Source of the DNA: Chloroflexota bacterium
GTDB lineage: Bacteria > Chloroflexota > Anaerolineae > Anaerolineales > Villigracilaceae
Direction: 5' to 3'
NCBI GenBank assembly: GCA_013388855.1
Contig: JACAEM010000008.1
Coordinates: 1 to 64,000 of the forward strand
Length of the DNA stretch: 64,000 bases
Part shown: one piece after another, positions 1 to 64,000 of the stretch
Layout: every line of letters begins with the position of its first letter
How positions within the stretch are numbered: position 1 is the stretch's first letter
Notes under the pieces: generated by a model
Told to the model about the DNA's origin: nothing
What the model saw: only the letters and a program-made list of their open reading frames with translations
Database searches by the model: none
Program-made: the position numbers and the translations under genes

Positions 1-2371
1 GACGCGGCGTCCGGGTCGCGGTCGGCGTGAAGGTCTGCGTCGGCGTGTTCGACGGGGTGAAGGTCCAGGTCGGCGTGCGCGTCGGCGTGCTGGACGGGGT
101 GAACGTCACCGTCGGGGTGTTCGAAGGCGTGAACGTGAAGGTCGGGGTGCTGCTCGGCGTGCGCGTCGGCGTGTTGGATGGGGTGAACGTCACCGTCGGG
201 GTGAACGTCGCCGTCGGGGTGAACGTCGCCGTGAAGGTGGGCGTAAACGTGCGCGTGGGGGTACGAGTCGGAGTAGATGTGGATGTGCTCGTCGCAGTGT
301 TTGACGGGGTCAGAGTTGGGGTGAGACTCGGAGTTTGTGTAACGGTGGCAGTATGGGTCGGAGTCTGACTCGGGGTCAATGTCGCAGTAAAAGTGGCGGT
401 GGGAGTTCGTGAAGGCGTCTGTGTGGCAGTCGCAGTAAATGTCGGCGTGAAGGTCGGCATTGGAGTACGCGTCGGACTGGGTGTGAAAGTCAATGTATTT
501 GTCGGTGTGAATGATGGGGTCAGACTTGGGGTGAAGGATGGATCGAGGCAAATAGGGGTTGAATCGCTTCGATTCAGCGGATCGCGCGTGTCGCCGTATT
601 GGTCGTAAATTTTGACATATTGAATATCGGGAAACTGTTTGAGGTTTGCCATGAGGGGACGGGCAATCGTGTACAGTGTCCCGTTGGACTGGCATGTGCC
701 GGTCAGGTAAACATGCGCGACGCCGTCGGCATATTCAAGTTTGCTGTATCCGGTAAAACCGTTCAATACCAGAGCAAGTCCCTGGCTGCGCTCGATCCCA
801 ATTGGTCCCTGAAAATACTCGTCAAGGACGGCGCCGATAATGTTTCGAGAAGAGGGGACAAAGCGCGTAGCAGGGACCTCGTATGGGAGTTCGCCACTGA
901 TCAGCCGGTCGTTATCCGTGAAGTACACACTGACTTTCACATACAACGGCGTGCGCGTGACAGTGGGAGTCAGCGAGGGGCGCGGGGTGCGACTCGGCGT
1001 AAAGGTCGGCGTAATCGTGGCGGTCTTCGTTGGCGTGGATGTTCGCGAAGGCGTGACAGTGTTTGTCGGAGTCGGTGTGCGCGTGGCGGTGAAGGTGGGT
1101 GTAACTGTCGAAGTGATGGTTGGCGATGCAGTTGCCGTATTCGTCCTGCCGGGGGTGCTCGTCAGCGTGAACGTCTTCGTTGGAGGTGGAGTTCTGGATG
1201 GGGTGGCGGTAGCCGTCTTGGTCGGCGTGTGCGAAGGAGTGGCGCTGGCTGTTACGGTACGGGTCGGGGTGGAAGAAGGCGTTGGAGTGGGTGTTGCTGT
1301 GGAGGATGCCGTGACAGAGGGAGTGGCCGATGAGGTCGCTGACGCGGTACGGGTCTTTGTCGGTGTGTGCGACATTGTCATCGTCAGTGAGGGAGTTTGC
1401 GTCGGTGTGCGCGTCATCGTCTCAGTGGAGGAGGGCGTGACCGTGGCTGTGGCGGTGGCAGTGTGGGAAGGAGTAAAACGCGGCGTACGTGTAACAGTGA
1501 AAGTGGGTGTAACGCTTGGAGTCCACGTTGCCGTTGGCGTGAACGTCGCAGTCGGGGTAAGGGTATTTGTCGGTGTGAGCGTAAATGTCGATGTCGGGCG
1601 CGGAGTGCGTGTTGGGACCGGTGTCTGGGTTGGACGCGGGGTACGCGACGGGGCGAAGGTCGGTGTGCTGGACGGGGTGAACGTCACCGTTGGGGTACGG
1701 GTGCTTGTCGGCGTGAACGTAAATGTCGATGTCGGGCGCGGGGTTCTGGTGGGTGTGAGTGTCGAGGTCTCAGTCGAGGTCAAGGTTGAGGTGGGCGTAC
1801 GACTCGCGGTCGAAGTAGGGGTGGATGTAAACGTGGATGTCGGGCGCGGCGTATGCCTTGGCTCCACAAGCGGCAATGGGATGGAAGTCGACGTCGAAGT
1901 CTTTGTTGATGTCGAGGTGGGAACAGGCGTTTTCGTCGCAGTGGGTGGTGAGGTCGAGGTGGCAGTATTCGTTCGAGTCGGGGTGCGACTCGGTGTGAAC
2001 GTCGGCGTGACGGTTGGGGGTAAAGTCGCTTCGGGAGTGACCGTCGCGGTGGGTGTATCAGTAAACGTCGCGGAGGGAACCGGGGTCAGCGTCGGACGCG
2101 GGGTCCAGGTGGGGGAAGCGGTCGGGAATGGCGTCGGCGGAAAAATTTGATTTGCAACAGGCTGTCCAAACAAAGCGGATGCAACCGCAAAGGAAGCCAG
2201 CACGAAGGCAGCTGCCAGCCATTGCCAGCCAGCCACCATGCGGGCCCGGCGCGTGCGATAAAAAACAACAGCACGTGCAGATTGAAGGGAACGAATTCCG
2301 GCGCGTGCGGCAAGTAACGCCCCCACGGCAAGGAGAACAACAATCAGGATGATGACCGCACCAATGCCCAT
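1..2371 (-). CDS. Thr/Pro-rich membrane protein with a GerMN-like domain (partial, runs off left edge)
   Basis: An uninterrupted minus-strand frame runs from ATG 2371 to the window edge (790 codons, no stop seen). Residues 1-22 and about 45-70 are hydrophobic membrane segments. Residues about 72-470 and from about 605 on are low-complexity Thr/Pro repeats of the TPT, TPTAT and TFTPS kind, a stalk-like composition. Between them (about 475-600, positions 960-560) lies a non-repetitive domain. Its pattern (YVKVSVYF near its start, GPIG in the middle, GVAHVYL, then a late [10 protein letters not shown]) matches GerMN-type domains of sporulation and lipoprotein families. I infer a surface protein that displays a GerMN domain on an extended stalk. 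A TATAAT box lies 10 nt before the ATG. The long VGV-type plus-strand frames here are shadows of the Thr/Pro codons. Frame and composition are certain; the domain name is moderately sure. Confidence 0.75.
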
Positions 2372-2381
2372 TAAGCATGAG

Positions 2382-2387
2382 ATTATA
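2382..2387 (-). promoter_or_regulatory. -10 box of the GerMN-protein gene
   Basis: TATAAT read on the minus strand ends 10 nt before ATG 2371, so the predicted leader is only about 3-4 nt. It faces the isopentenyl phosphate kinase promoter in the 79-nt divergent gap. Confidence 0.55.
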
Positions 2388-2438
2388 CTGCCGATTATTG
2401 GCAGGCGACAGCCGCTTTGTAAGTGTCATCACCTTTGT

Positions 2439-2444
2439 TACAAT
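2439..2444 (+). promoter_or_regulatory. -10 box giving a probable leaderless isopentenyl phosphate kinase mRNA
   Basis: TACAAT is followed by exactly 6 nt and then ATG 2451. A TTGTAA at 2417-2422 is a plausible -35 with a 16-nt spacer. No Shine-Dalgarno sequence can fit. Confidence 0.6.
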
Positions 2445-2450
2445 AGACGC

Positions 2451-3290
2451 ATGAAAGAACTTGTCTTCCTCAAACTCGGCGGGTCGCTCATTACGGACAA
2501 GACCCAGCCATACACCCCTCTACTGGATGTGATGGACGATCTCGCGCTCCAGATCAAAACAGCGCTTCAGACTCACCCGAACCTGCGTCTCGTTATCGGG
2601 CACGGCGCCGGCTCTTTTGGTCACGTGCCTGCCAGTGAATATCGCACGCGGGATGGGCTCCCTCCAAAATCGACCCCGCTTGCGCACCGTGAACGCGACG
2701 AGACCGAGGATAATTACTGGAAGGGCTTCGCCGAGGTCTGGTATCAGGCTTCGACATTGAACCGCTACGTGATGAAGGCACTGCACAAAGCGGAGATGCG
2801 CGCCATCTCGCTCCCGCCTTCCTCGAACGTAATTGCCAGCAACGGGCAGGTCTCCGTGTGGGAAACAACGCCCATCCGCATGGCGCTGGCGGCGGGAATT
2901 GTACCCGTTATCTTCGGCGATGTGGTCTTCGACGAGATTCGCGGCGGCACGATCCTTTCCACAGAAGACTTGTTCTTGCACCTTGCCAAAGCGTTGAACC
3001 CTGAACGGATTTTGCTGGCAGGTCTCGAAGCCGCGGTCTGGGCGGATTTTCCCGCGCGTACAACAAGGATCGAAGCGATCACACCGGCTTCGTTCGAGGA
3101 AGTCAGCGCGGGCGTTGGCAAATCGCACGGTGCAGATGTGACCGGCGGCATGGAATCGAAGGTTAAGCAGATGGTCGAATTGGTGAAGGAACTTCCCGAT
3201 TTGCAGATCCAGATCTTCTCGGGGAGTGAGCCGGGGAATATCGTCCGCGTACTGACGGGGGAAGTGCTGGGAACAGTAATCACAGCCTGA
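2451..3290 (+). CDS. Isopentenyl phosphate kinase
   Basis: 279 residues of the amino-acid-kinase fold. It would phosphorylate isopentenyl phosphate to isopentenyl diphosphate with ATP, the last step of the alternative mevalonate route. The N-terminus has the kinase Lys-Gly-Gly-Ser strand (LKLGGSLITDK). The family-defining HGAGSFGH motif, whose histidine separates this family from other amino-acid kinases, sits at about residues 51-58. A GADVTGGM-type nucleotide loop lies near the C-terminus. The start at 2451 gives a standard N-terminus and fits a -10 box 6 nt upstream; the longer frame from 2349 is rejected. The family is known from archaea, plants and some Chloroflexi. No mevalonate-pathway neighbours are visible. 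It precedes the folate gene by 104 nt. Confidence 0.88.
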   Translation: MKELVFLKLGGSLITDKTQPYTPLLDVMDDLALQIKTALQTHPNLRLVIGHGAGSFGHVPASEYRTRDGLPPKSTPLAHRERDETEDNYWKGFAEVWYQASTLNRYVMKALHKAEMRAISLPPSSNVIASNGQVSVWETTPIRMALAAGIVPVIFGDVVFDEIRGGTILSTEDLFLHLAKALNPERILLAGLEAAVWADFPARTTRIEAITPASFEEVSAGVGKSHGADVTGGMESKVKQMVELVKELPDLQIQIFSGSEPGNIVRVLTGEVLGTVITA

Positions 3291-3394
3291 TAACACCCAG
3301 CGTGACACAATTCCAAAAACGAGGGATGGATTGCTCTTGCCAAAAGAGTGAAATTTTTCGATAATCAGATTAATTTCGACAAAAGGAGCATAGT

Positions 3395-5380
3395 ATGGCA
3401 ACCACGAAAGCAAAAAGCAAGAAAGCCGTGCCAGCCAGGGGAAAGAAAAAAGTTGCGGCAAAGAAGCCTGTCGGAAAGAAGTTCCCATTCGCCCCCACCA
3501 AATTGAAACTCCTGCGCCCCGTCCCTTCGGACATCGAGATCGCTCAGGCGGGCAAACTAAAGCCCATCCTGCAGATCGCCAAAGAACTGGGGATCAAAGA
3601 GAACGAACTCGAACTGTTCGGTCCGTACAAAGCCAAGATCAAACTTGAGGTCCTTGACCGGCTTGCTAAACGCAAGAACGGCAAATACATCGATGTGACC
3701 GCCATTACGCCGACTCCGCTCGGTGAAGGCAAGACCACCACCACTGTCGGATTGAGCCAGGCGCTGGGCGCACACCTCGGCAAGAAAGTGATGACCGTCA
3801 TCCGCCAGCCCTCCCAGGGACCGACCTTCGGCATCAAGGGCGGCGCGGCCGGCGGCGGTTACTCGCAGATCATCCCAATGGAAGATTTCAATTTGCACCT
3901 CACCGGTGATATCCACGCCATTACCGCCGCACACAACCTGTGCGCCGCCGCGCTGGATGCGCGCATTTTGCATGAAGCACAAACCCCTGAAGATGAAAAA
4001 CTCTTCAATGCACTGTGTCCGCCCAACAAAAAAGGCGAACGCAAATTTTCGCCCACCATGCTTCGCCGCTTGAAGAAACTCGGCATCGAGAAGACCGACC
4101 CCAACGACCTGACGCCCGAAGAGCGCCGCCGCTTCGCCCGCCTCGACATGGACTATAGCGGCGTGCAGTGGCGGCGCGTCATAGACATCAACGACCGCAT
4201 GCTGCGCGAAATCACCGTCGGGCAGGGCAAGGAAGAGCAGGGCTTTGAGCATAAATCGGGCTACGACATCACCGTCGCTTCCGAACTCATGGCGATTCTT
4301 GCCCTCACCACCAGCCTCGAAGATATGCGCAAGCGCATCGGGCGCATGGTGGTGGCGGTCAACCGTCACGGCGAAGCCATCACCGCCGAAGACCTGGGCG
4401 TGGCGGGCGCGATGACCGTCCTCATGAAGGACGCCATCAAACCGAACCTGATGCAAACCCTCGAAGGCACTCCCGCCATCGTTCACGCGGGACCGTTCGC
4501 CAACATCGCGCACGGCAACAGTTCCATCATTGCCGATAAAATTGCCCTCAAACTCGCCGATTACGTCATCACCGAATCGGGCTTCGGCGCCGACATCGGC
4601 ATGGAAAAGTTCATGGACATCAAGTGCCGCTACTCGGGTCTCATTCCGCATGTGGTGGTGCTGGTGGCAACCGTCCGCGCCCTCAAGATGCACGGGGGCG
4701 GACCGAAAGTTGTGGCGGGCAAGCCGCTCGCTCCCGAATACACCGACGAGAATCTCGATCTGCTTCGCAAGGGCTTGCCCAACCTGACCCAGCACATCGA
4801 GAACGCCCGCAAGTTCGGCGTCAATGTGGTGGTGGCAGTCAACTCGTTTGCCACCGACACGCCTGCAGAACTGGAACTCATCCGCCAGGCGGCTCTCGAA
4901 GCGGGTGCGGTGGACGCGGTCGTCTCCACACACTGGATGGACGGCGGCAAGGGCGCGGTCAAACTCGCCGAGGCGGTGGTCAAAGCCTGCGATATGCCCA
5001 GCAACTTCCGCTTCCTGTATGACCTCGACCTGCCCATCAAGGACAAAATCGAGATCATCGCCCGCGAAATCTACCGCGCCGACGGGGTGGACTACACCCT
5101 CGAAGCCGAAGCCAAGATCGAGCAGTTCGCCAAACTCGGCTTTGCCAACCTGCCCTTGTGCATGGCAAAGACCCATCTCTCCTTCACCGACAAGGCGGAG
5201 GTGAAAGGCGCGCCGCGAGGCTTCCGCGTCACCATCAGCGATGTCCGCGCCAGCGTGGGAGCGGGCTTCCTCTATCCGCTGCTCGGCACCATGCGCACCA
5301 TGCCCGGACTCCCCACCCGTCCCGTCTTCTACGACGTGGACGTGGATCTCAAGACTGGCAAGGTGGTCGGATTATTCTAG
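3395..5380 (+). CDS. fhs: Formate-tetrahydrofolate ligase, long eukaryote-like form
   Basis: 661 residues. It makes 10-formyl-THF from formate, THF and ATP in cytosolic one-carbon metabolism. The phosphate-binding loop [19 protein letters not shown] is near residues 105-123, followed by [17 protein letters not shown] and, late in the protein, [16 protein letters not shown]. It is about 100 residues longer than the usual bacterial enzyme (about 560). Part of the excess is a middle segment with [13 protein letters not shown] and RRFARLDMD, which I recognise from the synthetase domain of eukaryotic C1-THF synthase. The first about 29 residues are almost all Lys, Ala, Pro and Gly and look like an added basic tail. 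AAGGAG 8 nt before ATG 3395 supports that start. A strong terminator follows. Confidence 0.95.
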
Positions 5381-5391
5381 GAAATAAGCCA

Positions 5392-5433
5392 ACAGACCCT
5401 GCGGACTTTTTAAGACCCGCAGGGTCTGTTTTC
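5392..5433 (+). terminator. Intrinsic terminator after fhs
   Basis: Perfect 13-bp inverted repeat (5392-5404 with 5417-5429) followed by a T run. It sits between convergent genes and may serve both. Confidence 0.85.
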
Positions 5434-5435
5434 TA

Positions 5436-7001
5436 TCACCGCGCGGATACGCGGTAGATCACCCCGCGTTTATCTTCATAGACCAGTTCCAGATCCGCAA
5501 TCTTTGCAAGCATACCCGGCGGAATCACATTGTTGTAGATGCTGTTTGGGATAATCCAGATGATATACCCCGGTTTGTCCCCTGGCCAACCTGCATAGGC
5601 TTCTGATATTTCGTTGATGTTCATTGTAGTGGAACGCGGCATTAACGGGGCATCGTGTCGCGTAAAAAACCAGACACCATCAGAGTAATTGCTGTACAAC
5701 GCCGCAGACGGATCCTGCCGGGCGATTTTCTGCATCTGTTTGATCACCGGGTTATTGTGGAACATCCGGTTGTTGTACACGTTATATCCGCTGGCTTCGC
5801 CCACTTCCCTCGAAAGGGAAATGTATTTCATCATACTCCACCCCGGATATGCGACCAACCACATGAAAAAAACTGCGACCAACGCTTTCGAAACAACCAT
5901 TCCACCGAACCGGATGTGAGGGAGCACCAGCGTATCCAGCACAAGGAACAGGATTACCAGCACGATCGATAGCAAGCCGACATAATATCGATCCGAAAAC
6001 AGGTCAGTATGGTCTGCGGTGGTCACGGTATACATCAGACCCAGAATCGTCAGCACAATGAACAACAGAGAAACGAATGGATAGGGCCGGCACAGCGCCT
6101 TCCCAAAGGTCGCCCAATTTTCTTTTTTATTAATCAGCAGGAGCAATATAACGATGACCGCGACCACGATCCACGGTTGATCGAACACAGGCTGCAACAA
6201 AGGATGGTAGGGAATAAACCAGTGCAGCATCTTCGAAATCGACAACCTCAGATTCTCCATCGGGAGGACAATGGAACCAGTTACCCCCCAAAAAGAGTTG
6301 TACTGCATCAAATTATGACCGATCATCCATGCTGCGATCGGCAGGATGGACAACAGCCCAAATAGGATGCCCTCACGGACAGCGGTCAGGATGCGGTCGC
6401 GGTGAGCGTACAAGATAAAGCACCCCCCCGCTGCGATCAGGCTGGCGCCCAAATACCGTTGCAGACATGCCAGCACAGACATGACAACCATCCACCAAAA
6501 GGAGCGGCGCGACTTCGTTTGCACATAATCTACACTGGCAAGCAGAAAGACCAGCGAAAACGTCACGAACAAAGGTTCAGACGCAATATTCGCGTGGATA
6601 CGCATCGCCATATCCGACGTCAGGATAAACAATCCGCCCAGATATTGAAAAACCGGTCTGTTCTTGAATGCAAGATATATGATCAGACCATGCAGGAAAA
6701 TATTGACGGCAAAGAGAAGAATGTTCAAAGACCCGCCCAGCCATACGACATCCATTCCCGTCAGTTTGACCAGCCCGGCAAGGACGAGCGGATACAACGG
6801 AGGCCACCACAGCAACGGTCTGCCGGTGTGGTCAAAAAATCCCCTTCCAGAGGCGATATTCTCGGCGGTGGATAAATATTTCGTGGCATCGGCAGAGACG
6901 CCGGGACCATATTTCGATGTCACGATCCCGACCATCAACGCACCGATCAGCGAAATCACAAGCAGAAACCAAAAGTACTTTCTATCCATGGAAAGAAACA
7001 T
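5436..7001 (-). CDS. GT-C family (GT39-like) polytopic glycosyltransferase
   Basis: About 521 residues with roughly ten hydrophobic segments. After the first membrane helix comes an extracytoplasmic loop with an acidic SADATKYL motif and then PLLWWPPLYPL. This matches GT39/ArnT-like enzymes, which use a lipid-phosphate sugar donor and place the catalytic Asp in the first loop. The soluble C-terminal part (about 410-521) would be the extracytoplasmic domain. Donor and acceptor cannot be told. The start is chosen at 7001 (MFLSMDRKYFW), with 6989 as the alternative; the longer frame from 7124 would overlap the divergent amidase. No clear Shine-Dalgarno sequence is present. The upstream ATTATAAT sequence carries a -10 box in each direction. 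Confidence 0.8.
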   Translation of the reverse strand: MFLSMDRKYFWFLLVISLIGALMVGIVTSKYGPGVSADATKYLSTAENIASGRGFFDHTGRPLLWWPPLYPLVLAGLVKLTGMDVVWLGGSLNILLFAVNIFLHGLIIYLAFKNRPVFQYLGGLFILTSDMAMRIHANIASEPLFVTFSLVFLLASVDYVQTKSRRSFWWMVVMSVLACLQRYLGASLIAAGGCFILYAHRDRILTAVREGILFGLLSILPIAAWMIGHNLMQYNSFWGVTGSIVLPMENLRLSISKMLHWFIPYHPLLQPVFDQPWIVVAVIVILLLLINKKENWATFGKALCRPYPFVSLLFIVLTILGLMYTVTTADHTDLFSDRYYVGLLSIVLVILFLVLDTLVLPHIRFGGMVVSKALVAVFFMWLVAYPGWSMMKYISLSREVGEASGYNVYNNRMFHNNPVIKQMQKIARQDPSAALYSNYSDGVWFFTRHDAPLMPRSTTMNINEISEAYAGWPGDKPGYIIWIIPNSIYNNVIPPGMLAKIADLELVYEDKRGVIYRVSAR

Positions 7002-7010
7002 ATTTTTTTC

Positions 7011-7018
7011 ATTATAAT
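7011..7018. promoter_or_regulatory. Overlapping divergent -10 boxes (ATTATAAT)
   Basis: The 8-bp sequence reads TATAAT on the plus strand (7013-7018), 7 nt before amidase ATG 7026. It also reads TATAAT on the minus strand (7016-7011), 9 nt before ATG 7001 of the glycosyltransferase. I see no convincing -35 box. Confidence 0.55.
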
Positions 7019-7025
7019 GGAAGCC

Positions 7026-8405
7026 ATGGACAAACCCGCCACATTGACCATCGAAGAAACTTTTGAACTCTTCCGCAAACGAGAGGCGACCGCTTCCAGC
7101 CTCGCCGAGAATTGCTTCCGCCAAATCGAGCGGCTCAATCCAGAACTAAACGCCTTCATCACCGTCATGGACCCGCGCGAAGCTGTGGAGGCACAGCGAC
7201 CATCCGAAGGCAGGCCCTCGACAGACGCGTTGCGCGGCATTCCCATCGCAGTCAAGGACCTCTTCGACACCGCGGGAGTCCGCACCACGATTGGCTCGAC
7301 CTTCTTCGCGGACAACATTCCCGAAACGGATGCATTCGTCGTCCAGAAACTCAAGGAGGCGGGAGCGATTCTCGTCGGCAAAACGAACACGCATGAGATC
7401 GCTCTCGGCGTAACCGGGAACAACCCACACTACGGCACGGCGCGCAACCCATGGGACAAAACCCGCATCCCCGGCGGCTCTTCGAGCGGGTCAGCCATCG
7501 CAGTGGCGACGGGCATGGCAGTCGCCGCGCTCGGCACGGATACGGGCGGGTCGATCCGCATCCCGGCTTCCTTATGCGGAGTGGTGGGGCTTAAGCCTAC
7601 GTTCGGACGTGTGAGCACGCGCGGCGTCTTCCCTCTCTCGTGGAATCTCGATCATGTCGGTCCACTGACGACCTGCGTCAGGGACGCGGCATTGCTGTTG
7701 CAGGTCATTTCCATCTATGACCCTCTCGACCCTGCCTCCATCCGCATGCTCACGGGCGATTATCTCGGTCATTTGGTTGATGACATGGAAGGGAGAAGAA
7801 TCGCGCTCGGCGTTGGTGAATTCGTCGAGTCATCCGACCCGGAGGTGCTGGACGCTGTCCGGGAGGCGGCGAAGGTGTTTGAGTCGCTGGGGTGCAAAGT
7901 GCAGGAGGTGAACGTCAATTGGATGCGGGAGGCCGCGCTCGCCAACAAGACGATGACACAATCCGACGGCGCGGCGGTGCACTGCGACCGCCTGCAGGAA
8001 TATCCTGAAAGGTTCGGGGAGGATGTCCGACGCCGATTGGAGGATGGCGCGAAAACCACTTCGACGGAATATGTCCTCGCAAGGCGCACCCAGACCGAGG
8101 TCAAGAAAAGATGCGAACAGTTCTTCGAATCACATGAGTTTTTGATTATGCCGACCACACCCATCGCCGCGCCGACCATCGACGGGCATGACGCGGTTGA
8201 ACAGGCAGGACGTCTGACGCGTTTCACCGCGCCATTCAATCTGGCGGGGCTGCCTGCCTTGTCCGTGCCATGTGGTTTCACGAAAGAAGGCTTGCCCATC
8301 GGTCTGCAGATCGTCTCGCGTGCCTGGGGCGATGCGAAGGTGTTGAATGCAGGTTACGCCTTTGAACAGGCGACCGAATGGCATAAGCGAAAACCGTCCG
8401 TTTAA
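7026..8405 (+). CDS. Amidase-signature family hydrolase
   Basis: 459 residues. Hydrolyses or transfers amides through a Ser-cisSer-Lys triad. The triad is visible: Lys in AVKDLFDT, the cis-Ser in GGSSSGSA, and the nucleophile region in [13 protein letters not shown], followed by [14 protein letters not shown]. It resembles GatA, but the text after GRVST ([16 protein letters not shown]) is of the free-standing amidase type and no gatB or gatC is nearby, so I do not call it GatA. The start at 7026 fits a TATAAT box 7 nt upstream. The in-frame ATG at 7017 lies inside that box. Substrate unknown. A hairpin with a T tail follows the stop. Confidence 0.88.
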
Positions 8406-8442
8406 AGACACAGTCACCTTCAGGGTGACTGTGTCTTCTTTT
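8406..8442 (+). terminator. Terminator after the amidase; copy of a GTGACTGTC-type palindrome
   Basis: A 13-bp stem (8406-8418 with 8424-8436) is followed by CTTCTTTT. Its core words AGTCACC and GGTGACTGT recur at 11884-11922 and 37918-37952, so it may be a mobile or templated palindrome used as a terminator. Confidence 0.75.
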
Positions 8443-8447
8443 ACTGA

Positions 8448-9017
8448 TTATTGACACATTCCTATTTGCAAATTGATTTCCACGCACCCATTGACGGTGT
8501 TCTGTAGGGGAACGCAGCAATTGTTCGCCGTGTTGATGCCATAGCCGCGCGGACATTGTTCGGATTCCCGGTCCACGGGCGTAACACAGGCTGTATTGCA
8601 GACCCTTGCCCGGAAGGTGAAGCCGGGCGTACCGGTGCAAGAGTATTGCTGATTACCCTTGCGCAGACCTTCATTGTTGCATGTAAAGTTTGGCGTGACC
8701 GATTCGACGGTCGTCCCGGCGGGAAAGGCGTAGAGCGTGTAGGGCTTTTCCTGCGCGCAGAAGCGGTCGAGTTCGGTCGCAGTGGGAGCTTCACACCCCG
8801 TGACGGAATCCTCCGGTGAGCAGACCGGCAACCCCGGGGGCGGCAGAGTGACAAGCGGGACGGGGATCAGCGTTTCCGTGGGGACGGAGGCCGGCGAGGC
8901 GGTCGGTTTGACAATCGTCTGCGTGGGAATTGCAGTTTCGGGAGTGGACGCGGCAGGAGCGCCGCATCCCACTGTTAGCGCAAGTGCAAGAAAAAAGATA
9001 AGCAAGTTCTTTTTCAT
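8448..9017 (-). CDS. Cys-rich lipoprotein of unknown function
   Basis: 189 residues. An n-region MKKN, a hydrophobic stretch and a lipobox-like TVGC at about 15-18 predict a lipoprotein anchored outside the membrane. A short Thr/Pro linker follows, then about 130 residues with around 14 cysteines in patterns like CSPEDSVTGC, CPRGYG and NCCVP, ending in GMCQ. The same style (CPxGY, a CC pair, a final Cys-Gln) fills the C-terminus of the FGE-domain lipoprotein at 10268-11863. I infer a disulfide-bonded extracytoplasmic domain. A TACAAT box lies 21 nt before the ATG. No function recognised. Confidence 0.75.
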   Translation of the reverse strand: MKKNLLIFFLALALTVGCGAPAASTPETAIPTQTIVKPTASPASVPTETLIPVPLVTLPPPGLPVCSPEDSVTGCEAPTATELDRFCAQEKPYTLYAFPAGTTVESVTPNFTCNNEGLRKGNQQYSCTGTPGFTFRARVCNTACVTPVDRESEQCPRGYGINTANNCCVPLQNTVNGCVEINLQIGMCQ

Positions 9018-9098
9018 AGTTTCCAGATCGTACCGCTCATTGTAGTGGAAGCGAAAGGATTCATCATCCCCAAATTGATTATACCGTCAGCGGGATGG

Positions 9099-9104
9099 TA
9101 TGAT
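9099..9104 (+). promoter_or_regulatory. -10 box giving a probable leaderless acyltransferase mRNA
   Basis: TATGAT lies 7 nt before ATG 9112, with TTGATT at 9075-9080 as a -35 (18-nt spacer). This decides for the start at 9112 over the in-frame 9100. Confidence 0.6.
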
Positions 9105-9111
9105 TTGCGCC

Positions 9112-10221
9112 ATGCAGATGAATACTGGAGGACGCTTCTACCAACCCGAACTGGACGGCTTGCGCTTCATTGCTTTTCTGCTGGTGTTTATTCATAACAG
9201 CCCAATTAATTCGTCAAATCCTCTGCTGAACGCCCTGCATGAATATGGCTGGATCGGTGTGGATTTATTTTTTTGCCTGTCAGCATTCCTTATCACAAAA
9301 CTACTGGTGATGGAACATCGACAAACGGGCGAAATCAGTGTCAGAAATTTTTATTTCCGCCGCGCGTTGCGAATTTTGCCGCTTTACTTCATCTACACGT
9401 CGATTGCGGTTTACTACATCATCCAAACCATCGGTTGGGATGCGACTTTATTGAAACACCTTCTTGGAATAACAACGTTCACTTATGATTTTGTCTACCT
9501 TTGTCTGACGTACAAGACATTTTCCGTATTCTTCCATCTGTGGACGATCTCATATGAAGAGCAGTTCTATGCGGTCATTCCATGGATCGCACGGAAGCTC
9601 ATATATGTTTCAGAAAAAACAGTATGGGGCTGGCTGATCGTCGCATGTATCATTGGAAGCCTGATCAGAGCCAGTTTCATCTATCTGAAAGTACCGCACC
9701 CGGCGATTTACATGCTCCCATTCACTCATTTCGAAGCGATCCTGGGCGGGCTGGCGGCTGGATTTGGTCTGTTCGACAAATTTTTGAGCGGAACAAAGGG
9801 ATGGATTCTTCTGGCACCTGGCTTGATCGGAAATGCAATCATCTTCCTTTTGCCCAACACTTATGAAATCGGCTGGAATCTAATGATCACCTACCCAATG
9901 GTTGGCATTGGAATGTTGTTTATTGTTCTGGCCATGAGCAAAAGAGACGGCAATGTTTTTGCAAAAGCACTTGGTTTTAAGCCCTTGGTCTACCTTGGAA
10001 AAATTTCGTTTGGATTGTATTTGTTTCACCTGATCTGTATTTCCATGGTGTTTCAATTTCCGGGCGGAAGATTGGAAAATCATGCAATCCATAATCTGCT
10101 TGCGCCAATAATCAGCTTGATTCTCACTATCGTTCTCTCTGCCTTATCCTACCAGTGGATAGAAATACCTTTTTTGAAATTAAGAGAGCGGTTTGGCTCC
10201 ATTAAGTCTCGTCCGGTATGA
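9112..10221 (+). CDS. Acyltransferase-3 (OatA/NodX-type) membrane protein
   Basis: 369 residues with about ten membrane helices. The N-terminus has the family signature ELDGLRFIAFLLVFIHNS with the conserved His. A second landmark is FFLHLWTISYEEQFY-like text around residue 140. Such enzymes move acyl groups, often acetyl, onto polysaccharides or other surface molecules. The acceptor cannot be inferred. It lies between two oppositely oriented Cys-rich lipoprotein genes, so they are neighbours but not an operon. A stem-loop follows the stop. Confidence 0.85.
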   Translation: MQMNTGGRFYQPELDGLRFIAFLLVFIHNSPINSSNPLLNALHEYGWIGVDLFFCLSAFLITKLLVMEHRQTGEISVRNFYFRRALRILPLYFIYTSIAVYYIIQTIGWDATLLKHLLGITTFTYDFVYLCLTYKTFSVFFHLWTISYEEQFYAVIPWIARKLIYVSEKTVWGWLIVACIIGSLIRASFIYLKVPHPAIYMLPFTHFEAILGGLAAGFGLFDKFLSGTKGWILLAPGLIGNAIIFLLPNTYEIGWNLMITYPMVGIGMLFIVLAMSKRDGNVFAKALGFKPLVYLGKISFGLYLFHLICISMVFQFPGGRLENHAIHNLLAPIISLILTIVLSALSYQWIEIPFLKLRERFGSIKSRPV

Positions 10222-10232
10222 GCCGTAAAACC

Positions 10233-10261
10233 ACAGCCCTTGCCTGAGAAGCAAGGGCTGT
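10233..10261. terminator. Stem-loop between convergent genes
   Basis: 11-bp perfect inverted repeat (10233-10243 with 10251-10261) and a 7-nt loop. Only a weak T tail on either strand, so terminator function is likely but not certain. Confidence 0.55.
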
Positions 10262-10267
10262 ACAGTT

Positions 10268-11863
10268 TCATGGCTGACACCCACCCTTAAACGCGTTGTA
10301 GCAACAACATTCGCTTTGATTCCACGTTGGGTAAAGGCTGTCCGTGCATCCGCCTGGAGGCGGTTCGCAGGCATTGTTTCCTCCCCCTGGTTTCGGTGTG
10401 CAATCCACCAGGTTGATCGTTTCCACAACCGAAACGATGCCCTTGGCGGGATACGGCACGCAGGCGTTCTGTCCCTGCAGGTAATACGTCCCCACCGGGC
10501 AAATGAGCAGATCAAAGGAGGCATCCCCGCCGGGTTGGGCGGTACAACACTGGTTGACCGGGTCGAAGTTGAAACCGGGCAGGCATTCACCCGGTCTGCC
10601 GGTTGCCTCACAGGTATTCCCGTTCTGAGTATAGCCGGGCGGGCAGGACGGGTCGCCGGGGAAGGTCTGTGTACAGTCCGCCTGGATGGACACCGTGCCG
10701 GGGTCCTGGCACACGAACAGATCGGGGTTGGCGGTGGGATCGCAGCCATTCGGGTCGCGGATCGCGTCCGCGGGGCCAGTAAAGATCACGTTTGTCACCG
10801 GGATGCGTCCCTGACAATAGGTGTTCTGGGTAATATCCACATCCGGGCAATTCTCGGAGGAGGGATTGCCCCCCACCGGCACGCCGGTGAACGCGTCATC
10901 GCCGTAGACCACCATCGCCTCGCAATACGGGGCAAAGTAGGTCGGGTCCTCCACCACACAGCGGAATCCCAGGTTTGGGCGCGCCTCCTCAGGTCTGGAG
11001 GAGAAGCGACGCGCCGACTCCGATTCGTAGGCGGGTGAGTCGAACGCGCTCGAACGCACCGAACGTCTCTCGCCGTAGTCCGGTCCCAGTGGGTCATCCA
11101 CCGGCGACTCGCTGTAATAAGTGCGGCTGTACCAATCCGCCACCCACTCGTAGACGTTCCCCGCCATATCGAGCGCCTCGTAATAACTCTGTCCCTGCGG
11201 ATATTCCTTCACGGAAGTGGTCTTGCGGACACAGTTCGCGGCGTTCAACAGGTCGCAACTCGGCGTCGCATCGCCCCACGGATAGATATTCCCCTGCGGG
11301 CCGCGCGCCGTCTTTTCCCATTCCGCTTCGGTTGGCAGGCGTCCATGCACAAAAGAACAATACGCCGCGGCTTGATCGTACGTCACGCCCACAACAGGGT
11401 TGTTCGCCTGCAATGGATCCGAAAACCCCGGGTTCTTGTTCGTATCGGGCGGGGAACATTCTCCCACCTTCACACACAACGCATATTGTGAATTCGTCAC
11501 CTTGGCGCGGTAAATCCAAAAATCGCTGAGGTTCACCGTGTGAATGGGATTATCATCTCCGCCGTAGCCCATCAAAAACTCTCCGCCCGGCACCGCCACG
11601 AGCACGCTCCCATCCACGTACGTGTATTTCGAGCCGATCTCCATCGGCGGGCCGCTCAAGTCAATGGGAATGATCGTGGGACTCGCCGCCGGCTCGATGG
11701 GCACCTCCGTCAGGATGGGCGGTTCTGTCTCAGCCGGCGGCTGACTCGGCTCCACCGGCGCCTCCGTGTCCGGAGGAGGCGTCGCACCCAGATTACATGC
11801 CCCCAGGATCAGCATTGCCGCAATGGTCAATGCAAAGAAAACGTGCACTCTCCTCATGAACAT
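10268..11863 (-). CDS. Lipoprotein with FGE-sulfatase (SUMF1-type) domain and Cys-rich C-terminus
   Basis: 531 residues. The signal peptide has lipobox LGAC. A Pro/Glu-rich linker runs to about residue 80. An FGE/SUMF1 fold covers about 82-300: it opens with VAVPGGEFLMG and contains GRLPTEAEWEKTARG, YPWGD and DMAGNVYEWVADW, ending in NLGFRCV. The catalytic cysteines of true formylglycine-generating enzymes are not obvious, and no sulfatase is nearby, so I would not infer sulfatase activation. Residues about 310-531 are Cys-rich (CPPGYTQNGN, NQCC, SECCCYN), like the lipoprotein at 8448-9017. Start at 11863, with GAGGAGAG just upstream; 11857 is an alternative ATG. Confidence 0.82.
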   Translation of the reverse strand: MFMRRVHVFFALTIAAMLILGACNLGATPPPDTEAPVEPSQPPAETEPPILTEVPIEPAASPTIIPIDLSGPPMEIGSKYTYVDGSVLVAVPGGEFLMGYGGDDNPIHTVNLSDFWIYRAKVTNSQYALCVKVGECSPPDTNKNPGFSDPLQANNPVVGVTYDQAAAYCSFVHGRLPTEAEWEKTARGPQGNIYPWGDATPSCDLLNAANCVRKTTSVKEYPQGQSYYEALDMAGNVYEWVADWYSRTYYSESPVDDPLGPDYGERRSVRSSAFDSPAYESESARRFSSRPEEARPNLGFRCVVEDPTYFAPYCEAMVVYGDDAFTGVPVGGNPSSENCPDVDITQNTYCQGRIPVTNVIFTGPADAIRDPNGCDPTANPDLFVCQDPGTVSIQADCTQTFPGDPSCPPGYTQNGNTCEATGRPGECLPGFNFDPVNQCCTAQPGGDASFDLLICPVGTYYLQGQNACVPYPAKGIVSVVETINLVDCTPKPGGGNNACEPPPGGCTDSLYPTWNQSECCCYNAFKGGCQP

Positions 11864-11883
11864 CTCTCCTCAAAGTTGGCGAA

Positions 11884-11922
11884 AAAGGTGACAGCCACCT
11901 TCGCCTTCAAAGTGACTGTCAT
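11884..11922. repeat. GTGACAGTCAC-type palindromic repeat, copy 2
   Basis: Imperfect palindrome (GGTGACAGCCACC ... AAAGTGACTGTCAT) upstream of the FGE lipoprotein. Related to 8406-8436 and 37918-37952. Confidence 0.6.
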
Positions 11923-11986
11923 CTAATTATACGAGTGAATTGTACGGAGGCATTCCCACCATCGGGTGATACTCTTCAAAAAACAA

Positions 11987-13942
11987 TCACTTCAATTCTG
12001 ACACTACCCTTTCGTAAAACTCCAACGCTCCCGGATTGATCAACGCGTCCTTGTTCGTCACTGCGCGACCGTTGAGGATGTTCGTCACCGCGCTCTCCAC
12101 CTTCTTCATATTCAGCGTATAGGGAATTTCCGGCGTTTCCAGAATCACCGCTGGAACGTGTCGCGGGGATGCGTTCTCTCGCAGTGCCTTTTTAATTTTC
12201 TCTTTCAATTCATCAGTAAGCGCAAATCCGGGTGTGAGTTTGACGAACAGAATCACGCGCTGATCGCCTTCATAGTTTTGTCCCACCGCGAGGCTATCTG
12301 CAATCTCTGGCAATTTCTCCATTTGCGTGTAAATCTCCGCGGTACCGATGCGCACGCCTGAAGGTTTCAGCACGGCGTCCGAGCGACCATAAAACGTGAT
12401 GCCGCCTGTGTCGCTGTGCATAAGCACGTAATCGCCATGCCGCCATACGCCGGGATATACATTAAAGTACGCGTGGTGATATTTCGAACCGTCCGGGTCA
12501 TTCCAGAAATACAGCGGCATCGAAGGCGCGGGCGCTTCGCACACCAACTCGCCCTGTTCATCGTAAAGCGGATTCCCATTCTCGTCGTAGGCTTTGATTT
12601 TCATCCCCAGCGCCGGGCTTTGCAACTCGCCCGCGTACACCGGCAGGATAGGACTGCCCGCCGCGAAACAGCCGTTGATGTCCGTTCCACCGGAAATCGA
12701 ATTGAAGTGCAGATCCGATTTGATCTCGCGGTAGACGTATTCAAACCCATCAACGGAGAGCGGCGAACCCGTCTGCGAGATTTCGCGCAGAGAAGAGAGG
12801 TCATACTCTTGGCGCGGAGAGACGCCCTCCTTCTTCAAAAAGTGAATATAACTGGCACTGCACCCGAAGATGGTGACCTGTTTATCCTGGATCAACTTCC
12901 ACATCGCGCCGGGGTTGGGATAATTCGGGTTGCCGTCGTACAGCACGATCGTCGCGCCAACCGCGAGTGAACTGATGAGCCAGTTCCACATCATCCAACT
13001 ACAGGATGTGATATAGAAAATACGGTCGCTGCGTTTGAGGTCGGTATGCAGGAGCAATTCCTTGAGGTGATTGAGGAGCACGCCGCCCGCACCTTGCACC
13101 ATGCATTTGGGCTTACCCGTCGTCCCTGACGAGAACATGATGTACAGCGGGTGGCTGAACGGCAATTGCTCGAACTGAACTTCGAGATTCGCTTCTTCGG
13201 ACAGAAAATCTTTGTAATGTACTGCGTTCAGGATTTGTGAAATTTCCGGTCGCTCGCGCGTGTACGAGACGACGATCACTTTCTTCAATGACGGGATTCC
13301 TCTCGCCACTTCGGCGGCGTGACCCAGCGTATCGAACGCCTTGCCCTTGTAAAAATATCCATCGGCGGTGATCATTGCCTTCGGCTCGACCTGTCCCAGC
13401 CGCTCAATCGCCGCGGCGGGACCGATGTCCGTGGCACAGGAAGACCACGTCGCGCCGAGGCTCGTCGCGGCCAGCATACAGACGACGGTCTCGATCATGT
13501 TCGGCATGTATCCGACCACCCGGTCACCGGCGCTAACGCCTGCCTCTCTCAACGAGTAAGCAAAGCGCGCCACTGTGTCATACAACTCGGCGTAGGTCAT
13601 CTGCTTCGAGCTCCGAGTTTCCCCTTTGAAGATGAAGGCAGGTTGATCATCGCGATAGCGGAGCAGGTTCTCAGCAAAGTTCAAGCGCGCGCCGGGAAAC
13701 CAGTCTGTGCCGGGGAATTTCTTTATATCGGTGACAGCTTTTTCGGGAAGCCGTGAAGCGATGATTCCGCCGAAATCCCACATTGTCGCCCAAAAGTCCG
13801 GGATGTTCTCCACCGACCATTGATATAAATCCGTGTAGGAGACCAAATTTAAACGATGCCGTGCGTTGACCGCATCCATGAAGCGCGTAATATTCGCTTC
13901 CCGTTTGCGCTCCTCAGATGGAATCCAAAGTGGAGTTTTCAT
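11987..13942 (-). CDS. Acetoacetyl-CoA synthetase (acetoacetate-CoA ligase)
   Basis: 651 residues, the usual length of AacS. Activates acetoacetate with ATP and CoA, feeding ketone bodies into acetyl-CoA or polyhydroxyalkanoate metabolism. Adenylate-forming motifs are present: MFSSGTTGKPKC (about 265-276), WRHGDYV, GRSDAVLKPSGVRIGTAEIY, and a C-terminal Lys in LNMKKVE. ITSCSWMMWNW and GGTDINGCF fit the AacS subgroup rather than acetyl-CoA synthetase. GAGGAG lies 8 nt before ATG 13942, and a TATAAT box lies further upstream. The gene ahead of it ends 28 nt away on the same strand. Confidence 0.9.
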   Translation of the reverse strand: MKTPLWIPSEERKREANITRFMDAVNARHRLNLVSYTDLYQWSVENIPDFWATMWDFGGIIASRLPEKAVTDIKKFPGTDWFPGARLNFAENLLRYRDDQPAFIFKGETRSSKQMTYAELYDTVARFAYSLREAGVSAGDRVVGYMPNMIETVVCMLAATSLGATWSSCATDIGPAAAIERLGQVEPKAMITADGYFYKGKAFDTLGHAAEVARGIPSLKKVIVVSYTRERPEISQILNAVHYKDFLSEEANLEVQFEQLPFSHPLYIMFSSGTTGKPKCMVQGAGGVLLNHLKELLLHTDLKRSDRIFYITSCSWMMWNWLISSLAVGATIVLYDGNPNYPNPGAMWKLIQDKQVTIFGCSASYIHFLKKEGVSPRQEYDLSSLREISQTGSPLSVDGFEYVYREIKSDLHFNSISGGTDINGCFAAGSPILPVYAGELQSPALGMKIKAYDENGNPLYDEQGELVCEAPAPSMPLYFWNDPDGSKYHHAYFNVYPGVWRHGDYVLMHSDTGGITFYGRSDAVLKPSGVRIGTAEIYTQMEKLPEIADSLAVGQNYEGDQRVILFVKLTPGFALTDELKEKIKKALRENASPRHVPAVILETPEIPYTLNMKKVESAVTNILNGRAVTNKDALINPGALEFYERVVSELK

Positions 13943-13970
13943 GTCTGGCTCCTCGTCGGATGAATTATAA

Positions 13971-14609
13971 CTATTTCGATTGCAGGCAAATGATCAATTC
14001 TTTGATCACCCCCTGCGGTTCGAATTGGGTCAGCGCCAGCACCGGCACCGCCGCCACAGAAAAGACCTCACGCACATCGCCCGCCTTCCAATGCCGCGGC
14101 AGGATGCCGACCGTATTCGGCTGGTTGACCAGCGCATCGGACATTTGCTGCGAGCTGACAGCGATCAACGCAGATGGCGTAACGCGTCTTCCCTCCATCA
14201 CGAACCGGTCAAACACCCGCTGCACATCTGCATCTGACGCATACACCCACACCTGCACCGATGGGTCGCCCTGCGAAAATAACGTTTGTGACTGCTCAAG
14301 GGTCAAATTCTGCACCGGGCTTTGGCGATGGGTCACGATCAATATTTCTTCCGTGCCAATTTGAAAAGCGGGGCTTGACAAAAATTCCGGCTCGCCCACA
14401 CGCAGGGAAATATCAGCGATGGAAGAGTCGTCCACGCGGGAGAGAACGGCAAGAGATTCGGCGCAGGCATAGAGGTCGGTCAGCCAGGGCTCGGCGGCGG
14501 AGGTCGAATAAACGGAGATAACCTCCGGCGCAGGAGGAGGCGTGCCCGTCGAGCAGGAAAAAATCAACAGAGAGAAGAGGGTCAGTATGAGGAAGGTTTT
14601 TTTTCGCAT
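13971..14609 (-). CDS. Lipoprotein resembling a periplasmic binding protein
   Basis: 212 residues. Signal peptide with lipobox IFSC at about 16-19. The rest has the alternating pattern of a small PBP-like fold (VISVYSTSAAEPWLTDLY near the start, then EILIVTHRQSPVQNLT and VGILPRHW), reminiscent of PstS/ModA-like proteins. It starts 4 nt after the M20 peptidase stop, so it probably belongs to the tgt-uppP-peptidase transcription unit. No ABC transporter genes adjoin it, so ligand and partner are unknown. Confidence 0.6.
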   Translation of the reverse strand: MRKKTFLILTLFSLLIFSCSTGTPPPAPEVISVYSTSAAEPWLTDLYACAESLAVLSRVDDSSIADISLRVGEPEFLSSPAFQIGTEEILIVTHRQSPVQNLTLEQSQTLFSQGDPSVQVWVYASDADVQRVFDRFVMEGRRVTPSALIAVSSQQMSDALVNQPNTVGILPRHWKAGDVREVFSVAAVPVLALTQFEPQGVIKELIICLQSK

Positions 14610-14613
14610 GAAC

Positions 14614-15714
14614 TCACCAGTGTTGTATCAACGCCTTAACCAACCTGGATTTTTGCTCCATGCTTTCGGTGAAAATGTATTCGCGTTCCGAGTGATACCC
14701 CTCTCCCACTGCACCCATGCCATCCAGCACGGGGATGCCAAGCGGCGCGACAAAATTTGCATCGGATGCACCGCCTGTGCCGCCCGCTGTCAGGATCATG
14801 CCCATTTCTGCCGCAATGGATTTGGCTTTTTCGAACGCGGCTTTCATCCTGTCATCGAACGGCATGGGTGGACGATTCAGCCTGCCTGTGACTGCAATGC
14901 TCGTCCCATCGAGAACAGGTTTGAGCCTTTTCATTTCAGCTTCGACGCGCTCCCATTCACCCGGCAACATCACACGCACGTCCACTTCGATGTACGCTTC
15001 TTCAGGCACCACATTGGTAACCGTCCCTCCTCTGATGACGCCAACGTTGAGCGTTGTTTGTTTGGAATAATCGGTCAGCTTTTGGATGGCGATGACCTGA
15101 TACGCCATTTCTTCAATGGCATTGCGCCCTGATTGATGATCGCCGCCGGAATGGGCGGCGCGTCCTTTCGTTTTGACAATGAACTCGCCCACGCCCTTGC
15201 GCCAGGTCTTGAGCGAGCCATCCAGCAAGGCGCCTTCCATCACCAGAACCAATGCGGACTCTTTTGCCAGCCGTTCGATATGGGCGCGGGAGGTATGACT
15301 GCCGATCTCTTCGTCGGAAGTGCACAACAGGGTGACGGGACGCTTCAAACCGGATTTTTGGGCTAATTCAACTGCGGCAAGCGCAATGACAATTCCCGCT
15401 TTCATATCAAGCGTGCCAGGACCATAGATTTTATCCCCCTCTTCACGGAAGGGTGTCTTTCGGATGGTTCCGAGCGGAAAGACGGTGTCCATGTGGCAGA
15501 GGATCAAAATCGGTTGCAGGTTTAAAGTTGCAGATTGGAACCGCGCCAGAATATGATCGCCAGTTTCTTGATTGGAAATCACTTCAACTTGTGCACCAAG
15601 TTTGCGCGCTTCTTCAGCAACAAGGGCGCCGACGCAGTCCACAGCGGATTTGTCGTGGGAGGGCGATTCGGTCTCAACCAGGGTTTTGAGAAGGGATTTT
15701 AAATTCATAAACAT
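14614..15714 (-). CDS. M20 family metallopeptidase (carboxypeptidase G2/ArgE type)
   Basis: 366 residues. Zinc-dependent exopeptidase or deacylase. The first metal motif is LCHMDTVFP, followed by GPGTLDMKAG, the catalytic base pair in TSDEEIGS, and a later metal Glu in VMEGA. The dimerisation (lid) domain begins at GRAAHSGG. The last metal His is in YHSERE near the C-terminus. Starts at 15714 or 15708, 8 nt after the uppP stop, so translational coupling is likely. Between residues about 58 and 68 there is an odd ATLNLQP insertion made of the repeat words TTTAAAGTTGCAG, just before the first metal motif. Substrate unknown. Confidence 0.87.
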   Translation of the reverse strand: MFMNLKSLLKTLVETESPSHDKSAVDCVGALVAEEARKLGAQVEVISNQETGDHILARFQSATLNLQPILILCHMDTVFPLGTIRKTPFREEGDKIYGPGTLDMKAGIVIALAAVELAQKSGLKRPVTLLCTSDEEIGSHTSRAHIERLAKESALVLVMEGALLDGSLKTWRKGVGEFIVKTKGRAAHSGGDHQSGRNAIEEMAYQVIAIQKLTDYSKQTTLNVGVIRGGTVTNVVPEEAYIEVDVRVMLPGEWERVEAEMKRLKPVLDGTSIAVTGRLNRPPMPFDDRMKAAFEKAKSIAAEMGMILTAGGTGGASDANFVAPLGIPVLDGMGAVGEGYHSEREYIFTESMEQKSRLVKALIQHW

Positions 15715-15721
15715 TCCAAAC

Positions 15722-16528
15722 TTAGCCCAGCAAATAAGAGAGGAGAACGATTATCCCTGCTACTGCGCAATAGACGGCAAAGACATAGAGAGAGCGCTTA
15801 CTCAAATAATCGATCAGCCACTTTATGGCAAACCAGCCGACGACCGCGGCAGTGAAAAACCCTGCCACAAGCAAGGGCAGAAATTCGCCAAGATTTGGCA
15901 TTTGTAGAAAATCCAACATCTCATATCCGCCTGCCGCGAGCATCACTGGTACGGACATCAGGAATGCAAACCGCGCAGCGGATGGACGGTCAAAGCTGCG
16001 GAACATGCCGCCGCTGATGGTCGTTCCGCTGCGGGAGGCGCCGGGGAAAACCGCGACAATCTGGAACAGACCGACAACCAATGCATCCAACCAATGCATG
16101 GAAGACAGAGTGCGGTCTTTCTTTGTGAGCAGTTCCGCCAAGGTCAATAGGGTCGCTGCAGAAAGCAGGCGAATTGAAGCTTGAAGCATGGGCTGTCTGA
16201 ACATACTTTCGACCGCGTCTTTCAGCAAATAACCGGCAAGAAGCGCGGGTATGGTGGCGATGACGATGTACCAAGCCAATTTATTTTCCTGTGTTGAGAA
16301 AGGTTTGTCCCAAAAAGCCTTGACCAATCTCAACAAGTCTTTCCAGTAGAATGCAAAAAGCGAAACAAGCGTGCCGAGTTGGACGATGACGAGAAAAGAA
16401 AACATCGCGTCGTCGGCAGGGATGCCAAGCATTTTTTGCCCGATGAGCAGATGCGCGGTGGACGAGACGGGGATGAATTCGGTCAGTCCCTGAATGATGC
16501 CGAGGAGGAAGGAGTGGATGATGGTCAT
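15722..16528 (-). CDS. uppP: Undecaprenyl-diphosphatase (bacitracin-resistance type)
   Basis: 268 residues, all membrane helices. Dephosphorylates undecaprenyl diphosphate to recycle the cell-wall lipid carrier. Both family signatures are present: IIQGLTEFIPVSSTAHLLI near residues 11-29 and FPGASRSGTTISGGM near 150. The start at 16528 (MTIIHS) gives the standard N-terminus and has AAGGAA upstream; the frame extending to 16558 adds a non-homologous leader. It sits 55 nt after the tgt stop and is followed closely by the peptidase gene. Confidence 0.95.
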   Translation of the reverse strand: MTIIHSFLLGIIQGLTEFIPVSSTAHLLIGQKMLGIPADDAMFSFLVIVQLGTLVSLFAFYWKDLLRLVKAFWDKPFSTQENKLAWYIVIATIPALLAGYLLKDAVESMFRQPMLQASIRLLSAATLLTLAELLTKKDRTLSSMHWLDALVVGLFQIVAVFPGASRSGTTISGGMFRSFDRPSAARFAFLMSVPVMLAAGGYEMLDFLQMPNLGEFLPLLVAGFFTAAVVGWFAIKWLIDYLSKRSLYVFAVYCAVAGIIVLLSYLLG

Positions 16529-16583
16529 GAAATTCCTTTTACCACGAAGGGTGGCCAAAAGTCGAAAAGAAAAAAACTTTGTG

Positions 16584-17819
<1,236 letters not shown>

Positions 17820-17827
17820 TCAAGCAA

Positions 17828-18154
17828 TCAAATTGGCAACCACCAGCCCACCCCAAAACTAAACAGATTCGCGGCAAGGCTTAAGAAAAATGCATCCCTG
17901 ATGCCCAATCGATTCCAACGAAGGGAGAAAAACAAAACGGCCTCCATCATCCAGAGGGTCAGTTCAGCAATCCATAATGTAACCAGATAGTGCCGAAAGA
18001 AAACATTCAGCGCCACCCACAATAGGGATTGGGTGATCAGATTCGCAACGGCACTTGTAACAAGAAGAGGAATAAGAGGCTTTTCCCGCCACCGGGCATA
18101 CGCGAAACCAATCATGCCCTCCAGGATGATAGTAACGGCAAGAGTCCGGATCAC
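17828..18154 (-). CDS. Small four-helix membrane protein coupled to the upstream LPRTG-like gene
   Basis: 108 residues with four predicted helices. Acidic residues lie inside helices 1 and 3 (ILEGMIGF; WIAELTLWMMEA), and an NLITQSLLW motif follows helix 2. I chose GTG 18154 because it overlaps the upstream stop as GTGA, a 4-nt overlap typical of coupled translation; the frame extending to 18229 would run 25 codons into that gene. I recall, without having checked, similar Glu-containing membrane regions fused to extracellular domains in clostridial proteins. Function unknown. Probably acts with the upstream protein. Confidence 0.7.
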   Translation of the reverse strand: MIRTLAVTIILEGMIGFAYARWREKPLIPLLVTSAVANLITQSLLWVALNVFFRHYLVTLWIAELTLWMMEAVLFFSLRWNRLGIRDAFFLSLAANLFSFGVGWWLPI

Positions 18155-18669
18155 GCCTTTTTGGAGCGCCGCGTCAGGAAAATAATCAAGCCTAGAATCG
18201 CGGCTCCGAGGATCAGGGCACAAATACACGCCACGATGATTGTGCCCGTACGTGGAAGGATTCCCAGGTTGAATTGTGTTTCGACCAGTAGATCATCCGG
18301 CTGGATCATGACGGTATATTTTGAGTCGAAGCCCGCCGTTTCAAAGATATTGCTTCGGCGCGTTGTCCCGTCCGAGAATTCGATCTCAAGGATGTGATAA
18401 GGGGCAAAACCATATCCTATTGCACGGCAACTTGTCGCTTCACAATACAAACCCTGCGGACCCAACTCCTCCAACGGTGACGCGTCGCTACAATCAGATT
18501 GACTGCACTCGTACAAAATTCCCGAAACGATCGTTAATTCTCCATCCTGTAACCCCTCGAACTCGAATTCCATCGACGGCTTGGGACCGGTATCTGCGAG
18601 GGTTGTCTGGGCGGAAAATATAGAAAAGACAAAAGCAAATGACCAAAAAAGTATTTTGATTTTTCTCAT
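18151..18669 (-). CDS. Secreted single-pass protein with LPRTG-like C-terminal sorting signal
   Basis: 172 residues. Signal peptide 1-25 (cleavage near TLADTG). The ectodomain has four cysteines (about 55, 60, 76, 81) and acidic strands; FSDGTTRRSNIF is a distinctive motif. The end has LPRTG at 138-142, a hydrophobic stretch 143-166 and basic tail RRSKKA, the classical layout of a sortase substrate. No sortase is in the window, so it could equally be a plain C-terminal anchor. The start at 18669 gives the clean signal peptide; upstream Met codons add no signal. Overlaps the next gene by 4 nt. No function recognised. Confidence 0.75.
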   Translation of the reverse strand: MRKIKILFWSFAFVFSIFSAQTTLADTGPKPSMEFEFEGLQDGELTIVSGILYECSQSDCSDASPLEELGPQGLYCEATSCRAIGYGFAPYHILEIEFSDGTTRRSNIFETAGFDSKYTVMIQPDDLLVETQFNLGILPRTGTIIVACICALILGAAILGLIIFLTRRSKKA

Positions 18670-18702
18670 GGTTCTCACTGTCAACGACATGAGTCATATC
18701 TG

Positions 18703-19101
18703 TCATTCCAGGGCAAACTCCGTCGTCGTCTCCCTCGATTTTTTCCGGGACATATCCTTTACGTATTGAATATCCCCTGGCTTGTTATACTTTTCTTTAT
18801 ACGCCGCACTGATCAAATCCTTCAGGCGCTCACTGTGGGTTTGAATTGCCCGAACCGGAATTTCCTTTCCACCCACAACGATGATCCCATACGGGTCTTC
18901 GAGAAACGTCCGCCACCAACTGCGTGGCTTCATACTCCACGAGCGGGCGAAGACGCGTCCTTCCACCACCACGACCCAGATGCCGATAATGCGGTGGACT
19001 GAGTCTCTTCCGGCGCGAATGCCAAGCATCCTCTCCTTGCGGATGGCGGAAAGAATTTCGTCCGGGAAGCGCTGTCTGGATTTCATGGATTGCATTGACA
19101 T
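18703..19101 (-). CDS. DUF2255-like protein
   Basis: 132 residues, soluble, basic. The core IGIWVVVVEGRVFARSWSM followed by SWWRTFLEDPYGIIVVGGKEI resembles the DUF2255 family (small beta-barrel proteins of unknown role; some related folds bind nucleotides or flavin). Three possible Met starts (19101, 19095, 19086); I keep the first. TATAAT lies 17 nt upstream of 19101. The gap to the next gene downstream is 33 nt. Function unknown. Confidence 0.65.
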   Translation of the reverse strand: MSMQSMKSRQRFPDEILSAIRKERMLGIRAGRDSVHRIIGIWVVVVEGRVFARSWSMKPRSWWRTFLEDPYGIIVVGGKEIPVRAIQTHSERLKDLISAAYKEKYNKPGDIQYVKDMSRKKSRETTTEFALE

Positions 19102-19170
19102 GGAAACAGGGTACGTCCATTATACAAACTCACCCAATCACGGTCAACAACCAGAGTGAGCGATTCCATT

Positions 19171-21348
19171 CTATCTTGTGTAAGTGATCGTCCCGTAACT
19201 TGCCACAAAGTTATTGTCGAAATCATAGGCAATGATCCCGACTGCGTAATCGCCGTCTGCCGGGTAACTGGCATAAAACGAGAACCCCTCCTCACCCCAG
19301 GTAAAGACATCCTCGCTCAGGTCGTAATTGAAGATTGGGTTGTCGTCGGCATCATAAGTGTAATACTGAACGTAATCCGTAAATGTATCACCAAGCTGGG
19401 GGGTGATTTCCACCGGTGTGCTGGCTCCGTTCTCGTCCGCATCGGGGTAGGCATAGGCATAGAGGAAATTCCCATCTGCATCGAAGAAGAGGGATGCCTC
19501 GACCGGAATACCGCTCTGGGCATCGGTGTATTGACCATAAACAGTGTATACGGTCTCACCGTCCGCGCTCAGGTATTCGTACGGCTCCAGCAGGACATAC
19601 GCATCGTGCGTACCATCGGTCATGGCGTAGAGCGAAGGCGACCATTCATATTGCACCTGCACAGGGCTGTCTCCATAATCCGGCATGTTCACACCATCGA
19701 CGGTAGCGGTATTCTCCGCGATATAGTAAGAGACATCGCCGATCCAGTAAGATTCGGTGTCCGGGTCCCAGAAATACAGAGCTGTATGTATGTAGGCGAC
19801 ATTCCCTTCCACTGTAGTAGAGACGGTCACCACCTCGTCGCCGGAGATCTCGGTATCGGAAATCTGGATCGGGCCAATGGTCAGTTGAGAGGCGCCGGGA
19901 GCCACGATTTCCGCTGCGCGCGAAGGCGTGGTCGTCATCCCCTCCTGTGGGGCGAATTCCTCCCCGGTATAGTGATAGGCGAGAAACTCATCCCACACCG
20001 ATTGATCGAGGAACTTGTACGAAGACTCCGCGTAATACGGAGGGAAATCCGAGCTGAACTCGGTCAGGTAATATACATCTGAATCGGGGAAGTGGAAGGC
20101 GATCCCATTCGAGCCGGACATGTTGATTCCATGTTTTTCGGTGACCACCGCCGAGTCGATCGCCGCCTGCAATTGGATGGCTGTCTGTTGGACTTCCGGG
20201 TCGGAGGTCAGGCTGGTCAGCACCTCGGAGAAGTTGCCGAGGTCGATGAACGATGGCGACACGTCCTCACCAAACAGGGAGAAATAACTGCGCGTGTATG
20301 TGCGCGCCTCAGCGACAAGCCCCTGGTCAATGGAAGCCATGGCAGAAACGAACTGGTTCATCGCGCCGATCACATCAGGGACACGCGCGCTTTGGATGGC
20401 GCTGAGCGTGGTGGTGGATTCTTCCTGCGCGATCTCGGCTTCGGTTGCTCTCACCTCCGTCAGCAGGGTGTCGTTGACCACGTAGGTGGAAACGATGGAC
20501 TGCGAAAGCCCGCCTCCATCCAACGCCGGGTTCTGGGTCAACTGCCCCAGCCAGGCTGCGTATGACCAGCCATATCCCGGAATAACCTCCTCCGAGGCGA
20601 CCATGTAATTCGAGTAGGGATAGAGGGAACCGAACACTTCGATCTGACCCATTAAACAGGCATCGAAGCCAATCAGCTCGAATTTGTCGATCCCCGTGTT
20701 CTGGCGGATTTGTTCGATAGACGAGACGATCTCCGGCATGGTCAGGGATGAATTGGGCGCGGAAAAATCCGAGAAACCGCCTGTCCAGCCGCCGCCATGA
20801 TCGGACATCACGAGCGCGTATTTTTTCGCGGGGTAGCGCTGCACCGCCCAAGTGACGAAATCGACCAAAGTCTGCGGATGACCCATGTCCGCTTCGCCAA
20901 CCGATTCGACGACAGGAGAGGTAATGTGATTGAGGTCGCCGTCGCGCTGGATCAGGTACCGGCGCGTGTCCGACCAGTCCCCATCGCCCGAGAAACCGCG
21001 TGCATACCGGTCAATCTGAACGACGATGTTCACCTGCGGAGTGGATCCGACCAATTCCATCTCATTGACGTCAAACCACATATTCTCTTCCAGTACATCG
21101 TCATCCGCCGCGGAATAGACGATGACCGTCCATTCAGGCAGTCCGGAGGTATCCGCAGTCGGCTGGTTGAGGGGAACGTCAACAGATGGAGTGACAGGGG
21201 TATCGGGAGTCGTCGGGTTCAACATGTCAGAGATAAACCGATCTCCATAATACAACCCGATCGCTCCGGCACAACATAAACAGGCAAGGCATACTACAAC
21301 CGCCACAGCGACGGATGGAAGTACAAATTTTGAATTCGAATTTCCCAT
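19171..21348 (-). CDS. Clostripain-family (C11) cysteine peptidase, membrane anchored
   Basis: 725 residues. The N-terminal segment 11-37 is a membrane anchor rich in Cys and Val, followed by a Thr/Pro linker. The peptidase domain begins at PEWTVIVYSAADDD. Catalytic His184 is in SDHGGGW and Cys231 in FDACLMG, the C11 dyad pattern; the family cleaves after basic residues. Residues about 500-725 look like a beta-rich C-terminal domain with many Asp, Tyr and Thr. GGAGAGAGG lies 6 nt before ATG 21348, and a small hairpin (21381-21399) sits at the predicted 5' end of the mRNA. Probably an extracytoplasmic protease. Confidence 0.88.
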   Translation of the reverse strand: MGNSNSKFVLPSVAVAVVVCLACLCCAGAIGLYYGDRFISDMLNPTTPDTPVTPSVDVPLNQPTADTSGLPEWTVIVYSAADDDVLEENMWFDVNEMELVGSTPQVNIVVQIDRYARGFSGDGDWSDTRRYLIQRDGDLNHITSPVVESVGEADMGHPQTLVDFVTWAVQRYPAKKYALVMSDHGGGWTGGFSDFSAPNSSLTMPEIVSSIEQIRQNTGIDKFELIGFDACLMGQIEVFGSLYPYSNYMVASEEVIPGYGWSYAAWLGQLTQNPALDGGGLSQSIVSTYVVNDTLLTEVRATEAEIAQEESTTTLSAIQSARVPDVIGAMNQFVSAMASIDQGLVAEARTYTRSYFSLFGEDVSPSFIDLGNFSEVLTSLTSDPEVQQTAIQLQAAIDSAVVTEKHGINMSGSNGIAFHFPDSDVYYLTEFSSDFPPYYAESSYKFLDQSVWDEFLAYHYTGEEFAPQEGMTTTPSRAAEIVAPGASQLTIGPIQISDTEISGDEVVTVSTTVEGNVAYIHTALYFWDPDTESYWIGDVSYYIAENTATVDGVNMPDYGDSPVQVQYEWSPSLYAMTDGTHDAYVLLEPYEYLSADGETVYTVYGQYTDAQSGIPVEASLFFDADGNFLYAYAYPDADENGASTPVEITPQLGDTFTDYVQYYTYDADDNPIFNYDLSEDVFTWGEEGFSFYASYPADGDYAVGIIAYDFDNNFVASYGTITYTR

Positions 21349-21380
21349 AATAACCTCTCTCCTTGGAAATAAAGCAAATC

Positions 21381-21414
21381 AGAGCGTTTCCAACGCTCTT
21401 ACGTCTCGATTGTA
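21381..21414 (-). promoter_or_regulatory. -10 box and 5'-end hairpin of the C11 peptidase mRNA
   Basis: TACAAT on the minus strand (21414-21409) places the start near 21402. An 8-bp hairpin with a 3-nt loop (21399-21381) would lie at the extreme 5' end and could stabilise the mRNA. Confidence 0.45.
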
Positions 21415-21595
21415 ATATGTGGTTGTGCAAAAGAGAATAAAAGCCCTGACTTCAACCTCTTCCCTGCACAAACCGGACACCATGAGTCCATGTATGAAAA
21501 GTTCCGCGTGTCATTATGGCAGAGAAGATGACGCGTACGCGCACTTAACTACACCCGACACACCCGAACGATTGTTACCTGGATACCCCATCCTC

Positions 21596-22000
21596 TCATC
21601 CGGTCTTCTCGTGTTCCTCCAATTCCGACAGCAACAGATCCAGCGCGCCGACGGAAATCATCAACTCGCGCAGGGAGAGAAGCATCGAAACAATCATCAG
21701 GATCAAGGCAATGGCAAAACTCCATTGACCGCCCGCGGTCCATCCCGCAAAGAGGGCGAACATGCTAAACACACAGAAGAGCAGGCTGAGAACGCCGAAG
21801 ATCTGCATGTTGCGGATCAGGTACGTCCGATAACGCAGGTTGGCAATCTGACCGAGAAGGTTCTCGCTTCGATTCTCCCGATAACGGTCATGCAAATTGC
21901 GGATGATGGTGGCAATTGTCAGAAAACGATTGGTATATGCCAGCATCAACAGTGAAATGGTCGGGAATAACAGGGCGGGGGTGGTAAGGTTGATTTCCAT
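21596..22000 (-). CDS. DUF2721-like membrane protein
   Basis: 134 residues. One N-terminal helix (TTPALLFPTISLLMLAYTNR), a basic soluble segment about 28-60, then two further helices. The layout (helix, RxxxLxxR-type linker, YLIRNMQIFGVLS) matches DUF2721. The ATG at 22000 lies 7 nt after a TATAAT box. The 10-codon extension to 22030 lacks support. Function unknown. About 250 nt downstream of it is non-coding before the C11 peptidase. Confidence 0.7.
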   Translation of the reverse strand: MEINLTTPALLFPTISLLMLAYTNRFLTIATIIRNLHDRYRENRSENLLGQIANLRYRTYLIRNMQIFGVLSLLFCVFSMFALFAGWTAGGQWSFAIALILMIVSMLLSLRELMISVGALDLLLSELEEHEKTG

Positions 22001-22007
22001 ACGCGGG

Positions 22008-22013
22008 ATTATA
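22008..22013 (-). promoter_or_regulatory. -10 box giving a probable leaderless DUF2721-like mRNA
   Basis: TATAAT on the minus strand, 7 nt (CCCGCGT) before ATG 22000. Confidence 0.55.
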
Positions 22014-22033
22014 TCCCCGCCTGTCCACACTCT

Positions 22034-22582
22034 TCAGGATGGATTTTCGCTCTCATCCTTGAATTTGCCCCGTTGTTTCATCGAACGCTCGACCCAAACC
22101 ACGAGCCCCACGAAAGTATACCCAACCACGATACAGATCGCCGCCATGAACAACCACGCCGCGCCGATATAGGTTGAATCCTGGCTGGACTGTCCCAAAA
22201 GGGAAGGGATGGCGAATCCCATATTGTTCATGCGCAGGATGCCTTCGAGCAGGAATCTCCCCGAGGTGGCGGGGTCTGTTATCAATAACGGAATCCCCAT
22301 CGAACACGCCAGCAGAACCGGTGAGAGCAGGTACATCCGCCGGATTTCATCCGTGCTTCTGCCTCTCCCCCAGAACAGCATAACGATCACCATCCACGTA
22401 TACAGCGGCCCCCAAACAATCCCGGAGAACGCAAAAAAGATCACCATCCTCATCAGGAGGTTCGGTTCGGAACTGGTGGTAAAAATATCAAACCCATTCG
22501 CCAGGTAGGTCAGTGCCACAGCGATGGCAAGCAAAAGATATGGAGCCAGCAGGGAAAGATGATAAAAGGTTCTTCGTTTCAC
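22034..22582 (-). CDS. Membrane protein of unknown function
   Basis: 182 residues with about four hydrophobic segments (near 11-30, 43-70, 85-100, 143-168) and a charged C-terminal tail. I recognise no family. It starts 15 nt after the stop of the next gene upstream (22597-23118), so the two probably share a transcript. The start at 22582 (MKRRTFYH) is the only good one. Confidence 0.65.
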   Translation of the reverse strand: MKRRTFYHLSLLAPYLLLAIAVALTYLANGFDIFTTSSEPNLLMRMVIFFAFSGIVWGPLYTWMVIVMLFWGRGRSTDEIRRMYLLSPVLLACSMGIPLLITDPATSGRFLLEGILRMNNMGFAIPSLLGQSSQDSTYIGAAWLFMAAICIVVGYTFVGLVVWVERSMKQRGKFKDESENPS

Positions 22583-22596
22583 GGCGGGAGAAACGG

Positions 22597-23118
22597 TCAG
22601 GCAAAGCCAAACGCGACATGCGACGGGTTGAGCAACACCATCGGCACGTGAAGCGCAGGCATCTGCGGCAGATGGGGATTCGTAATCTCCACTTCATAGA
22701 GGGACATCCAGGAGACACGCGCCACCTCGAGGCTGATACCCACTTCCGTCTGGGTCGAGATACGGATCTTCCCTTTCATCACGAAAGTGCCCACCAGCAC
22801 ATCCACTGATTGCATCGTGCGGTTCGCCTCAGTTGGATCGTAGTCCAGCGGTTCATCGGTCGGCGGCAGGGTATGGAACCCGATCAATTGCAAAGTGGGG
22901 AAATAAATCTCGGAAAACGATAAAGGCTTTGCAGGCCCTCCACCGAACACCAGCACCTGGGGTTTCAGAATATGCAAGTATCGCGGCACCCCATCGGTAC
23001 GAAGCCAGATGTTCACACGCAGAACACTTTTTCGGGTCACCAACTCACCACGCACAAAGGTATCCTGCGTGTACAGCATGACGGGGGTCGTTTTGTCATC
23101 GGCAGAAAGGGTATACAT
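22597..23118 (-). CDS. Soluble protein of unknown function
   Basis: 173 residues, no signal peptide, beta-rich. The start MYTLSADDKTTPVMLYTQD and GELVTRKSVLRVNIWLRTDG suggest a small barrel-like domain, perhaps DUF6812-like, but this is a weak guess. AAGGAG lies 7 nt before ATG 23118 and TATAAT 17 nt before it. First gene of a minus-strand pair; diverges from recJ. Confidence 0.6.
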   Translation of the reverse strand: MYTLSADDKTTPVMLYTQDTFVRGELVTRKSVLRVNIWLRTDGVPRYLHILKPQVLVFGGGPAKPLSFSEIYFPTLQLIGFHTLPPTDEPLDYDPTEANRTMQSVDVLVGTFVMKGKIRISTQTEVGISLEVARVSWMSLYEVEITNPHLPQMPALHVPMVLLNPSHVAFGFA

Positions 23119-23221
23119 GGCGGCTCCTTGAGTCGATTATACACTTGCTTGCTTCTCCGTTCCCCGTTTATACTCTACCCAATCCTTGCAAGCCTGAAAA
23201 ACCCGTACGTCGGACATCCAA

Positions 23222-24922
23222 ATGCACAACAAACGCTGGGTTATTCAACCGCCCATTACACCGCAAGCCGAGGAGGCGCTCCGTAAAGTTCCGCCCATTC
23301 TCCGGCAGATTCTGTTCAACCGCGGCATCAGCACCGATGCAGATGCGCGCGCCTTTGTCAAAGCCGAGCCAAATATCAACACCGACCCTTTCCAATTTAC
23401 CGGCATGCAGGTCGCGGTGGACCGCATCCGCTTTGCATTGGAACATGAAGAACCCATTGCCATCTACGGCGACTATGACGTGGACGGCGTCACCGCCACA
23501 GCGTTGCTCGTACAGACGCTTGAAGAGCTTGGCGCGAACGTGCGCGGCTACATCCCCAACCGGTTCGACGAAGGCTACGGCTTGAACAAGGATGCGCTGG
23601 ACTCCCTCAAAGCGGACGGCGTCAAACTGGTCATCACCGTGGATTGTGGAATCCGCTCGCCGGAGGAAGCGCTTCACGCGCAGACCATCGGGCTGGACCT
23701 CGTTATCAGCGACCATCACCACCCCGATGGCTTGAACCTGCCCTCCGCCCTCGCAGTCATCAACCCCAAACAGCACGGCGACCTCTATCCTGATAAAGAC
23801 CTCGCAGGTGTGGGTATCGCTTACAAAATAGCTGAGGCGCTTTTCAGCCTTCAACCTTCCCCTTTGAATCTTCAAGAATTGCTAGATCTCGTAGCCCTCG
23901 GCACCGTCGCGGACCTTGCCCCGCTCGTCGGCGAGAACCGCTCCCTCGTCCGCAAGGGTCTGCGACAAATCCGAGAAACGAAGCGGCAGGGACTCCACTC
24001 CCTGGCAGGCATCGCCGAAATGAAAATTGACAAGGTGACCGCAGGCAATATCGGCTTTATGCTTGGCCCGCGGTTGAACGCCTCAGGCAGACTCGAATCC
24101 GCGCTGGCGTCTTTCGAACTGTTGACTACAAAAGATTTCATGCGCGCCGGTCAGCTGGCGCAGCAACTGGAGGTGCAGAACCGTCAACGGCAATCCATCA
24201 CCAAGTCAATGCAGCAGAAGGCGGAGGAAATCGCCATGAGCGAAGACCCCGATGCCTACCTCCTGTTTGCGGCACACGAGGAGTTCAATCCGGGCGTGGT
24301 GGGGCTGGCAGCGTCGCGGTTGACGGAGACCCATTATCGCCCCGCGGTGGTCGCGGCAAAAAACGCGGAAGAGACGCGCGGTTCGTGCCGATCCATCCCC
24401 GAGTTTCACATAACCGACGCGCTCGACCAGTGCAAGGATCTGCTCGTCCGCCATGGAGGTCACGCCGCGGCGGCGGGTTTTACCGTGAAGAACGAAAACC
24501 TGCCGGAATTGGTAAGCCGCCTGAAATCCATTGCCAGGGAGCAACTGGCGGACAAGGACTTGCGACAGACCCTCTCTGCCGATATGGAAGTGTCCCTGCC
24601 TGAATTAAATTTCGAAGTATTGAAACACCTCGCGTATCTTGAGCCAACCGGGTATGGTAACCCTGATGCGGTGTTTGTCTCACGCGATGTGAAGGTTAAA
24701 GCATCGCGCACGGTCGGCGCGGATGCCAGGCATCTCAAGTTGACGCTCGAAGACGAGCGCGGCGCGGTTTTCGACTCGATCGGCTTCCGGCTGGGGCATT
24801 TGCAAGGCTCCCTGCCCGCGCGCGTGGATGTGCTGTACACGCTTGAAGCCAACGAGTGGAACGGGCGCACCTCCCTACAACTGAACTTGAAAGATGTCAA
24901 GCCGGCCGGTTTCCCCGATTAG
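23222..24922 (+). CDS. recJ: Single-stranded-DNA-specific exonuclease RecJ
   Basis: 566 residues. 5'-3' exonuclease used in recombination and mismatch repair. DHH-family motifs: DYDVDG (84-89), DCG (141-143), DHH (164-166) and a later DLVALGTVADLAPL. The DHHA1 motif GGHAAAAGFTV is near 415. The OB-like C-terminal part is present, so the length is normal. At 23841-23876 the words CAGCCTTCAACCTTC and TTGAATCTTCAAG form a short LQPSPLNLQ insertion just before DLVALG. TATACT stands about 50 nt upstream. Confidence 0.95.
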   Translation: MHNKRWVIQPPITPQAEEALRKVPPILRQILFNRGISTDADARAFVKAEPNINTDPFQFTGMQVAVDRIRFALEHEEPIAIYGDYDVDGVTATALLVQTLEELGANVRGYIPNRFDEGYGLNKDALDSLKADGVKLVITVDCGIRSPEEALHAQTIGLDLVISDHHHPDGLNLPSALAVINPKQHGDLYPDKDLAGVGIAYKIAEALFSLQPSPLNLQELLDLVALGTVADLAPLVGENRSLVRKGLRQIRETKRQGLHSLAGIAEMKIDKVTAGNIGFMLGPRLNASGRLESALASFELLTTKDFMRAGQLAQQLEVQNRQRQSITKSMQQKAEEIAMSEDPDAYLLFAAHEEFNPGVVGLAASRLTETHYRPAVVAAKNAEETRGSCRSIPEFHITDALDQCKDLLVRHGGHAAAAGFTVKNENLPELVSRLKSIAREQLADKDLRQTLSADMEVSLPELNFEVLKHLAYLEPTGYGNPDAVFVSRDVKVKASRTVGADARHLKLTLEDERGAVFDSIGFRLGHLQGSLPARVDVLYTLEANEWNGRTSLQLNLKDVKPAGFPD

Positions 24923-24928
24923 CCTGAA

Positions 24929-26026
24929 CTATAACCCCCACCTCGGCTGGTAATCGCAATAATCGTTGTTTGTCAGACGACGCAGGTCAGTGCCATCCAC
25001 GCGGATGACGTAAATTTCGCAGCCGTGGTCGTCGCCATATTTATCGAAATAGGCGGTGAAGACCACCCATTTTCCATCCGGCGAAAAGGATGGTCCCTGA
25101 CTGTTTCCGCCGGTCGGCGTGAGCTGGCGGACTCCTGAACCATCGGCGTTCATGATGAAGAGTTCGCGATGCCAGGGTTCGCCGGAGTATGTGACGATAT
25201 ACTGTCCATCCGGTGACCAGTCACTGCGCCCGCGGATGGCTGGCAGGTTGGTGATCTTGCGCTGATTCGTCCCGCTGAGGTTGGTGATGAACAATTGGAC
25301 GCGTCCGTCCTTATCCGTGGAAGCGTACAGGATTTGTTTGCTGGTGGGAGACCAGGTCGGGTCCCAGCCAAAGACCTGCGGGATCTTGTCGGCGTTTTCG
25401 CCGTTCCGATTCATAAGCCAGATCTGGTACTGGTCGTTTGTCGGCGACCAACGCGTGAAGGCGATGTAGTCGCCGTTGGGAGAGATTTCGGGCGCGGTGG
25501 TTACGCCAAATCTGCCTGTCAGGCGATCAACGCTTCCATCGCCAAGATCGTATTCGTAGATCTCGTACACATTTTCCTCACGGAAACCGGAATAGACAAA
25601 ACTTTTCCCATCTGGAGCGAGGGAGGGATAGAAATGGCGGATGCCATCCTCTTTGGTCAGCCTGCGGTAGCCGGTTCCGTCCGCGTTCATGATGCAGACC
25701 TGCTCGGAATATTGCGCTTGGAAGATCTGACAGGTAAAGACGATGTGCCCGGTGAGTTGATCGGCTGGAGAAGGTGAAGGGACATTCCCCTCAGGGGTGG
25801 GCGTTAATGGGATTGCCGTCGGTGTGGAGAAATTGAAGTCGGGGGTGGGAAGCGGTTCGGTCGGTGCGGGAGGCGTATACGATAGCGGCGTGGATGCCTG
25901 CAGCGTGGCGAACAGGTCAGGGGTCGGGGAGGAAGCGGCGGGCAGGTTGCATCCCGCGCTGGAGAGGATGAAGAGGAAGGTCAAGCAGAGTCTGACTCTA
26001 TGGATGGTCCAGTTCGATTGATTCAA
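24929..26026 (-). CDS. WD40/TolB-like beta-propeller lipoprotein
   Basis: 365 residues from a TTG start. I chose TTG 26026 because GAGGAG lies 7 nt upstream and it gives a lipoprotein signal (MNQSNWTIHRVR, hydrophobic core, SSAGC). The frame upstream of it runs through the HypA-like gene. A Thr/Pro linker leads to about six propeller blades with the PD40 pattern (YRRLTKEDG, SPNGDYIAFTRW, SPDGKWVVFTAY, LRRLTNNDY). Such propellers usually bind ligands or proteins outside the cell; no specific role can be named. It overlaps the HypA-like gene by 29 nt and converges with recJ. Confidence 0.78.
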   Translation of the reverse strand: MNQSNWTIHRVRLCLTFLFILSSAGCNLPAASSPTPDLFATLQASTPLSYTPPAPTEPLPTPDFNFSTPTAIPLTPTPEGNVPSPSPADQLTGHIVFTCQIFQAQYSEQVCIMNADGTGYRRLTKEDGIRHFYPSLAPDGKSFVYSGFREENVYEIYEYDLGDGSVDRLTGRFGVTTAPEISPNGDYIAFTRWSPTNDQYQIWLMNRNGENADKIPQVFGWDPTWSPTSKQILYASTDKDGRVQLFITNLSGTNQRKITNLPAIRGRSDWSPDGQYIVTYSGEPWHRELFIMNADGSGVRQLTPTGGNSQGPSFSPDGKWVVFTAYFDKYGDDHGCEIYVIRVDGTDLRRLTNNDYCDYQPRWGL

Positions 26027-26336
26027 GGAAACACTCCTCGCCCGCCAGAATTTTTGCGCCGAAACTGCCGCAATACGGGCAGCGGATCTGCCGGTCGCTG
26101 GGATGATATTTTTGGAAACAGGCCATGCACTGCACTTCCGCTTGGATAAGACGGATGTGAAGCCGCGACTGTTCCGCCAGTGTACCCCGACTGAGTTCAT
26201 TCCAAAGTTGTCGAATGGTTACATCTGTGACCTCGGCGAGTTCGCCCAGAACCAAATTTACATCCGTTACAGGATGTGAGTGGGCTTGTTGAAGGACTCT
26301 TTCGAGGATAGAACGAAGGGCTTCGATTTCACGCAT
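25998..26336 (-). CDS. HypA-like zinc-ribbon protein lacking the nickel-binding His
   Basis: 112 residues from ATG 26336. The alignment to HypA is clear by eye (MREIEALRSILERVL, then VNLVLGELAEVTD, then a zinc ribbon CMAC...CPYC, then ECFLESIEL). HypA delivers nickel to hydrogenase through its N-terminal Met-His-Glu. Here the second residue is Arg, so the nickel site appears lost. An in-frame ATG at 26363 would add nine residues without restoring it. No hydrogenase or urease genes adjoin. It overlaps the propeller gene start by 29 nt. Confidence 0.72.
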   Translation of the reverse strand: MREIEALRSILERVLQQAHSHPVTDVNLVLGELAEVTDVTIRQLWNELSRGTLAEQSRLHIRLIQAEVQCMACFQKYHPSDRQIRCPYCGSFGAKILAGEECFLESIELDHP

Positions 26337-26445
26337 GGAAAACAAATCACTGCTGATGTACATTGTCCCGAAAGTTTGAGCGACTCGGCAAGATTCTCCC
26401 AGGAAACCCTTCGGGACGTATACAGGGATGGGAAAATAAAAAATA

Positions 26446-26917
26446 CCTCAGGTCCGTTTATAAGCCGCATTCTGTCCATGACGCCAAAGCGCCACTGTGC
26501 GATCATCTCTCTGGGCGGTGCGTTGCCGCGCCGCTCGGTGCGGCCTACCCGGGACTGACCCAATCACCGTGTGAAAGGGTACGTATGAAGACGAGCAGTC
26601 TCCCGCCGTCCGCAGACGGCTTCGTCCCTGCTTGGCCTTGCTCCCGGCGGGGGTTACCTGGCCATCCACATTACTGCAGATGCCGGTGGTCTTTTACACC
26701 ACCTTTTCACCATCACCCCCTCACCCCTGCGCCCCTCTCCCAGTGGAAGAGGGGATGGGGGTAAGGGTGGCTGTTTGTTTCTGTGGCCCTTGTCCGGCAG
26801 GTTAGCTCCTCACGGAGGGTTCCCCGCCCCGGGTGCTATCCGACGCCGTGCTCTATGGAGTGCGGACTTTCCTCGATCCCGTAAACACAGGACCGCGATC
26901 GCCCAACCGACCTGAGG
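26446..26917 (-). ncRNA. rnpB: RNase P RNA (class A), with an expanded arm
   Basis: Matures tRNA 5' ends. The 5' core reads GAGGAAAGTCCGCACTCC (complement around 26858-26875). The 3' core GACAGAATGCGGCTTAT lies near 26463-26480. Other landmarks are GCAAGGCC and CCCGGGTAGGCC. The ends pair as P1: CCTCAGGTC at 26917-26909 with GACCTGAGG at 26454-26446. A T run on the RNA strand follows (26445-26433). A canonical promoter puts the start exactly at 26917. At about 472 nt it is longer than usual (roughly 380-400 in E. coli). The excess is a palindromic repeat at 26709-26771, in the region corresponding to P12. Confidence 0.95.
26709..26771. repeat. Palindromic GAGAGGGGATGGGGGT repeat inserted in rnpB
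   Basis: The left arm CCCTCACCCCTGCGCCCCTC pairs with a right arm AGAGGGGATGGGGGTAAGGG. The 3' half nearly matches the element in the kynureninase gene (35301-35343). In RNase P RNA it would form a long hairpin on P12. Confidence 0.75.
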
Positions 26918-26924
26918 CAACTGC

Positions 26925-26953
26925 ATCATACACGCAAGGGAATGGAGCGTCAA
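26925..26953 (-). promoter_or_regulatory. rnpB promoter
   Basis: -35 TTGACG (26953-26948), 17-nt spacer, -10 TATGAT (26930-26925), then 7 nt to the 5' end of RNase P RNA as defined by P1 pairing. A good local calibration of start-site spacing. Confidence 0.8.
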
Positions 26954-27056
26954 CGGCAATCGACAATTTTGAAAATCGGCAAATCGGTCTGAAATTTCGC
27001 TTAAATGACATTAAAATAGGAGACAGCAAGAAAGCAGCGGAAATGATGGAGTCATT

Positions 27057-28196
27057 GTGAGCAACTGGCCCGGAAAAACAATCATCGGTCTTACCGGCAA
27101 CATCGCCACCGGTAAGAGCGTTGTGCGGCGTATGCTGGAGCATCTTGGCGCATATACCATCGATGCAGACGCGCTTGCGCACCGCGTCATTGCCAAAGGC
27201 GCGCCGGGATATCAGCCCGTGCTTGACAAATTCGGCAGCTGGCTCCTCGACAAGGATGGTCAGATCGACCGGAGCCGGCTCGGACGCCTCGTCTTCTCGG
27301 ACGCGCAGGCGCTGGCGCAGCTCGAAGACATCATTCACCCCTACGTCATTCAGGCGGTGGAAATGCTTGTCAAACGCGCCAGCCAGAGCGTGGTTGTGGT
27401 TGAAGCCATCAAACTGCTCGAATCGGACCTGCGTAACAAATGTGACAGCATCTGGGTCACGGATGCGCCGCAGGAGGTCCAGATCGAACGCCTCATCCGC
27501 AAGCGCAACTTGAGCCGTGAGGACGCCCTGCAGCGGGTCCATTCGCAATCCGCACAGAAGGAAAAACTCGCCGCGGCAAAGGTCGTCATCACCAACAACG
27601 GATCATACGAGGACCTGTGGAAGCAGGTCACCGAGGCATGGAAACGCATCGCCCCCTCCCAGGAGGCTGGTCCCGCGACACAGGTCTTTACCAAGTCGGG
27701 AGCGGGCGCGTTCTCCCTCCAACGCGGCAAACCGCGCGATTCGCAAAAGATCGCGGACCTCATCAGCCGCCTGAGCAAAGGGAAACGCCACATGACAAAA
27801 GACGAAGTCATGGAAGCCTTCGGCGACAAAGCCTTCCTGCTCCTCCTCATGGGCAATGAACTTGTCGGCGTGGCGGGCTGGCAGGTGGAAAATCTCGTAG
27901 CGCGCACCACCGACCTCTACCTCGACCCGAAAGCCGCCGCCGACAAGGCCCTGCCGCTCATCATGGCCGAAGTGGAGCGCGCCTCGAGCGAACTGCAATG
28001 CGAGGCTTCGCTGGTCTTTCCTCCCATCGAATTGGTCGGCTTCGATTCGGTCTGGAAACATCTCGGCTACGAACGCCGTTCTCCCGACACCTTGGGCGTG
28101 CGGGCATGGACGGATGCCGCGAACGAATCCATGCCCAAAGCCTCGGCGCTCTTCTTCAAGCAGCTCCGCACCGACCGTGTGCTCAGACCGATCTAG
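27057..28196 (+). CDS. coaE: Dephospho-CoA kinase fused to a GNAT-like domain
   Basis: 379 residues from GTG 27057. Residues 1-200 are a full CoaE: P-loop GLTGNIATGKS, DADALAHRVI, GRLVFSD, HPYV and the LID/CoA region with QSAQKEKLAAA. It phosphorylates dephospho-CoA to CoA. Residues about 215-379 are an extra domain. ELVGVAGWQVENLVARTTDLYLDP and the following helix resemble the core strands of an N-acetyltransferase (GNAT) fold. Normal CoaE is about 200 residues, so this is a fusion. The GTG overlaps a TGA of a meaningless short frame. TAAAAT lies about 40 nt upstream. The role of the second domain is unknown. Confidence 0.88.
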   Translation: MSNWPGKTIIGLTGNIATGKSVVRRMLEHLGAYTIDADALAHRVIAKGAPGYQPVLDKFGSWLLDKDGQIDRSRLGRLVFSDAQALAQLEDIIHPYVIQAVEMLVKRASQSVVVVEAIKLLESDLRNKCDSIWVTDAPQEVQIERLIRKRNLSREDALQRVHSQSAQKEKLAAAKVVITNNGSYEDLWKQVTEAWKRIAPSQEAGPATQVFTKSGAGAFSLQRGKPRDSQKIADLISRLSKGKRHMTKDEVMEAFGDKAFLLLLMGNELVGVAGWQVENLVARTTDLYLDPKAAADKALPLIMAEVERASSELQCEASLVFPPIELVGFDSVWKHLGYERRSPDTLGVRAWTDAANESMPKASALFFKQLRTDRVLRPI

Positions 28197-28334
28197 TCCA
28201 CGGGCCGGGAATCGGGCAACTGGTAAATTGGACAAGGCGGGAAATTCGCCGGACCGGCAGACTATGAGCCGGTTGAATTAGCCTACTCATCCCCAATTTA
28301 CCTTTGCCCAATATACTCAATAACACATTCAGTT

Positions 28335-29204
28335 ATGGCGAATTTCCTCAACAACATCCTCTTCATTTTTGAACGCCTGAACTGGCTGAGTGTCCTCGAT
28401 ATTCTGCTGGTGACGTTCATCTTCTTTTTGTTGATGTATTCGCTTCGGGACACGCAGGCAATGGTTCTTCTGCGCGGCGTGATCTTTCTGGTTGTCGCGT
28501 TGGTCCTGCTCACCACCCTCGTGGAACTGCCCGCCTTCTCCTGGCTAATCCAAAGCACGTTGCCAGCGCTGTTGCTCGCTATCCCTGTCATCTTTGCCCC
28601 TGAGATCCGCCGCGCCCTCGAACGGCTGGGACGCGCCGGCACCTTCGTCCCCGCAACGAACAAGACCCCCTATGAAGAGACCCAAAAGGTCATCCATGCC
28701 GTGGTCGAGGCGGCGGCGCGGCTTTCAGCGCGGCAGCATGGCGCGTTGATCGTCCTGCAAAGGATGGATTCCCTCGATCAATATATCGAAACCGGCGTCC
28801 AGATGCGCGCGCAAGTCACCCCCGAGCTGCTTTTGCAGATCTTCTTTCCCGACACACCCCTCCACGATGGCGCGGTCATCATCGCGGATGGACGCGTCGT
28901 TGCCGCGGCCTGTGTCATGCCGCTCTCGGCAAGCGGAGTCCTCAACAAGACCCCCGAACGTCAAATGGGACTCCGCCATCGCGCCGCCCTCGGCATTTCG
29001 GAGGTCAGCGACGCGGTTTCCGTTGTCGTCTCCGAACAGAGCGGATCCATTTCCATCTCGCACGCGGGACGCATGATTCGGCGCATCGAACCGGAACGGC
29101 TCGAAAACATCCTCGCCGCCTTCTTCCGTCCCGACGTCACCACACCGCAGCGTATCTGGCTCCAACGATATTTTCCGTATTTGTTCAAGAAGAAAGATGA
29201 GTAG
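28335..29204 (+). CDS. cdaA: Diadenylate cyclase CdaA
   Basis: 289 residues. Makes c-di-AMP from two ATP. Three N-terminal membrane helices (about 15-90) are followed by the DAC domain with DGA in PLHDGAVIIADG (about 177) and RHR in GLRHRAALG (about 214), both needed for catalysis. The usual partner, a YbbR-repeat protein, follows after 29 nt. TATACT lies at 28312-28317, giving a leader of about 10-15 nt. Length and layout are typical. Confidence 0.95.
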   Translation: MANFLNNILFIFERLNWLSVLDILLVTFIFFLLMYSLRDTQAMVLLRGVIFLVVALVLLTTLVELPAFSWLIQSTLPALLLAIPVIFAPEIRRALERLGRAGTFVPATNKTPYEETQKVIHAVVEAAARLSARQHGALIVLQRMDSLDQYIETGVQMRAQVTPELLLQIFFPDTPLHDGAVIIADGRVVAAACVMPLSASGVLNKTPERQMGLRHRAALGISEVSDAVSVVVSEQSGSISISHAGRMIRRIEPERLENILAAFFRPDVTTPQRIWLQRYFPYLFKKKDE

Positions 29205-29233
29205 GGCTCCCTCTCCCCTGCCTGCAACACATC

Positions 29234-30481
29234 ATGCGTAATTTTGCCATCAACCTTCGCACCCTTTTACTGGCGTTTGTCCTCGCCGTCGCGGTCTGGA
29301 TTTCGGCTGTCACTGCGGCTGACCCCGATGAAGTGCGTGCGCCGCTCACCGTCCCGATCGAACGCATCGGACAGGACCCCTCCCTCGTGCTGACGAACGA
29401 AATACCATCCGTGATCGAGGTGACCCTGCGCGCGCCGCAGTCTGTGTGGGAACAATTGACCGCGCAGGAAAATTCAGTCCGCGCCATCTTGGATTTATCG
29501 GGACTCGGCCCCGGACAACACTCGGTGGAAATCCAGATTCAAGTTTCGATCCGACCGACTCAGATCGTTCTCGCCAACCCGACAACTGTCACCGTTGACC
29601 TGGAACCTCTCGCCACCGAGACCCTCCCTCTCAGCCTTTCGCTCAGCGGGCAGCCCGCCACCGGCTACCGGGCAGGCGACCCGACCCTCGACCCTGCGGA
29701 AGTTGTCATTTCGGGACCCGAGTCGATTGTCAGGCGGGCCGCGAAGGCGCGCGTTACAGTCAACTTGAGCGGGATCCGTGAAAGCGTGGAACAGGCTGTC
29801 GCCGTCGAAATCCTGGATGACAAGAACGCGCCGTTGGACGGGGTTACGGTCAATCCGCAGACCGCGCAGGTCAGTATCCCCGTCAGCCAGCAGGGCGGCT
29901 TCCGCGATGTGGCGGTCAAAGTCGTAGTGCAGGGACAGGTCGCTCCCGGCTACCGGCTCGAGAATATCTCGGTCTATCCACCCGTGGTCACGCTCTATGC
30001 CGCCGACCCGCAGCTGACAAAAGACCTGCCCGGCGTGATCGAGACACAGGCGCTTGACTTGCAGGATGCCAAAGAGGACATTTCCACGCGCCTGTCATTG
30101 ATCCTGCCGGAAAACGTCACCATCGTCGGCGCTTCGCAAACGGTGCAGGTACAGGTGGGCATCTCTCCCATCCAGACCAGCCTGACCCTTTCGAACCAGC
30201 CCATCACGGTGGTCGGTCTGCCGGAAGAGTTCATCGCGCAAGTCTCCCCGCAGACCGTAGATGTTATCCTCTCCGGTCCCCTGCCGGTGCTAGATGCCCT
30301 CACCCCGCAGGACATCACCATCACCATCGACGTAACCGGGCTTGACCTCGGTGCGCACCAGTTGACGCCCAAGGTGAACATTTCGGTGGATAATGTGTTG
30401 GTAGAATCGATCTTGCCCGGCACCGTGGAGGTGATATTATCCTCCCCCATCACGACCCCCACGGCTGCGTCCGCGCCGTGA
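29234..30481 (+). CDS. YbbR-domain protein (CdaR-type regulator of CdaA)
   Basis: 415 residues. The N-terminal anchor (LLLAFVLAVAVWISAV) is followed by about four YbbR repeats with the recurring VTVDLEPLATETLPLSLSL and GQVAPGYRLENISVYPPVV pattern. In Firmicutes this protein binds and tunes CdaA at the membrane. It lies 29 nt downstream of cdaA, so one operon is likely. A short Thr/Pro-rich tail closes the protein. Confidence 0.9.
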   Translation: MRNFAINLRTLLLAFVLAVAVWISAVTAADPDEVRAPLTVPIERIGQDPSLVLTNEIPSVIEVTLRAPQSVWEQLTAQENSVRAILDLSGLGPGQHSVEIQIQVSIRPTQIVLANPTTVTVDLEPLATETLPLSLSLSGQPATGYRAGDPTLDPAEVVISGPESIVRRAAKARVTVNLSGIRESVEQAVAVEILDDKNAPLDGVTVNPQTAQVSIPVSQQGGFRDVAVKVVVQGQVAPGYRLENISVYPPVVTLYAADPQLTKDLPGVIETQALDLQDAKEDISTRLSLILPENVTIVGASQTVQVQVGISPIQTSLTLSNQPITVVGLPEEFIAQVSPQTVDVILSGPLPVLDALTPQDITITIDVTGLDLGAHQLTPKVNISVDNVLVESILPGTVEVILSSPITTPTAASAP

Positions 30482-30576
30482 TCGATTGCGCTGCGACGCC
30501 TTTACTTGCATTTAACCGGCCGCCCTGCGGGCTCGACATCGCGCGATAAAATCAGACCGTCAATCGGAAATCATCC

Positions 30577-31947
30577 ATGAGCAAACCCATTGTTGCACTC
30601 GTTGGCAGACCCAACGTAGGAAAAAGTACCCTATTCAATCGTCTGGTCGGCGAGCGTCTTGCCATTGTGGACGACACGCCCGGCACCACACGCGACCGTC
30701 TGTTCGGGGAAGCCGAATGGAACGGGCGTGCCTTTCACGTAGTGGATACCGGCGGCATCGATCCGACCCACGGCGGCAGGACGCCGCTTTCGGTCGGTTC
30801 TGCGGATTTCATCGACGATATCCGCAAGCAGGCAAAGGTCGCCATTGACGAGGCGGATGCCGTGCTCTTCGTCAACGACGGGGAGGCGGGAGTCACCGCG
30901 CCCGATCTGGAAGTCGCTGCGATCCTGCGCCGTTCGCAAAAGAAGCTACCGGACGGTTCTCTCTTTCCCCCGATCTTTGTCGTGGTCAACAAATGTGAGT
31001 CCCAGGAACGGCGCGACAATGCGACCCAGTTTTACGAGTTGGGCCTGGGCGACCCGATCCCGGTCTCCGCAGTGCATGGCACAGGGACGGGTGATCTGCT
31101 CGATATATTGGTAGCCGCCTTCCCTGAGGAGGAAGCGCAGGAAGAAGATGAGAATATCAAGATCGCGCTGGTCGGCAAGCCGAACGCAGGCAAATCCAGC
31201 CTGTTGAATCGCTTGGTCGGTGAGGAACGCGCCATTGTCAGCCCCATCCCCGGCACCACGCGCGATGCCACCGATACTCAGATCGAGGTGAATGGGTTGA
31301 AGGTCACGTTGATCGATACGGCGGGCATCCGCAAGCGCGGCAAGATCGAGCACGGCGGCGTGGAGCAATTCAGCGTCCTGCGGTCGTTCAAAGCCATCGA
31401 GCGCGCCGATGTGGCGCTGCTGTTAATCGATGCCACCACCGGTATCACCGCGCAGGACGCGCACATTGCCGGGTTCATTTTGGAACAGTGGAAATCGTGC
31501 GTGGTGGTTGTAAATAAATGGGACGCGGTCGAAAAGGATGCCTTTACGATGGAGGAGTTCACGCGCAAGATCCGATCAGACCTGAACTTCATGGACTATG
31601 TGCCGTTGTTGTTCATCTCGGCAAAGACCGGTCAGCGCGTGGATCAGGTGCTGCCGATGGCGCTGCGCGTGCAGGAGGAGCGCCTCGCCCGCCTGACGAC
31701 GTCCAAAATCAACGAAGTCATCCACAAAGCGCAGGATATGCACGCGCATCCCTCGCATGGCGGACGGCAGTTGAAGATGTTCTACGGCACACAGGTGCGC
31801 TCCGATCCGCCAACGTTCATGATCTACGTTAACGACCCGAAGTTGATGCATTTCTCGTATCTGCGTTATCTCGAAAACCAGATCCGCGCCGAGTATGGTT
31901 TTTTGGGGACGCCGATACGCATCGTGACGAAGGGGAGGAGAGAGTAA
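30577..31947 (+). CDS. der: Ribosome-assembly GTPase Der (EngA)
   Basis: 456 residues with the two tandem GTPase domains that define Der. G1 motifs are GRPNVGKST (about 9-17) and GKPNAGKSS (about 202-210), each followed by PGTTRD. NKCE and NKWD are the G4 motifs. The KH-like C-terminal domain ends the protein. Acts in 50S subunit assembly. TAAAAT lies 24 nt before the ATG. Transcription probably ends at the 32061 hairpin. Confidence 0.96.
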   Translation: MSKPIVALVGRPNVGKSTLFNRLVGERLAIVDDTPGTTRDRLFGEAEWNGRAFHVVDTGGIDPTHGGRTPLSVGSADFIDDIRKQAKVAIDEADAVLFVNDGEAGVTAPDLEVAAILRRSQKKLPDGSLFPPIFVVVNKCESQERRDNATQFYELGLGDPIPVSAVHGTGTGDLLDILVAAFPEEEAQEEDENIKIALVGKPNAGKSSLLNRLVGEERAIVSPIPGTTRDATDTQIEVNGLKVTLIDTAGIRKRGKIEHGGVEQFSVLRSFKAIERADVALLLIDATTGITAQDAHIAGFILEQWKSCVVVVNKWDAVEKDAFTMEEFTRKIRSDLNFMDYVPLLFISAKTGQRVDQVLPMALRVQEERLARLTTSKINEVIHKAQDMHAHPSHGGRQLKMFYGTQVRSDPPTFMIYVNDPKLMHFSYLRYLENQIRAEYGFLGTPIRIVTKGRRE

Positions 31948-31963
31948 TGCGGCGTGTTGTTGC

Positions 31964-32035
31964 GAGGGCAAAACCCGAAACAATCCCCATAAAGAGGAGA
32001 TTGCCATATCGAGAGAAACGCCATCATAGCAACGA
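31964..32035. repeat. ATTGCGAGG/GAAGCAATC palindromic repeat, degraded copy
   Basis: GTTGCGAGGGC ... GAAACAATCCCC ... GAGGAGATTGCC recalls the better copies at 36184-36242 and 40008-40091. It fills most of the der-deacetylase gap. Confidence 0.5.
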
Positions 32036-32060
32036 TACAGCGTATTTGCATTCATTTTCG

Positions 32061-32087
32061 AGCCGTCAGCTTTTACTGGCGGCTTTA
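32061..32087 (+). terminator. Probable der terminator
   Basis: 9-bp stem (32061-32069 with 32076-32084, one G-T pair), 6-nt loop, short T tail. A TATAAT at 32086-32091 directly after it could serve the next gene. Confidence 0.6.
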
Positions 32088-32158
32088 TAATTTGATGGAA
32101 CAACCCACTACAGACTCCCATTTAATGGGTATCCAAGTCATTTACGGGAGGAAACTCC

Positions 32159-33052
32159 ATGTGCCGTACCGCCTTCCTTATACTTATCGCATTGTTATTC
32201 AGCGCCTGCACCCCCATCGCGCAGGTGGCGCCCATCTCTGACATGGGAGCGGGGACCGACACCCCTACACCCACCGCGCTCTGGACAGTCATGCCCCAGT
32301 CGACGGTCACGGCTGTCCTTTCGCGGACGCCAGCGCCCACGCGGACAAAAATCCCCACCATCGCCCCCACGCTCGACCCGATTCGCAACACACCGCCAAC
32401 GCTCATGCTCCACCGCCCGAACTTGAAATTCGATTCGCTGGCATTCCTCAAGGACTTCATCGCCCTGCTCAAATTGAACAACATGCAAGTCGTAACATAT
32501 CGTTATATTTACGAACATCCCGACATCACCGCCATCGAAAAAGGGAAACTCTTTATCATCACCATCGACGATATCTTTCTGGCATACCCGATTGACAAAC
32601 GGGTATTGGAGATGATCCAGGCGCTGCGTGATGCGGGATTTCCTGCCGTGCTGGGTGTCGTCACCGAGACGGCGTATGTCGACCCGAGGAACGCCGCCCT
32701 CTTGAGAGAACTTTCCGATTCCGGTTGGGAAATTGCCACACACACCGACAATCACGTCAACCTCGGCAGGGCGGAAGAGGCGTCCTCCAAACTTGTTCGC
32801 AACGAAGTCACCATCAGCCTGGACAAGATCGAAAAGGTGACGGGCGTCCGCCCCATCACACTGGTTTTGCCGGAGGGCAATATGGTCAACAATGTCAATG
32901 CCATCCAGCAGATGGGCATTTACTGGATTGTCGGCATCAGCGACGGTAACACATACGATGTACGCGACCCCATCGTTTACGTGGGACGTGAAGGTCCCTA
33001 TACAAATGCCGGGCGGACGTTCAAGCTCATGCAGGATAGGTTTGGGTTTTAG
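32159..33052 (+). CDS. Polysaccharide deacetylase (NodB-like) lipoprotein
   Basis: 297 residues. Signal peptide with lipobox FSAC (about 14-17), Thr/Pro linker to about 80, then a NodB-like fold. Metal motif 1 reads IITIDDIF and motif 2 THTDNHVNL (HxxxH-type). The aromatic third motif is less clear, so activity on peptidoglycan or another N-acetyl polymer is inferred only. GGGAGGA lies 7 nt before the ATG, and TATAAT at 32086-32091 predicts a leader of about 60 nt. Confidence 0.82.
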   Translation: MCRTAFLILIALLFSACTPIAQVAPISDMGAGTDTPTPTALWTVMPQSTVTAVLSRTPAPTRTKIPTIAPTLDPIRNTPPTLMLHRPNLKFDSLAFLKDFIALLKLNNMQVVTYRYIYEHPDITAIEKGKLFIITIDDIFLAYPIDKRVLEMIQALRDAGFPAVLGVVTETAYVDPRNAALLRELSDSGWEIATHTDNHVNLGRAEEASSKLVRNEVTISLDKIEKVTGVRPITLVLPEGNMVNNVNAIQQMGIYWIVGISDGNTYDVRDPIVYVGREGPYTNAGRTFKLMQDRFGF

Positions 33053-33141
33053 CCACTCCCCTGACACAAAACGCCCCGAAGGTTTTCATACGGTGATTTC
33101 TGTCCGTTTTGATAGCCCCCACAGGGCGGCAGGGGCTGGCT

Positions 33142-33168
33142 TATAATCGGTTCAATTCGCCGCGGAGG
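33142..33168 (+). promoter_or_regulatory. -10 box and ribosome site of the GMC oxidoreductase gene
   Basis: TATAAT at 33142-33147 and GGAGGG at 33163-33168, 9 nt before ATG 33178. These fix the start and reject the longer frame from 33109. Confidence 0.6.
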
Positions 33169-33177
33169 GCAGCGTCC

Positions 33178-34812
33178 ATGCAGATCTACGATTTCGTCAT
33201 CATCGGCTCCGGCTTTGGGGGAAGCGTCCCAGCTATGCGATTGACCGAAAAAGGCTACTCCGTCCTCGTCCTCGAAAAGGGCAAGCGCTTCGACGACAAG
33301 GATTTCGCCAAAACCAACTGGCAGTTCTGGAAGTATCTCTGGATGCCCGCCCTGCGCGCGCACGGCATTCTGCAAATCAGCCTGCTCAAAGGCGTGATGG
33401 TCCTGCACGGAGCGGGCGTGGGCGGCGGCAGTTTGGGCTACGCCAACGTGCTGGAAGTTCCGTCCGAGGAAACCTTCGCCACACCCGCCTGGAATCACCC
33501 GCTGAAATGGGGCGAGGCGCTCCGCCCGCATTACGAGACCGCCAAACGGATGCTGGGCGTGTCGCGCAACCCCAAACTCTGGAAAGCGGATGACATCCTG
33601 CGGCAAATGGCGGAGGAACGCGGCATGGGACACACCTTCCGCGCCACCGATGTCGGCGCTTTCTTCGGGGAGGCGGGCATCACCGTCCCCGACCCTTACT
33701 TTGGCGGCGAGGGACCCGCCCGCGCCGGCTGTCGTCACTGCGGCGGGTGCATGGTGGGATGCCGCTACAACGCCAAGAACACCCTCCCCAAAAACTACCT
33801 GTACTTTGCAGAGAAGAGCGGCGTAAAAGTGATTGCAGAAGCGGAAGTGACTGACGTGAGCCCCCTCCCGTCCTCTCCCAAATCTATTGGATTTGGGGGA
33901 GGTGGCCACGAAGCGGACGGAGGGGGGCGTTACGCCGTCACCTACTGTACCTCCACCCGCCTGCTCAAGAAGACCCACACGGTCCATGCCCGCAACGTCA
34001 TCTTCTCCGCCGGCGTGATGGGGACGATGAAACTTCTGCTCACCCTGCGCGATGTGAAGAAGTCCCTGCCCAAACTTTCGGGGAGACTCGGCACAATGGT
34101 CAGGACTAATTCAGAAGGTCTGTTGGGAAGCGTGGCGCGAAAATCCAACATCAATTATTCGGAAGGCGTCGCCATTTCGTCCATCTACAATCACGACGCG
34201 CAGACGCGCATCGAGCCGGTGCGCTATCCTGCTGGTTCGTCGCTGATGCGCTTTCTCGCCGCGCCGCTCATTACCAAAGATGTGAGTGTGCCGGTGCGCA
34301 TCCTGCGCTTTGCCGGCTGGGCGCTTACGCATCCGCTGGATTTTGCCAAGGCGCTCATCCTGCCCGGCTGGGCGCATAACGTGACCATTCTGCTCGTCAT
34401 GCAGCACGCCGACAACCGCATGCGCTTCCGCATCGGGCGCAGCCTGTTCACGCTTTTCCACAGGGGACTGGTGGCGGAGGAGGAACCCGGCTATACCATC
34501 AACGCCCAGGTGGAAGGTTCGCACGAGATTACGCGCGAATTTGCCCGCCGTACGAATGGAATCCCGCTCGGTTCGCTCGGCGAAAACCTGTTGGGCATGC
34601 CGACCACGGCTCACATCCTTGGCGGCGCGCCGATTGGAAAAAATGCTGAAGAAGGTGTGGTGGACGAAAACTTCGAGATTCACAATTACCCCGGTCTGTT
34701 CATCATTGACGGTTCCATCGTCCCTGCCAACCCCGGCGTCAACCCCTCGCTGACCATCACCGCCCTGGCAGAATACGCGATGAGCAAAGTGCCAGGGAAA
34801 AGTAATCCGTGA
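33178..34812 (+). CDS. GMC-family oxidoreductase (cholesterol-oxidase-like)
   Basis: 544 residues. FAD-binding N-terminus VIIGSGFGGSVPAMRL, then GAGVGGGSLGYANV, and a C-terminal FIIDGSIVPANPGVNPSLT. These match the cholesterol-oxidase/choline-dehydrogenase superfamily. A cysteine cluster AGCRHCGGCMVGCRYNAKNT (about 180-199) resembles those in GMC enzymes of the Chloroflexi and Actinobacteria that may carry an Fe-S cluster. Residues about 228-251 are a repeat-derived insertion (see 33860-33928). It lies 55 nt before kynureninase, but no shared pathway is evident. Substrate unknown, perhaps a sterol or other alcohol. Confidence 0.85.
   Translation: MQIYDFVIIGSGFGGSVPAMRLTEKGYSVLVLEKGKRFDDKDFAKTNWQFWKYLWMPALRAHGILQISLLKGVMVLHGAGVGGGSLGYANVLEVPSEETFATPAWNHPLKWGEALRPHYETAKRMLGVSRNPKLWKADDILRQMAEERGMGHTFRATDVGAFFGEAGITVPDPYFGGEGPARAGCRHCGGCMVGCRYNAKNTLPKNYLYFAEKSGVKVIAEAEVTDVSPLPSSPKSIGFGGGGHEADGGGRYAVTYCTSTRLLKKTHTVHARNVIFSAGVMGTMKLLLTLRDVKKSLPKLSGRLGTMVRTNSEGLLGSVARKSNINYSEGVAISSIYNHDAQTRIEPVRYPAGSSLMRFLAAPLITKDVSVPVRILRFAGWALTHPLDFAKALILPGWAHNVTILLVMQHADNRMRFRIGRSLFTLFHRGLVAEEEPGYTINAQVEGSHEITREFARRTNGIPLGSLGENLLGMPTTAHILGGAPIGKNAEEGVVDENFEIHNYPGLFIIDGSIVPANPGVNPSLTITALAEYAMSKVPGKSNP
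33860..33928. repeat. Nested palindromic repeat inside the GMC oxidoreductase gene
   Basis: Outer arms GCCCCCTCCCGTCC / GGACGGAGGGGGGC enclose an inner hairpin CTCCCAAATC / GATTTGGGGGAG. It is 69 nt, a multiple of three, and encodes a low-complexity Ser-Pro/Gly stretch without breaking the frame. Confidence 0.7.
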
Positions 34813-34867
34813 TCAGTTTTTACTCATTCGATATCCTTTTCATCTCCGTTCATCTGTGGTGAATTAA

Positions 34868-36181
34868 ATGCCAACCTTCTCCCCCTCCCTCGACTTTGCC
34901 CGTCGCCTCGATTCCCTCGACCCTCTCGCCTCCTGCCGCGACCAGTTCCTCATCACCGACCCCAGCCTCATCTACCTCGATGGCAACTCCCTCGGGCGCA
35001 TGACCAAAGCCGCCGCCGAACGCGCCAAACAAGTGATGGAAGAATGGGGACACGACCTCATCCGCGGCTGGAACAAAGACTGGTGGGATGCCCCCCGCCG
35101 TGTTGGCGACAAGATCGGAAAACTCATCGGCGCCGCGCCGGGACAAGTCATCGTCACCGACACCGTCTCTATCAACCTCTTCAAACTTGCCACAGCCGCG
35201 CTCACCCTCCAGCCGCACCGCAAACGTATCATCACCGACACCCTCAACTTTCCATCTGACCTTTATATTCTTCAAGGCATTGTACATTTATTGAGCAATG
35301 CATCCCCTTCTCCTCGCGGGAGAGGGGATGGGGGTGAGGGTAAATACGAACTCATCCGCATCCCTTCCCGCGACAACGACATCACCCCCGACCTCGCCGC
35401 CCTCGAAGCCGCCATCAACGAAGATACCGCCCTCGTCACCCTCTCGCACGTCACCTTCAAAAGCGGCTACCTCTACGACATGCGCCGCATCACCGACCTC
35501 GCCCACGCCAAGGGCGCTCTCGTCCTCTGGGACCTCAGCCACTCCGCCGGCGCCGTCCCCATCGCGCTCGATGACTGCAACGCCGACCTCGCCGTCGGCT
35601 GCACCTACAAATACCTCAACGGCGGTCCCGGCGCCCCCGCCTTCCTCTACGTCAACAAAAAACTGCAAGAAAAACTCACCTCGCCCATCTGGGGCTGGTG
35701 GGGGCAAAAGAACCCCTTCGACTTCGACCTCGACTACACTCCCGCCCCCGGCGTGGAGCGCTTCCTCGCCGGCACACAACCGATGATTTCGTTGCTCACG
35801 ATGGAAACCGCCCTCGAACCGACCCTGCAAGCGGGACTGGACGCCATCCGTGCCAAATCCGTTTTGATGACGGACTACGCTTCATACCTGACCGATACCT
35901 GGCTCGCCCCCTTCGGCTTTTCCCTCGGCTCCCCGCGGGATTCTGCCAACCGCGGCTCCCACATCTACATCCGTCATCCCGAAGGCTACCGCATCGCCCG
36001 CGCCCTCATCGAAGAGATGAACGTCATCCCCGACTTCCGCGCCCCCCACAACCTCCGCCTTGGCTTTGCGCCGCTCTACACCTCCTTCGCCGAAATCTGG
36101 GAAGGCTTTGATAGAATCAGACGCGTAGTCGAAGAAAGACGCCACGAGAAATATCCCAAGCAAAAGTTAACCGTAACCTAG
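34868..36181 (+). CDS. kynU: Kynureninase
   Basis: 437 residues. PLP enzyme splitting kynurenine to anthranilate and alanine. Recognisable features: LDGNSLGRM, WNKDWWDAPRRVGDKIG, VTDTVSINLFK, DLSHSAGAVP, and PLP-lysine about 248 in TYKYLNGGPGAPAF; the C-terminus has HIYIRHPEGYRIARALI. Normal length is about 410-420. The excess includes a repeat-derived SPSPRGRGDGGEG insertion at about 146-158. No other kynurenine-pathway gene is in the window. The region upstream carries the words TTCATCTGTGGTGAATT, seen in other repeats here. Confidence 0.92.
   Translation: MPTFSPSLDFARRLDSLDPLASCRDQFLITDPSLIYLDGNSLGRMTKAAAERAKQVMEEWGHDLIRGWNKDWWDAPRRVGDKIGKLIGAAPGQVIVTDTVSINLFKLATAALTLQPHRKRIITDTLNFPSDLYILQGIVHLLSNASPSPRGRGDGGEGKYELIRIPSRDNDITPDLAALEAAINEDTALVTLSHVTFKSGYLYDMRRITDLAHAKGALVLWDLSHSAGAVPIALDDCNADLAVGCTYKYLNGGPGAPAFLYVNKKLQEKLTSPIWGWWGQKNPFDFDLDYTPAPGVERFLAGTQPMISLLTMETALEPTLQAGLDAIRAKSVLMTDYASYLTDTWLAPFGFSLGSPRDSANRGSHIYIRHPEGYRIARALIEEMNVIPDFRAPHNLRLGFAPLYTSFAEIWEGFDRIRRVVEERRHEKYPKQKLTVT
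35301..35343. repeat. Palindromic GAGAGGGGATGGGGGT repeat inside kynU
   Basis: CATCCCCTTCTCC / GGGAGAGGGGATG arms, then GGGGTGAGGGT. In frame; encodes SPSPRGRGDGGEG. Related to the copy inside rnpB. Confidence 0.75.
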
Positions 36182-36183
36182 GA

Positions 36184-36242
36184 TGTCATTGTGAGGAGGT
36201 GGCGGCGAAACAATTTCCCGCACAGGAAGAAGATTGCTTCGC
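36184..36242. repeat. ATTGCGAGGAG/GAAGCAATC palindromic repeat, copy 2
   Basis: TGTCATTGTGAGGAGG near the start and AGATTGCTTCGC at the end. Diverged version of the element at 40008-40091. Confidence 0.6.
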
Positions 36243-36279
36243 AAAAAAACACCCGCAACGACATCTGAAAGGAATCGCT

Positions 36280-36921
36280 ATGGATGCCAAACCCGATACC
36301 ATTAAAGTTTCAGCCTCCCACAAGGAAGAGATCCCTGCCAACCGTGCGGAACTGTTCGTGACCGTCAAAGGTTCATCGCTGGTAAGCGGTGATCAGGCAT
36401 TGAAAAAAGCCAGAGAGGTGAGCCAGCTTGTCGAAGCGTTAATCAGCTTTGGGCTGAGTCCCGAGGCGATTCAGTTACAAGGGGTCCACATCGAAGCGTC
36501 CTCCGGCGCATTGCTCAAGTCCTCCAGTGCCACCTATCGTCTAAAGGTCGAATGCGAAAAACTGGACCAACTTGCCGAATTGCTCGACATCATCTCCTCG
36601 CAAAAGAACGCGACATTGGAGCGCATCGCCTGGAGATACAACGAAGAGGAAGTGCGTGAACGCGGGTTATTGATAGCCCTGGAGAAGGCAAAAGGCAAGG
36701 CGGATAAAGTGGCCAGGTCATTGGGGGTAAAGATTCTCGGCGTGTACGATCTGATCGAAAGCCAGTTCGATGACGAGGCGCCCTTCCCTCAATTCGCCGC
36801 ACAGGCGACACCCAAGCGGGCAATGGGTATCACATCCGAGCCCAGTCTGGGTATGGATATTCAGCACATCAAGACCGTGACAGTCAATGTGGAAATTTGG
36901 TATCGAGTGTCCGGGTTCTAA
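36280..36921 (+). CDS. SIMPL-domain (DUF541) protein
   Basis: 213 residues, no clear signal peptide. The pattern IKVSASHKEEIPANRAELFVTVKG, a central VSQLVEALISFGLSPEAIQLQGV and a late TVNVEIWYRV match SIMPL/DUF541. The family is mostly of unknown role, with some members linked to oxidative-stress or signalling proteins. Start at 36280, with AAAGGA upstream; the frame extending to 36199 runs through a repeat. Ends just before a strong terminator. Confidence 0.78.
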   Translation: MDAKPDTIKVSASHKEEIPANRAELFVTVKGSSLVSGDQALKKAREVSQLVEALISFGLSPEAIQLQGVHIEASSGALLKSSSATYRLKVECEKLDQLAELLDIISSQKNATLERIAWRYNEEEVRERGLLIALEKAKGKADKVARSLGVKILGVYDLIESQFDDEAPFPQFAAQATPKRAMGITSEPSLGMDIQHIKTVTVNVEIWYRVSGF

Positions 36922-36948
36922 TTGCCCGAACCCTTGCCTGCAAACATC

Positions 36949-36984
36949 AAAATCGCTCCTCCTGCAAAGAGGAGCGATTTTTTT
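36949..36984 (+). terminator. Intrinsic terminator after the SIMPL gene
   Basis: 13-bp perfect stem (36949-36961 with 36969-36981), 7-nt loop, T run. The arms are also A/T-flanked on the other strand, so it may serve the convergent gene. Confidence 0.88.
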
Positions 36985-37048
36985 CATCCGCCGGTACAAA
37001 TGGGAGAGGAAAGATGAGACGCCAGCGTATCTCATCATTTTCATGGGG

Positions 37049-37873
37049 CTACCTCCGGTTGAATCCGATTCGGTTGAACAACGTGATTCCCGCCGCGGCA
37101 GAGACGTTGAGAGACTCGACCCTCTCATTGATGGGTATCCGCACCCGCATCGTCGCGGCTTGCTCGATCTCGGGCGAGCAGCCTTCCTTTTCACTGCCGA
37201 AGACAATCAACAAACGTTCCGGAATGGAGGCAATCTCATCCACTGTTTTTTCCGCCTCCATCGCTGTGATGACCAATGTTTCCTTGTTCGCTTTGCAATA
37301 ATCGAGAAAATCTTTCGTTGAGACGGTCATGATGGGAAGCGAAAACATGTATCCGCGGCTGGCACGGATGAGACGGCGGTCGTACAGGTCAAGCGGGTCC
37401 ATGTTCAGGAGGATCATCCCGCCCAGGTCCAGCGCCAGTGATGTACGGATGATATTGCCGATGTTGCCGGAGATACTCAAATCTTCCAGAACGACAATAT
37501 CTTTCTCGATACTCTTCAACAACTCCAATCCTCTGGGCTGGGGTGTTTCGGCAATGGCAAATATGCGCGAAATTTTGTCGTTTTCGAAGAGCTTTTTCGT
37601 GGTCCGCTTTGCCACTTCATGTATGGTGGCGCCAGGGGTGAGTTTGTTTCGCAATTCCGCAGAGACAACTTCTTCACCGGCAAAATAAAGCGACTCGATC
37701 TCCACGCCTGCTTCAAGCGCTTGCAGAATATTCTCTTCATCATCGATGAGGATCCGGTTGAGTTCGCGCCTGCCTTCGCGCGTCAACAGCTGGCGGATGG
37801 GGCCTGCCAGTGGATGGTTGAGGGAATCGATCAGAAATGGATTGTAAGGTGCGTTGCCGGGTTGTTCATTCAT
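37049..37873 (-). CDS. SPOUT rRNA 2'-O-methyltransferase, TsnR (thiostrepton-resistance)-like
   Basis: 274 residues. The knotted SPOUT fold is seen in NIGNIIRTSLALDLGG, then LDLYDRRLIRASRGYMFSLPI, LLIVFGSEKEGCSP and IPINERVESLNVSAAAGI. Both this and the N-terminal substrate domain (LIDDEENILQALEAGVEIESLYF) look closer to the TsnR/Tsr enzymes, which methylate A1067 of 23S rRNA, than to ordinary TrmH or RlmB. Whether it gives resistance or is a housekeeping enzyme cannot be told. ATG 37873 lies 7 nt after a TATTAT box. Diverges from the rluA-type gene. Confidence 0.82.
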   Translation of the reverse strand: MNEQPGNAPYNPFLIDSLNHPLAGPIRQLLTREGRRELNRILIDDEENILQALEAGVEIESLYFAGEEVVSAELRNKLTPGATIHEVAKRTTKKLFENDKISRIFAIAETPQPRGLELLKSIEKDIVVLEDLSISGNIGNIIRTSLALDLGGMILLNMDPLDLYDRRLIRASRGYMFSLPIMTVSTKDFLDYCKANKETLVITAMEAEKTVDEIASIPERLLIVFGSEKEGCSPEIEQAATMRVRIPINERVESLNVSAAAGITLFNRIGFNRR

Positions 37874-37880
37874 GGTGGGG

Positions 37881-37886
37881 ATAATA
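37881..37886 (-). promoter_or_regulatory. -10 box giving a probable leaderless TsnR-like mRNA
   Basis: TATTAT on the minus strand, 7 nt (CCCCACC) before ATG 37873. Confidence 0.5.
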
Positions 37887-37917
37887 TGCGGTTATGGGAT
37901 GTGTGTCAAGAAGACCG

Positions 37918-37952
37918 TGAAAGTGACAGTCACTCTGCAAGTACTGTCGCCT
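37918..37952. repeat. GTGACAGTCAC-type palindromic repeat, copy 3
   Basis: AAGTGACAGTCACTCT ... AGTACTGTCGCC in the divergent gap, just upstream of the rluA-type promoter. Related to 8406-8436 and 11884-11922. Confidence 0.55.
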
Positions 37953-37959
37953 GATGGAT

Positions 37960-37965
37960 TAAAAT
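37960..37965 (+). promoter_or_regulatory. -10 box giving a probable leaderless RluA-type mRNA
   Basis: TAAAAT followed by 6 nt and ATG 37972. No Shine-Dalgarno sequence fits. Confidence 0.55.
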
Positions 37966-37971
37966 ACCACA

Positions 37972-38616
37972 ATGAAAATTATCTATGAAGACGAACATAT
38001 CCTCGTTATCGATAAACCTGCCGGGATACCCGTTCTGCCGGACGGTTGGGAACAGGACGCGCCGTATCTCGTCAAAATGTTGGAAGAGGACTACGGAAAA
38101 TTATGGGTCGTCCATCGACTGGACAAAGGCACGAGCGGTGTCATGATATTTGCTCGTGGTGCCGAATCTCATCGTGCGCTTAATACCCAATTTGAGAATC
38201 ATGAAGCGCAGAAGACCTATCACGCCATCATGGAGGGAAATCCCAAATGGGAGGAAAAGGTCACAAAATTTCCGCTACGCGCCAATGTCGGCAAGAAGCA
38301 TCGCACCGCCGTGGACGACAAAAACGGGAAACCTGCGGAGACCCACTTCCGCGTAATTAAACGGTATCAAGAAATGACGTTGGTCGAAGCGAAGCCAATG
38401 ACGGGGAGAACGCACCAGATCCGAGTCCATGCCTATGCGTTGGGACATCCGCTGTTGGGTGATGTCCTGTACAGCGCGCAGGAGACCTGGATCATCACGC
38501 GTCCGGCTTTGCACGCGCAATCATTATCGCTTATTCATCCGATAACAAATGAACGAATGAAGTTCACTGCTCCACACCCCGCTGATTTTGAGAACGCGTT
38601 GAAAGTTCAAGGTTGA
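37972..38616 (+). CDS. RluA-family pseudouridine synthase
   Basis: 214 residues. Isomerises uridine in rRNA or tRNA. Starts with YEDEHILVIDKPAGIPV; the catalytic Asp is in VHRLDKGTSG (about 46-55); the C-terminal GRTHQIRVHAYALGHPLLGD is characteristic. The N-terminal S4 domain of many family members is absent, so the length is short but complete. Target unknown. The stop codon lies within a 17-bp inverted repeat. Confidence 0.9.
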   Translation: MKIIYEDEHILVIDKPAGIPVLPDGWEQDAPYLVKMLEEDYGKLWVVHRLDKGTSGVMIFARGAESHRALNTQFENHEAQKTYHAIMEGNPKWEEKVTKFPLRANVGKKHRTAVDDKNGKPAETHFRVIKRYQEMTLVEAKPMTGRTHQIRVHAYALGHPLLGDVLYSAQETWIITRPALHAQSLSLIHPITNERMKFTAPHPADFENALKVQG

Positions 38617-38654
38617 AAGTTGCAGGTGAAACCTTCTAACTTTCAACCTTGAAC
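38605..38654. terminator. 17-bp inverted repeat at the rluA-type gene end
   Basis: Perfect repeat GTTCAAGGTTGAAAGTT with its complement at 38638-38654. It includes the stop codon. No T run, so it is either a weak terminator or one of the AACCTTGAAC-word repeats seen elsewhere. Confidence 0.55.
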
Positions 38655-38664
38655 CTGTAACTGA

Positions 38665-39987
38665 TTAACCGATCTTTCGGGCTTCCATGTAGAAGCGTTT
38701 CTCGTGCGCTTCACCCATCGAGAAGGTCTTGCGCGGCAGCGCGCCATCGAGAATGACCGTCTTGAACAGGTCAGACTTGCTCATGCCCGGCAGATAAAAA
38801 CCGGCGTTGCCTGGCTGGCTTCCAAGCTTGACCGTCACATCTTCGCCATGAACGTAATCGATCTTTTCCGCGCCGCCATTTTTCATGAACGGATCGAGAA
38901 ACGCCTGAATGGTTCCAACGGGGAGATTGGATGACGGATTGGCGATTTCGATCACGCCAAAAGATTTTCCGCCTCCAACCAAGCCGATAAGCTGTTTCTC
39001 ACCCTGACCGTTATCCACTGCCTTGACCATCTCTTCGGCGCTCGCCACAGGCTTATATGTGAAGTTCGCGCCGAAGGTCTGTTCGAGTTCAGCGAAGAGA
39101 TCTTTCTTCAAACCGAACAACACGCGATGGATGGGTTCGAACTCGAGCCCTTCATCATGAACATTTTCGATCTCAACCAACGCGTAGCGAGAAGGATGAT
39201 CCATGCCGACCGTAACTTTATTCTTTTCCCAGATCGCTTTCGCAGTGGCGAGGGAATGATTGCCATCGCCCATCGCGAAGAGTAAGACCGGTTGGTCTTT
39301 ACCGATGTTGTATTTTGCGGCAAAGGTCTCCGGCTTGGCCAGTCCGCGCAGGGCTTCGACGACTTTGTTTTCAAATTCAGCATTGACTGCGTAGCCCGTG
39401 AGATGACCGCTTCCCAGCATCAGGTCGAAATCATATAGCTTTTCGAGTCTTGATTTCGCCGCTCCGACCGGTTCGATGACCGTGCGATTCGGATCATCGA
39501 TCAATACAAGGATGTGCGGTAGTTCGAACATCGCTCCTTCGCGGATTTTGATACGCGGCGGCAGACGGTCAACAATCGTCCCTTCGGTGGCGCGGATCAA
39601 GCTGGAGGAACCTTTGTTGTAATCATAGGCTTCCAGATCAAGGCACAACATAATCCCCTTACGGGTTTTGCCATCCACCGAGCGCTCCACGTAGATGAAA
39701 CCATCATGGGGCTGGAGGATACCTTCATCCATGTATTTGCGCATGGAAGCCTGAATGTTCTGGATGCGCTCCTCCCCACCCGGCTGTTCGAGATAGACTT
39801 CGGGAAAGGTCAGGCGCAGTGTAGACGGCGCATCACCGACGATCTTTTCCACATCGCGCCAATACTCCGGCTGGGATGTGAACTGGTCACAGGCGATGAC
39901 CGCCCACTTGGTTAAGTCCGTGCCTTTCTTGGGGAGATAGACTTGGGGGATTTGAATGCCGATATCACTAACGATCTTCATGGACAT
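38665..39987 (-). CDS. DUF1015 family protein next to serA
   Basis: 440 residues (439 or so if 39981 is used). Matches DUF1015: WAVIACDQFTSQPEYW near the start, LFAMGDGNHSLATAKAIWE in the middle, and a late GMSKSDLFKTVILDGALPRKTF. The family is often found beside serA and serC, as here, so a link to serine metabolism is likely, although the biochemical role is unknown. AAAGGA lies 8 nt before ATG 39981. Between it and serA lies a repeat (40008-40091), so cotranscription is possible but not certain. Confidence 0.82.
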   Translation of the reverse strand: MSMKIVSDIGIQIPQVYLPKKGTDLTKWAVIACDQFTSQPEYWRDVEKIVGDAPSTLRLTFPEVYLEQPGGEERIQNIQASMRKYMDEGILQPHDGFIYVERSVDGKTRKGIMLCLDLEAYDYNKGSSSLIRATEGTIVDRLPPRIKIREGAMFELPHILVLIDDPNRTVIEPVGAAKSRLEKLYDFDLMLGSGHLTGYAVNAEFENKVVEALRGLAKPETFAAKYNIGKDQPVLLFAMGDGNHSLATAKAIWEKNKVTVGMDHPSRYALVEIENVHDEGLEFEPIHRVLFGLKKDLFAELEQTFGANFTYKPVASAEEMVKAVDNGQGEKQLIGLVGGGKSFGVIEIANPSSNLPVGTIQAFLDPFMKNGGAEKIDYVHGEDVTVKLGSQPGNAGFYLPGMSKSDLFKTVILDGALPRKTFSMGEAHEKRFYMEARKIG

Positions 39988-40007
39988 ATCCTTTTAAAAA
40001 GAGTAAC

Positions 40008-40091
40008 GTCATTGCGAGGAGAGCAATAGCCCGACGAAGCAATCTCTAACTAAATGGAAGATTGCTTCGTCGCTCCGCTCCTCGCAATGAC
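40008..40091. repeat. ATTGCGAGGAG/GAAGCAATCT palindromic repeat, best copy
   Basis: Outer arms GTCATTGCGAGGAG / CTCCTCGCAATGAC are perfect. Inner arms CGACGAAGCAATCT / AGATTGCTTCGTCG are perfect too. It lies between serA and the DUF1015 gene and would fold as a long hairpin in a joint transcript. Confidence 0.8.
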
Positions 40092-40098
40092 AGGATCG

Positions 40099-41010
40099 TT
40101 ACGCTGGCTGGAAGTTCTTGGCAAACTCGATCAACTTCTGCGCCACTTCCGCGCCGACGCGCGCCTGGGCTTCCTTGGTCGCCGCGCCGATGTGCGGGGA
40201 GGCGATTACATTATCGAGCTTGACAAGTTTCCAGTCGGTGGGCGGTTCCTCGGAAAAGACATCCAGCGCCGCGCCCGCGACTTTGCCACTGATCAGGGCT
40301 TCGTACAGCGCGTCATCGTTGATGATGCCGCCCCGCGCGCAGTTGATGATACGGACGCCGTCCTTCATCTTGGCGAACTGTTCCTTATCGATCATGTTGG
40401 TCGTCTCTTTGGTTTTGGGTGTGTGCAGGCTGATGTAATCGGACTCAGCCAGCAGTTCATCGAGCGTGACCATCTTTACACCATTCATGGACTGAACATA
40501 CGGGTCGTAGGCGATGACTTTCATACCGAGCGCCAAGGCAAGCGTGGCGGTGATGTGTCCGATCTTGCCGTAGCCGATCAAACCCAGCGTCTTGCCGCCC
40601 AGTTCCGCACCTTCGAACGCCTTTTTCTCCCATTTCTCCGCTTTCATGGTGGCGGTGGCTTTGTAGAGCGAGCGCGCCAACATGAACATGTACCCGATGG
40701 CAAGTTCCGCCACAGAAGCGGAATTGGCGTGAGGCGTGTTCATGACGGTGATGCCTTTGGACTTGGCGTACTCGGCGTCGATGGTATCGAGACCGGCGCC
40801 ACCGCGCACGATCACCTTCAGGTTGGGACAAACGTCGATCAACGGCTGTCGGACCTTGGTCCGCGAACGAACGACCATTCCGTCATAGGCAGGCAGGACG
40901 GTCATGAGTTCCTCCGGGGTGATATCGTCGCGCACATCCACGGTCAGGCCCGCGGCTCGCATCTGTTCGATATATTCCTTCTCGGTCTTGTCGCAAATTA
41001 AGATTTTCAT
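40099..41010 (-). CDS. serA: D-3-phosphoglycerate dehydrogenase, short form without ACT domain
   Basis: 303 residues. Oxidises 3-phosphoglycerate in the first step of serine synthesis. NAD fold motif IGYGKIGHITATLALALG (about 143-160), VRGGAGLDTIDAEYAKSKGI, the catalytic Arg in INCARGGIINDDAL and His in SPHIGAAT near the C-terminus. It lacks the C-terminal regulatory ACT/ASB domains of long SerA, so serine feedback at the protein level is not expected. AAGGAG lies 8 nt before ATG 41010. It diverges from serC. Confidence 0.92.
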   Translation of the reverse strand: MKILICDKTEKEYIEQMRAAGLTVDVRDDITPEELMTVLPAYDGMVVRSRTKVRQPLIDVCPNLKVIVRGGAGLDTIDAEYAKSKGITVMNTPHANSASVAELAIGYMFMLARSLYKATATMKAEKWEKKAFEGAELGGKTLGLIGYGKIGHITATLALALGMKVIAYDPYVQSMNGVKMVTLDELLAESDYISLHTPKTKETTNMIDKEQFAKMKDGVRIINCARGGIINDDALYEALISGKVAGAALDVFSEEPPTDWKLVKLDNVIASPHIGAATKEAQARVGAEVAQKLIEFAKNFQPA

Positions 41011-41043
41011 TGATATTTCTCCTTGAACTGGACGGAAATTAAT

Positions 41044-41080
41044 AACAGAGACCTACCCGACGAATCGGCTGGTCTCTGTT
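41044..41080 (-). promoter_or_regulatory. Structured leader hairpin upstream of serA
   Basis: In the serA RNA, AACAGAGACC (41080-41071) pairs with GGTCTCTGTT (41053-41044). The loop contains CCGA-TTCG-TCGG, a UUCG-type tetraloop. It lies between the promoter and the ATG. Could be an attenuator-like element or a stabiliser. Confidence 0.55.
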
Positions 41081-41106
41081 TGGGAAACGTACTTAACCAC
41101 GAGCGC

Positions 41107-41135
41107 ATTGTACTTTTCGTAAAATCCCTTGTCAA
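41107..41135 (-). promoter_or_regulatory. serA promoter
   Basis: Perfect -35 TTGACA (41135-41130), 17-nt spacer, -10 TACAAT (41112-41107). The start would be near 41100, giving a leader of about 90 nt. Confidence 0.8.
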
Positions 41136-41194
41136 CGACATACATCAGGTGCGAATCGTGCCGATTGTTCTTGGTAATTCGTACGACGGGACAT

Positions 41195-41200
41195 TATAAT
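41195..41200 (+). promoter_or_regulatory. -10 box upstream of serC
   Basis: TATAAT about 80 nt before the chosen serC start 41283. Confidence 0.45.
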
Positions 41201-41282
41201 GTTATGAATGTGGGATGTTCTCGCCCAAATGGGTGATCCTACAGGTGTTGTTTTCGCAAACCCAAATACAGGAGTACATTTC

Positions 41283-42374
41283 ATGACCACCCCAAAGCGT
41301 GTCTTCAATTTCAATCCCGGTCCTGCCGCGTTACCACTCGAAGTGCTCGAACAAGCCCAGGCTGAATTGCTGGACTTCAAAGGCACGGGCATGTCGGTGA
41401 TGGAGATCAGTCACCGCTCGAAGGAATTTGAAGCCGTCATCCAAACTGCCGAAGCGGACTTGCGCGAACTGCTTGGCATCCCTGCCAATTATAAGGTGAT
41501 GTTTCTGCAGGGCGGCGCCTCGCTCCAATTTGCGATGCTTCCCATGAACCTGCGCGCGGCTGGCGCCTCTGCTGATTACATCGTGACCGGCACGTGGAGC
41601 AAGACTGCATTCAAGGAGGCCTCGAAACTCGGAACCGCCCGCGCTGCCGCCAACACCGAGAAGGAAGGCTTCAAGGGATTACCCGCCTCGCTCGACCTCG
41701 ACCCGAATGCCGCCTACCTGCACTTCACATCCAACGAGACCATCCACGGTGTGGAATTCTTTACCGAACCGACCCCGCCCGCGGGTGTCCCGCTGGTCTG
41801 CGACTGCTCCTCCGATTTCATCAGCCATCCCATCGACGTGAGCAAGTACGCGTTGCTTTACGCCGGCGCGCAGAAGAATGCCGGGCCAGCCGGTGTGACC
41901 GTGGTCATTGTGCGCGACGACATGCTCGAACGCACACCCGCCAACCTGCCCGTGATGCTCGACTACAAAACCCTTGCCGCCAGCGGTTCGCTCCACAATA
42001 CGCCGCCTGCCTTTGCCATTTACATGGTGAGACTCGTCTTCCAGTGGGCAAAAAAGATGGGCGGTCTTGCCGCCATCGAAAAGATTAACCGCCAGAAAGC
42101 GCAACTGATCTACAACGCCATCGACGAAAGCGGCGGCTTCTATCGCGGTCACGCTTTACCCGAAGCGCGCTCCATCATGAACATCCCGTTCCGCCTGCCC
42201 AGCGAAGAACTCGAAGATACCTTCGCCAAGGAAGCCAAAAAGAATGACCTGATTGGACTCAAAGGTCACCGCTCTGTTGGCGGCATGCGCGCCTCCATCT
42301 ACAACGCCATGACCGTCCAGGGCGCCGAGGAACTCGTCAAGTTCATGAAAGAGTTTCAGAAGAAGAACGGGTAA
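41283..42374 (+). CDS. serC: Phosphoserine aminotransferase
   Basis: 363 residues. Converts 3-phosphohydroxypyruvate to phosphoserine with glutamate and PLP. Starts with the family N-terminus RVFNFNPGPAALPLEVLEQ; PLP-lysine about 198 in AGAQKNAGPAG; ends with GHRSVGGMRASIYNA. ATG 41283 has AGGAG 10 nt upstream; the frame extending to 41208 adds 25 unsupported residues. It pairs with serA across a shared divergent region. Phosphoserine phosphatase is not seen in the window. Confidence 0.94.
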   Translation: MTTPKRVFNFNPGPAALPLEVLEQAQAELLDFKGTGMSVMEISHRSKEFEAVIQTAEADLRELLGIPANYKVMFLQGGASLQFAMLPMNLRAAGASADYIVTGTWSKTAFKEASKLGTARAAANTEKEGFKGLPASLDLDPNAAYLHFTSNETIHGVEFFTEPTPPAGVPLVCDCSSDFISHPIDVSKYALLYAGAQKNAGPAGVTVVIVRDDMLERTPANLPVMLDYKTLAASGSLHNTPPAFAIYMVRLVFQWAKKMGGLAAIEKINRQKAQLIYNAIDESGGFYRGHALPEARSIMNIPFRLPSEELEDTFAKEAKKNDLIGLKGHRSVGGMRASIYNAMTVQGAEELVKFMKEFQKKNG

Positions 42375-42384
42375 AACCCAAAAA

Positions 42385-42456
42385 CCACAGCCACAGATTA
42401 CACGGATTTTCACAGATTGATTTTAAAAATCCGTGCTAATTAGTGAAATCCGTGGC
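42385..42456. repeat. CACAGATTACACGGATTT-type repeat after serC
   Basis: CCACAGATTACACGGATTTT ... AAATCCGTG ... GAAATCCGTGG forms an imperfect palindrome. Relatives of its words occur at 34845-34867 and 50606-50630. Confidence 0.55.
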
Positions 42457-42479
42457 AAAGAATTTTCTGCAATCCAACT

Positions 42480-42507
42480 GCCCGCTTTCCAACGAAGGCG
42501 GGCTTTT
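42480..42507 (+). terminator. Intrinsic terminator downstream of serC
   Basis: 9-bp stem (42480-42488 with 42495-42503), 6-nt loop and TTTT. Confidence 0.75.
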
Positions 42508-42516
42508 GCTTTTGGT

Positions 42517-42522
42517 TATAAT
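42517..42522 (+). promoter_or_regulatory. -10 box giving a probable leaderless mRNA for the 126-residue protein
   Basis: TATAAT with 6 nt to ATG 42529. Confidence 0.55.
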
Positions 42523-42528
42523 AGATGA

Positions 42529-42909
42529 ATGGATTTCTTTTTCCCCGAAGACAACCTCAACCGAATGACCCCCGAAGAGACGCGCATCACCTCGCTCTCC
42601 GCCGAGCCGTACCCCGACGGCTATCGTCTGCATGTCAATATCGAGATGACGCCCTTCCAAAAGCGCCCGCATCTCGAAGTAAGCGTCACCAATGCCAACG
42701 GCGAAGAGGTCGCATCCGCCAGCATCGTTGAACCGATGACGTTCAAGATCGAATTTACCATGCACATCCGCGGCGAGCTGAAGAACCCATATACACTGGA
42801 AGCAAAACTTTTTTACCCCGATGGACCGGCGACCGAACCGCAGACCATTTCTCTTCACGTGGATCCGCCCCATTCCGCGCTTCAGGGTGACTCTGCCGCA
42901 TCGAATTAA
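42529..42909 (+). CDS. Small beta-rich protein of unknown function
   Basis: 126 residues, acidic, no signal peptide. A central segment (YRLHVNIEMTPFQKRPHLEVS ending about residue 47, then NGEEVASASIVEP) suggests an immunoglobulin-like or C2-like beta sandwich, with no family recognised. The start MDFFFPEDN follows a -10 box by 6 nt. It ends 4 nt before the next gene's ATG, so it is probably cotranscribed with the propeller lipoprotein. Confidence 0.68.
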   Translation: MDFFFPEDNLNRMTPEETRITSLSAEPYPDGYRLHVNIEMTPFQKRPHLEVSVTNANGEEVASASIVEPMTFKIEFTMHIRGELKNPYTLEAKLFYPDGPATEPQTISLHVDPPHSALQGDSAASN

Positions 42910-42913
42910 CTCC

Positions 42914-44755
42914 ATGCCCAGATTTTTCTCCCGCGTTTCCGCGCTGACAACAATCCTCATCCTGATCGGGCTTTCCGTTCTCGGTTGTTCGCAGGCGGTA
43001 AACACACAAATTCCCGATGCAATAGCCACCCCTTCCATAATCCCAGCCACGGAGACGGAGGAATTTGTTCCGGTCATCCCCAAAAATGCGGAGGAGATCA
43101 TCATCTTCTCATACGAGGAGGACGGATACGCCCATCTTTTCGCCTACGTCCCGGAGAAGATGCCCATCACACGTCTCACCTCCGGCGCCTGGGACGACAT
43201 CACGCCCGCCGCCAGCCCCGACGGTAAAAAGGTCGCCTTCGCGTCGAACCGCGAGGGATTCTGGGATTTGTACCTTCTCGACCTCCCCAGCGGAGAAGTC
43301 ATCCGTCTGACCAATACCCCAGGCTTTGAAGGCGCGCCCACTTGGTCGCCAGACGGGTCATTCCTTGCCTACGAAGCCTATCTCGACGAAAACCTCGAGA
43401 TCGTTGTGGGACCCGTAGACTCTCCCGCTGAAAACGCTGTCCGGCTGACAACCTCGCCTGCTGCCGACCATTCCCCGTCCTGGGCGCCGGGCGGACGTCA
43501 AATTGTGTTCATTTCGGATGGCGATGTCATCCTAGCGGATCTCGATCGCACCGATGATGGTCGCTTTCAGAACCTGAGCAAAACCGAGCTGGCTTCCGAG
43601 TCGCATCCCATCTGGTCGCCTGATGGCAGGCGGATTGCATGGGCATCCTCGTCACAGAGCATCGGTCAGACCGGGATCTATGTGTGGGACGCGACTCGAG
43701 ATGTCCCTGCCATCTGGGTGGGAGACGGGGATTATCCGGCGTGGAACAGCCTCGGCAATCAGATCATCACCACAGTCGCCGCGCCGAACGCCACGTATTT
43801 CACCATCTATTCCAGTGACGGAAGCCCGCTGCAAACGCTGACACCCTTTCCCGGCAGATTGAATGGATTGACTTGGGCAAATCTGGTCATGCCCGATCCG
43901 TTGCCCGGCGAATTCAGGCAAGCCTCTGAACTAACTCCCGCTCCCCTTTGGGCGGCGAACGGCGCGCCCATTTCCAGCGGCGCATCGGAAAGATGGGACC
44001 TCGTGAATCTGCCCGGTGTGCGGGCGCCATATCCCCAGTTGCATGACCTTGCAGATGAAGCCTTCATCGCCCTGCGCGAGCGCGTCACACGCGAAGTCGG
44101 CTGGGATGCGCTGGCAAGTCTCGAAAACGCCTTCGTCCCGCTCACCATCGACCTTGACCCCGGTTTTGGCGAGGATTGGCTCTACACAGGTCGCGCCTTT
44201 GCCATCAATTCCCTGATGACAAACGCCGGTTGGATGGTCGCCATGCGCGAGGACTTCGGCTCACAAACGTACTGGCGTCTGTATCTCCGTGCGCAAGTAC
44301 AGGATGGTTCACTAGGCATCCCCCTCCACGACCTGCCCTGGGACCTTTCCGCCCGCTACAACCTCGACCCCAAGATTTACGAACAGGGCGGCAAATACAG
44401 CACCGTGCCTTCGGGTTACTGGGTGGATGTCACCGCACTCGCCCTGCAGTACGGCTGGGAGCGCGTTCCAGCCCTGCCGAATTGGCGCACCTATTACCGC
44501 GGCGCGCGCTTCACCGAGTTCGCATTGACAGATAACCTCGATTGGTATTCCGCCATGCTCCAACTCTACCCGCCTGAAGTTCTCGTGACGCCGACGAAAC
44601 TCCTGCCGCCCACGCGCACCCCCACCCGCACACCGACCGCGACGCGCACACCGACAGCAACACGCACCCCGCGCGATACCGCCACGCCCTCGAACACGCC
44701 GACGCCTTCCAACACGCCAACCGCCACATCCACGCCGCCGACGATCATTCCATGA
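42914..44755 (+). CDS. WD40/TolB-like propeller lipoprotein with Thr/Pro tail
   Basis: 613 residues. ATG 42914 gives a lipoprotein signal (MPRFFSR, hydrophobic core, VLGC); the frame from 42821 lacks one. Residues about 50-340 are PD40 blades (ITPAASPDGKKVAFASN, PTWSPDGSFLAYEAY, HPIWSPDGRRIAWASS). About 350-560 is a separate domain with many aromatic residues (YLRAQVQDGSLGIPLHDLPW). The last about 45 residues are Thr/Pro/Arg repeats. It could be a surface protein tied to the M23 peptidase whose ATG overlaps its stop (ATGA). Function not assigned. Confidence 0.8.
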   Translation: MPRFFSRVSALTTILILIGLSVLGCSQAVNTQIPDAIATPSIIPATETEEFVPVIPKNAEEIIIFSYEEDGYAHLFAYVPEKMPITRLTSGAWDDITPAASPDGKKVAFASNREGFWDLYLLDLPSGEVIRLTNTPGFEGAPTWSPDGSFLAYEAYLDENLEIVVGPVDSPAENAVRLTTSPAADHSPSWAPGGRQIVFISDGDVILADLDRTDDGRFQNLSKTELASESHPIWSPDGRRIAWASSSQSIGQTGIYVWDATRDVPAIWVGDGDYPAWNSLGNQIITTVAAPNATYFTIYSSDGSPLQTLTPFPGRLNGLTWANLVMPDPLPGEFRQASELTPAPLWAANGAPISSGASERWDLVNLPGVRAPYPQLHDLADEAFIALRERVTREVGWDALASLENAFVPLTIDLDPGFGEDWLYTGRAFAINSLMTNAGWMVAMREDFGSQTYWRLYLRAQVQDGSLGIPLHDLPWDLSARYNLDPKIYEQGGKYSTVPSGYWVDVTALALQYGWERVPALPNWRTYYRGARFTEFALTDNLDWYSAMLQLYPPEVLVTPTKLLPPTRTPTRTPTATRTPTATRTPRDTATPSNTPTPSNTPTATSTPPTIIP

Positions 44756-45861
44756 AGATTATTCGCGTCAAACGGAGCGAGTCACCGATGAAACGCCGCA
44801 TCGCCATCAACCTCATCCTTTTCCTTGCCGTTCTCGCTTCCTGCGCGCCCGCAGAGTCAACGAACAAAACGCCCACGGCGGTGGTCGCCGGTGAAACGGT
44901 GAACCAGTCGCCGGTGGAGTCCGAGGCGACAGCGCGTCCGACCATCGAACCGTTCCGATTCGTCCTCCCCACCCCCGGTGCGGAGCCTGTTTCGGGGTGG
45001 CGTCCGCCTCTTTACCCGGTGCCGTGGGCTGTTTCCGCTTACGATCATTTTTACTTCGCCCGCCCCATCGCCGCGGATACCGTCAACTGGCCTCTGGCAG
45101 AATACCGCTATGGAGGTGTCTTCTTCGCGCCGAACATCGTCCACACGGGCGTGGACATCGACGCCGCGGACGGTTCTCCCATCCTCGCCGCGGGTCCTGG
45201 CACAGTGGTCTCTGCAGATTGGGGCCTGTACACCGAAGCGCCCGGCAACCAAAAGGACCCGTACGGGCAGGCAGTGGTGATCAAGCATGATTTTGGGTAC
45301 AAGGGTCAGCCGATATACACGATCTATGCCCACATGAGCAAGATCATCGCGTTTCAGGGACAGCGCGTGGAAACCGGCGACGTGCTTGGACTGGTCGGCG
45401 CGACCGGCGCCACCACGGGCCCACACCTGCATTTTGAGGTGCGGTTGGGTGCGAACACCTTTTACAGCACCTACAACCCGGAACTGTGGATGGCTCCGCC
45501 ACAAGGTTGGGGGGTGTTGGTGGGTCGTCTCACCGATGAAGAAGGGCAATTACTGAACCAGTATCCGGTCGAAGTGCGCCCGATGCCATCTGAAGTGCCG
45601 CTGCGCACCGTGCGGACTTACGCCGGAGGAGTGGTCAACCCCGACCCGTATTATCAGGAAAATCTGGTGTTGAGCGACCTGCCGGCGGGGTTGTACAAAG
45701 TTCTCCTCAACTATAAAGGCAAAGACCAGCAATTCTGGATCGAGATCTATCCGGGGCAAATATCGTATTTCACGTTCACCGACGAAGAGGGGTTTCAGGT
45801 TGTGCCGCCGCCCGTACCCACGCTCGATTTCCTCCCCGAAACAGCGACCGCCATTCCCTAG
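44752..45861 (+). CDS. M23 peptidase lipoprotein
   Basis: 369 residues. LytM-type zinc peptidase that cuts peptidoglycan cross-bridges. Metal ligands are in HTGVDIDAADG and GPHLHFEVRLG, with IYAHMSK between. Signal peptide with lipobox LASC. The ATG at 44752 overlaps the upstream stop; a second ATG at 44788 gives a shorter n-region and is an equally good start. Residues about 255-369 form an extra beta-rich domain. Linked in translation to the propeller lipoprotein. Confidence 0.85.
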   Translation: MKIIRVKRSESPMKRRIAINLILFLAVLASCAPAESTNKTPTAVVAGETVNQSPVESEATARPTIEPFRFVLPTPGAEPVSGWRPPLYPVPWAVSAYDHFYFARPIAADTVNWPLAEYRYGGVFFAPNIVHTGVDIDAADGSPILAAGPGTVVSADWGLYTEAPGNQKDPYGQAVVIKHDFGYKGQPIYTIYAHMSKIIAFQGQRVETGDVLGLVGATGATTGPHLHFEVRLGANTFYSTYNPELWMAPPQGWGVLVGRLTDEEGQLLNQYPVEVRPMPSEVPLRTVRTYAGGVVNPDPYYQENLVLSDLPAGLYKVLLNYKGKDQQFWIEIYPGQISYFTFTDEEGFQVVPPPVPTLDFLPETATAIP

Positions 45862-45894
45862 CCCGCCATTCCGACGGGATGTTCATATCTGGTT

Positions 45895-45900
45895 TATAAT
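45895..45900 (+). promoter_or_regulatory. -10 box upstream of lgt
   Basis: TATAAT 27 nt before ATG 45928, with GAGGTG close to the start. Confidence 0.5.
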
Positions 45901-45927
45901 CCCGTAATCTTTTCCTCTGAGGTGTGC

Positions 45928-46998
45928 ATGATAGACCCTGTCATTTTTACAATCAGGCTGTTCGGATTCGAATGGCCCGTTCGCTGGTACGGCGTGATCG
46001 TCATGGTCGGGATCATTGTCGGTTCTCTGATTGTCGAGCGGCAGTTGAAGCGCCGCGGCGAAAACAGCGAACTGATCTGGGATGCGCTGGTTTGGATCTT
46101 GATCCCCGGAATCATCGGCGCTCGATTATGGTTCGTCATGAATGCCACACTTGGCGGCGATCCCGCCTATTCGCAAAATCCCTCTGAAATTTTCAGAATC
46201 TGGAACGGCGGCCTCCATATTTTCGGAGGGCTGTTATTTGGCGGAATTGCATTGTTGACCTATCTCCGTTGGAATAAATTGGACGCATGGTTGTTTCTCG
46301 ACCTGGCAGGTCCGGCAATGTTGATTGGTCAAGCCATCGGGCGCATCGCGAACTTCATCAACCAGGAATTGTATGGACCGCCCACGACACTCCCCTGGGG
46401 TATCAAGATCGACGCCAATCACCGCCTGGCGGAATTCGCCGACTTGAACAAATATCCCGTCGAAACGACCCGATTCCACCCGACGTTTGCCTACGAAATG
46501 CTCTGGAACTTCTTCGCAGCGGGACTCCTCCTATGGCTGTCGCGGCGTTACGAAAAGGATCTTAAACCGGGCGCGCTCTTCTCCGGCTGGTTGCTGCTGG
46601 CCGGCTTCGGGCGCGTGGTAATCGAATTCTTCCGCCCCGACCAGCCCAAGATCGAGGGATTGGGCATTAGTTACTCGAGCATCGCCGCGGCGTTGATGGC
46701 GGTGACAGGCGCCATTATGCTGATGATACGCTATAAGGCGATCAACGCGCCGTTTGCCGAAGGTTGGGAAGAGGAGTACCAACTGTCCACGCAGGTGAAC
46801 AAGCCACCCGTGGAAGTTGTCGAAGAAGAGCAGGAGGAGGTCGTGAAAGTGAAAACGGCAAGGAAAGCCGCCCCTGCCAGGCCGCGAACGGCAACCGTAA
46901 AGAGGGCAACAAAAGCAAAGCCTGTCGTCAAAGAGACCGGCAAGCCGGAAATTCGTTCAGGCGGGAAAACCAACTCTCGAGCGAAAAAATCGTCCTGA
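45928..46998 (+). CDS. lgt: Prolipoprotein diacylglyceryl transferase with basic C-terminal tail
   Basis: 356 residues. Transfers diacylglycerol to the lipobox Cys of prolipoproteins, needed by the many lipoproteins here. Seven helices; signatures are VRWYGVIVMVGIIVG, IPGIIGARLWFV and GRIANFINQELYG (about 138-150). Residues about 285-356 are a Glu-, then Lys/Ala/Arg-rich tail absent from standard Lgt, probably cytoplasmic. The start is ATG 45928, with GAGGTG upstream. Confidence 0.93.
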   Translation: MIDPVIFTIRLFGFEWPVRWYGVIVMVGIIVGSLIVERQLKRRGENSELIWDALVWILIPGIIGARLWFVMNATLGGDPAYSQNPSEIFRIWNGGLHIFGGLLFGGIALLTYLRWNKLDAWLFLDLAGPAMLIGQAIGRIANFINQELYGPPTTLPWGIKIDANHRLAEFADLNKYPVETTRFHPTFAYEMLWNFFAAGLLLWLSRRYEKDLKPGALFSGWLLLAGFGRVVIEFFRPDQPKIEGLGISYSSIAAALMAVTGAIMLMIRYKAINAPFAEGWEEEYQLSTQVNKPPVEVVEEEQEEVVKVKTARKAAPARPRTATVKRATKAKPVVKETGKPEIRSGGKTNSRAKKSS

Positions 46999-47006
46999 TA
47001 AAAATG

Positions 47007-47040
47007 CTGCCCGAAGGGATTTCCTTCGGGCAGTTCGTTT
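47007..47040 (+). terminator. Terminator after lgt
   Basis: 11-bp stem (47007-47017 with 47023-47033) and a weak T tail before a convergent gene. Confidence 0.7.
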
Positions 47041-48241
47041 AATCCGCTGCGGGAATGTGGGTGGAGTGTTTTTCCGCTTTGACTGGCAATGGCTCGCGTT
47101 TGTCGAAGCCAAAACGCTCAAAGATATCGGCATATAGTTCAATGATCATTTCGCGGGTGAACCCCATTTCCTCATAGGAGTAGACATGGTCGCTGTTGAA
47201 GGTGAGCGTCTCTTTGACGGCTTCATCCACGATGACATCGAGTCCGGGTTTGTCAGGATAGCCAAATTGCTCGTAGAACGAACGGATGACATGCTCCGGG
47301 CGTTGGATCAGGTCATCATAGTTCAGGATCAGGTGTCGGGGAGAGGGATGCGTGTCCAGGTATTTGAGAGGGTATGTATACCAGTACCGGGTCATTTCCA
47401 CGATCTCATCCAGATACAGCCATTTTTCCTTTGGGTCGGTGAATTGGCGGCGGGCGTAATTGATCCATGAAACGGTGGAGGGTAGCATATCCAGCGGATT
47501 GCGCGCAAGGTAAATGATGCGCGCGTCGGGAAAGAACTCCACAAGTGTTTCGATCTTGGGGCTGAACGCCGGGTTCTTCGCCACAAAATATTTCTTCCCG
47601 GTGGCATACATGTGCCGCTGCAACATGGATTTGTAGAACGACATGATGCGGCGCTTGTGCGCGGGGGTGAGCGCCTCGTCGAAGTGCTGGTAATCGGGAA
47701 ATTCATCCATGAAGGGGAAGAGGAAGGTGACGAAATAGCCGTCCCAGATGTGAAGGTGGATATTTTCATCCTCCTCCGGTTGGAAGAAGGAGATGGGGTG
47801 AATCTTGATCTTGCCAAGCGTAGCACGGTCAAATGCGAACAGAAGGCGGTGTAAAAATCCATTAAGGTGTTTTTTATCGAGCCGCGAGACGAATTGGGTG
47901 ATCTTCTTTTGCGTCACGGAAGGAGTCAGATAAATATCCCAGGTGGTCAGACTGGTGAAAGTTTCCGAGTCGCGCGAGAGCAGGCGGTGCAGGAAGGTGG
48001 AACCGCTGCGCAAGTTGCCGAGGATGAAGAGCGGTTTTTCGATGGGTTGGGTTTTGTAGGCAGGGAAGAGGATGTCGTCGAGCCAGAAGAAAAACCAGTG
48101 GAAGAGCGAACCGATGGGCCAGACCAGATAGAACAGTGCCAGAAAGACAATCCGTTTTCGTGTGAGGCGGGCAGGGGTATTTTGGGAGGCAAAGAACGAG
48201 CGATAGAATGTGCGCCAGAACAGGCGGAAGTTGTAGTGCAT
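47039..48241 (-). CDS. Sulfotransferase family protein
   Basis: 400 residues from ATG 48241 (420 if 48301 is used). PAPS-dependent sulfotransferase fold. The phosphosulfate loop is GNLRSGSTFLHRLL (about 75-88), and the 3'-phosphate motif is in RIIYLARNPLDMLPS (about 236-250). Near the N-terminus is a hydrophobic stretch FLALFYLVWPIGSLFHWFF that may contact the membrane. The substrate may be a glycan or lipid. 48241 gives the expected MHYNFRLFWR start, but the choice is uncertain. Confidence 0.8.
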   Translation of the reverse strand: MHYNFRLFWRTFYRSFFASQNTPARLTRKRIVFLALFYLVWPIGSLFHWFFFWLDDILFPAYKTQPIEKPLFILGNLRSGSTFLHRLLSRDSETFTSLTTWDIYLTPSVTQKKITQFVSRLDKKHLNGFLHRLLFAFDRATLGKIKIHPISFFQPEEDENIHLHIWDGYFVTFLFPFMDEFPDYQHFDEALTPAHKRRIMSFYKSMLQRHMYATGKKYFVAKNPAFSPKIETLVEFFPDARIIYLARNPLDMLPSTVSWINYARRQFTDPKEKWLYLDEIVEMTRYWYTYPLKYLDTHPSPRHLILNYDDLIQRPEHVIRSFYEQFGYPDKPGLDVIVDEAVKETLTFNSDHVYSYEEMGFTREMIIELYADIFERFGFDKREPLPVKAEKHSTHIPAAD

Positions 48242-48617
48242 GAAGCAGGGTATCCTTTGATAATGACGACTTTCTCTTTCGGCGTCCTGCAAAGTCATCA
48301 CTAGTTTACATGGAAGAAGCCCCGTGAAGGGCTCCCTCCTCTTTATTCTATCAGCAATTCACTTTTTTGTCGGCGTGGAGTCAAATCTGGTCAAGGGTGG
48401 GTCCTCTCACAGCGGGATAGATCAACGTTTGGCTGAGAGAATTGCTCAAGGAGGCTGAAATGGATTTTCTTCATTCTGATACGCAAATAAGCGATCCGCG
48501 TAAACGCAGAATACCGTGTCGAGAAACAGAGCGGTGAAAAAGAAACCATTGACCTGCTGCAATGCGTGATCATGTAACAAACAAATTGGACAAGATAAAA
48601 TCTTGTCTCACGTTTTC
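48242..48617. other. Intergenic stretch with no supported gene
   Basis: Contains a small GCCC/GGGC hairpin near 48320 and a 25-codon frame at about 48460-48540 (+) with a good AAGGAGG before MDFLHSDTQ. I do not call it a gene. A minus-strand frame 48391-48663 overlaps the SRPBCC gene end and looks random. Confidence 0.4.
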
Positions 48618-49055
48618 TTATGAGCTTTCCACCAAAGTTTTGAACCGTTCCATATCCCTCCAAGTGTTCGCGACAAATCGCTTCTTCACGAACGGGCCGA
48701 TGAGCCGCATCATAAAGGTCTTAAACCTGAATTCGACATCCACTTTCCAGAGCGTCTTGTTCGGTCCATTTTCGAGAAACGTATTCTTTACAGGATTATC
48801 CGCAAACTCATTGATATACACGCCATCGAGTCGTTCGAATTCGGAACGAAAGGTAACCTTCTCAATCAACGAAAATTCCCGGTCACCGTTCTTGAACGTC
48901 AACTTTGCTACCGAGCCGGGCTGACCAGCTGTCCCATCAAGACGCTCGATCTTCATGAGGGAGGGCTGCCATTTATCCATGTTGTTCGGGTCGCCGAAGA
49001 TTTTCCATACCTCGGTACGGGGTTTGTCGATGGTAAGCTCAAGTGAATATTTCAT
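48618..49055 (-). CDS. SRPBCC (START-like) superfamily protein
   Basis: 145 residues. The pattern MKYSLELTIDKPRTEVWKI, PNNMDKWQPSLMKIE and a C-terminal helix MRLIGPFVKKRFVANTW fits the helix-grip fold that holds hydrophobic ligands. It lies 18 nt after the dienelactone-hydrolase-like gene, so likely cotranscribed. Ligand unknown. Confidence 0.75.
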   Translation of the reverse strand: MKYSLELTIDKPRTEVWKIFGDPNNMDKWQPSLMKIERLDGTAGQPGSVAKLTFKNGDREFSLIEKVTFRSEFERLDGVYINEFADNPVKNTFLENGPNKTLWKVDVEFRFKTFMMRLIGPFVKKRFVANTWRDMERFKTLVESS

Positions 49056-49073
49056 TTCAGCATTTCTTGTCTT

Positions 49074-49742
49074 TCATTCGCGAAGAAATTCAAGCGTGCG
49101 AGACCATGCCAATTCAGCAGCTTCAGCATTGAACTCGGGGCGGTCACTTTCGAAGAACCAGTGACTGGTGTTTGGATAAAAATGGAATTGCGCCCTTAAC
49201 CCGGCAGTCTGCATTTCGTTTTGCATGGCATGGATGTACTTCTCATCCTCCCATTCATCATCCTCGGCAAAATGTCCAAGGACAGCTGCCTTGAGTTTGG
49301 TGTAATCTGTTTCTCCGGCGCCATAAAACATCACAATCTTGTGGATGTTATCCGGGCGGTCCCCGGCAAGTACAAGCGACCATGCCGACCCCATGGAGAA
49401 TCCGATAACAGAGAACGGTTCTTTCCGAACTTCAGGCTGATCCCGTAGAAAGTCGGACGCCGCCACCACGACATCGTATTTTTGTTGCCCGTCCAATTCA
49501 TCCATGATTTGTTTGGCTTCGTCAATGGTTTTTGCAATTCTTCCATTGTTGATATCTGGAGCAAAAGCGACAAAACCTTCTGCGGCTAGACGATTACAAA
49601 GATTCATGAAGATCGAATTCAACCCCCACCAGGCATGGAACACGAGAACGCCAGGTGCATCGGGTCGATCTGGTAATGCCAAGTACCCTGACACTGACTG
49701 TCCATTTACATCGAAAGTAATGTCTGTAGCATTCATGTTCAT
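49074..49742 (-). CDS. Dienelactone-hydrolase-like alpha/beta hydrolase with Ser nucleophile
   Basis: 222 residues. VLVFHAWWGLNSIFMN is the oxyanion strand, the nucleophile is in GFSMGSAWS (about 117-125), the Asp in HFAEDDEWE and the His in NTSHWFF. Classical dienelactone hydrolases use Cys; here it is Ser, seen in many DLH-family esterases. Its ATG overlaps the stop of the gene upstream (ATGA). Substrate unknown. Confidence 0.82.
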   Translation of the reverse strand: MNMNATDITFDVNGQSVSGYLALPDRPDAPGVLVFHAWWGLNSIFMNLCNRLAAEGFVAFAPDINNGRIAKTIDEAKQIMDELDGQQKYDVVVAASDFLRDQPEVRKEPFSVIGFSMGSAWSLVLAGDRPDNIHKIVMFYGAGETDYTKLKAAVLGHFAEDDEWEDEKYIHAMQNEMQTAGLRAQFHFYPNTSHWFFESDRPEFNAEAAELAWSRTLEFLRE

Positions 49743-50098
49743 TTCTCTTTTCTAAATTGCTCAAAGCCCTTGCGAGTTAAACTGGCAAGTTCATTGAACA
49801 GATCAGGTTCGACCCTTTTGAAGTTGAAACAGGATTTTCCCTGCATGTGTTTCTCCAACTCCGGAGAGATATTCTTGAGCAGATCGGGGAACATGTATAC
49901 AGGCATCAGATAAAAGGAGACATAGTTCTTCTTGATTTGCACGGATCCAAAGAAAAGTGCCTTTTTCCATTTTTCACTGTAGGGTCCGTCGAGGGAATAG
50001 GATTCGGGCGTATCGGCGGTGAGGGTCAGTTTGGATGCGTAGGGTTGGAGGATCCTTTTGAGTTGTTCAAAAATGGCGAAAAATTCATTTTGCGGCAT
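49739..50098 (-). CDS. Small protein resembling the YdhG/DUF1801 group
   Basis: 119 residues from ATG 50098 (MPQNEFFAIFEQL). YSEKWKKALFFGSVQIKKNY and VSFYLMPVYMFPDLLK recall small YdhG/DUF1801 folds, low certainty. The longer frame to 50386 overlaps the Ig-like lipoprotein gene and is rejected. Stop overlaps the next ATG by 4 nt, so the two are coupled. Confidence 0.6.
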   Translation of the reverse strand: MPQNEFFAIFEQLKRILQPYASKLTLTADTPESYSLDGPYSEKWKKALFFGSVQIKKNYVSFYLMPVYMFPDLLKNISPELEKHMQGKSCFNFKRVEPDLFNELASLTRKGFEQFRKEK

Positions 50099-50099
50099 G

Positions 50100-50669
50100 T
50101 CAGCCTCCTGACTGGACAATGATTTTGATAAAAACCGGGTCGCCAAATGGAATACCATCCTTATCGAAGGCGCGCCATTCGCTTTGATAGGCGCCTTCGA
50201 TGAAAGGAGCGGTGAAAGTAATCTGGAGCGTGGCTTGGGTTCCGGCGCGGGCAGGATAGAGGGCAATGAATGCTGGAGCGCCGAGGTCATCACCACTGAT
50301 GTGTTTGAGAATGTAGCGGGAATCCCAGTTGCAGGTGCCGCTGTTCTCGACCAGCCATTGCTTATCGATGATTGCACCAACATCATAGAATGTATTATCG
50401 GGAACGGTTACATCTGCGATGAAGGTCAGATCGTTGGTGCATTCTTCGGGAGTTGGGGTGGGGGTGCCGGATATAACGGTGGGTAGAGGCGTCGGTTGGA
50501 TGATGACAACCTGCCGGGTAGGTTGGATAATCAACGTCGGTTCGATGAGCGGAGGCGGGACAGTAGGCGGGATGAATGGAGTCGGTGTGGGAGCAGGGGA
50601 GCAGGACCACAGATAAACACAGATGAACAGGATCAAGAGTCGGCCGAGAGGGAAGCGGGGGGGCGTCAT
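50100..50669 (-). CDS. Lipoprotein with NBR1-type Ig-like domain
   Basis: 189 residues. Signal peptide with lipobox LWSC (MTPPRFPLGRLLILFICV before it), Pro/Thr linker to about 80, then an Ig-like domain: DVTVPDNTFYDVGAIIDKQW, VENSGTCNWDSRY, FTAPFIEGAYQSEWRAFD and a final FIKIIV. The Trp pattern matches the four-tryptophan domain of NBR1 proteins, common in Anaerolineae surface proteins. ATG 50669 preferred over the frame to 50708. Lies just downstream of the recA terminator on the same strand. Confidence 0.82.
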   Translation of the reverse strand: MTPPRFPLGRLLILFICVYLWSCSPAPTPTPFIPPTVPPPLIEPTLIIQPTRQVVIIQPTPLPTVISGTPTPTPEECTNDLTFIADVTVPDNTFYDVGAIIDKQWLVENSGTCNWDSRYILKHISGDDLGAPAFIALYPARAGTQATLQITFTAPFIEGAYQSEWRAFDKDGIPFGDPVFIKIIVQSGG

Positions 50670-50672
50670 TGC

Positions 50673-50712
50673 AAAAAAAGAAGAGCGACCCGTTGCCGAG
50701 TCGCCCAACGGG
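50673..50712 (-). terminator. recA terminator
   Basis: CCCGTTG/CAACGGG stem (50712-50706 with 50695-50689) with inner pairing, then a T run (50679-50673) on the minus strand, 5 nt after the recA stop. Confidence 0.7.
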
Positions 50713-50716
50713 CAAT

Positions 50717-51829
<1,113 letters not shown>

Positions 51830-51879
51830 GGCTTTTCTCCAATACAGGTGTAAAAGGTCTAATCGTGTGTGTAGCCGAG

Positions 51880-51907
51880 AGTATAGCACAGATGTTCTGT
51901 ACGTCAA
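51880..51907 (-). promoter_or_regulatory. recA promoter with SOS-like palindrome in the spacer
   Basis: -35 TTGACG (51907-51902), 16-nt spacer, -10 TATACT (51885-51880). The spacer contains ACAGAACATCTGT (51900-51888), a 13-bp palindrome placed as a LexA-type operator would be. Confidence 0.7.
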
Positions 51908-52054
51908 GTGTTGCACCTCAGATAACGGCTGCCGTCGAATAATGAACCAAGTCAGTGGGTACAAAAATAAACGCGGAGAAATATGAGTGAGTTTTGTTTA
52001 TTACATCCATAACATTATTTTTGTGACAATCTGCACATTTATTATTAATCTGAA

Positions 52055-52097
52055 ATGCTTACAATAAGCATCAACGTTTACTTAATCGGTAAACGTT
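52055..52097. promoter_or_regulatory. Candidate operator region before the Rrf2 regulator
   Basis: Two inverted repeats: ATGCTTA-CAA-TAAGCAT (52055-52071), overlapping a TACAAT -10 candidate, and AACGTTTAC-N7-GTAAACGTT (52073-52097), 13 nt before ATG 52111. Confidence 0.6.
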
Positions 52098-52110
52098 TCA
52101 GAGACGCCGA

Positions 52111-52560
52111 ATGCTCAAGATCAACCGTCAGACCGATTACGCTGTAAGAGTGGTTCTTGCCCTTGCCAAACGTGGCGAGGGAGTTCGTCTCTCCAGCGCG
52201 GATATTCAGCGGGAAATGCTGATCCCCAAGTCGTTCATGACCCGCATTGTCGCTCAATTGGCGCATTTTGGGTTGATTGAAACCTTCCCCGGTCGCGATG
52301 GCGGGCTGTCGCTCCCCCGCGCCGCCTCCCAGATCACGCTCAAGGATGTGGTGGAGGCGTTCGAGGGTCCGATCCTGCTTTCGGAGTGTATGCAGGTCAA
52401 GGGCGAGGATGACTGCCCATTCCTTTCCAATTGCCCAGTTCGCTCGAAGTGGGGACGCGTGCAGGCGTCGATGCTGCGCGAGATGGCATTCATTACATTC
52501 GAAGATTTAGTCAAAGAAGCGCTTGGCATCCCCATGGCGACGCCAAGTCTCGTCGGTTAA
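52111..52560 (+). CDS. Rrf2-family transcription regulator with three Cys
   Basis: 149 residues. Winged-helix N-terminus (RQTDYAVRVVLALA, then FMTRIVAQLAHFGLIETFPG with RDGGLSLPRAA as wing). Cysteines follow in a C-x8-C-x5-C pattern (about 92, 101, 107), the site where IscR, NsrR and RsrR hold an Fe-S cluster. So it may sense NO, oxygen or redox state. It lies 45 nt upstream of cydA in the same direction. The inverted repeats before its start suggest it regulates itself and perhaps the cyd genes. Confidence 0.88.
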   Translation: MLKINRQTDYAVRVVLALAKRGEGVRLSSADIQREMLIPKSFMTRIVAQLAHFGLIETFPGRDGGLSLPRAASQITLKDVVEAFEGPILLSECMQVKGEDDCPFLSNCPVRSKWGRVQASMLREMAFITFEDLVKEALGIPMATPSLVG

Positions 52561-52605
52561 TTCGTACGCACCGGAGGGCGCGTACATATTTTTGAAGGAG
52601 AGTCT

Positions 52606-53997
52606 ATGGACCCAATCACACTTTCTCGATTGCAGTTTGCTCTCACCACAATCTATCACTGGCTGTTTGTCCCCCTCACGCTGGGGCTGGGGTGGTTCGT
52701 GGCGTTCATGCAAACCCGCTATTACCAGACCCGGGACGAAACCTGGCGCAAGATGGCAAAGTTCTGGGGCAAGTTGTTCCTGATCAACTTCGCCATTGGC
52801 GTGGTGACGGGCATCGTGCAGGAATTCCAGTTCGGCATGAACTGGTCGGAGTATTCCCGCTACGTGGGCGACATCTTCGGCGCTCCGCTTGCCGTGGAAG
52901 CCCTGCTGGCTTTCTTCATGGAATCCACCTTCCTCGGAGTGTGGATCTTCGGTGAAGGGCGCGTGCCGGAAAAAGTTCACCTCGCTTCGATCTGGCTTGC
53001 GGCTCTCGGCTCGAATCTGTCTGCGCTCTGGATCCTGCTTGCGAACGGCTGGATGCAGCATCCGGTCGGTTACGTGATCAACGAAGCCAACGGCCGTGCG
53101 GAACTGGTCAACTTCTTTGCGCTGATTGGCAACCCCAAGGGCTGGATCTTCTTCTGGCATACCATCTCCGACGGTGTGCTGATGGCGGCGATGATGCTCC
53201 TCGCGGTCAGCGGCTACCACATCTTCCGCAAACAGAACGTGGACTTCTTCAAGCGTTCGTTCATGATCGGCACGGTCGCCGGTTTGATCGCCAGCGTGCT
53301 GGTCTTCCTCGGCGGACACACCATGGGGCAGTACATGTACGAAACCCAGCCGATGAAATTCGCCGCCATCGAAGCGCACTGGGAAACTTCCCAGCCCGCC
53401 GATTTCTCGATCCTCACCATCGGCGATTTGAGCGGAAAACGCGAAGTCTGGTCGTGGAGGATGCCGCGTGTATTGAGCTTCCTGGCTTGCAACAACTTCG
53501 GTTGCGAGGTGAGAGGCGTGTACGACATCCAGGCGGAGTACGAAGCGCTATACGGCTCCGGCACCGATTACATCCCGTTGATGGTCGTCACCTATTGGAC
53601 CTTCCGCATCATGATGACCTTCGGCTTTATCATGATCGGCGTTACCGCCTTCTTCCTGTGGGCGAACATGCGCGGCGACATCACCAAAGCCAAATGGATG
53701 AAGTGGATGCCGTCCATCCTCATCCTGCCGTATCTTGCCAACGCCAGCGGCTGGATCCTGACCGAAATGGGACGCCAACCCTGGATCGTGCAGGGCTTGC
53801 TCAAGGTGGAGGATGCAGTCTCCCCGAATCTCACCACCGTTGACCTGCTCATCTCGCTCATCGGTTACACCGTCGTTTATGGCGCGCTTGCGGTCGCAAT
53901 GGTCAAGCTGATGGTCAAGTACGCCAAGGCTGGACCCGACGCCGCCATGCACGAATCGGTTGATGTTGCCCCTTCGCTCGTCGGCGCGGATGACTAA
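52606..53997 (+). CDS. cydA: Cytochrome bd quinol oxidase subunit I
   Basis: 463 residues. Oxidises quinol and reduces O2 using hemes b558, b595 and d. Heme-ligand region FALTTIYHWLFVPLTLGLGW (about 8-27), GWMQHPVG, a second His in SGYHIF, and the GRQPW signature late in the protein. The Q-loop is short. It contains a CNNFGCEVRG segment in that loop. AAGGAGAG lies before ATG 52606. Followed by cydB after 15 nt. Confidence 0.96.
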   Translation: MDPITLSRLQFALTTIYHWLFVPLTLGLGWFVAFMQTRYYQTRDETWRKMAKFWGKLFLINFAIGVVTGIVQEFQFGMNWSEYSRYVGDIFGAPLAVEALLAFFMESTFLGVWIFGEGRVPEKVHLASIWLAALGSNLSALWILLANGWMQHPVGYVINEANGRAELVNFFALIGNPKGWIFFWHTISDGVLMAAMMLLAVSGYHIFRKQNVDFFKRSFMIGTVAGLIASVLVFLGGHTMGQYMYETQPMKFAAIEAHWETSQPADFSILTIGDLSGKREVWSWRMPRVLSFLACNNFGCEVRGVYDIQAEYEALYGSGTDYIPLMVVTYWTFRIMMTFGFIMIGVTAFFLWANMRGDITKAKWMKWMPSILILPYLANASGWILTEMGRQPWIVQGLLKVEDAVSPNLTTVDLLISLIGYTVVYGALAVAMVKLMVKYAKAGPDAAMHESVDVAPSLVGADD

Positions 53998-54012
53998 ACA
54001 CGGAGAAACAAC

Positions 54013-55035
54013 ATGTCATACGAATTTCTTCAAACACTCTGGTTCATTTTGATCGCTGTCCTGTGGATTGGTTTCTTCTTCCTCGAGGGCTTCGATTTCG
54101 GCGTGGGAATGCTCCTTCCGTTTTTGGGCAAAAAGGACGAGGAACGCCGCGCCATCATCAACACCATCGGCTCGGTTTGGGACGGGAATGAAGTCTGGCT
54201 CCTCACCGCCGGCGGCGCGACCTTTGCCGCCTTCCCGCACTGGTACGCCACCATGTTCAGCGGCTTCTATCTCGCGCTCTTCCTGTTATTGGTTGGCTTG
54301 ATCCTGCGCGGCATCTCCTTTGAATACCGCTCCAAAGACGCCAACCCCGCCTGGCGCAACCGCTTCGACTGGATGATCGCCATCGGCTCGTTCCTCTCCG
54401 CTCTCCTGTTGGGCGCGGCTTTCGCTAACCTGGCGCGCGGCGTGCCGATTGACGAGAACATGATGTTCACCGGCAACCTGTTTACCTTGCTCAATCCCTA
54501 CGGTCTGCTCGGCGGCGTGACCACGGTGGCGGTCTTCCTGCTGCACGGCGCGAATTTCCTGGGCCTCAAACTCGAAGGCGAACTGCGCGAACGCGTCAAC
54601 GGCTTTGCCAAGAAACTCTGGGCTGCGACCTCCGTCCTGTATATTGCTCTCGGCGTCTTCACCTACGCGGCTGGCTTCTGGGCGCGCGGCATCGTCAACC
54701 CTGGCATCGTGCCGATCACCGCGGTGGTCGCCCTGTTGGTGGCTGGCTACTTCATCAACAACAAGATGGAGGGCTGGGCGTTCATCATGGTGGCGCTCAA
54801 TATCGTGTTGACCCAGGTCACCTTCTTCACGATGACCTTCCCCAACGTGATGCTCTCCACCATCAATCCGGCATACAGCCTCACCATCTACAACGCCTCC
54901 TCCTCGCAGTACACGCTGACGGTCATGTCCATCGTCGCCCTGATCTTCGTCCCCATCGTACTAGCCTACCAGGGTTGGACCTACTACATGTTCCGCAAAC
55001 GCATCAGCACCGACAAGAAGACGCTGGTCTATTAG
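54013..55035 (+). CDS. cydB: Cytochrome bd quinol oxidase subunit II
   Basis: 340 residues, eight or nine helices. Family features FFLEGFDFGVGMLLPF, SVWDGNEVWLLTAGGATFAAF and RGISFEYR are present. It pairs with CydA in the membrane. 15 nt downstream of cydA, so one operon. A 95-nt gap leads to the SQR-like gene; it holds a small hairpin (GGCGGAGTG/CACTCCGCC, about 55046-55071) that could attenuate transcription. Confidence 0.95.
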   Translation: MSYEFLQTLWFILIAVLWIGFFFLEGFDFGVGMLLPFLGKKDEERRAIINTIGSVWDGNEVWLLTAGGATFAAFPHWYATMFSGFYLALFLLLVGLILRGISFEYRSKDANPAWRNRFDWMIAIGSFLSALLLGAAFANLARGVPIDENMMFTGNLFTLLNPYGLLGGVTTVAVFLLHGANFLGLKLEGELRERVNGFAKKLWAATSVLYIALGVFTYAAGFWARGIVNPGIVPITAVVALLVAGYFINNKMEGWAFIMVALNIVLTQVTFFTMTFPNVMLSTINPAYSLTIYNASSSQYTLTVMSIVALIFVPIVLAYQGWTYYMFRKRISTDKKTLVY

Positions 55036-55123
55036 TCCGATACAAGGCGGAGTGGAAACACTCCGCCTTACCTTTTGTACCTGACGTCACAAATCATTGA
55101 CATTCCGCAAAGAGGAGAACCCT

Positions 55124-56563
55124 ATGGCTAAGATCGTTGTCATTGGAGCGGGCTTTGCCGGGCAGACCGCCGCCTTGTATCTGGGCGACAAACTCGGTAA
55201 AAAGCACGAAATCACCGTCATCAGCAACCGTGACGTGTTCGGCTACGTACCCTCGTGGGTATGGGTCGGCGTCGGACACATGAAACCCGAGAACACCGTC
55301 TTCAAACTCAAGCCCGTCTTGGAACGCAAACACGTTAAATTCGTTCATGCCGCCGCCAAGAAGATTCACCCCGACGTGGGCGACCAGTACGTGATCGGCG
55401 AGGAGATCGGGACGGGGAAGGAAGTACGCCTCGACTACGATTATCTCGTCATCGCCCCCGGCCCCCTGCTCAACTTTGCCGGCACGCCCGGACTCGGACC
55501 CGACGGCGGCTTCACCCACTCGATCTGTTCCCTGCCTCACGCCGTCAAGACGCGCGACGCGTACCTGTCCCTGTGTGAAAGGATGAAGAAGGGCGAGCAG
55601 GTCAAAATCGTGGTCGGAACCGGTCATCCCGGCGCGACGTGTCAGGGCGCGGCGTTCGAGTACATCGTCAATATCCACAAGGACCTCGTCAAAAAAGGTC
55701 TGCGCAACAAAGCCGATATCCTGTGGCTTTCCAACGAGCCCGCGCTGGGCGATTTCGGCGTCAACGGCGTGCAGATCAAGCGCAACGGCATTGTGCAGAA
55801 AAGCGACGAGTTCATCAAGTCGGTCTTCAACGACCACGGCATCCGGTATCAAGTGCAGACGGGCGTTACGAAAGTCGAAGAAGGAAAAATTTACTGGCAA
55901 AATTACGAAGGCGAAGAGGGCGTCACCGAGTTCGACTTCGCCATGCTCATCCCGCAATTCAAGGGACAACCGTTCCAATACATCGGCAAGGATGGCTCGG
56001 ACATTTCCTCGAAGATGGTCAACCCCGCAGGCTTTGTCCTCGTGGATGGGAAATACGGTCTCGCCTACCCTGAACTTGCCCAAACGCCCGAAGCCTGGCC
56101 CGCCCATTACAACAACCCGAATTACCCGAATGTCTTTGCGGCGGGAATCGCCTTCGCACCTCCCGGACCCATCTCCAAGCCGTTCACCAACAAGAACAAC
56201 CTGCTCATTGCCCCCGCCCCGCCGCGCACAGGCATGGTGAGCGGCATGATTGGGCGCGTCGTCGCCATGAACATCGCCGACCTCATCGAAAAAGGGACCA
56301 TGACCCATAGCGAACGCATGACCGAAATGGTCGCGGCGTGCATCGCCTCGATGGGCGACAACCTGTGGGACGGCAACGCCGTTACCATCGTCATGCGACC
56401 TGTCGTACCCGACCGCAAGAAATACCAGAACGAATACGGGCGCGACCTGTTCGTCTCGCATCTCGAAATGGGCTTGAGCGGCGCGTGGATGAAGTTCATG
56501 CTCCACCATACCTTCCTCTGGAAATTCAAAGGCAACTTCGGCTGGAAGTTGATCCCCGAATAG
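55124..56563 (+). CDS. Sulfide:quinone-oxidoreductase-like flavoprotein
   Basis: 479 residues from ATG 55124 (the frame to 55097 adds nine). Two Rossmann domains: IVVIGAGFAGQTAALYLG binds FAD. Cysteine-containing GHPGATCQGAAFEYI (about 173-187) recalls the SQR active-site region. APPRTGMVSGMIGRVVAMNI near the end matches the SQR C-terminal pattern. SQR oxidises sulfide and passes electrons to quinone. Whether the second catalytic Cys is present is unclear, so an NDH-2-like role remains possible. GAGGAG lies 8 nt upstream. Lies in the bd-oxidase block. Confidence 0.78.
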   Translation: MAKIVVIGAGFAGQTAALYLGDKLGKKHEITVISNRDVFGYVPSWVWVGVGHMKPENTVFKLKPVLERKHVKFVHAAAKKIHPDVGDQYVIGEEIGTGKEVRLDYDYLVIAPGPLLNFAGTPGLGPDGGFTHSICSLPHAVKTRDAYLSLCERMKKGEQVKIVVGTGHPGATCQGAAFEYIVNIHKDLVKKGLRNKADILWLSNEPALGDFGVNGVQIKRNGIVQKSDEFIKSVFNDHGIRYQVQTGVTKVEEGKIYWQNYEGEEGVTEFDFAMLIPQFKGQPFQYIGKDGSDISSKMVNPAGFVLVDGKYGLAYPELAQTPEAWPAHYNNPNYPNVFAAGIAFAPPGPISKPFTNKNNLLIAPAPPRTGMVSGMIGRVVAMNIADLIEKGTMTHSERMTEMVAACIASMGDNLWDGNAVTIVMRPVVPDRKKYQNEYGRDLFVSHLEMGLSGAWMKFMLHHTFLWKFKGNFGWKLIPE

Positions 56564-56572
56564 GAGGCTGAC

Positions 56573-56695
56573 ATGCAACAGGAATTCTCAAAATCCGAAA
56601 AGTTCTGGATGAACTTCAAACTCTACCAACTTTGGCGCTTCATCGTCCTCAACATCAAAATCTACACTGTCGCCGTCCAGAGCAAGTGGAAATAG
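56573..56695 (+). CDS. 40-residue membrane-type small protein after the SQR-like gene
   Basis: ATG 56573 is preceded by AGGAGG, which overlaps the SQR stop codon (TAGGAGG). The peptide is Lys/Phe/Trp-rich, with a hydrophobic core YQLWRFIVLNIKIYTVAV (about 18-35) between basic ends. It is too short for usual gene calling. Small proteins of similar size (CydX, CydS) belong to bd oxidases, but the sequence does not resemble them. It could instead anchor the flavoprotein. A terminator-like hairpin follows after 20 nt. Confidence 0.65.
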   Translation: MQQEFSKSEKFWMNFKLYQLWRFIVLNIKIYTVAVQSKWK

Positions 56696-56715
56696 CTATC
56701 TCACAGCCTGTATAA

Positions 56716-56757
56716 TTGGAAGGTTGATGGATACATCCTCAACCTTCCAAATTTTTA
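56716..56757 (+). terminator. Terminator-like hairpin before cydDC
   Basis: 12-bp perfect stem (56716-56727 with 56739-56750) followed by ATTTTT. It probably ends the rrf2-cydAB-SQR transcript. Confidence 0.65.
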
Positions 56758-56814
56758 ACTTGACACTTGTCACCTGACACTTGAAACTTGGCATTTGGAA
56801 CTTGACACCCTGAC

Positions 56815-59800
56815 ATGCACCGCCGCCTTTTATCCCTCACCCGCGACACCCGTCTCCCCCTCCTCCTCACGGTTCTCTCTGGACTTTTGGCTGGTCTGCT
56901 GACCATTGCCCAAGCCTACCTCGTCAGCGGCACCGTAAACGGAGTCTTCCTGGATGGGCAGACTCTCACACAAGTCTCGCACTGGCTGCGCCTCATCCTG
57001 CTCCTCATTGCGGGACGCGCCTTCCTCGCCTGGGTGAATGAAGTCAGCGCCAATGTCGTCGCCGTGCGCATCAAAACCGACCTGCGCGAGCGGCTCTTCG
57101 ACCACATCCTCAAACTCGGTCCCGCCTATACACGCGGACAACGCACAGGCGACCTGACCACCGCCGCCGTCGAAGGAATCGAAGCGCTGGACGCCTATTA
57201 CAGTCAATATCTGCCTCAACTCGTCATCACCGCTCTTGTCCCCATCAGCATCCTGCTCTTCGTCTTCCCCATGGATTTATTGTCGGGCATCATTCTGCTC
57301 GTCACCGCACCGCTGATCCCCTTCTTCATGGTCATGATCGGCAAAGGCGCAGAGATCGTCACCAAGCGCCAATACGAGACCCTCTCCCGTCTCTCCGCCC
57401 ACTTCCTCGACAGCCTGCAGGGACTGACCACGCTCAAACTCTTCGGACGCTCCAAATCCCACGCGAAGAACATCGCCGCCGTCAGCGAACAATACCGCGA
57501 CACCACCCTCGGCGTCCTGCGCATCACCTTCCTCTCTGCCCTTGCGCTCGAACTGCTGGCAACCGTCAGCACCGCCATCATCGCTGTCGAGATTGGCTTC
57601 CGCCTGCTCTACAAAGTGATGGAATTCCGCGAAGCCTTCTTCCTGCTCATCCTCGCGCCCGAATTCTACATGCCCCTGCGCGCCCTCGGTGCAAGATTCC
57701 ACGCCGGCATGTCTGGCACGACTGCGGCAAAGAGAATTTTCGAGATTTTGGATACGCCAATTACTAGTAAGCAGTTATCAGTAACCAGCGATCAGTCAAT
57801 TGCCAATTACCAATTACGTCTTGCCAACGTTTCCTTCACCTACCCCGGCGAAACGGCGCCCGCCCTCGAAAACATCAACCTGGAAATCAAAGCGGGTCAA
57901 CACATTGCCCTCGTCGGCAAAACGGGCGCGGGAAAATCTACGCTGGTCAATCTGCTGCTCGGCTTCATCCAACCGACATCAGGGCGTATACAGATAAACA
58001 CGTACACAAGTACACAATCACCAATTACCCATTACCAATCGCCAATTCATCATTCATCCTTCACAATTCATAATTTGATTTCCTGGGTTCCTCAAAAACC
58101 CCACCTCTTCCACGACACCATCGCCGCCAACATTCGCCTCGGCAAACCGGATGCCGCGCTCGCAGAAGTCATCGAAGCCGCCAAAGCCGCCCACCTGCAC
58201 GACTTCATCGAAACCCTCCCTGAGAAATACGAAACCGTCATCGGCGAAGGCGGAGCCCGTCTCAGCGGCGGACAGGCACAGCGCCTCGCCCTCGCCCGCG
58301 CCTTCCTCAAAGATTCCCCCATCCTCATCCTCGACGAACCCACCTCCAGCCTCGACCCCGAAACCGAATCCCTGCTCGAAGATTCCACCCGCCGCCTCAT
58401 GCAGGGACGAACCGTGATTACCATCGCGCACCGCCTCAACACCATCTTCAAGTCGGATCACATCGTCGTCCTCGAAGAGGGCCGCATCGTCGAACAAGGC
58501 ACACACAGCGAACTGCTTGCCCGTAATGGCGCGTATGCAGAGATGGTCAAAGCATATCAAGCGCCCGAGTCCAACGTCAAAAGTCAAACGTCAGAGATTT
58601 CCAGCCTTCGACCCTCCGACATTGCTCAGGGCAAGCCTTCGACACTCGACTTTCGACCCATTACCAATCACCAATTACCCGTTACCACTTACCAATTACC
58701 AACCGCCAATCGCCAATCGCAAATCGGCAATCGTAAATCCACCATCCTCCTCCGCCTGCTCTCCTTCCTAAAAGGCAGTTGGTCACTTGTTGCCCTCTCC
58801 GTCCTCCTCAGCGCCCTCACCATCGGCTCCAGCGTCGCACTTATTGGCGTCTCGGCATGGCTCATCTCCACCGCCGCCATCGCCACATCCGTCGCCGACC
58901 TCGGCGTGTCCGTCGTTGCCACGCGCCTCTTCGGCATCAGCCGCGCCGTCTTCCGCTACCTCGAGCGCCTCGTCTCGCACAACGTCACCTTCCGCCTGCT
59001 CGCCCGTCTGCGCGTCTGGTTCTACGAACGCCTCGAACCCCTCGCCCCCGCCCGCCTGATGGACTACAAAAGCGGCGACCTGCTCGCTCGCGTCATCGGC
59101 GATGTGGAGACTCTGGAAAACTTCTACGTCCGCGTCGTTTCGCCCTCCCTGACCGCCGTCTTCGTGGGAGTCTTCACCGCCCTGTTCTTCGCCTCCTTCT
59201 ACCCGACGCTTGCCTTTGTCCTCCTCGGCTTTTTCCTCACTTTGGGCTTGATCCTGCCCCTCCTCGCCCAACTCCTCAGCCGCAGACCCGGCACACGCCT
59301 CATCACCCAGCGCGCCGACCTCCACACCCAACTTGTGGATGGCATCCAGGGTCTCGCCGATTTGCTCGCCTTCGGTCGCGCCGCAGACCGCGCACAACGT
59401 CTCGCCGCCACAGGCAAAGCCTACGGCGATGCGCAAAAACAGATGGCGCGCATCAATGGAGTCCACTCGGCGCTCATGACTCTCCTCACCAACCTCGGGC
59501 TGTGGACAATGCTGGTGCTGGTCATTCCGCAGGTGACAGCAGGGAACATCAAAGGCGTGATGCTGGGAACGTTTGCGTTGATGACCTTTGCCTCCTTCGA
59601 AGCCGTCAACCCTCTGCCCCTTGCCGCGCAAATGTGGAACGCCTCCCGCGAAGCGGCGAAACGGCTGTTCGAGGTGGTGGATGCAGAGCCAGTGGTCAGT
59701 GATCGAGTGAGCAGTGAACAGTTATCAGTTACCAATCACCACTTACAAATTACCAACTTAACCTTCACCTACCCCAACACCTCCGCCCCCGCCCTCGACA

Positions 59801-60480
59801 GTGTGACCTTTGAACTTCAACCTTCGACCTCGATTGCCATCGTCGGTCCGAGCGGGGCGGGGAAGAGCACCATCGCCAATTTGTTATTCCGCTTCTGGGA
59901 GTACGAGTCGGGAGAAATAAGATTGGGCGGAGAGCCGCTCAAATTGCTGAATCAGGATGAGGTCCGAAAAAGACTCGCCCTCGTCTCGCAGAACAGTTAT
60001 TTCTTCAACGCCTCCATCCGCGAGAATTTGCGGCTGGCGCGTCCCAAAGTCACACAGGAGGAGATGGAAGCGGCGGCGCGCGCGGCGCACATCCACGACT
60101 TCATCATGAGCCTGCCCAAAGGCTACGGCACCCTCATCGGCGAGCAGGGACTGCGCCTTTCGGGCGGCGAACGTCAGCGGCTGGCGATTGCGCGGGCATT
60201 GCTCAAGGATGCCCCCATCCTGATTTTGGACGAACCCACCGCCAACCTCGACCCGCTCACCGAAAAGGCAGTGCTGGAAACGCTGTTCGATGTGATGCGG
60301 CGCAAGACATCCCTGCTCATCACCCACCGCCTGATCGGGCTGGAAAACGTGGACGAAATCCTCGTGCTGAATCATGGGCGCATCATCGAGCGCGGCACGC
60401 ATGACGAATTGCTTGCAAGGGATGGGCTGTACCGCCGCCTGTGGGATTTGCAAAATCAAATTCTCGACAAGGATAACTAA
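56815..60480 (+). CDS. cydDC: Fused CydD-CydC thiol ABC exporter
   Basis: 1221 residues: CydD half (helices to about 300, ATPase with GKTGAGKST about 367-375 and LSGGQAQRLAL about 483) and CydC half (helices about 650-890, ATPase with GPSGAGKST about 1010 and LSGGERQRLA about 1116). Exports cysteine and glutathione and is needed to assemble cytochrome bd. Usually two genes. Unusual low-complexity insertions of repeat words (AATTACCAATTAC, CAGTTATCAGT) occur at 57759-57822, 57991-58080, 58570-58740 and 59695-59760. The second of them splits the first ATPase between Walker A and the Q-loop. ATG 56815 has no good ribosome site. Confidence 0.92.
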   Translation: MHRRLLSLTRDTRLPLLLTVLSGLLAGLLTIAQAYLVSGTVNGVFLDGQTLTQVSHWLRLILLLIAGRAFLAWVNEVSANVVAVRIKTDLRERLFDHILKLGPAYTRGQRTGDLTTAAVEGIEALDAYYSQYLPQLVITALVPISILLFVFPMDLLSGIILLVTAPLIPFFMVMIGKGAEIVTKRQYETLSRLSAHFLDSLQGLTTLKLFGRSKSHAKNIAAVSEQYRDTTLGVLRITFLSALALELLATVSTAIIAVEIGFRLLYKVMEFREAFFLLILAPEFYMPLRALGARFHAGMSGTTAAKRIFEILDTPITSKQLSVTSDQSIANYQLRLANVSFTYPGETAPALENINLEIKAGQHIALVGKTGAGKSTLVNLLLGFIQPTSGRIQINTYTSTQSPITHYQSPIHHSSFTIHNLISWVPQKPHLFHDTIAANIRLGKPDAALAEVIEAAKAAHLHDFIETLPEKYETVIGEGGARLSGGQAQRLALARAFLKDSPILILDEPTSSLDPETESLLEDSTRRLMQGRTVITIAHRLNTIFKSDHIVVLEEGRIVEQGTHSELLARNGAYAEMVKAYQAPESNVKSQTSEISSLRPSDIAQGKPSTLDFRPITNHQLPVTTYQLPTANRQSQIGNRKSTILLRLLSFLKGSWSLVALSVLLSALTIGSSVALIGVSAWLISTAAIATSVADLGVSVVATRLFGISRAVFRYLERLVSHNVTFRLLARLRVWFYERLEPLAPARLMDYKSGDLLARVIGDVETLENFYVRVVSPSLTAVFVGVFTALFFASFYPTLAFVLLGFFLTLGLILPLLAQLLSRRPGTRLITQRADLHTQLVDGIQGLADLLAFGRAADRAQRLAATGKAYGDAQKQMARINGVHSALMTLLTNLGLWTMLVLVIPQVTAGNIKGVMLGTFALMTFASFEAVNPLPLAAQMWNASREAAKRLFEVVDAEPVVSDRVSSEQLSVTNHHLQITNLTFTYPNTSAPALDSVTFELQPSTSIAIVGPSGAGKSTIANLLFRFWEYESGEIRLGGEPLKLLNQDEVRKRLALVSQNSYFFNASIRENLRLARPKVTQEEMEAAARAAHIHDFIMSLPKGYGTLIGEQGLRLSGGERQRLAIARALLKDAPILILDEPTANLDPLTEKAVLETLFDVMRRKTSLLITHRLIGLENVDEILVLNHGRIIERGTHDELLARDGLYRRLWDLQNQILDKDN
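57759..57822. repeat. CAGTTATCAGT/AATTACCAATTAC word insertion 1 in cydDC
   Basis: In frame, encodes ITSKQLSVTSDQSIANYQL, just before the first ATPase strand (LANVSFTYP). Confidence 0.7.
57991..58080. repeat. Word insertion 2 in cydDC
   Basis: CCAATTACCCATTACCAATCG and CATTCATCCTTCACAATTC words encode a Ser/Thr/His/Ile-rich stretch ahead of SWVPQKPHLF (Q-loop). Confidence 0.7.
58570..58740. repeat. Word insertion 3, linker between the CydD and CydC halves
   Basis: Mix of TTCGACCCTCCGAC, CCAATTACC and CGCCAATCGC words. May have created the fusion linker. Confidence 0.65.
59695..59760. repeat. Word insertion 4 in cydDC
   Basis: GTGGTCAGTGATCGAGTG and AACAGTTATCAGTTACC words, just before the second ATPase strand (LTFTYP). 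Confidence 0.7.
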
Positions 60481-60483
60481 GGG

Positions 60484-60489
60484 TAAAAT
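60484..60489 (+). promoter_or_regulatory. -10 box giving a probable leaderless SRPBCC mRNA
   Basis: TAAAAT with 6 nt (TGGAGC) to ATG 60496. GGAG lies too close to act as a normal ribosome site. Confidence 0.45.
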
Positions 60490-60495
60490 TGGAGC

Positions 60496-60957
60496 ATGCG
60501 CACATTCGAACTCAACATCTTCATTGACCGCCCGCGAGATGAGGTTTATGATCACGTTTCGGAGCCGATCAATATGATCGGGCTGCAACCTCTGCTTACC
60601 ACGATCGATATCTTGAAGGAGCAAAAGAGCACCAGCGGGGTGACCTTGCGCCCGTTTTATACGGTGGAGACGTTTCGCTGGGCAGGGCTTCCCATTTTCA
60701 GAAGCCGTGTCTATTCGGTCATCCATCTGACCCACCCCAAGGAAGAGCTCGAGATACATGTTTTCAGAAAGCCTGGCATTCAGATCGTCTTCCGATATTT
60801 CTTTAATGAAGATGTCGATGGGAACCGTACCCACCTGACCCAGAGGGTCAGTTTTGAAAAGGTAAGCAAGCTGCTCGAAAATCTTGTCTTCGACCAAGCG
60901 ATCAAAACCCAGCGCGCCATGCTCACAAATCTGAAAGTTCGGCTGGAAACAAAATAA
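60496..60957 (+). CDS. SRPBCC (START-like) superfamily protein
   Basis: 153 residues. MRTFELNIFIDRPRDEVYDHV, a central strand pair and a C-terminal helix (LENLVFDQAIKTQRAMLTNL) fit the helix-grip fold. It begins 15 nt after cydDC but has its own -10 box. Ligand and role unknown. Confidence 0.72.
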   Translation: MRTFELNIFIDRPRDEVYDHVSEPINMIGLQPLLTTIDILKEQKSTSGVTLRPFYTVETFRWAGLPIFRSRVYSVIHLTHPKEELEIHVFRKPGIQIVFRYFFNEDVDGNRTHLTQRVSFEKVSKLLENLVFDQAIKTQRAMLTNLKVRLETK

Positions 60958-60967
60958 ACCCTGCTGC

Positions 60968-60996
60968 TTGCACTCAAAAATCGAACATGCTATAAT
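60968..60996 (+). promoter_or_regulatory. rho promoter
   Basis: -35 TTGCAC (60968-60973), 17-nt spacer, -10 TATAAT (60991-60996). Predicts a start near 61003 and a leader of about 205 nt. Confidence 0.75.
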
Positions 60997-61002
60997 ACCG
61001 GC

Positions 61003-61207
61003 AACTCCCCAGTTGCTTTACAGACTCTTTATTGCGAAATCCGTACACGGCAATTCACCCTGCCCGGGTTTTGCGTGATATGACCTTGAAAGAAAATCCT
61101 CAAACTCCAACAACCTAAGGGAATTTCCCAGCCCGCCCTTCCGATCAGGGCGGCGGTCTGGTTTGCACTCAATAACACATCATTCCACCCCAAATCGAGA
61201 AGATACA
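61003..61207 (+). promoter_or_regulatory. Long 5' leader of rho
   Basis: About 205 nt without a supported gene. A short hairpin GCAACT/AGTTGC (61001-61016) lies at the 5' end, and a CGCCCT/AGGGCG hairpin near 61134-61153. Rho often controls its own leader, which would fit. Confidence 0.5.
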
Positions 61208-62485
61208 ATGAAAATACTTGAATTAGAGAACGAACCTCTTTCGAAACTGCGCGGCATGGCGAAGGCGTTGAACATCCCGAACGCCAACCGCCTGAAGAAA
61301 GAGACCCTTGCCATGATGATCCGCGAAGCGGAGGCGCAGAAGGAAGGCATCGAACTGCGCGGCGGCATCCTGGAGATCATGAGCGAGGGCATTGGTTTCC
61401 TGCGGGCAACCAACTACCGCATCAGTGACCAGGATGTCTACGTCTCGCAAGCGCAGCTCCGCCGGCATGAACTACGTGCAGGCGACTTAGTAATCGGGCA
61501 GGTACGTCCGCCGCGTGAGAGTGAGCGACATTACGGGCTCCTGAAGGTCGAATCGATCAACGGCGTCGATGTCGAAGACGCCACCCGGCGTCCCGTGTTC
61601 GAAAACCTCACGCCAATCTTCCCAGACAAGCGCTTCGATCTTGAGACCGACCATGATACACTCGCCCCGCGTTTGATCAACCTGATCGCTCCCATCGGAA
61701 GAGGGCAACGCGGACTGATTGTCTCACCTCCCAAAGCGGGGAAAACCACCATCCTCAAGCAAATTGCGAATTCCATTTCAACCAAATATCCCGATGTGCA
61801 TTTGATCGTGGCGCTCATCGGCGAACGCCCCGAAGAAGTGACCGACATGGACCGTTCGGTGGATGCCGAAGTGGTGGCCTCCACGTTCGACGAACCGGTC
61901 ACCTCTCACGTCCGCACGGCGGAACTCGCCTTAGAGCGCGCTAAGAGACTCGTGGAGATTGGTCGCCACGTGGTAATCTTAATGGACTCGATCACCCGCC
62001 TGGCGCGTGCCTATAACCTGGTGGTTAACCCCTCCGGGCGCACGCTCTCCGGCGGTATGGACCCCTCAGCGCTCTACCCGCCCAAACGTTTCTTCGGTGC
62101 GGCGCGTAATCTTGAAGAAGGCGGTTCGTTGACCATCATCGCGACCTGCCTCGTGGACACCGGCTCGCGTCTCGATGATGTGGTCTATGAAGAATTCAAA
62201 GGCACCGGCAACATGGAATTGCACCTTTCACGCAAATTACAGGAACGCCGAATCTACCCGGCTGTGGACATCGAACGTTCGTCCACGCGTCGCGAGGACC
62301 TGTTGCTGGGACCCGATCTTTTACAGCGCGTCTGGCTGATGCGCCGTATGTTCATCCAGATGATCTCTCCGCAACCGCAGGGCGCAGGCATGGATAATTC
62401 CGTCGCCACCGAAGCCATCATCACCCGTCTCGACCGCGCCCGCAACAACCAAGAGTTTCTCGAGAACCTGGGCAGAGACGATTAA
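61208..62485 (+). CDS. rho: Transcription termination factor Rho
   Basis: 425 residues. RNA-binding hexameric helicase. Short Rho_N (LRGMAKALNIPNANRLKKETL, 12-32), cold-shock-like RNA-binding domain with RGGILEIM and GFLRAT, Walker A PPKAGKTT (about 178-185), Q-loop SGGMDP, and R-loop/late arginine region SSTRREDLLLG. Standard length. ATG 61208 preferred; the frame to 61163 lies in the leader. Confidence 0.97.
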   Translation: MKILELENEPLSKLRGMAKALNIPNANRLKKETLAMMIREAEAQKEGIELRGGILEIMSEGIGFLRATNYRISDQDVYVSQAQLRRHELRAGDLVIGQVRPPRESERHYGLLKVESINGVDVEDATRRPVFENLTPIFPDKRFDLETDHDTLAPRLINLIAPIGRGQRGLIVSPPKAGKTTILKQIANSISTKYPDVHLIVALIGERPEEVTDMDRSVDAEVVASTFDEPVTSHVRTAELALERAKRLVEIGRHVVILMDSITRLARAYNLVVNPSGRTLSGGMDPSALYPPKRFFGAARNLEEGGSLTIIATCLVDTGSRLDDVVYEEFKGTGNMELHLSRKLQERRIYPAVDIERSSTRREDLLLGPDLLQRVWLMRRMFIQMISPQPQGAGMDNSVATEAIITRLDRARNNQEFLENLGRDD

Positions 62486-62497
62486 CCGACTTTCAGC

Positions 62498-63556
62498 ATG
62501 TCAAAACTCGCTTCGATCTTCAAGAACAACCTCTTCAGCATCATCAGTTGGGCTGTCACCTTGATCCTTGTGGGAGGCATGGTGGGCGGCTCATTAATGT
62601 GGAAAAAAAACACTGCCACCGTTCAGGCGCCGCCACCCGAGCCGACCGTCGCGCCAGATGAGATTCAGCCCGAAGTGGCGATGCCAGCTCTGGGTATGCC
62701 CGAATCGTTCTCATCCATTGAGAGGGAGATCCAGATCAAAACGAATGTCCCGGCGGACAAGCCGCGTTACAAGCCGGTCGAATACCGTGTATCGCGCGGT
62801 GATTCTGTGTTTGCGATTTCGGAATCGTTCAAGCTTAAACCTGAAACCGTTTTGTGGGCCAATTATGATGTTTTGCAGGATGATCCCCACAGCCTGGCGC
62901 CGGGCATGGTTCTGAAGATTCCTCCCACCGATGGCATTTATTACCAGTGGAAGGAAAACGACACGCTTGAGAAGGTCGCCAATGAATTCAAGGCGAATAT
63001 CGATGATATTTTGAATTATCCGGGGAACGATATAGACTTGGCTGACCCCAAGATCGAGTCGGGATCATGGGTCATGATTCCCGGCGGTGAACGCGAGTTT
63101 GTGCAATGGCTGGTTCCAACGGTGGCGCGCGGTTCATCGGGTACATCGCCCACAAACCAGAATTCGTGTCCCGGTGGGGCGATAGGCAGCGGTGGTTTCG
63201 TATGGCCGGCGGACAATCATTTCCTCTCCGGCAACGATTACTGGTCCGGTCACCTGGGCATCGACATTGCCGCGGGCGAGGGCGCGCCGGTCTATGCCGC
63301 AGACAGCGGCGTGGTGACCATGGCGCAGGGCGGCTACAACTATGGCTATGGCAACGTTATTCAAATCGACCACGGCAACGGTTATTCGACGCTGTATGCG
63401 CACTTAAGCACGATTGGCGTGAGCGTCTGTTCCAGTGTGAGCGCGGGTCAATGGATTGGCGCTGCCGGCAACACCGGCAATTCGCAAGGTGCGCACCTGC
63501 ACTTTGAAGTCCGCCAGAACGGCGGGTTCATCAACCCCTGGTTCGTACTGCCCTAG
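62498..63556 (+). CDS. Membrane-anchored LysM-M23 peptidase
   Basis: 352 residues. Anchor helix 11-34; two LysM repeats (EYRVSRGDSVFAISESFKL; YQWKENDTLEKVANEFKAN) bind peptidoglycan; M23 domain with HLGIDIAAGEG, LYAHLST and AHLHFEVRQ as metal motifs. A probable cell-wall hydrolase or its regulator. It lies 12 nt after rho, so part of that transcript. Confidence 0.9.
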   Translation: MSKLASIFKNNLFSIISWAVTLILVGGMVGGSLMWKKNTATVQAPPPEPTVAPDEIQPEVAMPALGMPESFSSIEREIQIKTNVPADKPRYKPVEYRVSRGDSVFAISESFKLKPETVLWANYDVLQDDPHSLAPGMVLKIPPTDGIYYQWKENDTLEKVANEFKANIDDILNYPGNDIDLADPKIESGSWVMIPGGEREFVQWLVPTVARGSSGTSPTNQNSCPGGAIGSGGFVWPADNHFLSGNDYWSGHLGIDIAAGEGAPVYAADSGVVTMAQGGYNYGYGNVIQIDHGNGYSTLYAHLSTIGVSVCSSVSAGQWIGAAGNTGNSQGAHLHFEVRQNGGFINPWFVLP

Positions 63557-63570
63557 AAAAAACGACCTCG

Positions 63571-64000
63571 ATGGACCAAAACGAACTCAACAAACTGCTC
63601 TCCAAATTAAAACTGGGAAGTATTCGGTATTTCGATTCCCTCGGCTCAACCAATGACGAGGCTTTGGCTTGGGCAACCAGCGGCGCAAAAGACATGTCGC
63701 TCATCGTTGCAGACGAGCAGACGATGGGACGCGGCAGATACGACCGTCCCTGGTTCACGCCTCCCGGCACCGCACTTGCCTTTAGCCTGATCCTGCGTCC
63801 TGCGCTGGAGGAAAGACCCCATCTTTCAAGATTGGTGGGGTTGGCAGCATTATCCATCGCCCAAGCCATCCAGGCGCGTGGCCTCTACCCGGAGGTCAAA
63901 TGGCCTAACGATGTGCTCCTCAATCGCCGTAAAGTCGCGGGAGTGCTGATCGAACTGGTCTGGTCGGGGGAGGATGTCGAGAACGTTGTCATCGGGGTTG
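63571..64000 (+). CDS. birA: Biotin-protein ligase (partial, runs off right edge)
   Basis: 143 codons seen to the window edge. Attaches biotin to acetyl-CoA carboxylase and similar proteins. DSLGSTNDEAL, the biotin-AMP loop TMGRGRYDRPW (about 48-58) and VKWPNDVLLNRRKVAGVLIE identify the catalytic domain. No N-terminal DNA-binding domain, so it is a group I ligase. It starts 14 nt after the LysM-M23 gene. ATG 63571 has no strong ribosome site. Confidence 0.9.
   Translation, partial: MDQNELNKLLSKLKLGSIRYFDSLGSTNDEALAWATSGAKDMSLIVADEQTMGRGRYDRPWFTPPGTALAFSLILRPALEERPHLSRLVGLAALSIAQAIQARGLYPEVKWPNDVLLNRRKVAGVLIELVWSGEDVENVVIGV

Follow-up and report, generated by a model that had tools for sequence, protein, structure and literature searches.

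Helix P12 of RNase P RNA as a probable recurrent acceptor of dispersed palindromic repeats in a family of Chloroflexota

The distal part of helix P12 in the RNase P RNA gene (rnpB) of a Villigracilaceae bacterium is very probably a copy of a dispersed palindromic repeat, and P12 itself is very probably a recurrent acceptor, which has captured or exchanged repeats of several families in either orientation. The P12 sequence is that of a family of repeats scattered through the same genome; related genomes have it, lack it, carry other palindromes in its place, or carry it in the opposite orientation; and the rest of rnpB holds no trace of the family. The palindrome in P12 is one of many changes at this helix, not a lone event. 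We analysed a window of 64,000 nt from the start of one contig of a 99% complete draft genome (G000); the nearest relative that we found is G004. The features that matter here are as follows.

26445..26914, minus strand: rnpB, class A RNase P RNA, 470 nt (RF00010 model positions 1-367, 221.3 bits)
26709..26771, minus strand: distal P12 arm with its proximal pairs, an interval taken from the first-pass annotation (assigned to P12 by the RF00010 alignment; forms a hairpin whether folded locally or within the whole gene)
26718..26767, plus strand in the orientation of the element, reversed relative to the RNA: two-armed copy of the dispersed palindrome in P12 (own-genome copies, profile score)
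26925..26953, minus strand: promoter-like site TTGACG-17-TATGAT upstream of rnpB (consensus scan only)
35301..35343, plus strand: copy of the family, left outer arm missing, inside a kynureninase frame (own-genome match and core scan; kynureninase by Pfam)

Among ribozymes, RNase P RNA is a textbook case, and the lengths of its peripheral helices differ from species to species. The window's gene matches RF00010 from end to end (cmscan, 367 of 367 model positions, 26914-26445 on the minus strand, E = 1.7e-70), and it scores 221.3 bits against a gathering score of 100, full-length in both sequence and structure. It is a complete class A RNase P RNA and is predicted to be catalytically active with its palindromic arm. 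A first-pass annotation had put its length at about 472 nt, which the model match refines to 470 nt, with a promoter-like TTGACG-17-TATGAT 11 nt before the 5' end (the scanned stretch has 2 such sites vs. 0.3 expected). The annotation had also placed the extra length at P12, and the RF00010 alignment agrees: the extra length is the P12 of the model, between the conserved stretches CCACAGAAAC and GGUGAAAAGG, both of which are intact, as are the proximal P12 pairs. The folding energy of the P12 segment is −43.9 kcal/mol (z = −4.0), a value that 0 of 200 dinucleotide shuffles reach. A fold of the entire RNA on its own (minimum free energy −228.9 kcal/mol, z = −5.2; 0 of 100 shuffles as low) contains P12 as a separate hairpin. 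We rejected the arm as an intrinsic terminator because a terminator scan of 26380-27060 was empty, and Tandem Repeats Finder returned 0 rows in 26440-26920 at score 30, that is, no tandem array. P12 has been described as having no universally conserved nucleotides and as sometimes dispensable (PMC2858038, in the portion of the article available to us). The frame adjoining rnpB (window 27057-28196, 379 aa) encodes a dephospho-CoA kinase, of which Pfam CoaE covers residues 9-185 only; at E 0.001, Pfam gives no match to its C-terminal half.

Within 26709-26771, where a GC-rich palindrome had been noticed, the palindrome proper occupies 50 nt (26718-26767). It is one member of a GC-rich family of about 50 bp that is laid out as CCCTCACCCC, 3-4 nt, CCCCTCTCCC, a loop, GGGAGAGGGG, mostly 2 nt, and GGGGTGAGGG. 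A two-armed copy reveals its orientation through its asymmetry, as the left arms are 3-4 nt apart and the right arms mostly 2 nt. We counted 40 exact occurrences of the core CCTCTCCC-N3-6-GGGAGAGG in the 4.03-Mb genome, vs. 0 for a reversed-pattern control; the rnpB copy has one mismatch in the core and so is not counted among the 40. The core is also present in 50 of 61 genomes sampled from the genus, the family and the order. A search of the genome with P12 as the query gave 46 matches at E up to 1 (including the gene itself and many both-strand doubles), and the best dispersed copy matches at 91% over 54 nt. Of the 53 rows in an alignment of the genome's copies, the rnpB copy included, 17 have both outer arms, 33 lack the left one, 1 lacks the right one, and 2 lack both. 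Within the window, a scan for the core with up to three mismatches gave 5 matches vs. 0.29 expected, the best being at 26734 (1 mismatch) and 35307 (2 mismatches). Eight of the 15 copies that we examined lie inside stop-free frames of at least 300 codons, and Pfam names the host gene for two copies: leucyl-tRNA synthetase (LeuRS), in the region of the editing domain, and kynureninase (kynU).

To score P12 arms against the family, we built a profile from 14 of the 17 two-armed copies in the genome, the three left out being that of rnpB and two whose left arms were doubtful; 5 of the 14 were trimmed of the right outer arm. The rnpB copy scores 46.9 bits on the strand opposite the RNA and 29.5 bits on the RNA strand. 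Shuffled letters, which are a weak null, reach at most 4.2 bits. The two kinds of shuffles that preserve the hairpin reach 5.6 and 22.0 bits, and base-pair shuffles that keep the strand are the stronger null. Across 2780 hairpin-preserving shuffles of P12 arms, the maximum is these 22.0 bits, and 3 of the 2780 score 18 bits or more. Because the base-pair shuffles reach 22.0 bits, we set the cut for a secure copy at 25 bits (15 of 139 P12 arms) rather than at 18 bits (22 of 139).

We found rnpB in 57 of 61 genomes sampled from the genus, family and order and in 134 of 152 genomes of the family. P12 could be extracted from 139 of 146 rnpB genes (125 of them from the family); the other 7 gave no P12 by our anchors, and the P12s of G096, G131 and G145, which seem to have been clipped by an early anchor, were retained and counted as short. 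In several drafts (G003, G009, G016, G017 and G151; loci L053, L058, L062-L065 and L242), contigs end inside or close to rnpB, so that genes are split or truncated. One of the 15 secure copies (G052) is from another family of the order, and the better-scoring orientation is plus for 6 of the 15 and minus for 9. When P12 was excised from 125 rnpB genes, the dispersed-family profile found nothing over 5 bits in the remainder.

P12 measures 69 nt between the anchors in G000, vs. 32 nt in its congeners G009, G012 and G013, 40 nt in G008, and 45 nt in G014, and these five have a short P12 without the palindrome. Short states are the majority (85 of 121 tree rows). P12 is not the only variable arm: the standard deviation of arm length is 18.0 nt for P12, 16.7 nt for the P18-P19 stretch, and 15.1 nt for P15-P17. 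The first-pass annotation had proposed that absence of the palindrome from sister genomes at the same spot would establish an insertion, and the comparison bears this out in part. Congeners do have a short P12, and supported sisters do differ: G007 has the palindrome and G014 a short P12, and G162 has the dispersed family and G126 another palindrome. But the nearest relative, G004, carries the same palindrome in P12, reversed, so the empty state for G000 is seen only in more distant congeners. Moreover, only near-identical sisters have the same P12 tip, so an exact pre-insertion site in rnpB cannot be aligned. By eye, the stub in G005, ACCTCACCCC-GCAA-GGGGTGAGG, resembles the element's two outer arms joined by a GCAA loop. 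A search with 20 nt from the base of P12 gave exact matches in 46 contigs, which are labeled Anaerolineae, Anaerolineales, Anaerolinea, 'Chloroflexi bacterium', one Brevefilum, and one Herpetosiphon, the last two both genera of Chloroflexota. The dispersed family is in P12 at 18 bits or more in 7 of these 46, many of which are probably genomes that we had already sampled and hence not independent.

The distribution of the palindrome on the tree argues for repeated change. We inferred a maximum-likelihood tree from rnpB without P12 for 121 rows of the family (4 of the 125 rows were too short and were left out); its bootstrap had not fully settled. The 13 secure rows on the tree require 11 changes of state, of which at least 9 are forced by supported branches, with gains indistinguishable from losses, and none of 200 bootstrap trees (0%) unites the secure rows as one group. 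At 18 bits (20 rows), there are 17 changes, at least 14 of them forced (at least 10 on a quick tree), and at 30 bits (10 rows), there are 9 changes, at least 7 of them forced. The palindrome is only weakly clustered on the tree: when its labels are shuffled, 33 of 500 trials give as few changes. Genomes that carry the family in P12 also have more copies of it (at the 18-bit cut, median 43.5, n = 12, vs. 4, n = 37; P = 9e-5 with kinship ignored), and on the tree this comparison reduces to five independent pairs only.

Repeats of other families occupy P12 as well. In G039, which is from another family of the order, P12 holds an AT-rich palindrome whose matches number 7 in its own genome (rnpB accounts for 2, one per strand), 21 in the congener G052, and 0 in G000; the P12 of G052 carries the C-rich dispersed family. 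The P12 palindrome of G064 has 45 matches in its own genome (itself included), 24 in G063, and 0 in G000 and G004; the P12 segment of G063 is minimal, at only 24 nt. These two palindromes are clearly dispersed in their own genomes. A third type, with an AAATTT-type inner stem, is found by motif in 7 tree rows and may be dispersed too, on weaker evidence: there are a few further copies in G091, G126, G024, G066 and G137 and one 22-nt match in G072, with no copy beyond rnpB in G071 and none in G000. Helix P19 of rnpB is long in G001 (L051), G004 (L054) and G006 (L056), where by eye it holds a GGTTTCGA...TCAACC-type palindrome, reversed in G001. The exact form of that pattern matches 2 of 296 loci scanned, namely the rnpB regions of G001 and G017.

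The copies in protein genes give a second view of such sites. The near-equal element that the first-pass annotation had pointed out in kynU (35301-35343) was recovered by the own-genome search with P12 (C4:35305-35341, 84%, E = 1.7e-4). Among the 8 readable kynU loci of 12, the element is common to G000 and G006. At the site of this C-rich repeat, the kynU genes of G001, G004, G010 and G012 (L097, L100, L096 and L105) have an unrelated GGTGGTCGAG...-type insert. For LeuRS, we compared the copy of G000 with 16 congener loci (L277 to L293 for the 17 genomes in all), G017 being without an orthologous match. The full element is present in G000 and G006 and its left part in G011; G013 has an AAATTC-type palindrome, G009 and G010 have a GTAGGGGCGGATGGC-type insert, and 11 have none. 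One loop in the region of the LeuRS editing domain thus has in-frame inserts in 6 of 17 genomes, of three kinds in all, and two of these kinds also occur in P12 of rnpB. This suggests that permissive sites in essential genes (P12 of rnpB and the LeuRS loop) collect palindromes of several families. Relative to the nearest empty LeuRS sites, the 50-nt element replaces about 14 nt (a net gain of 36 nt, in frame), and we saw no target duplication at LeuRS, which is the one well-aligned site for comparison. A clean insertion is therefore not supported. The proposal of a mobile palindrome tolerated in rnpB is supported by the identity with a dispersed family (46.9 bits vs. 22.0 for shuffles) and by the other P12 states in relatives.

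A search for a transposition event, an active transposase, or a target duplication found none. The sole Y1_Tnp match in the G000 genome is a 543-aa protein (L121 265-1896, contig C19) with an unusual pairing of domains, a C-terminal Y1-transposase-like (IS200) domain and a weak N-terminal match to a response-regulator receiver; its 3.4-kb locus contains no repeat core. Because there is no REP-type transposase beside the copies and no target duplication was found, we propose that the repeat is non-autonomous and that it would enter, perhaps, through replication-linked or single-strand hairpin events that replace some of the target DNA. The element presumably still moves today. In our proposal, such repeats would land widely and survive at permissive spots; copies would reach P12 in either orientation, from several unrelated families, to replace or extend the tip of the helix, and would later be lost or exchanged again. 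P12 would tolerate a palindrome because the insert is its own helix: it would pair with itself and lengthen a peripheral helix, spare the proximal pairs and the flanking joints, and make no terminator. The effect on RNase P is probably near neutral.

Could P12 instead be long by inheritance, with its likeness to the repeat due to convergence among GC-rich hairpins? P12 is variable across bacteria, arms that resemble the element are GC-rich hairpins, and strand-keeping base-pair shuffles do reach 22.0 bits. However, the window's arm scores 46.9 bits vs. 17.1 for the best shuffle of that same arm, an inherited P12 does not sit well with 11 changes on the tree, and other genomes have unrelated AT-rich palindromes in P12 that are dispersed there. 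Nor do the relatives all share a long P12 with compensatory changes unlike those of the dispersed repeat, which the first-pass annotation had named as the outcome that would speak against an inserted mobile palindrome. We consider convergence highly improbable. Recruitment, in which the palindrome stays in P12 because it is of use to RNase P or has a binding partner, seems unlikely too. It would account for the repeated presence at one helix and for the sisters G124 and G164, which have the element in common and in the same orientation, but other close sisters have lost the element, reversed it, or swapped it for unrelated sequence. Also, if the palindrome were in use, pairing might be better kept in rnpB than elsewhere, and there is no difference: the paired share is 0.77 in 22 rnpB copies vs. 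0.76 in 14 dispersed ones (5 of the 14 trimmed at the right end). This suits tolerance rather than use.

A narrower question concerns the branch of G000 and G004. The element could have entered once in their common ancestor and then flipped in place between its own arms, so that the opposite orientations would reflect an inversion and not two captures. The two genomes are sisters (support 98/96), their elements match at 47 of 50 positions when one is flipped (41 unflipped), and among the copies compared, none is closer to the rnpB element of G000 than that of G004. On the other hand, the LeuRS copy of G000 and the rnpB copy of G022 each match at 46 of 50, and as all of these are near the consensus, the difference between 47 and 46 is meaningless. 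Other lineages, too, have both orientations (of the 15 secure copies, 6 are plus and 9 minus). With these copies so near the consensus, capture and reversal in place are indistinguishable for this pair, and we regard the single entry and flip as a possible, somewhat doubtful variant for this branch. For P12 as a whole, recurrent capture or exchange is still the reading that we prefer.

A repeat inside rnpB is already known and so is not new here. Rickettsia palindromic elements (RPE; Ogata et al. 2000, 2002) have been found in the genes for M1 RNA (rnpB) and tmRNA, and they are dispersed, 105-146 bp long, and in frame inside protein genes (PMC2229807, as far as the available text goes). Going by that description, the Chloroflexota repeat works alike, as it is also a dispersed palindrome that lies in rnpB and in frame in protein genes (8 of 15 copies in stop-free frames), but it is not a member: it is GC-rich and 50 nt long. 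The available text of PMC2229807 does not state which helix of M1 RNA is hit or whether unrelated families exchange there. In heterocyst-forming cyanobacteria, a genomic repeat family, STRR, is likewise found in the RNase P RNA gene (Vioque 1997, as cited in the accessible part of PMC2858038); these are, by title, short tandem repeats, whereas ours is a palindrome and forms no tandem array. REP sequences tagged with GTAG or CGTC and associated with RAYT transposases are also short dispersed palindromes, some of them inside genes, and the Chloroflexi are among the phyla from which they are reported (PMC3733652, in the portion available). We rejected membership in the REP/RAYT group because the ends of our repeat have no tag and no RAYT is flanked by copies in the 99% complete draft. 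GTAG or CGTC lies within 6 nt of an end in 3 of 53 copies, which is below the 12.3% of random flank pairs. As to a MITE, which would bring a target-site duplication, the one comparable site (LeuRS) has no duplication and has about 14 nt replaced. In our searches of open-access full text, we found no published description of palindromes in rnpB of Chloroflexota, nor of recurrence at one RNase P helix in both orientations and from several families.

A bolder reading is that new P12 helices in the order come mainly from selfish palindromes, which in repeated cycles are captured, reversed or exchanged, and eroded to a stub capped by a tetraloop, and that P19 may play the same part for another family. 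We hold this tentatively, at slightly less than an even chance. If it is true, then variation in the length of P12 would be largely a record of mobile repeats. For one variable helix of a ribozyme, the source can be named, and unrelated repeats occupy that same helix in related genomes. Closely related ribozymes that differ strongly in P12 form a natural set, with which the origin of variable RNA helices becomes directly testable.
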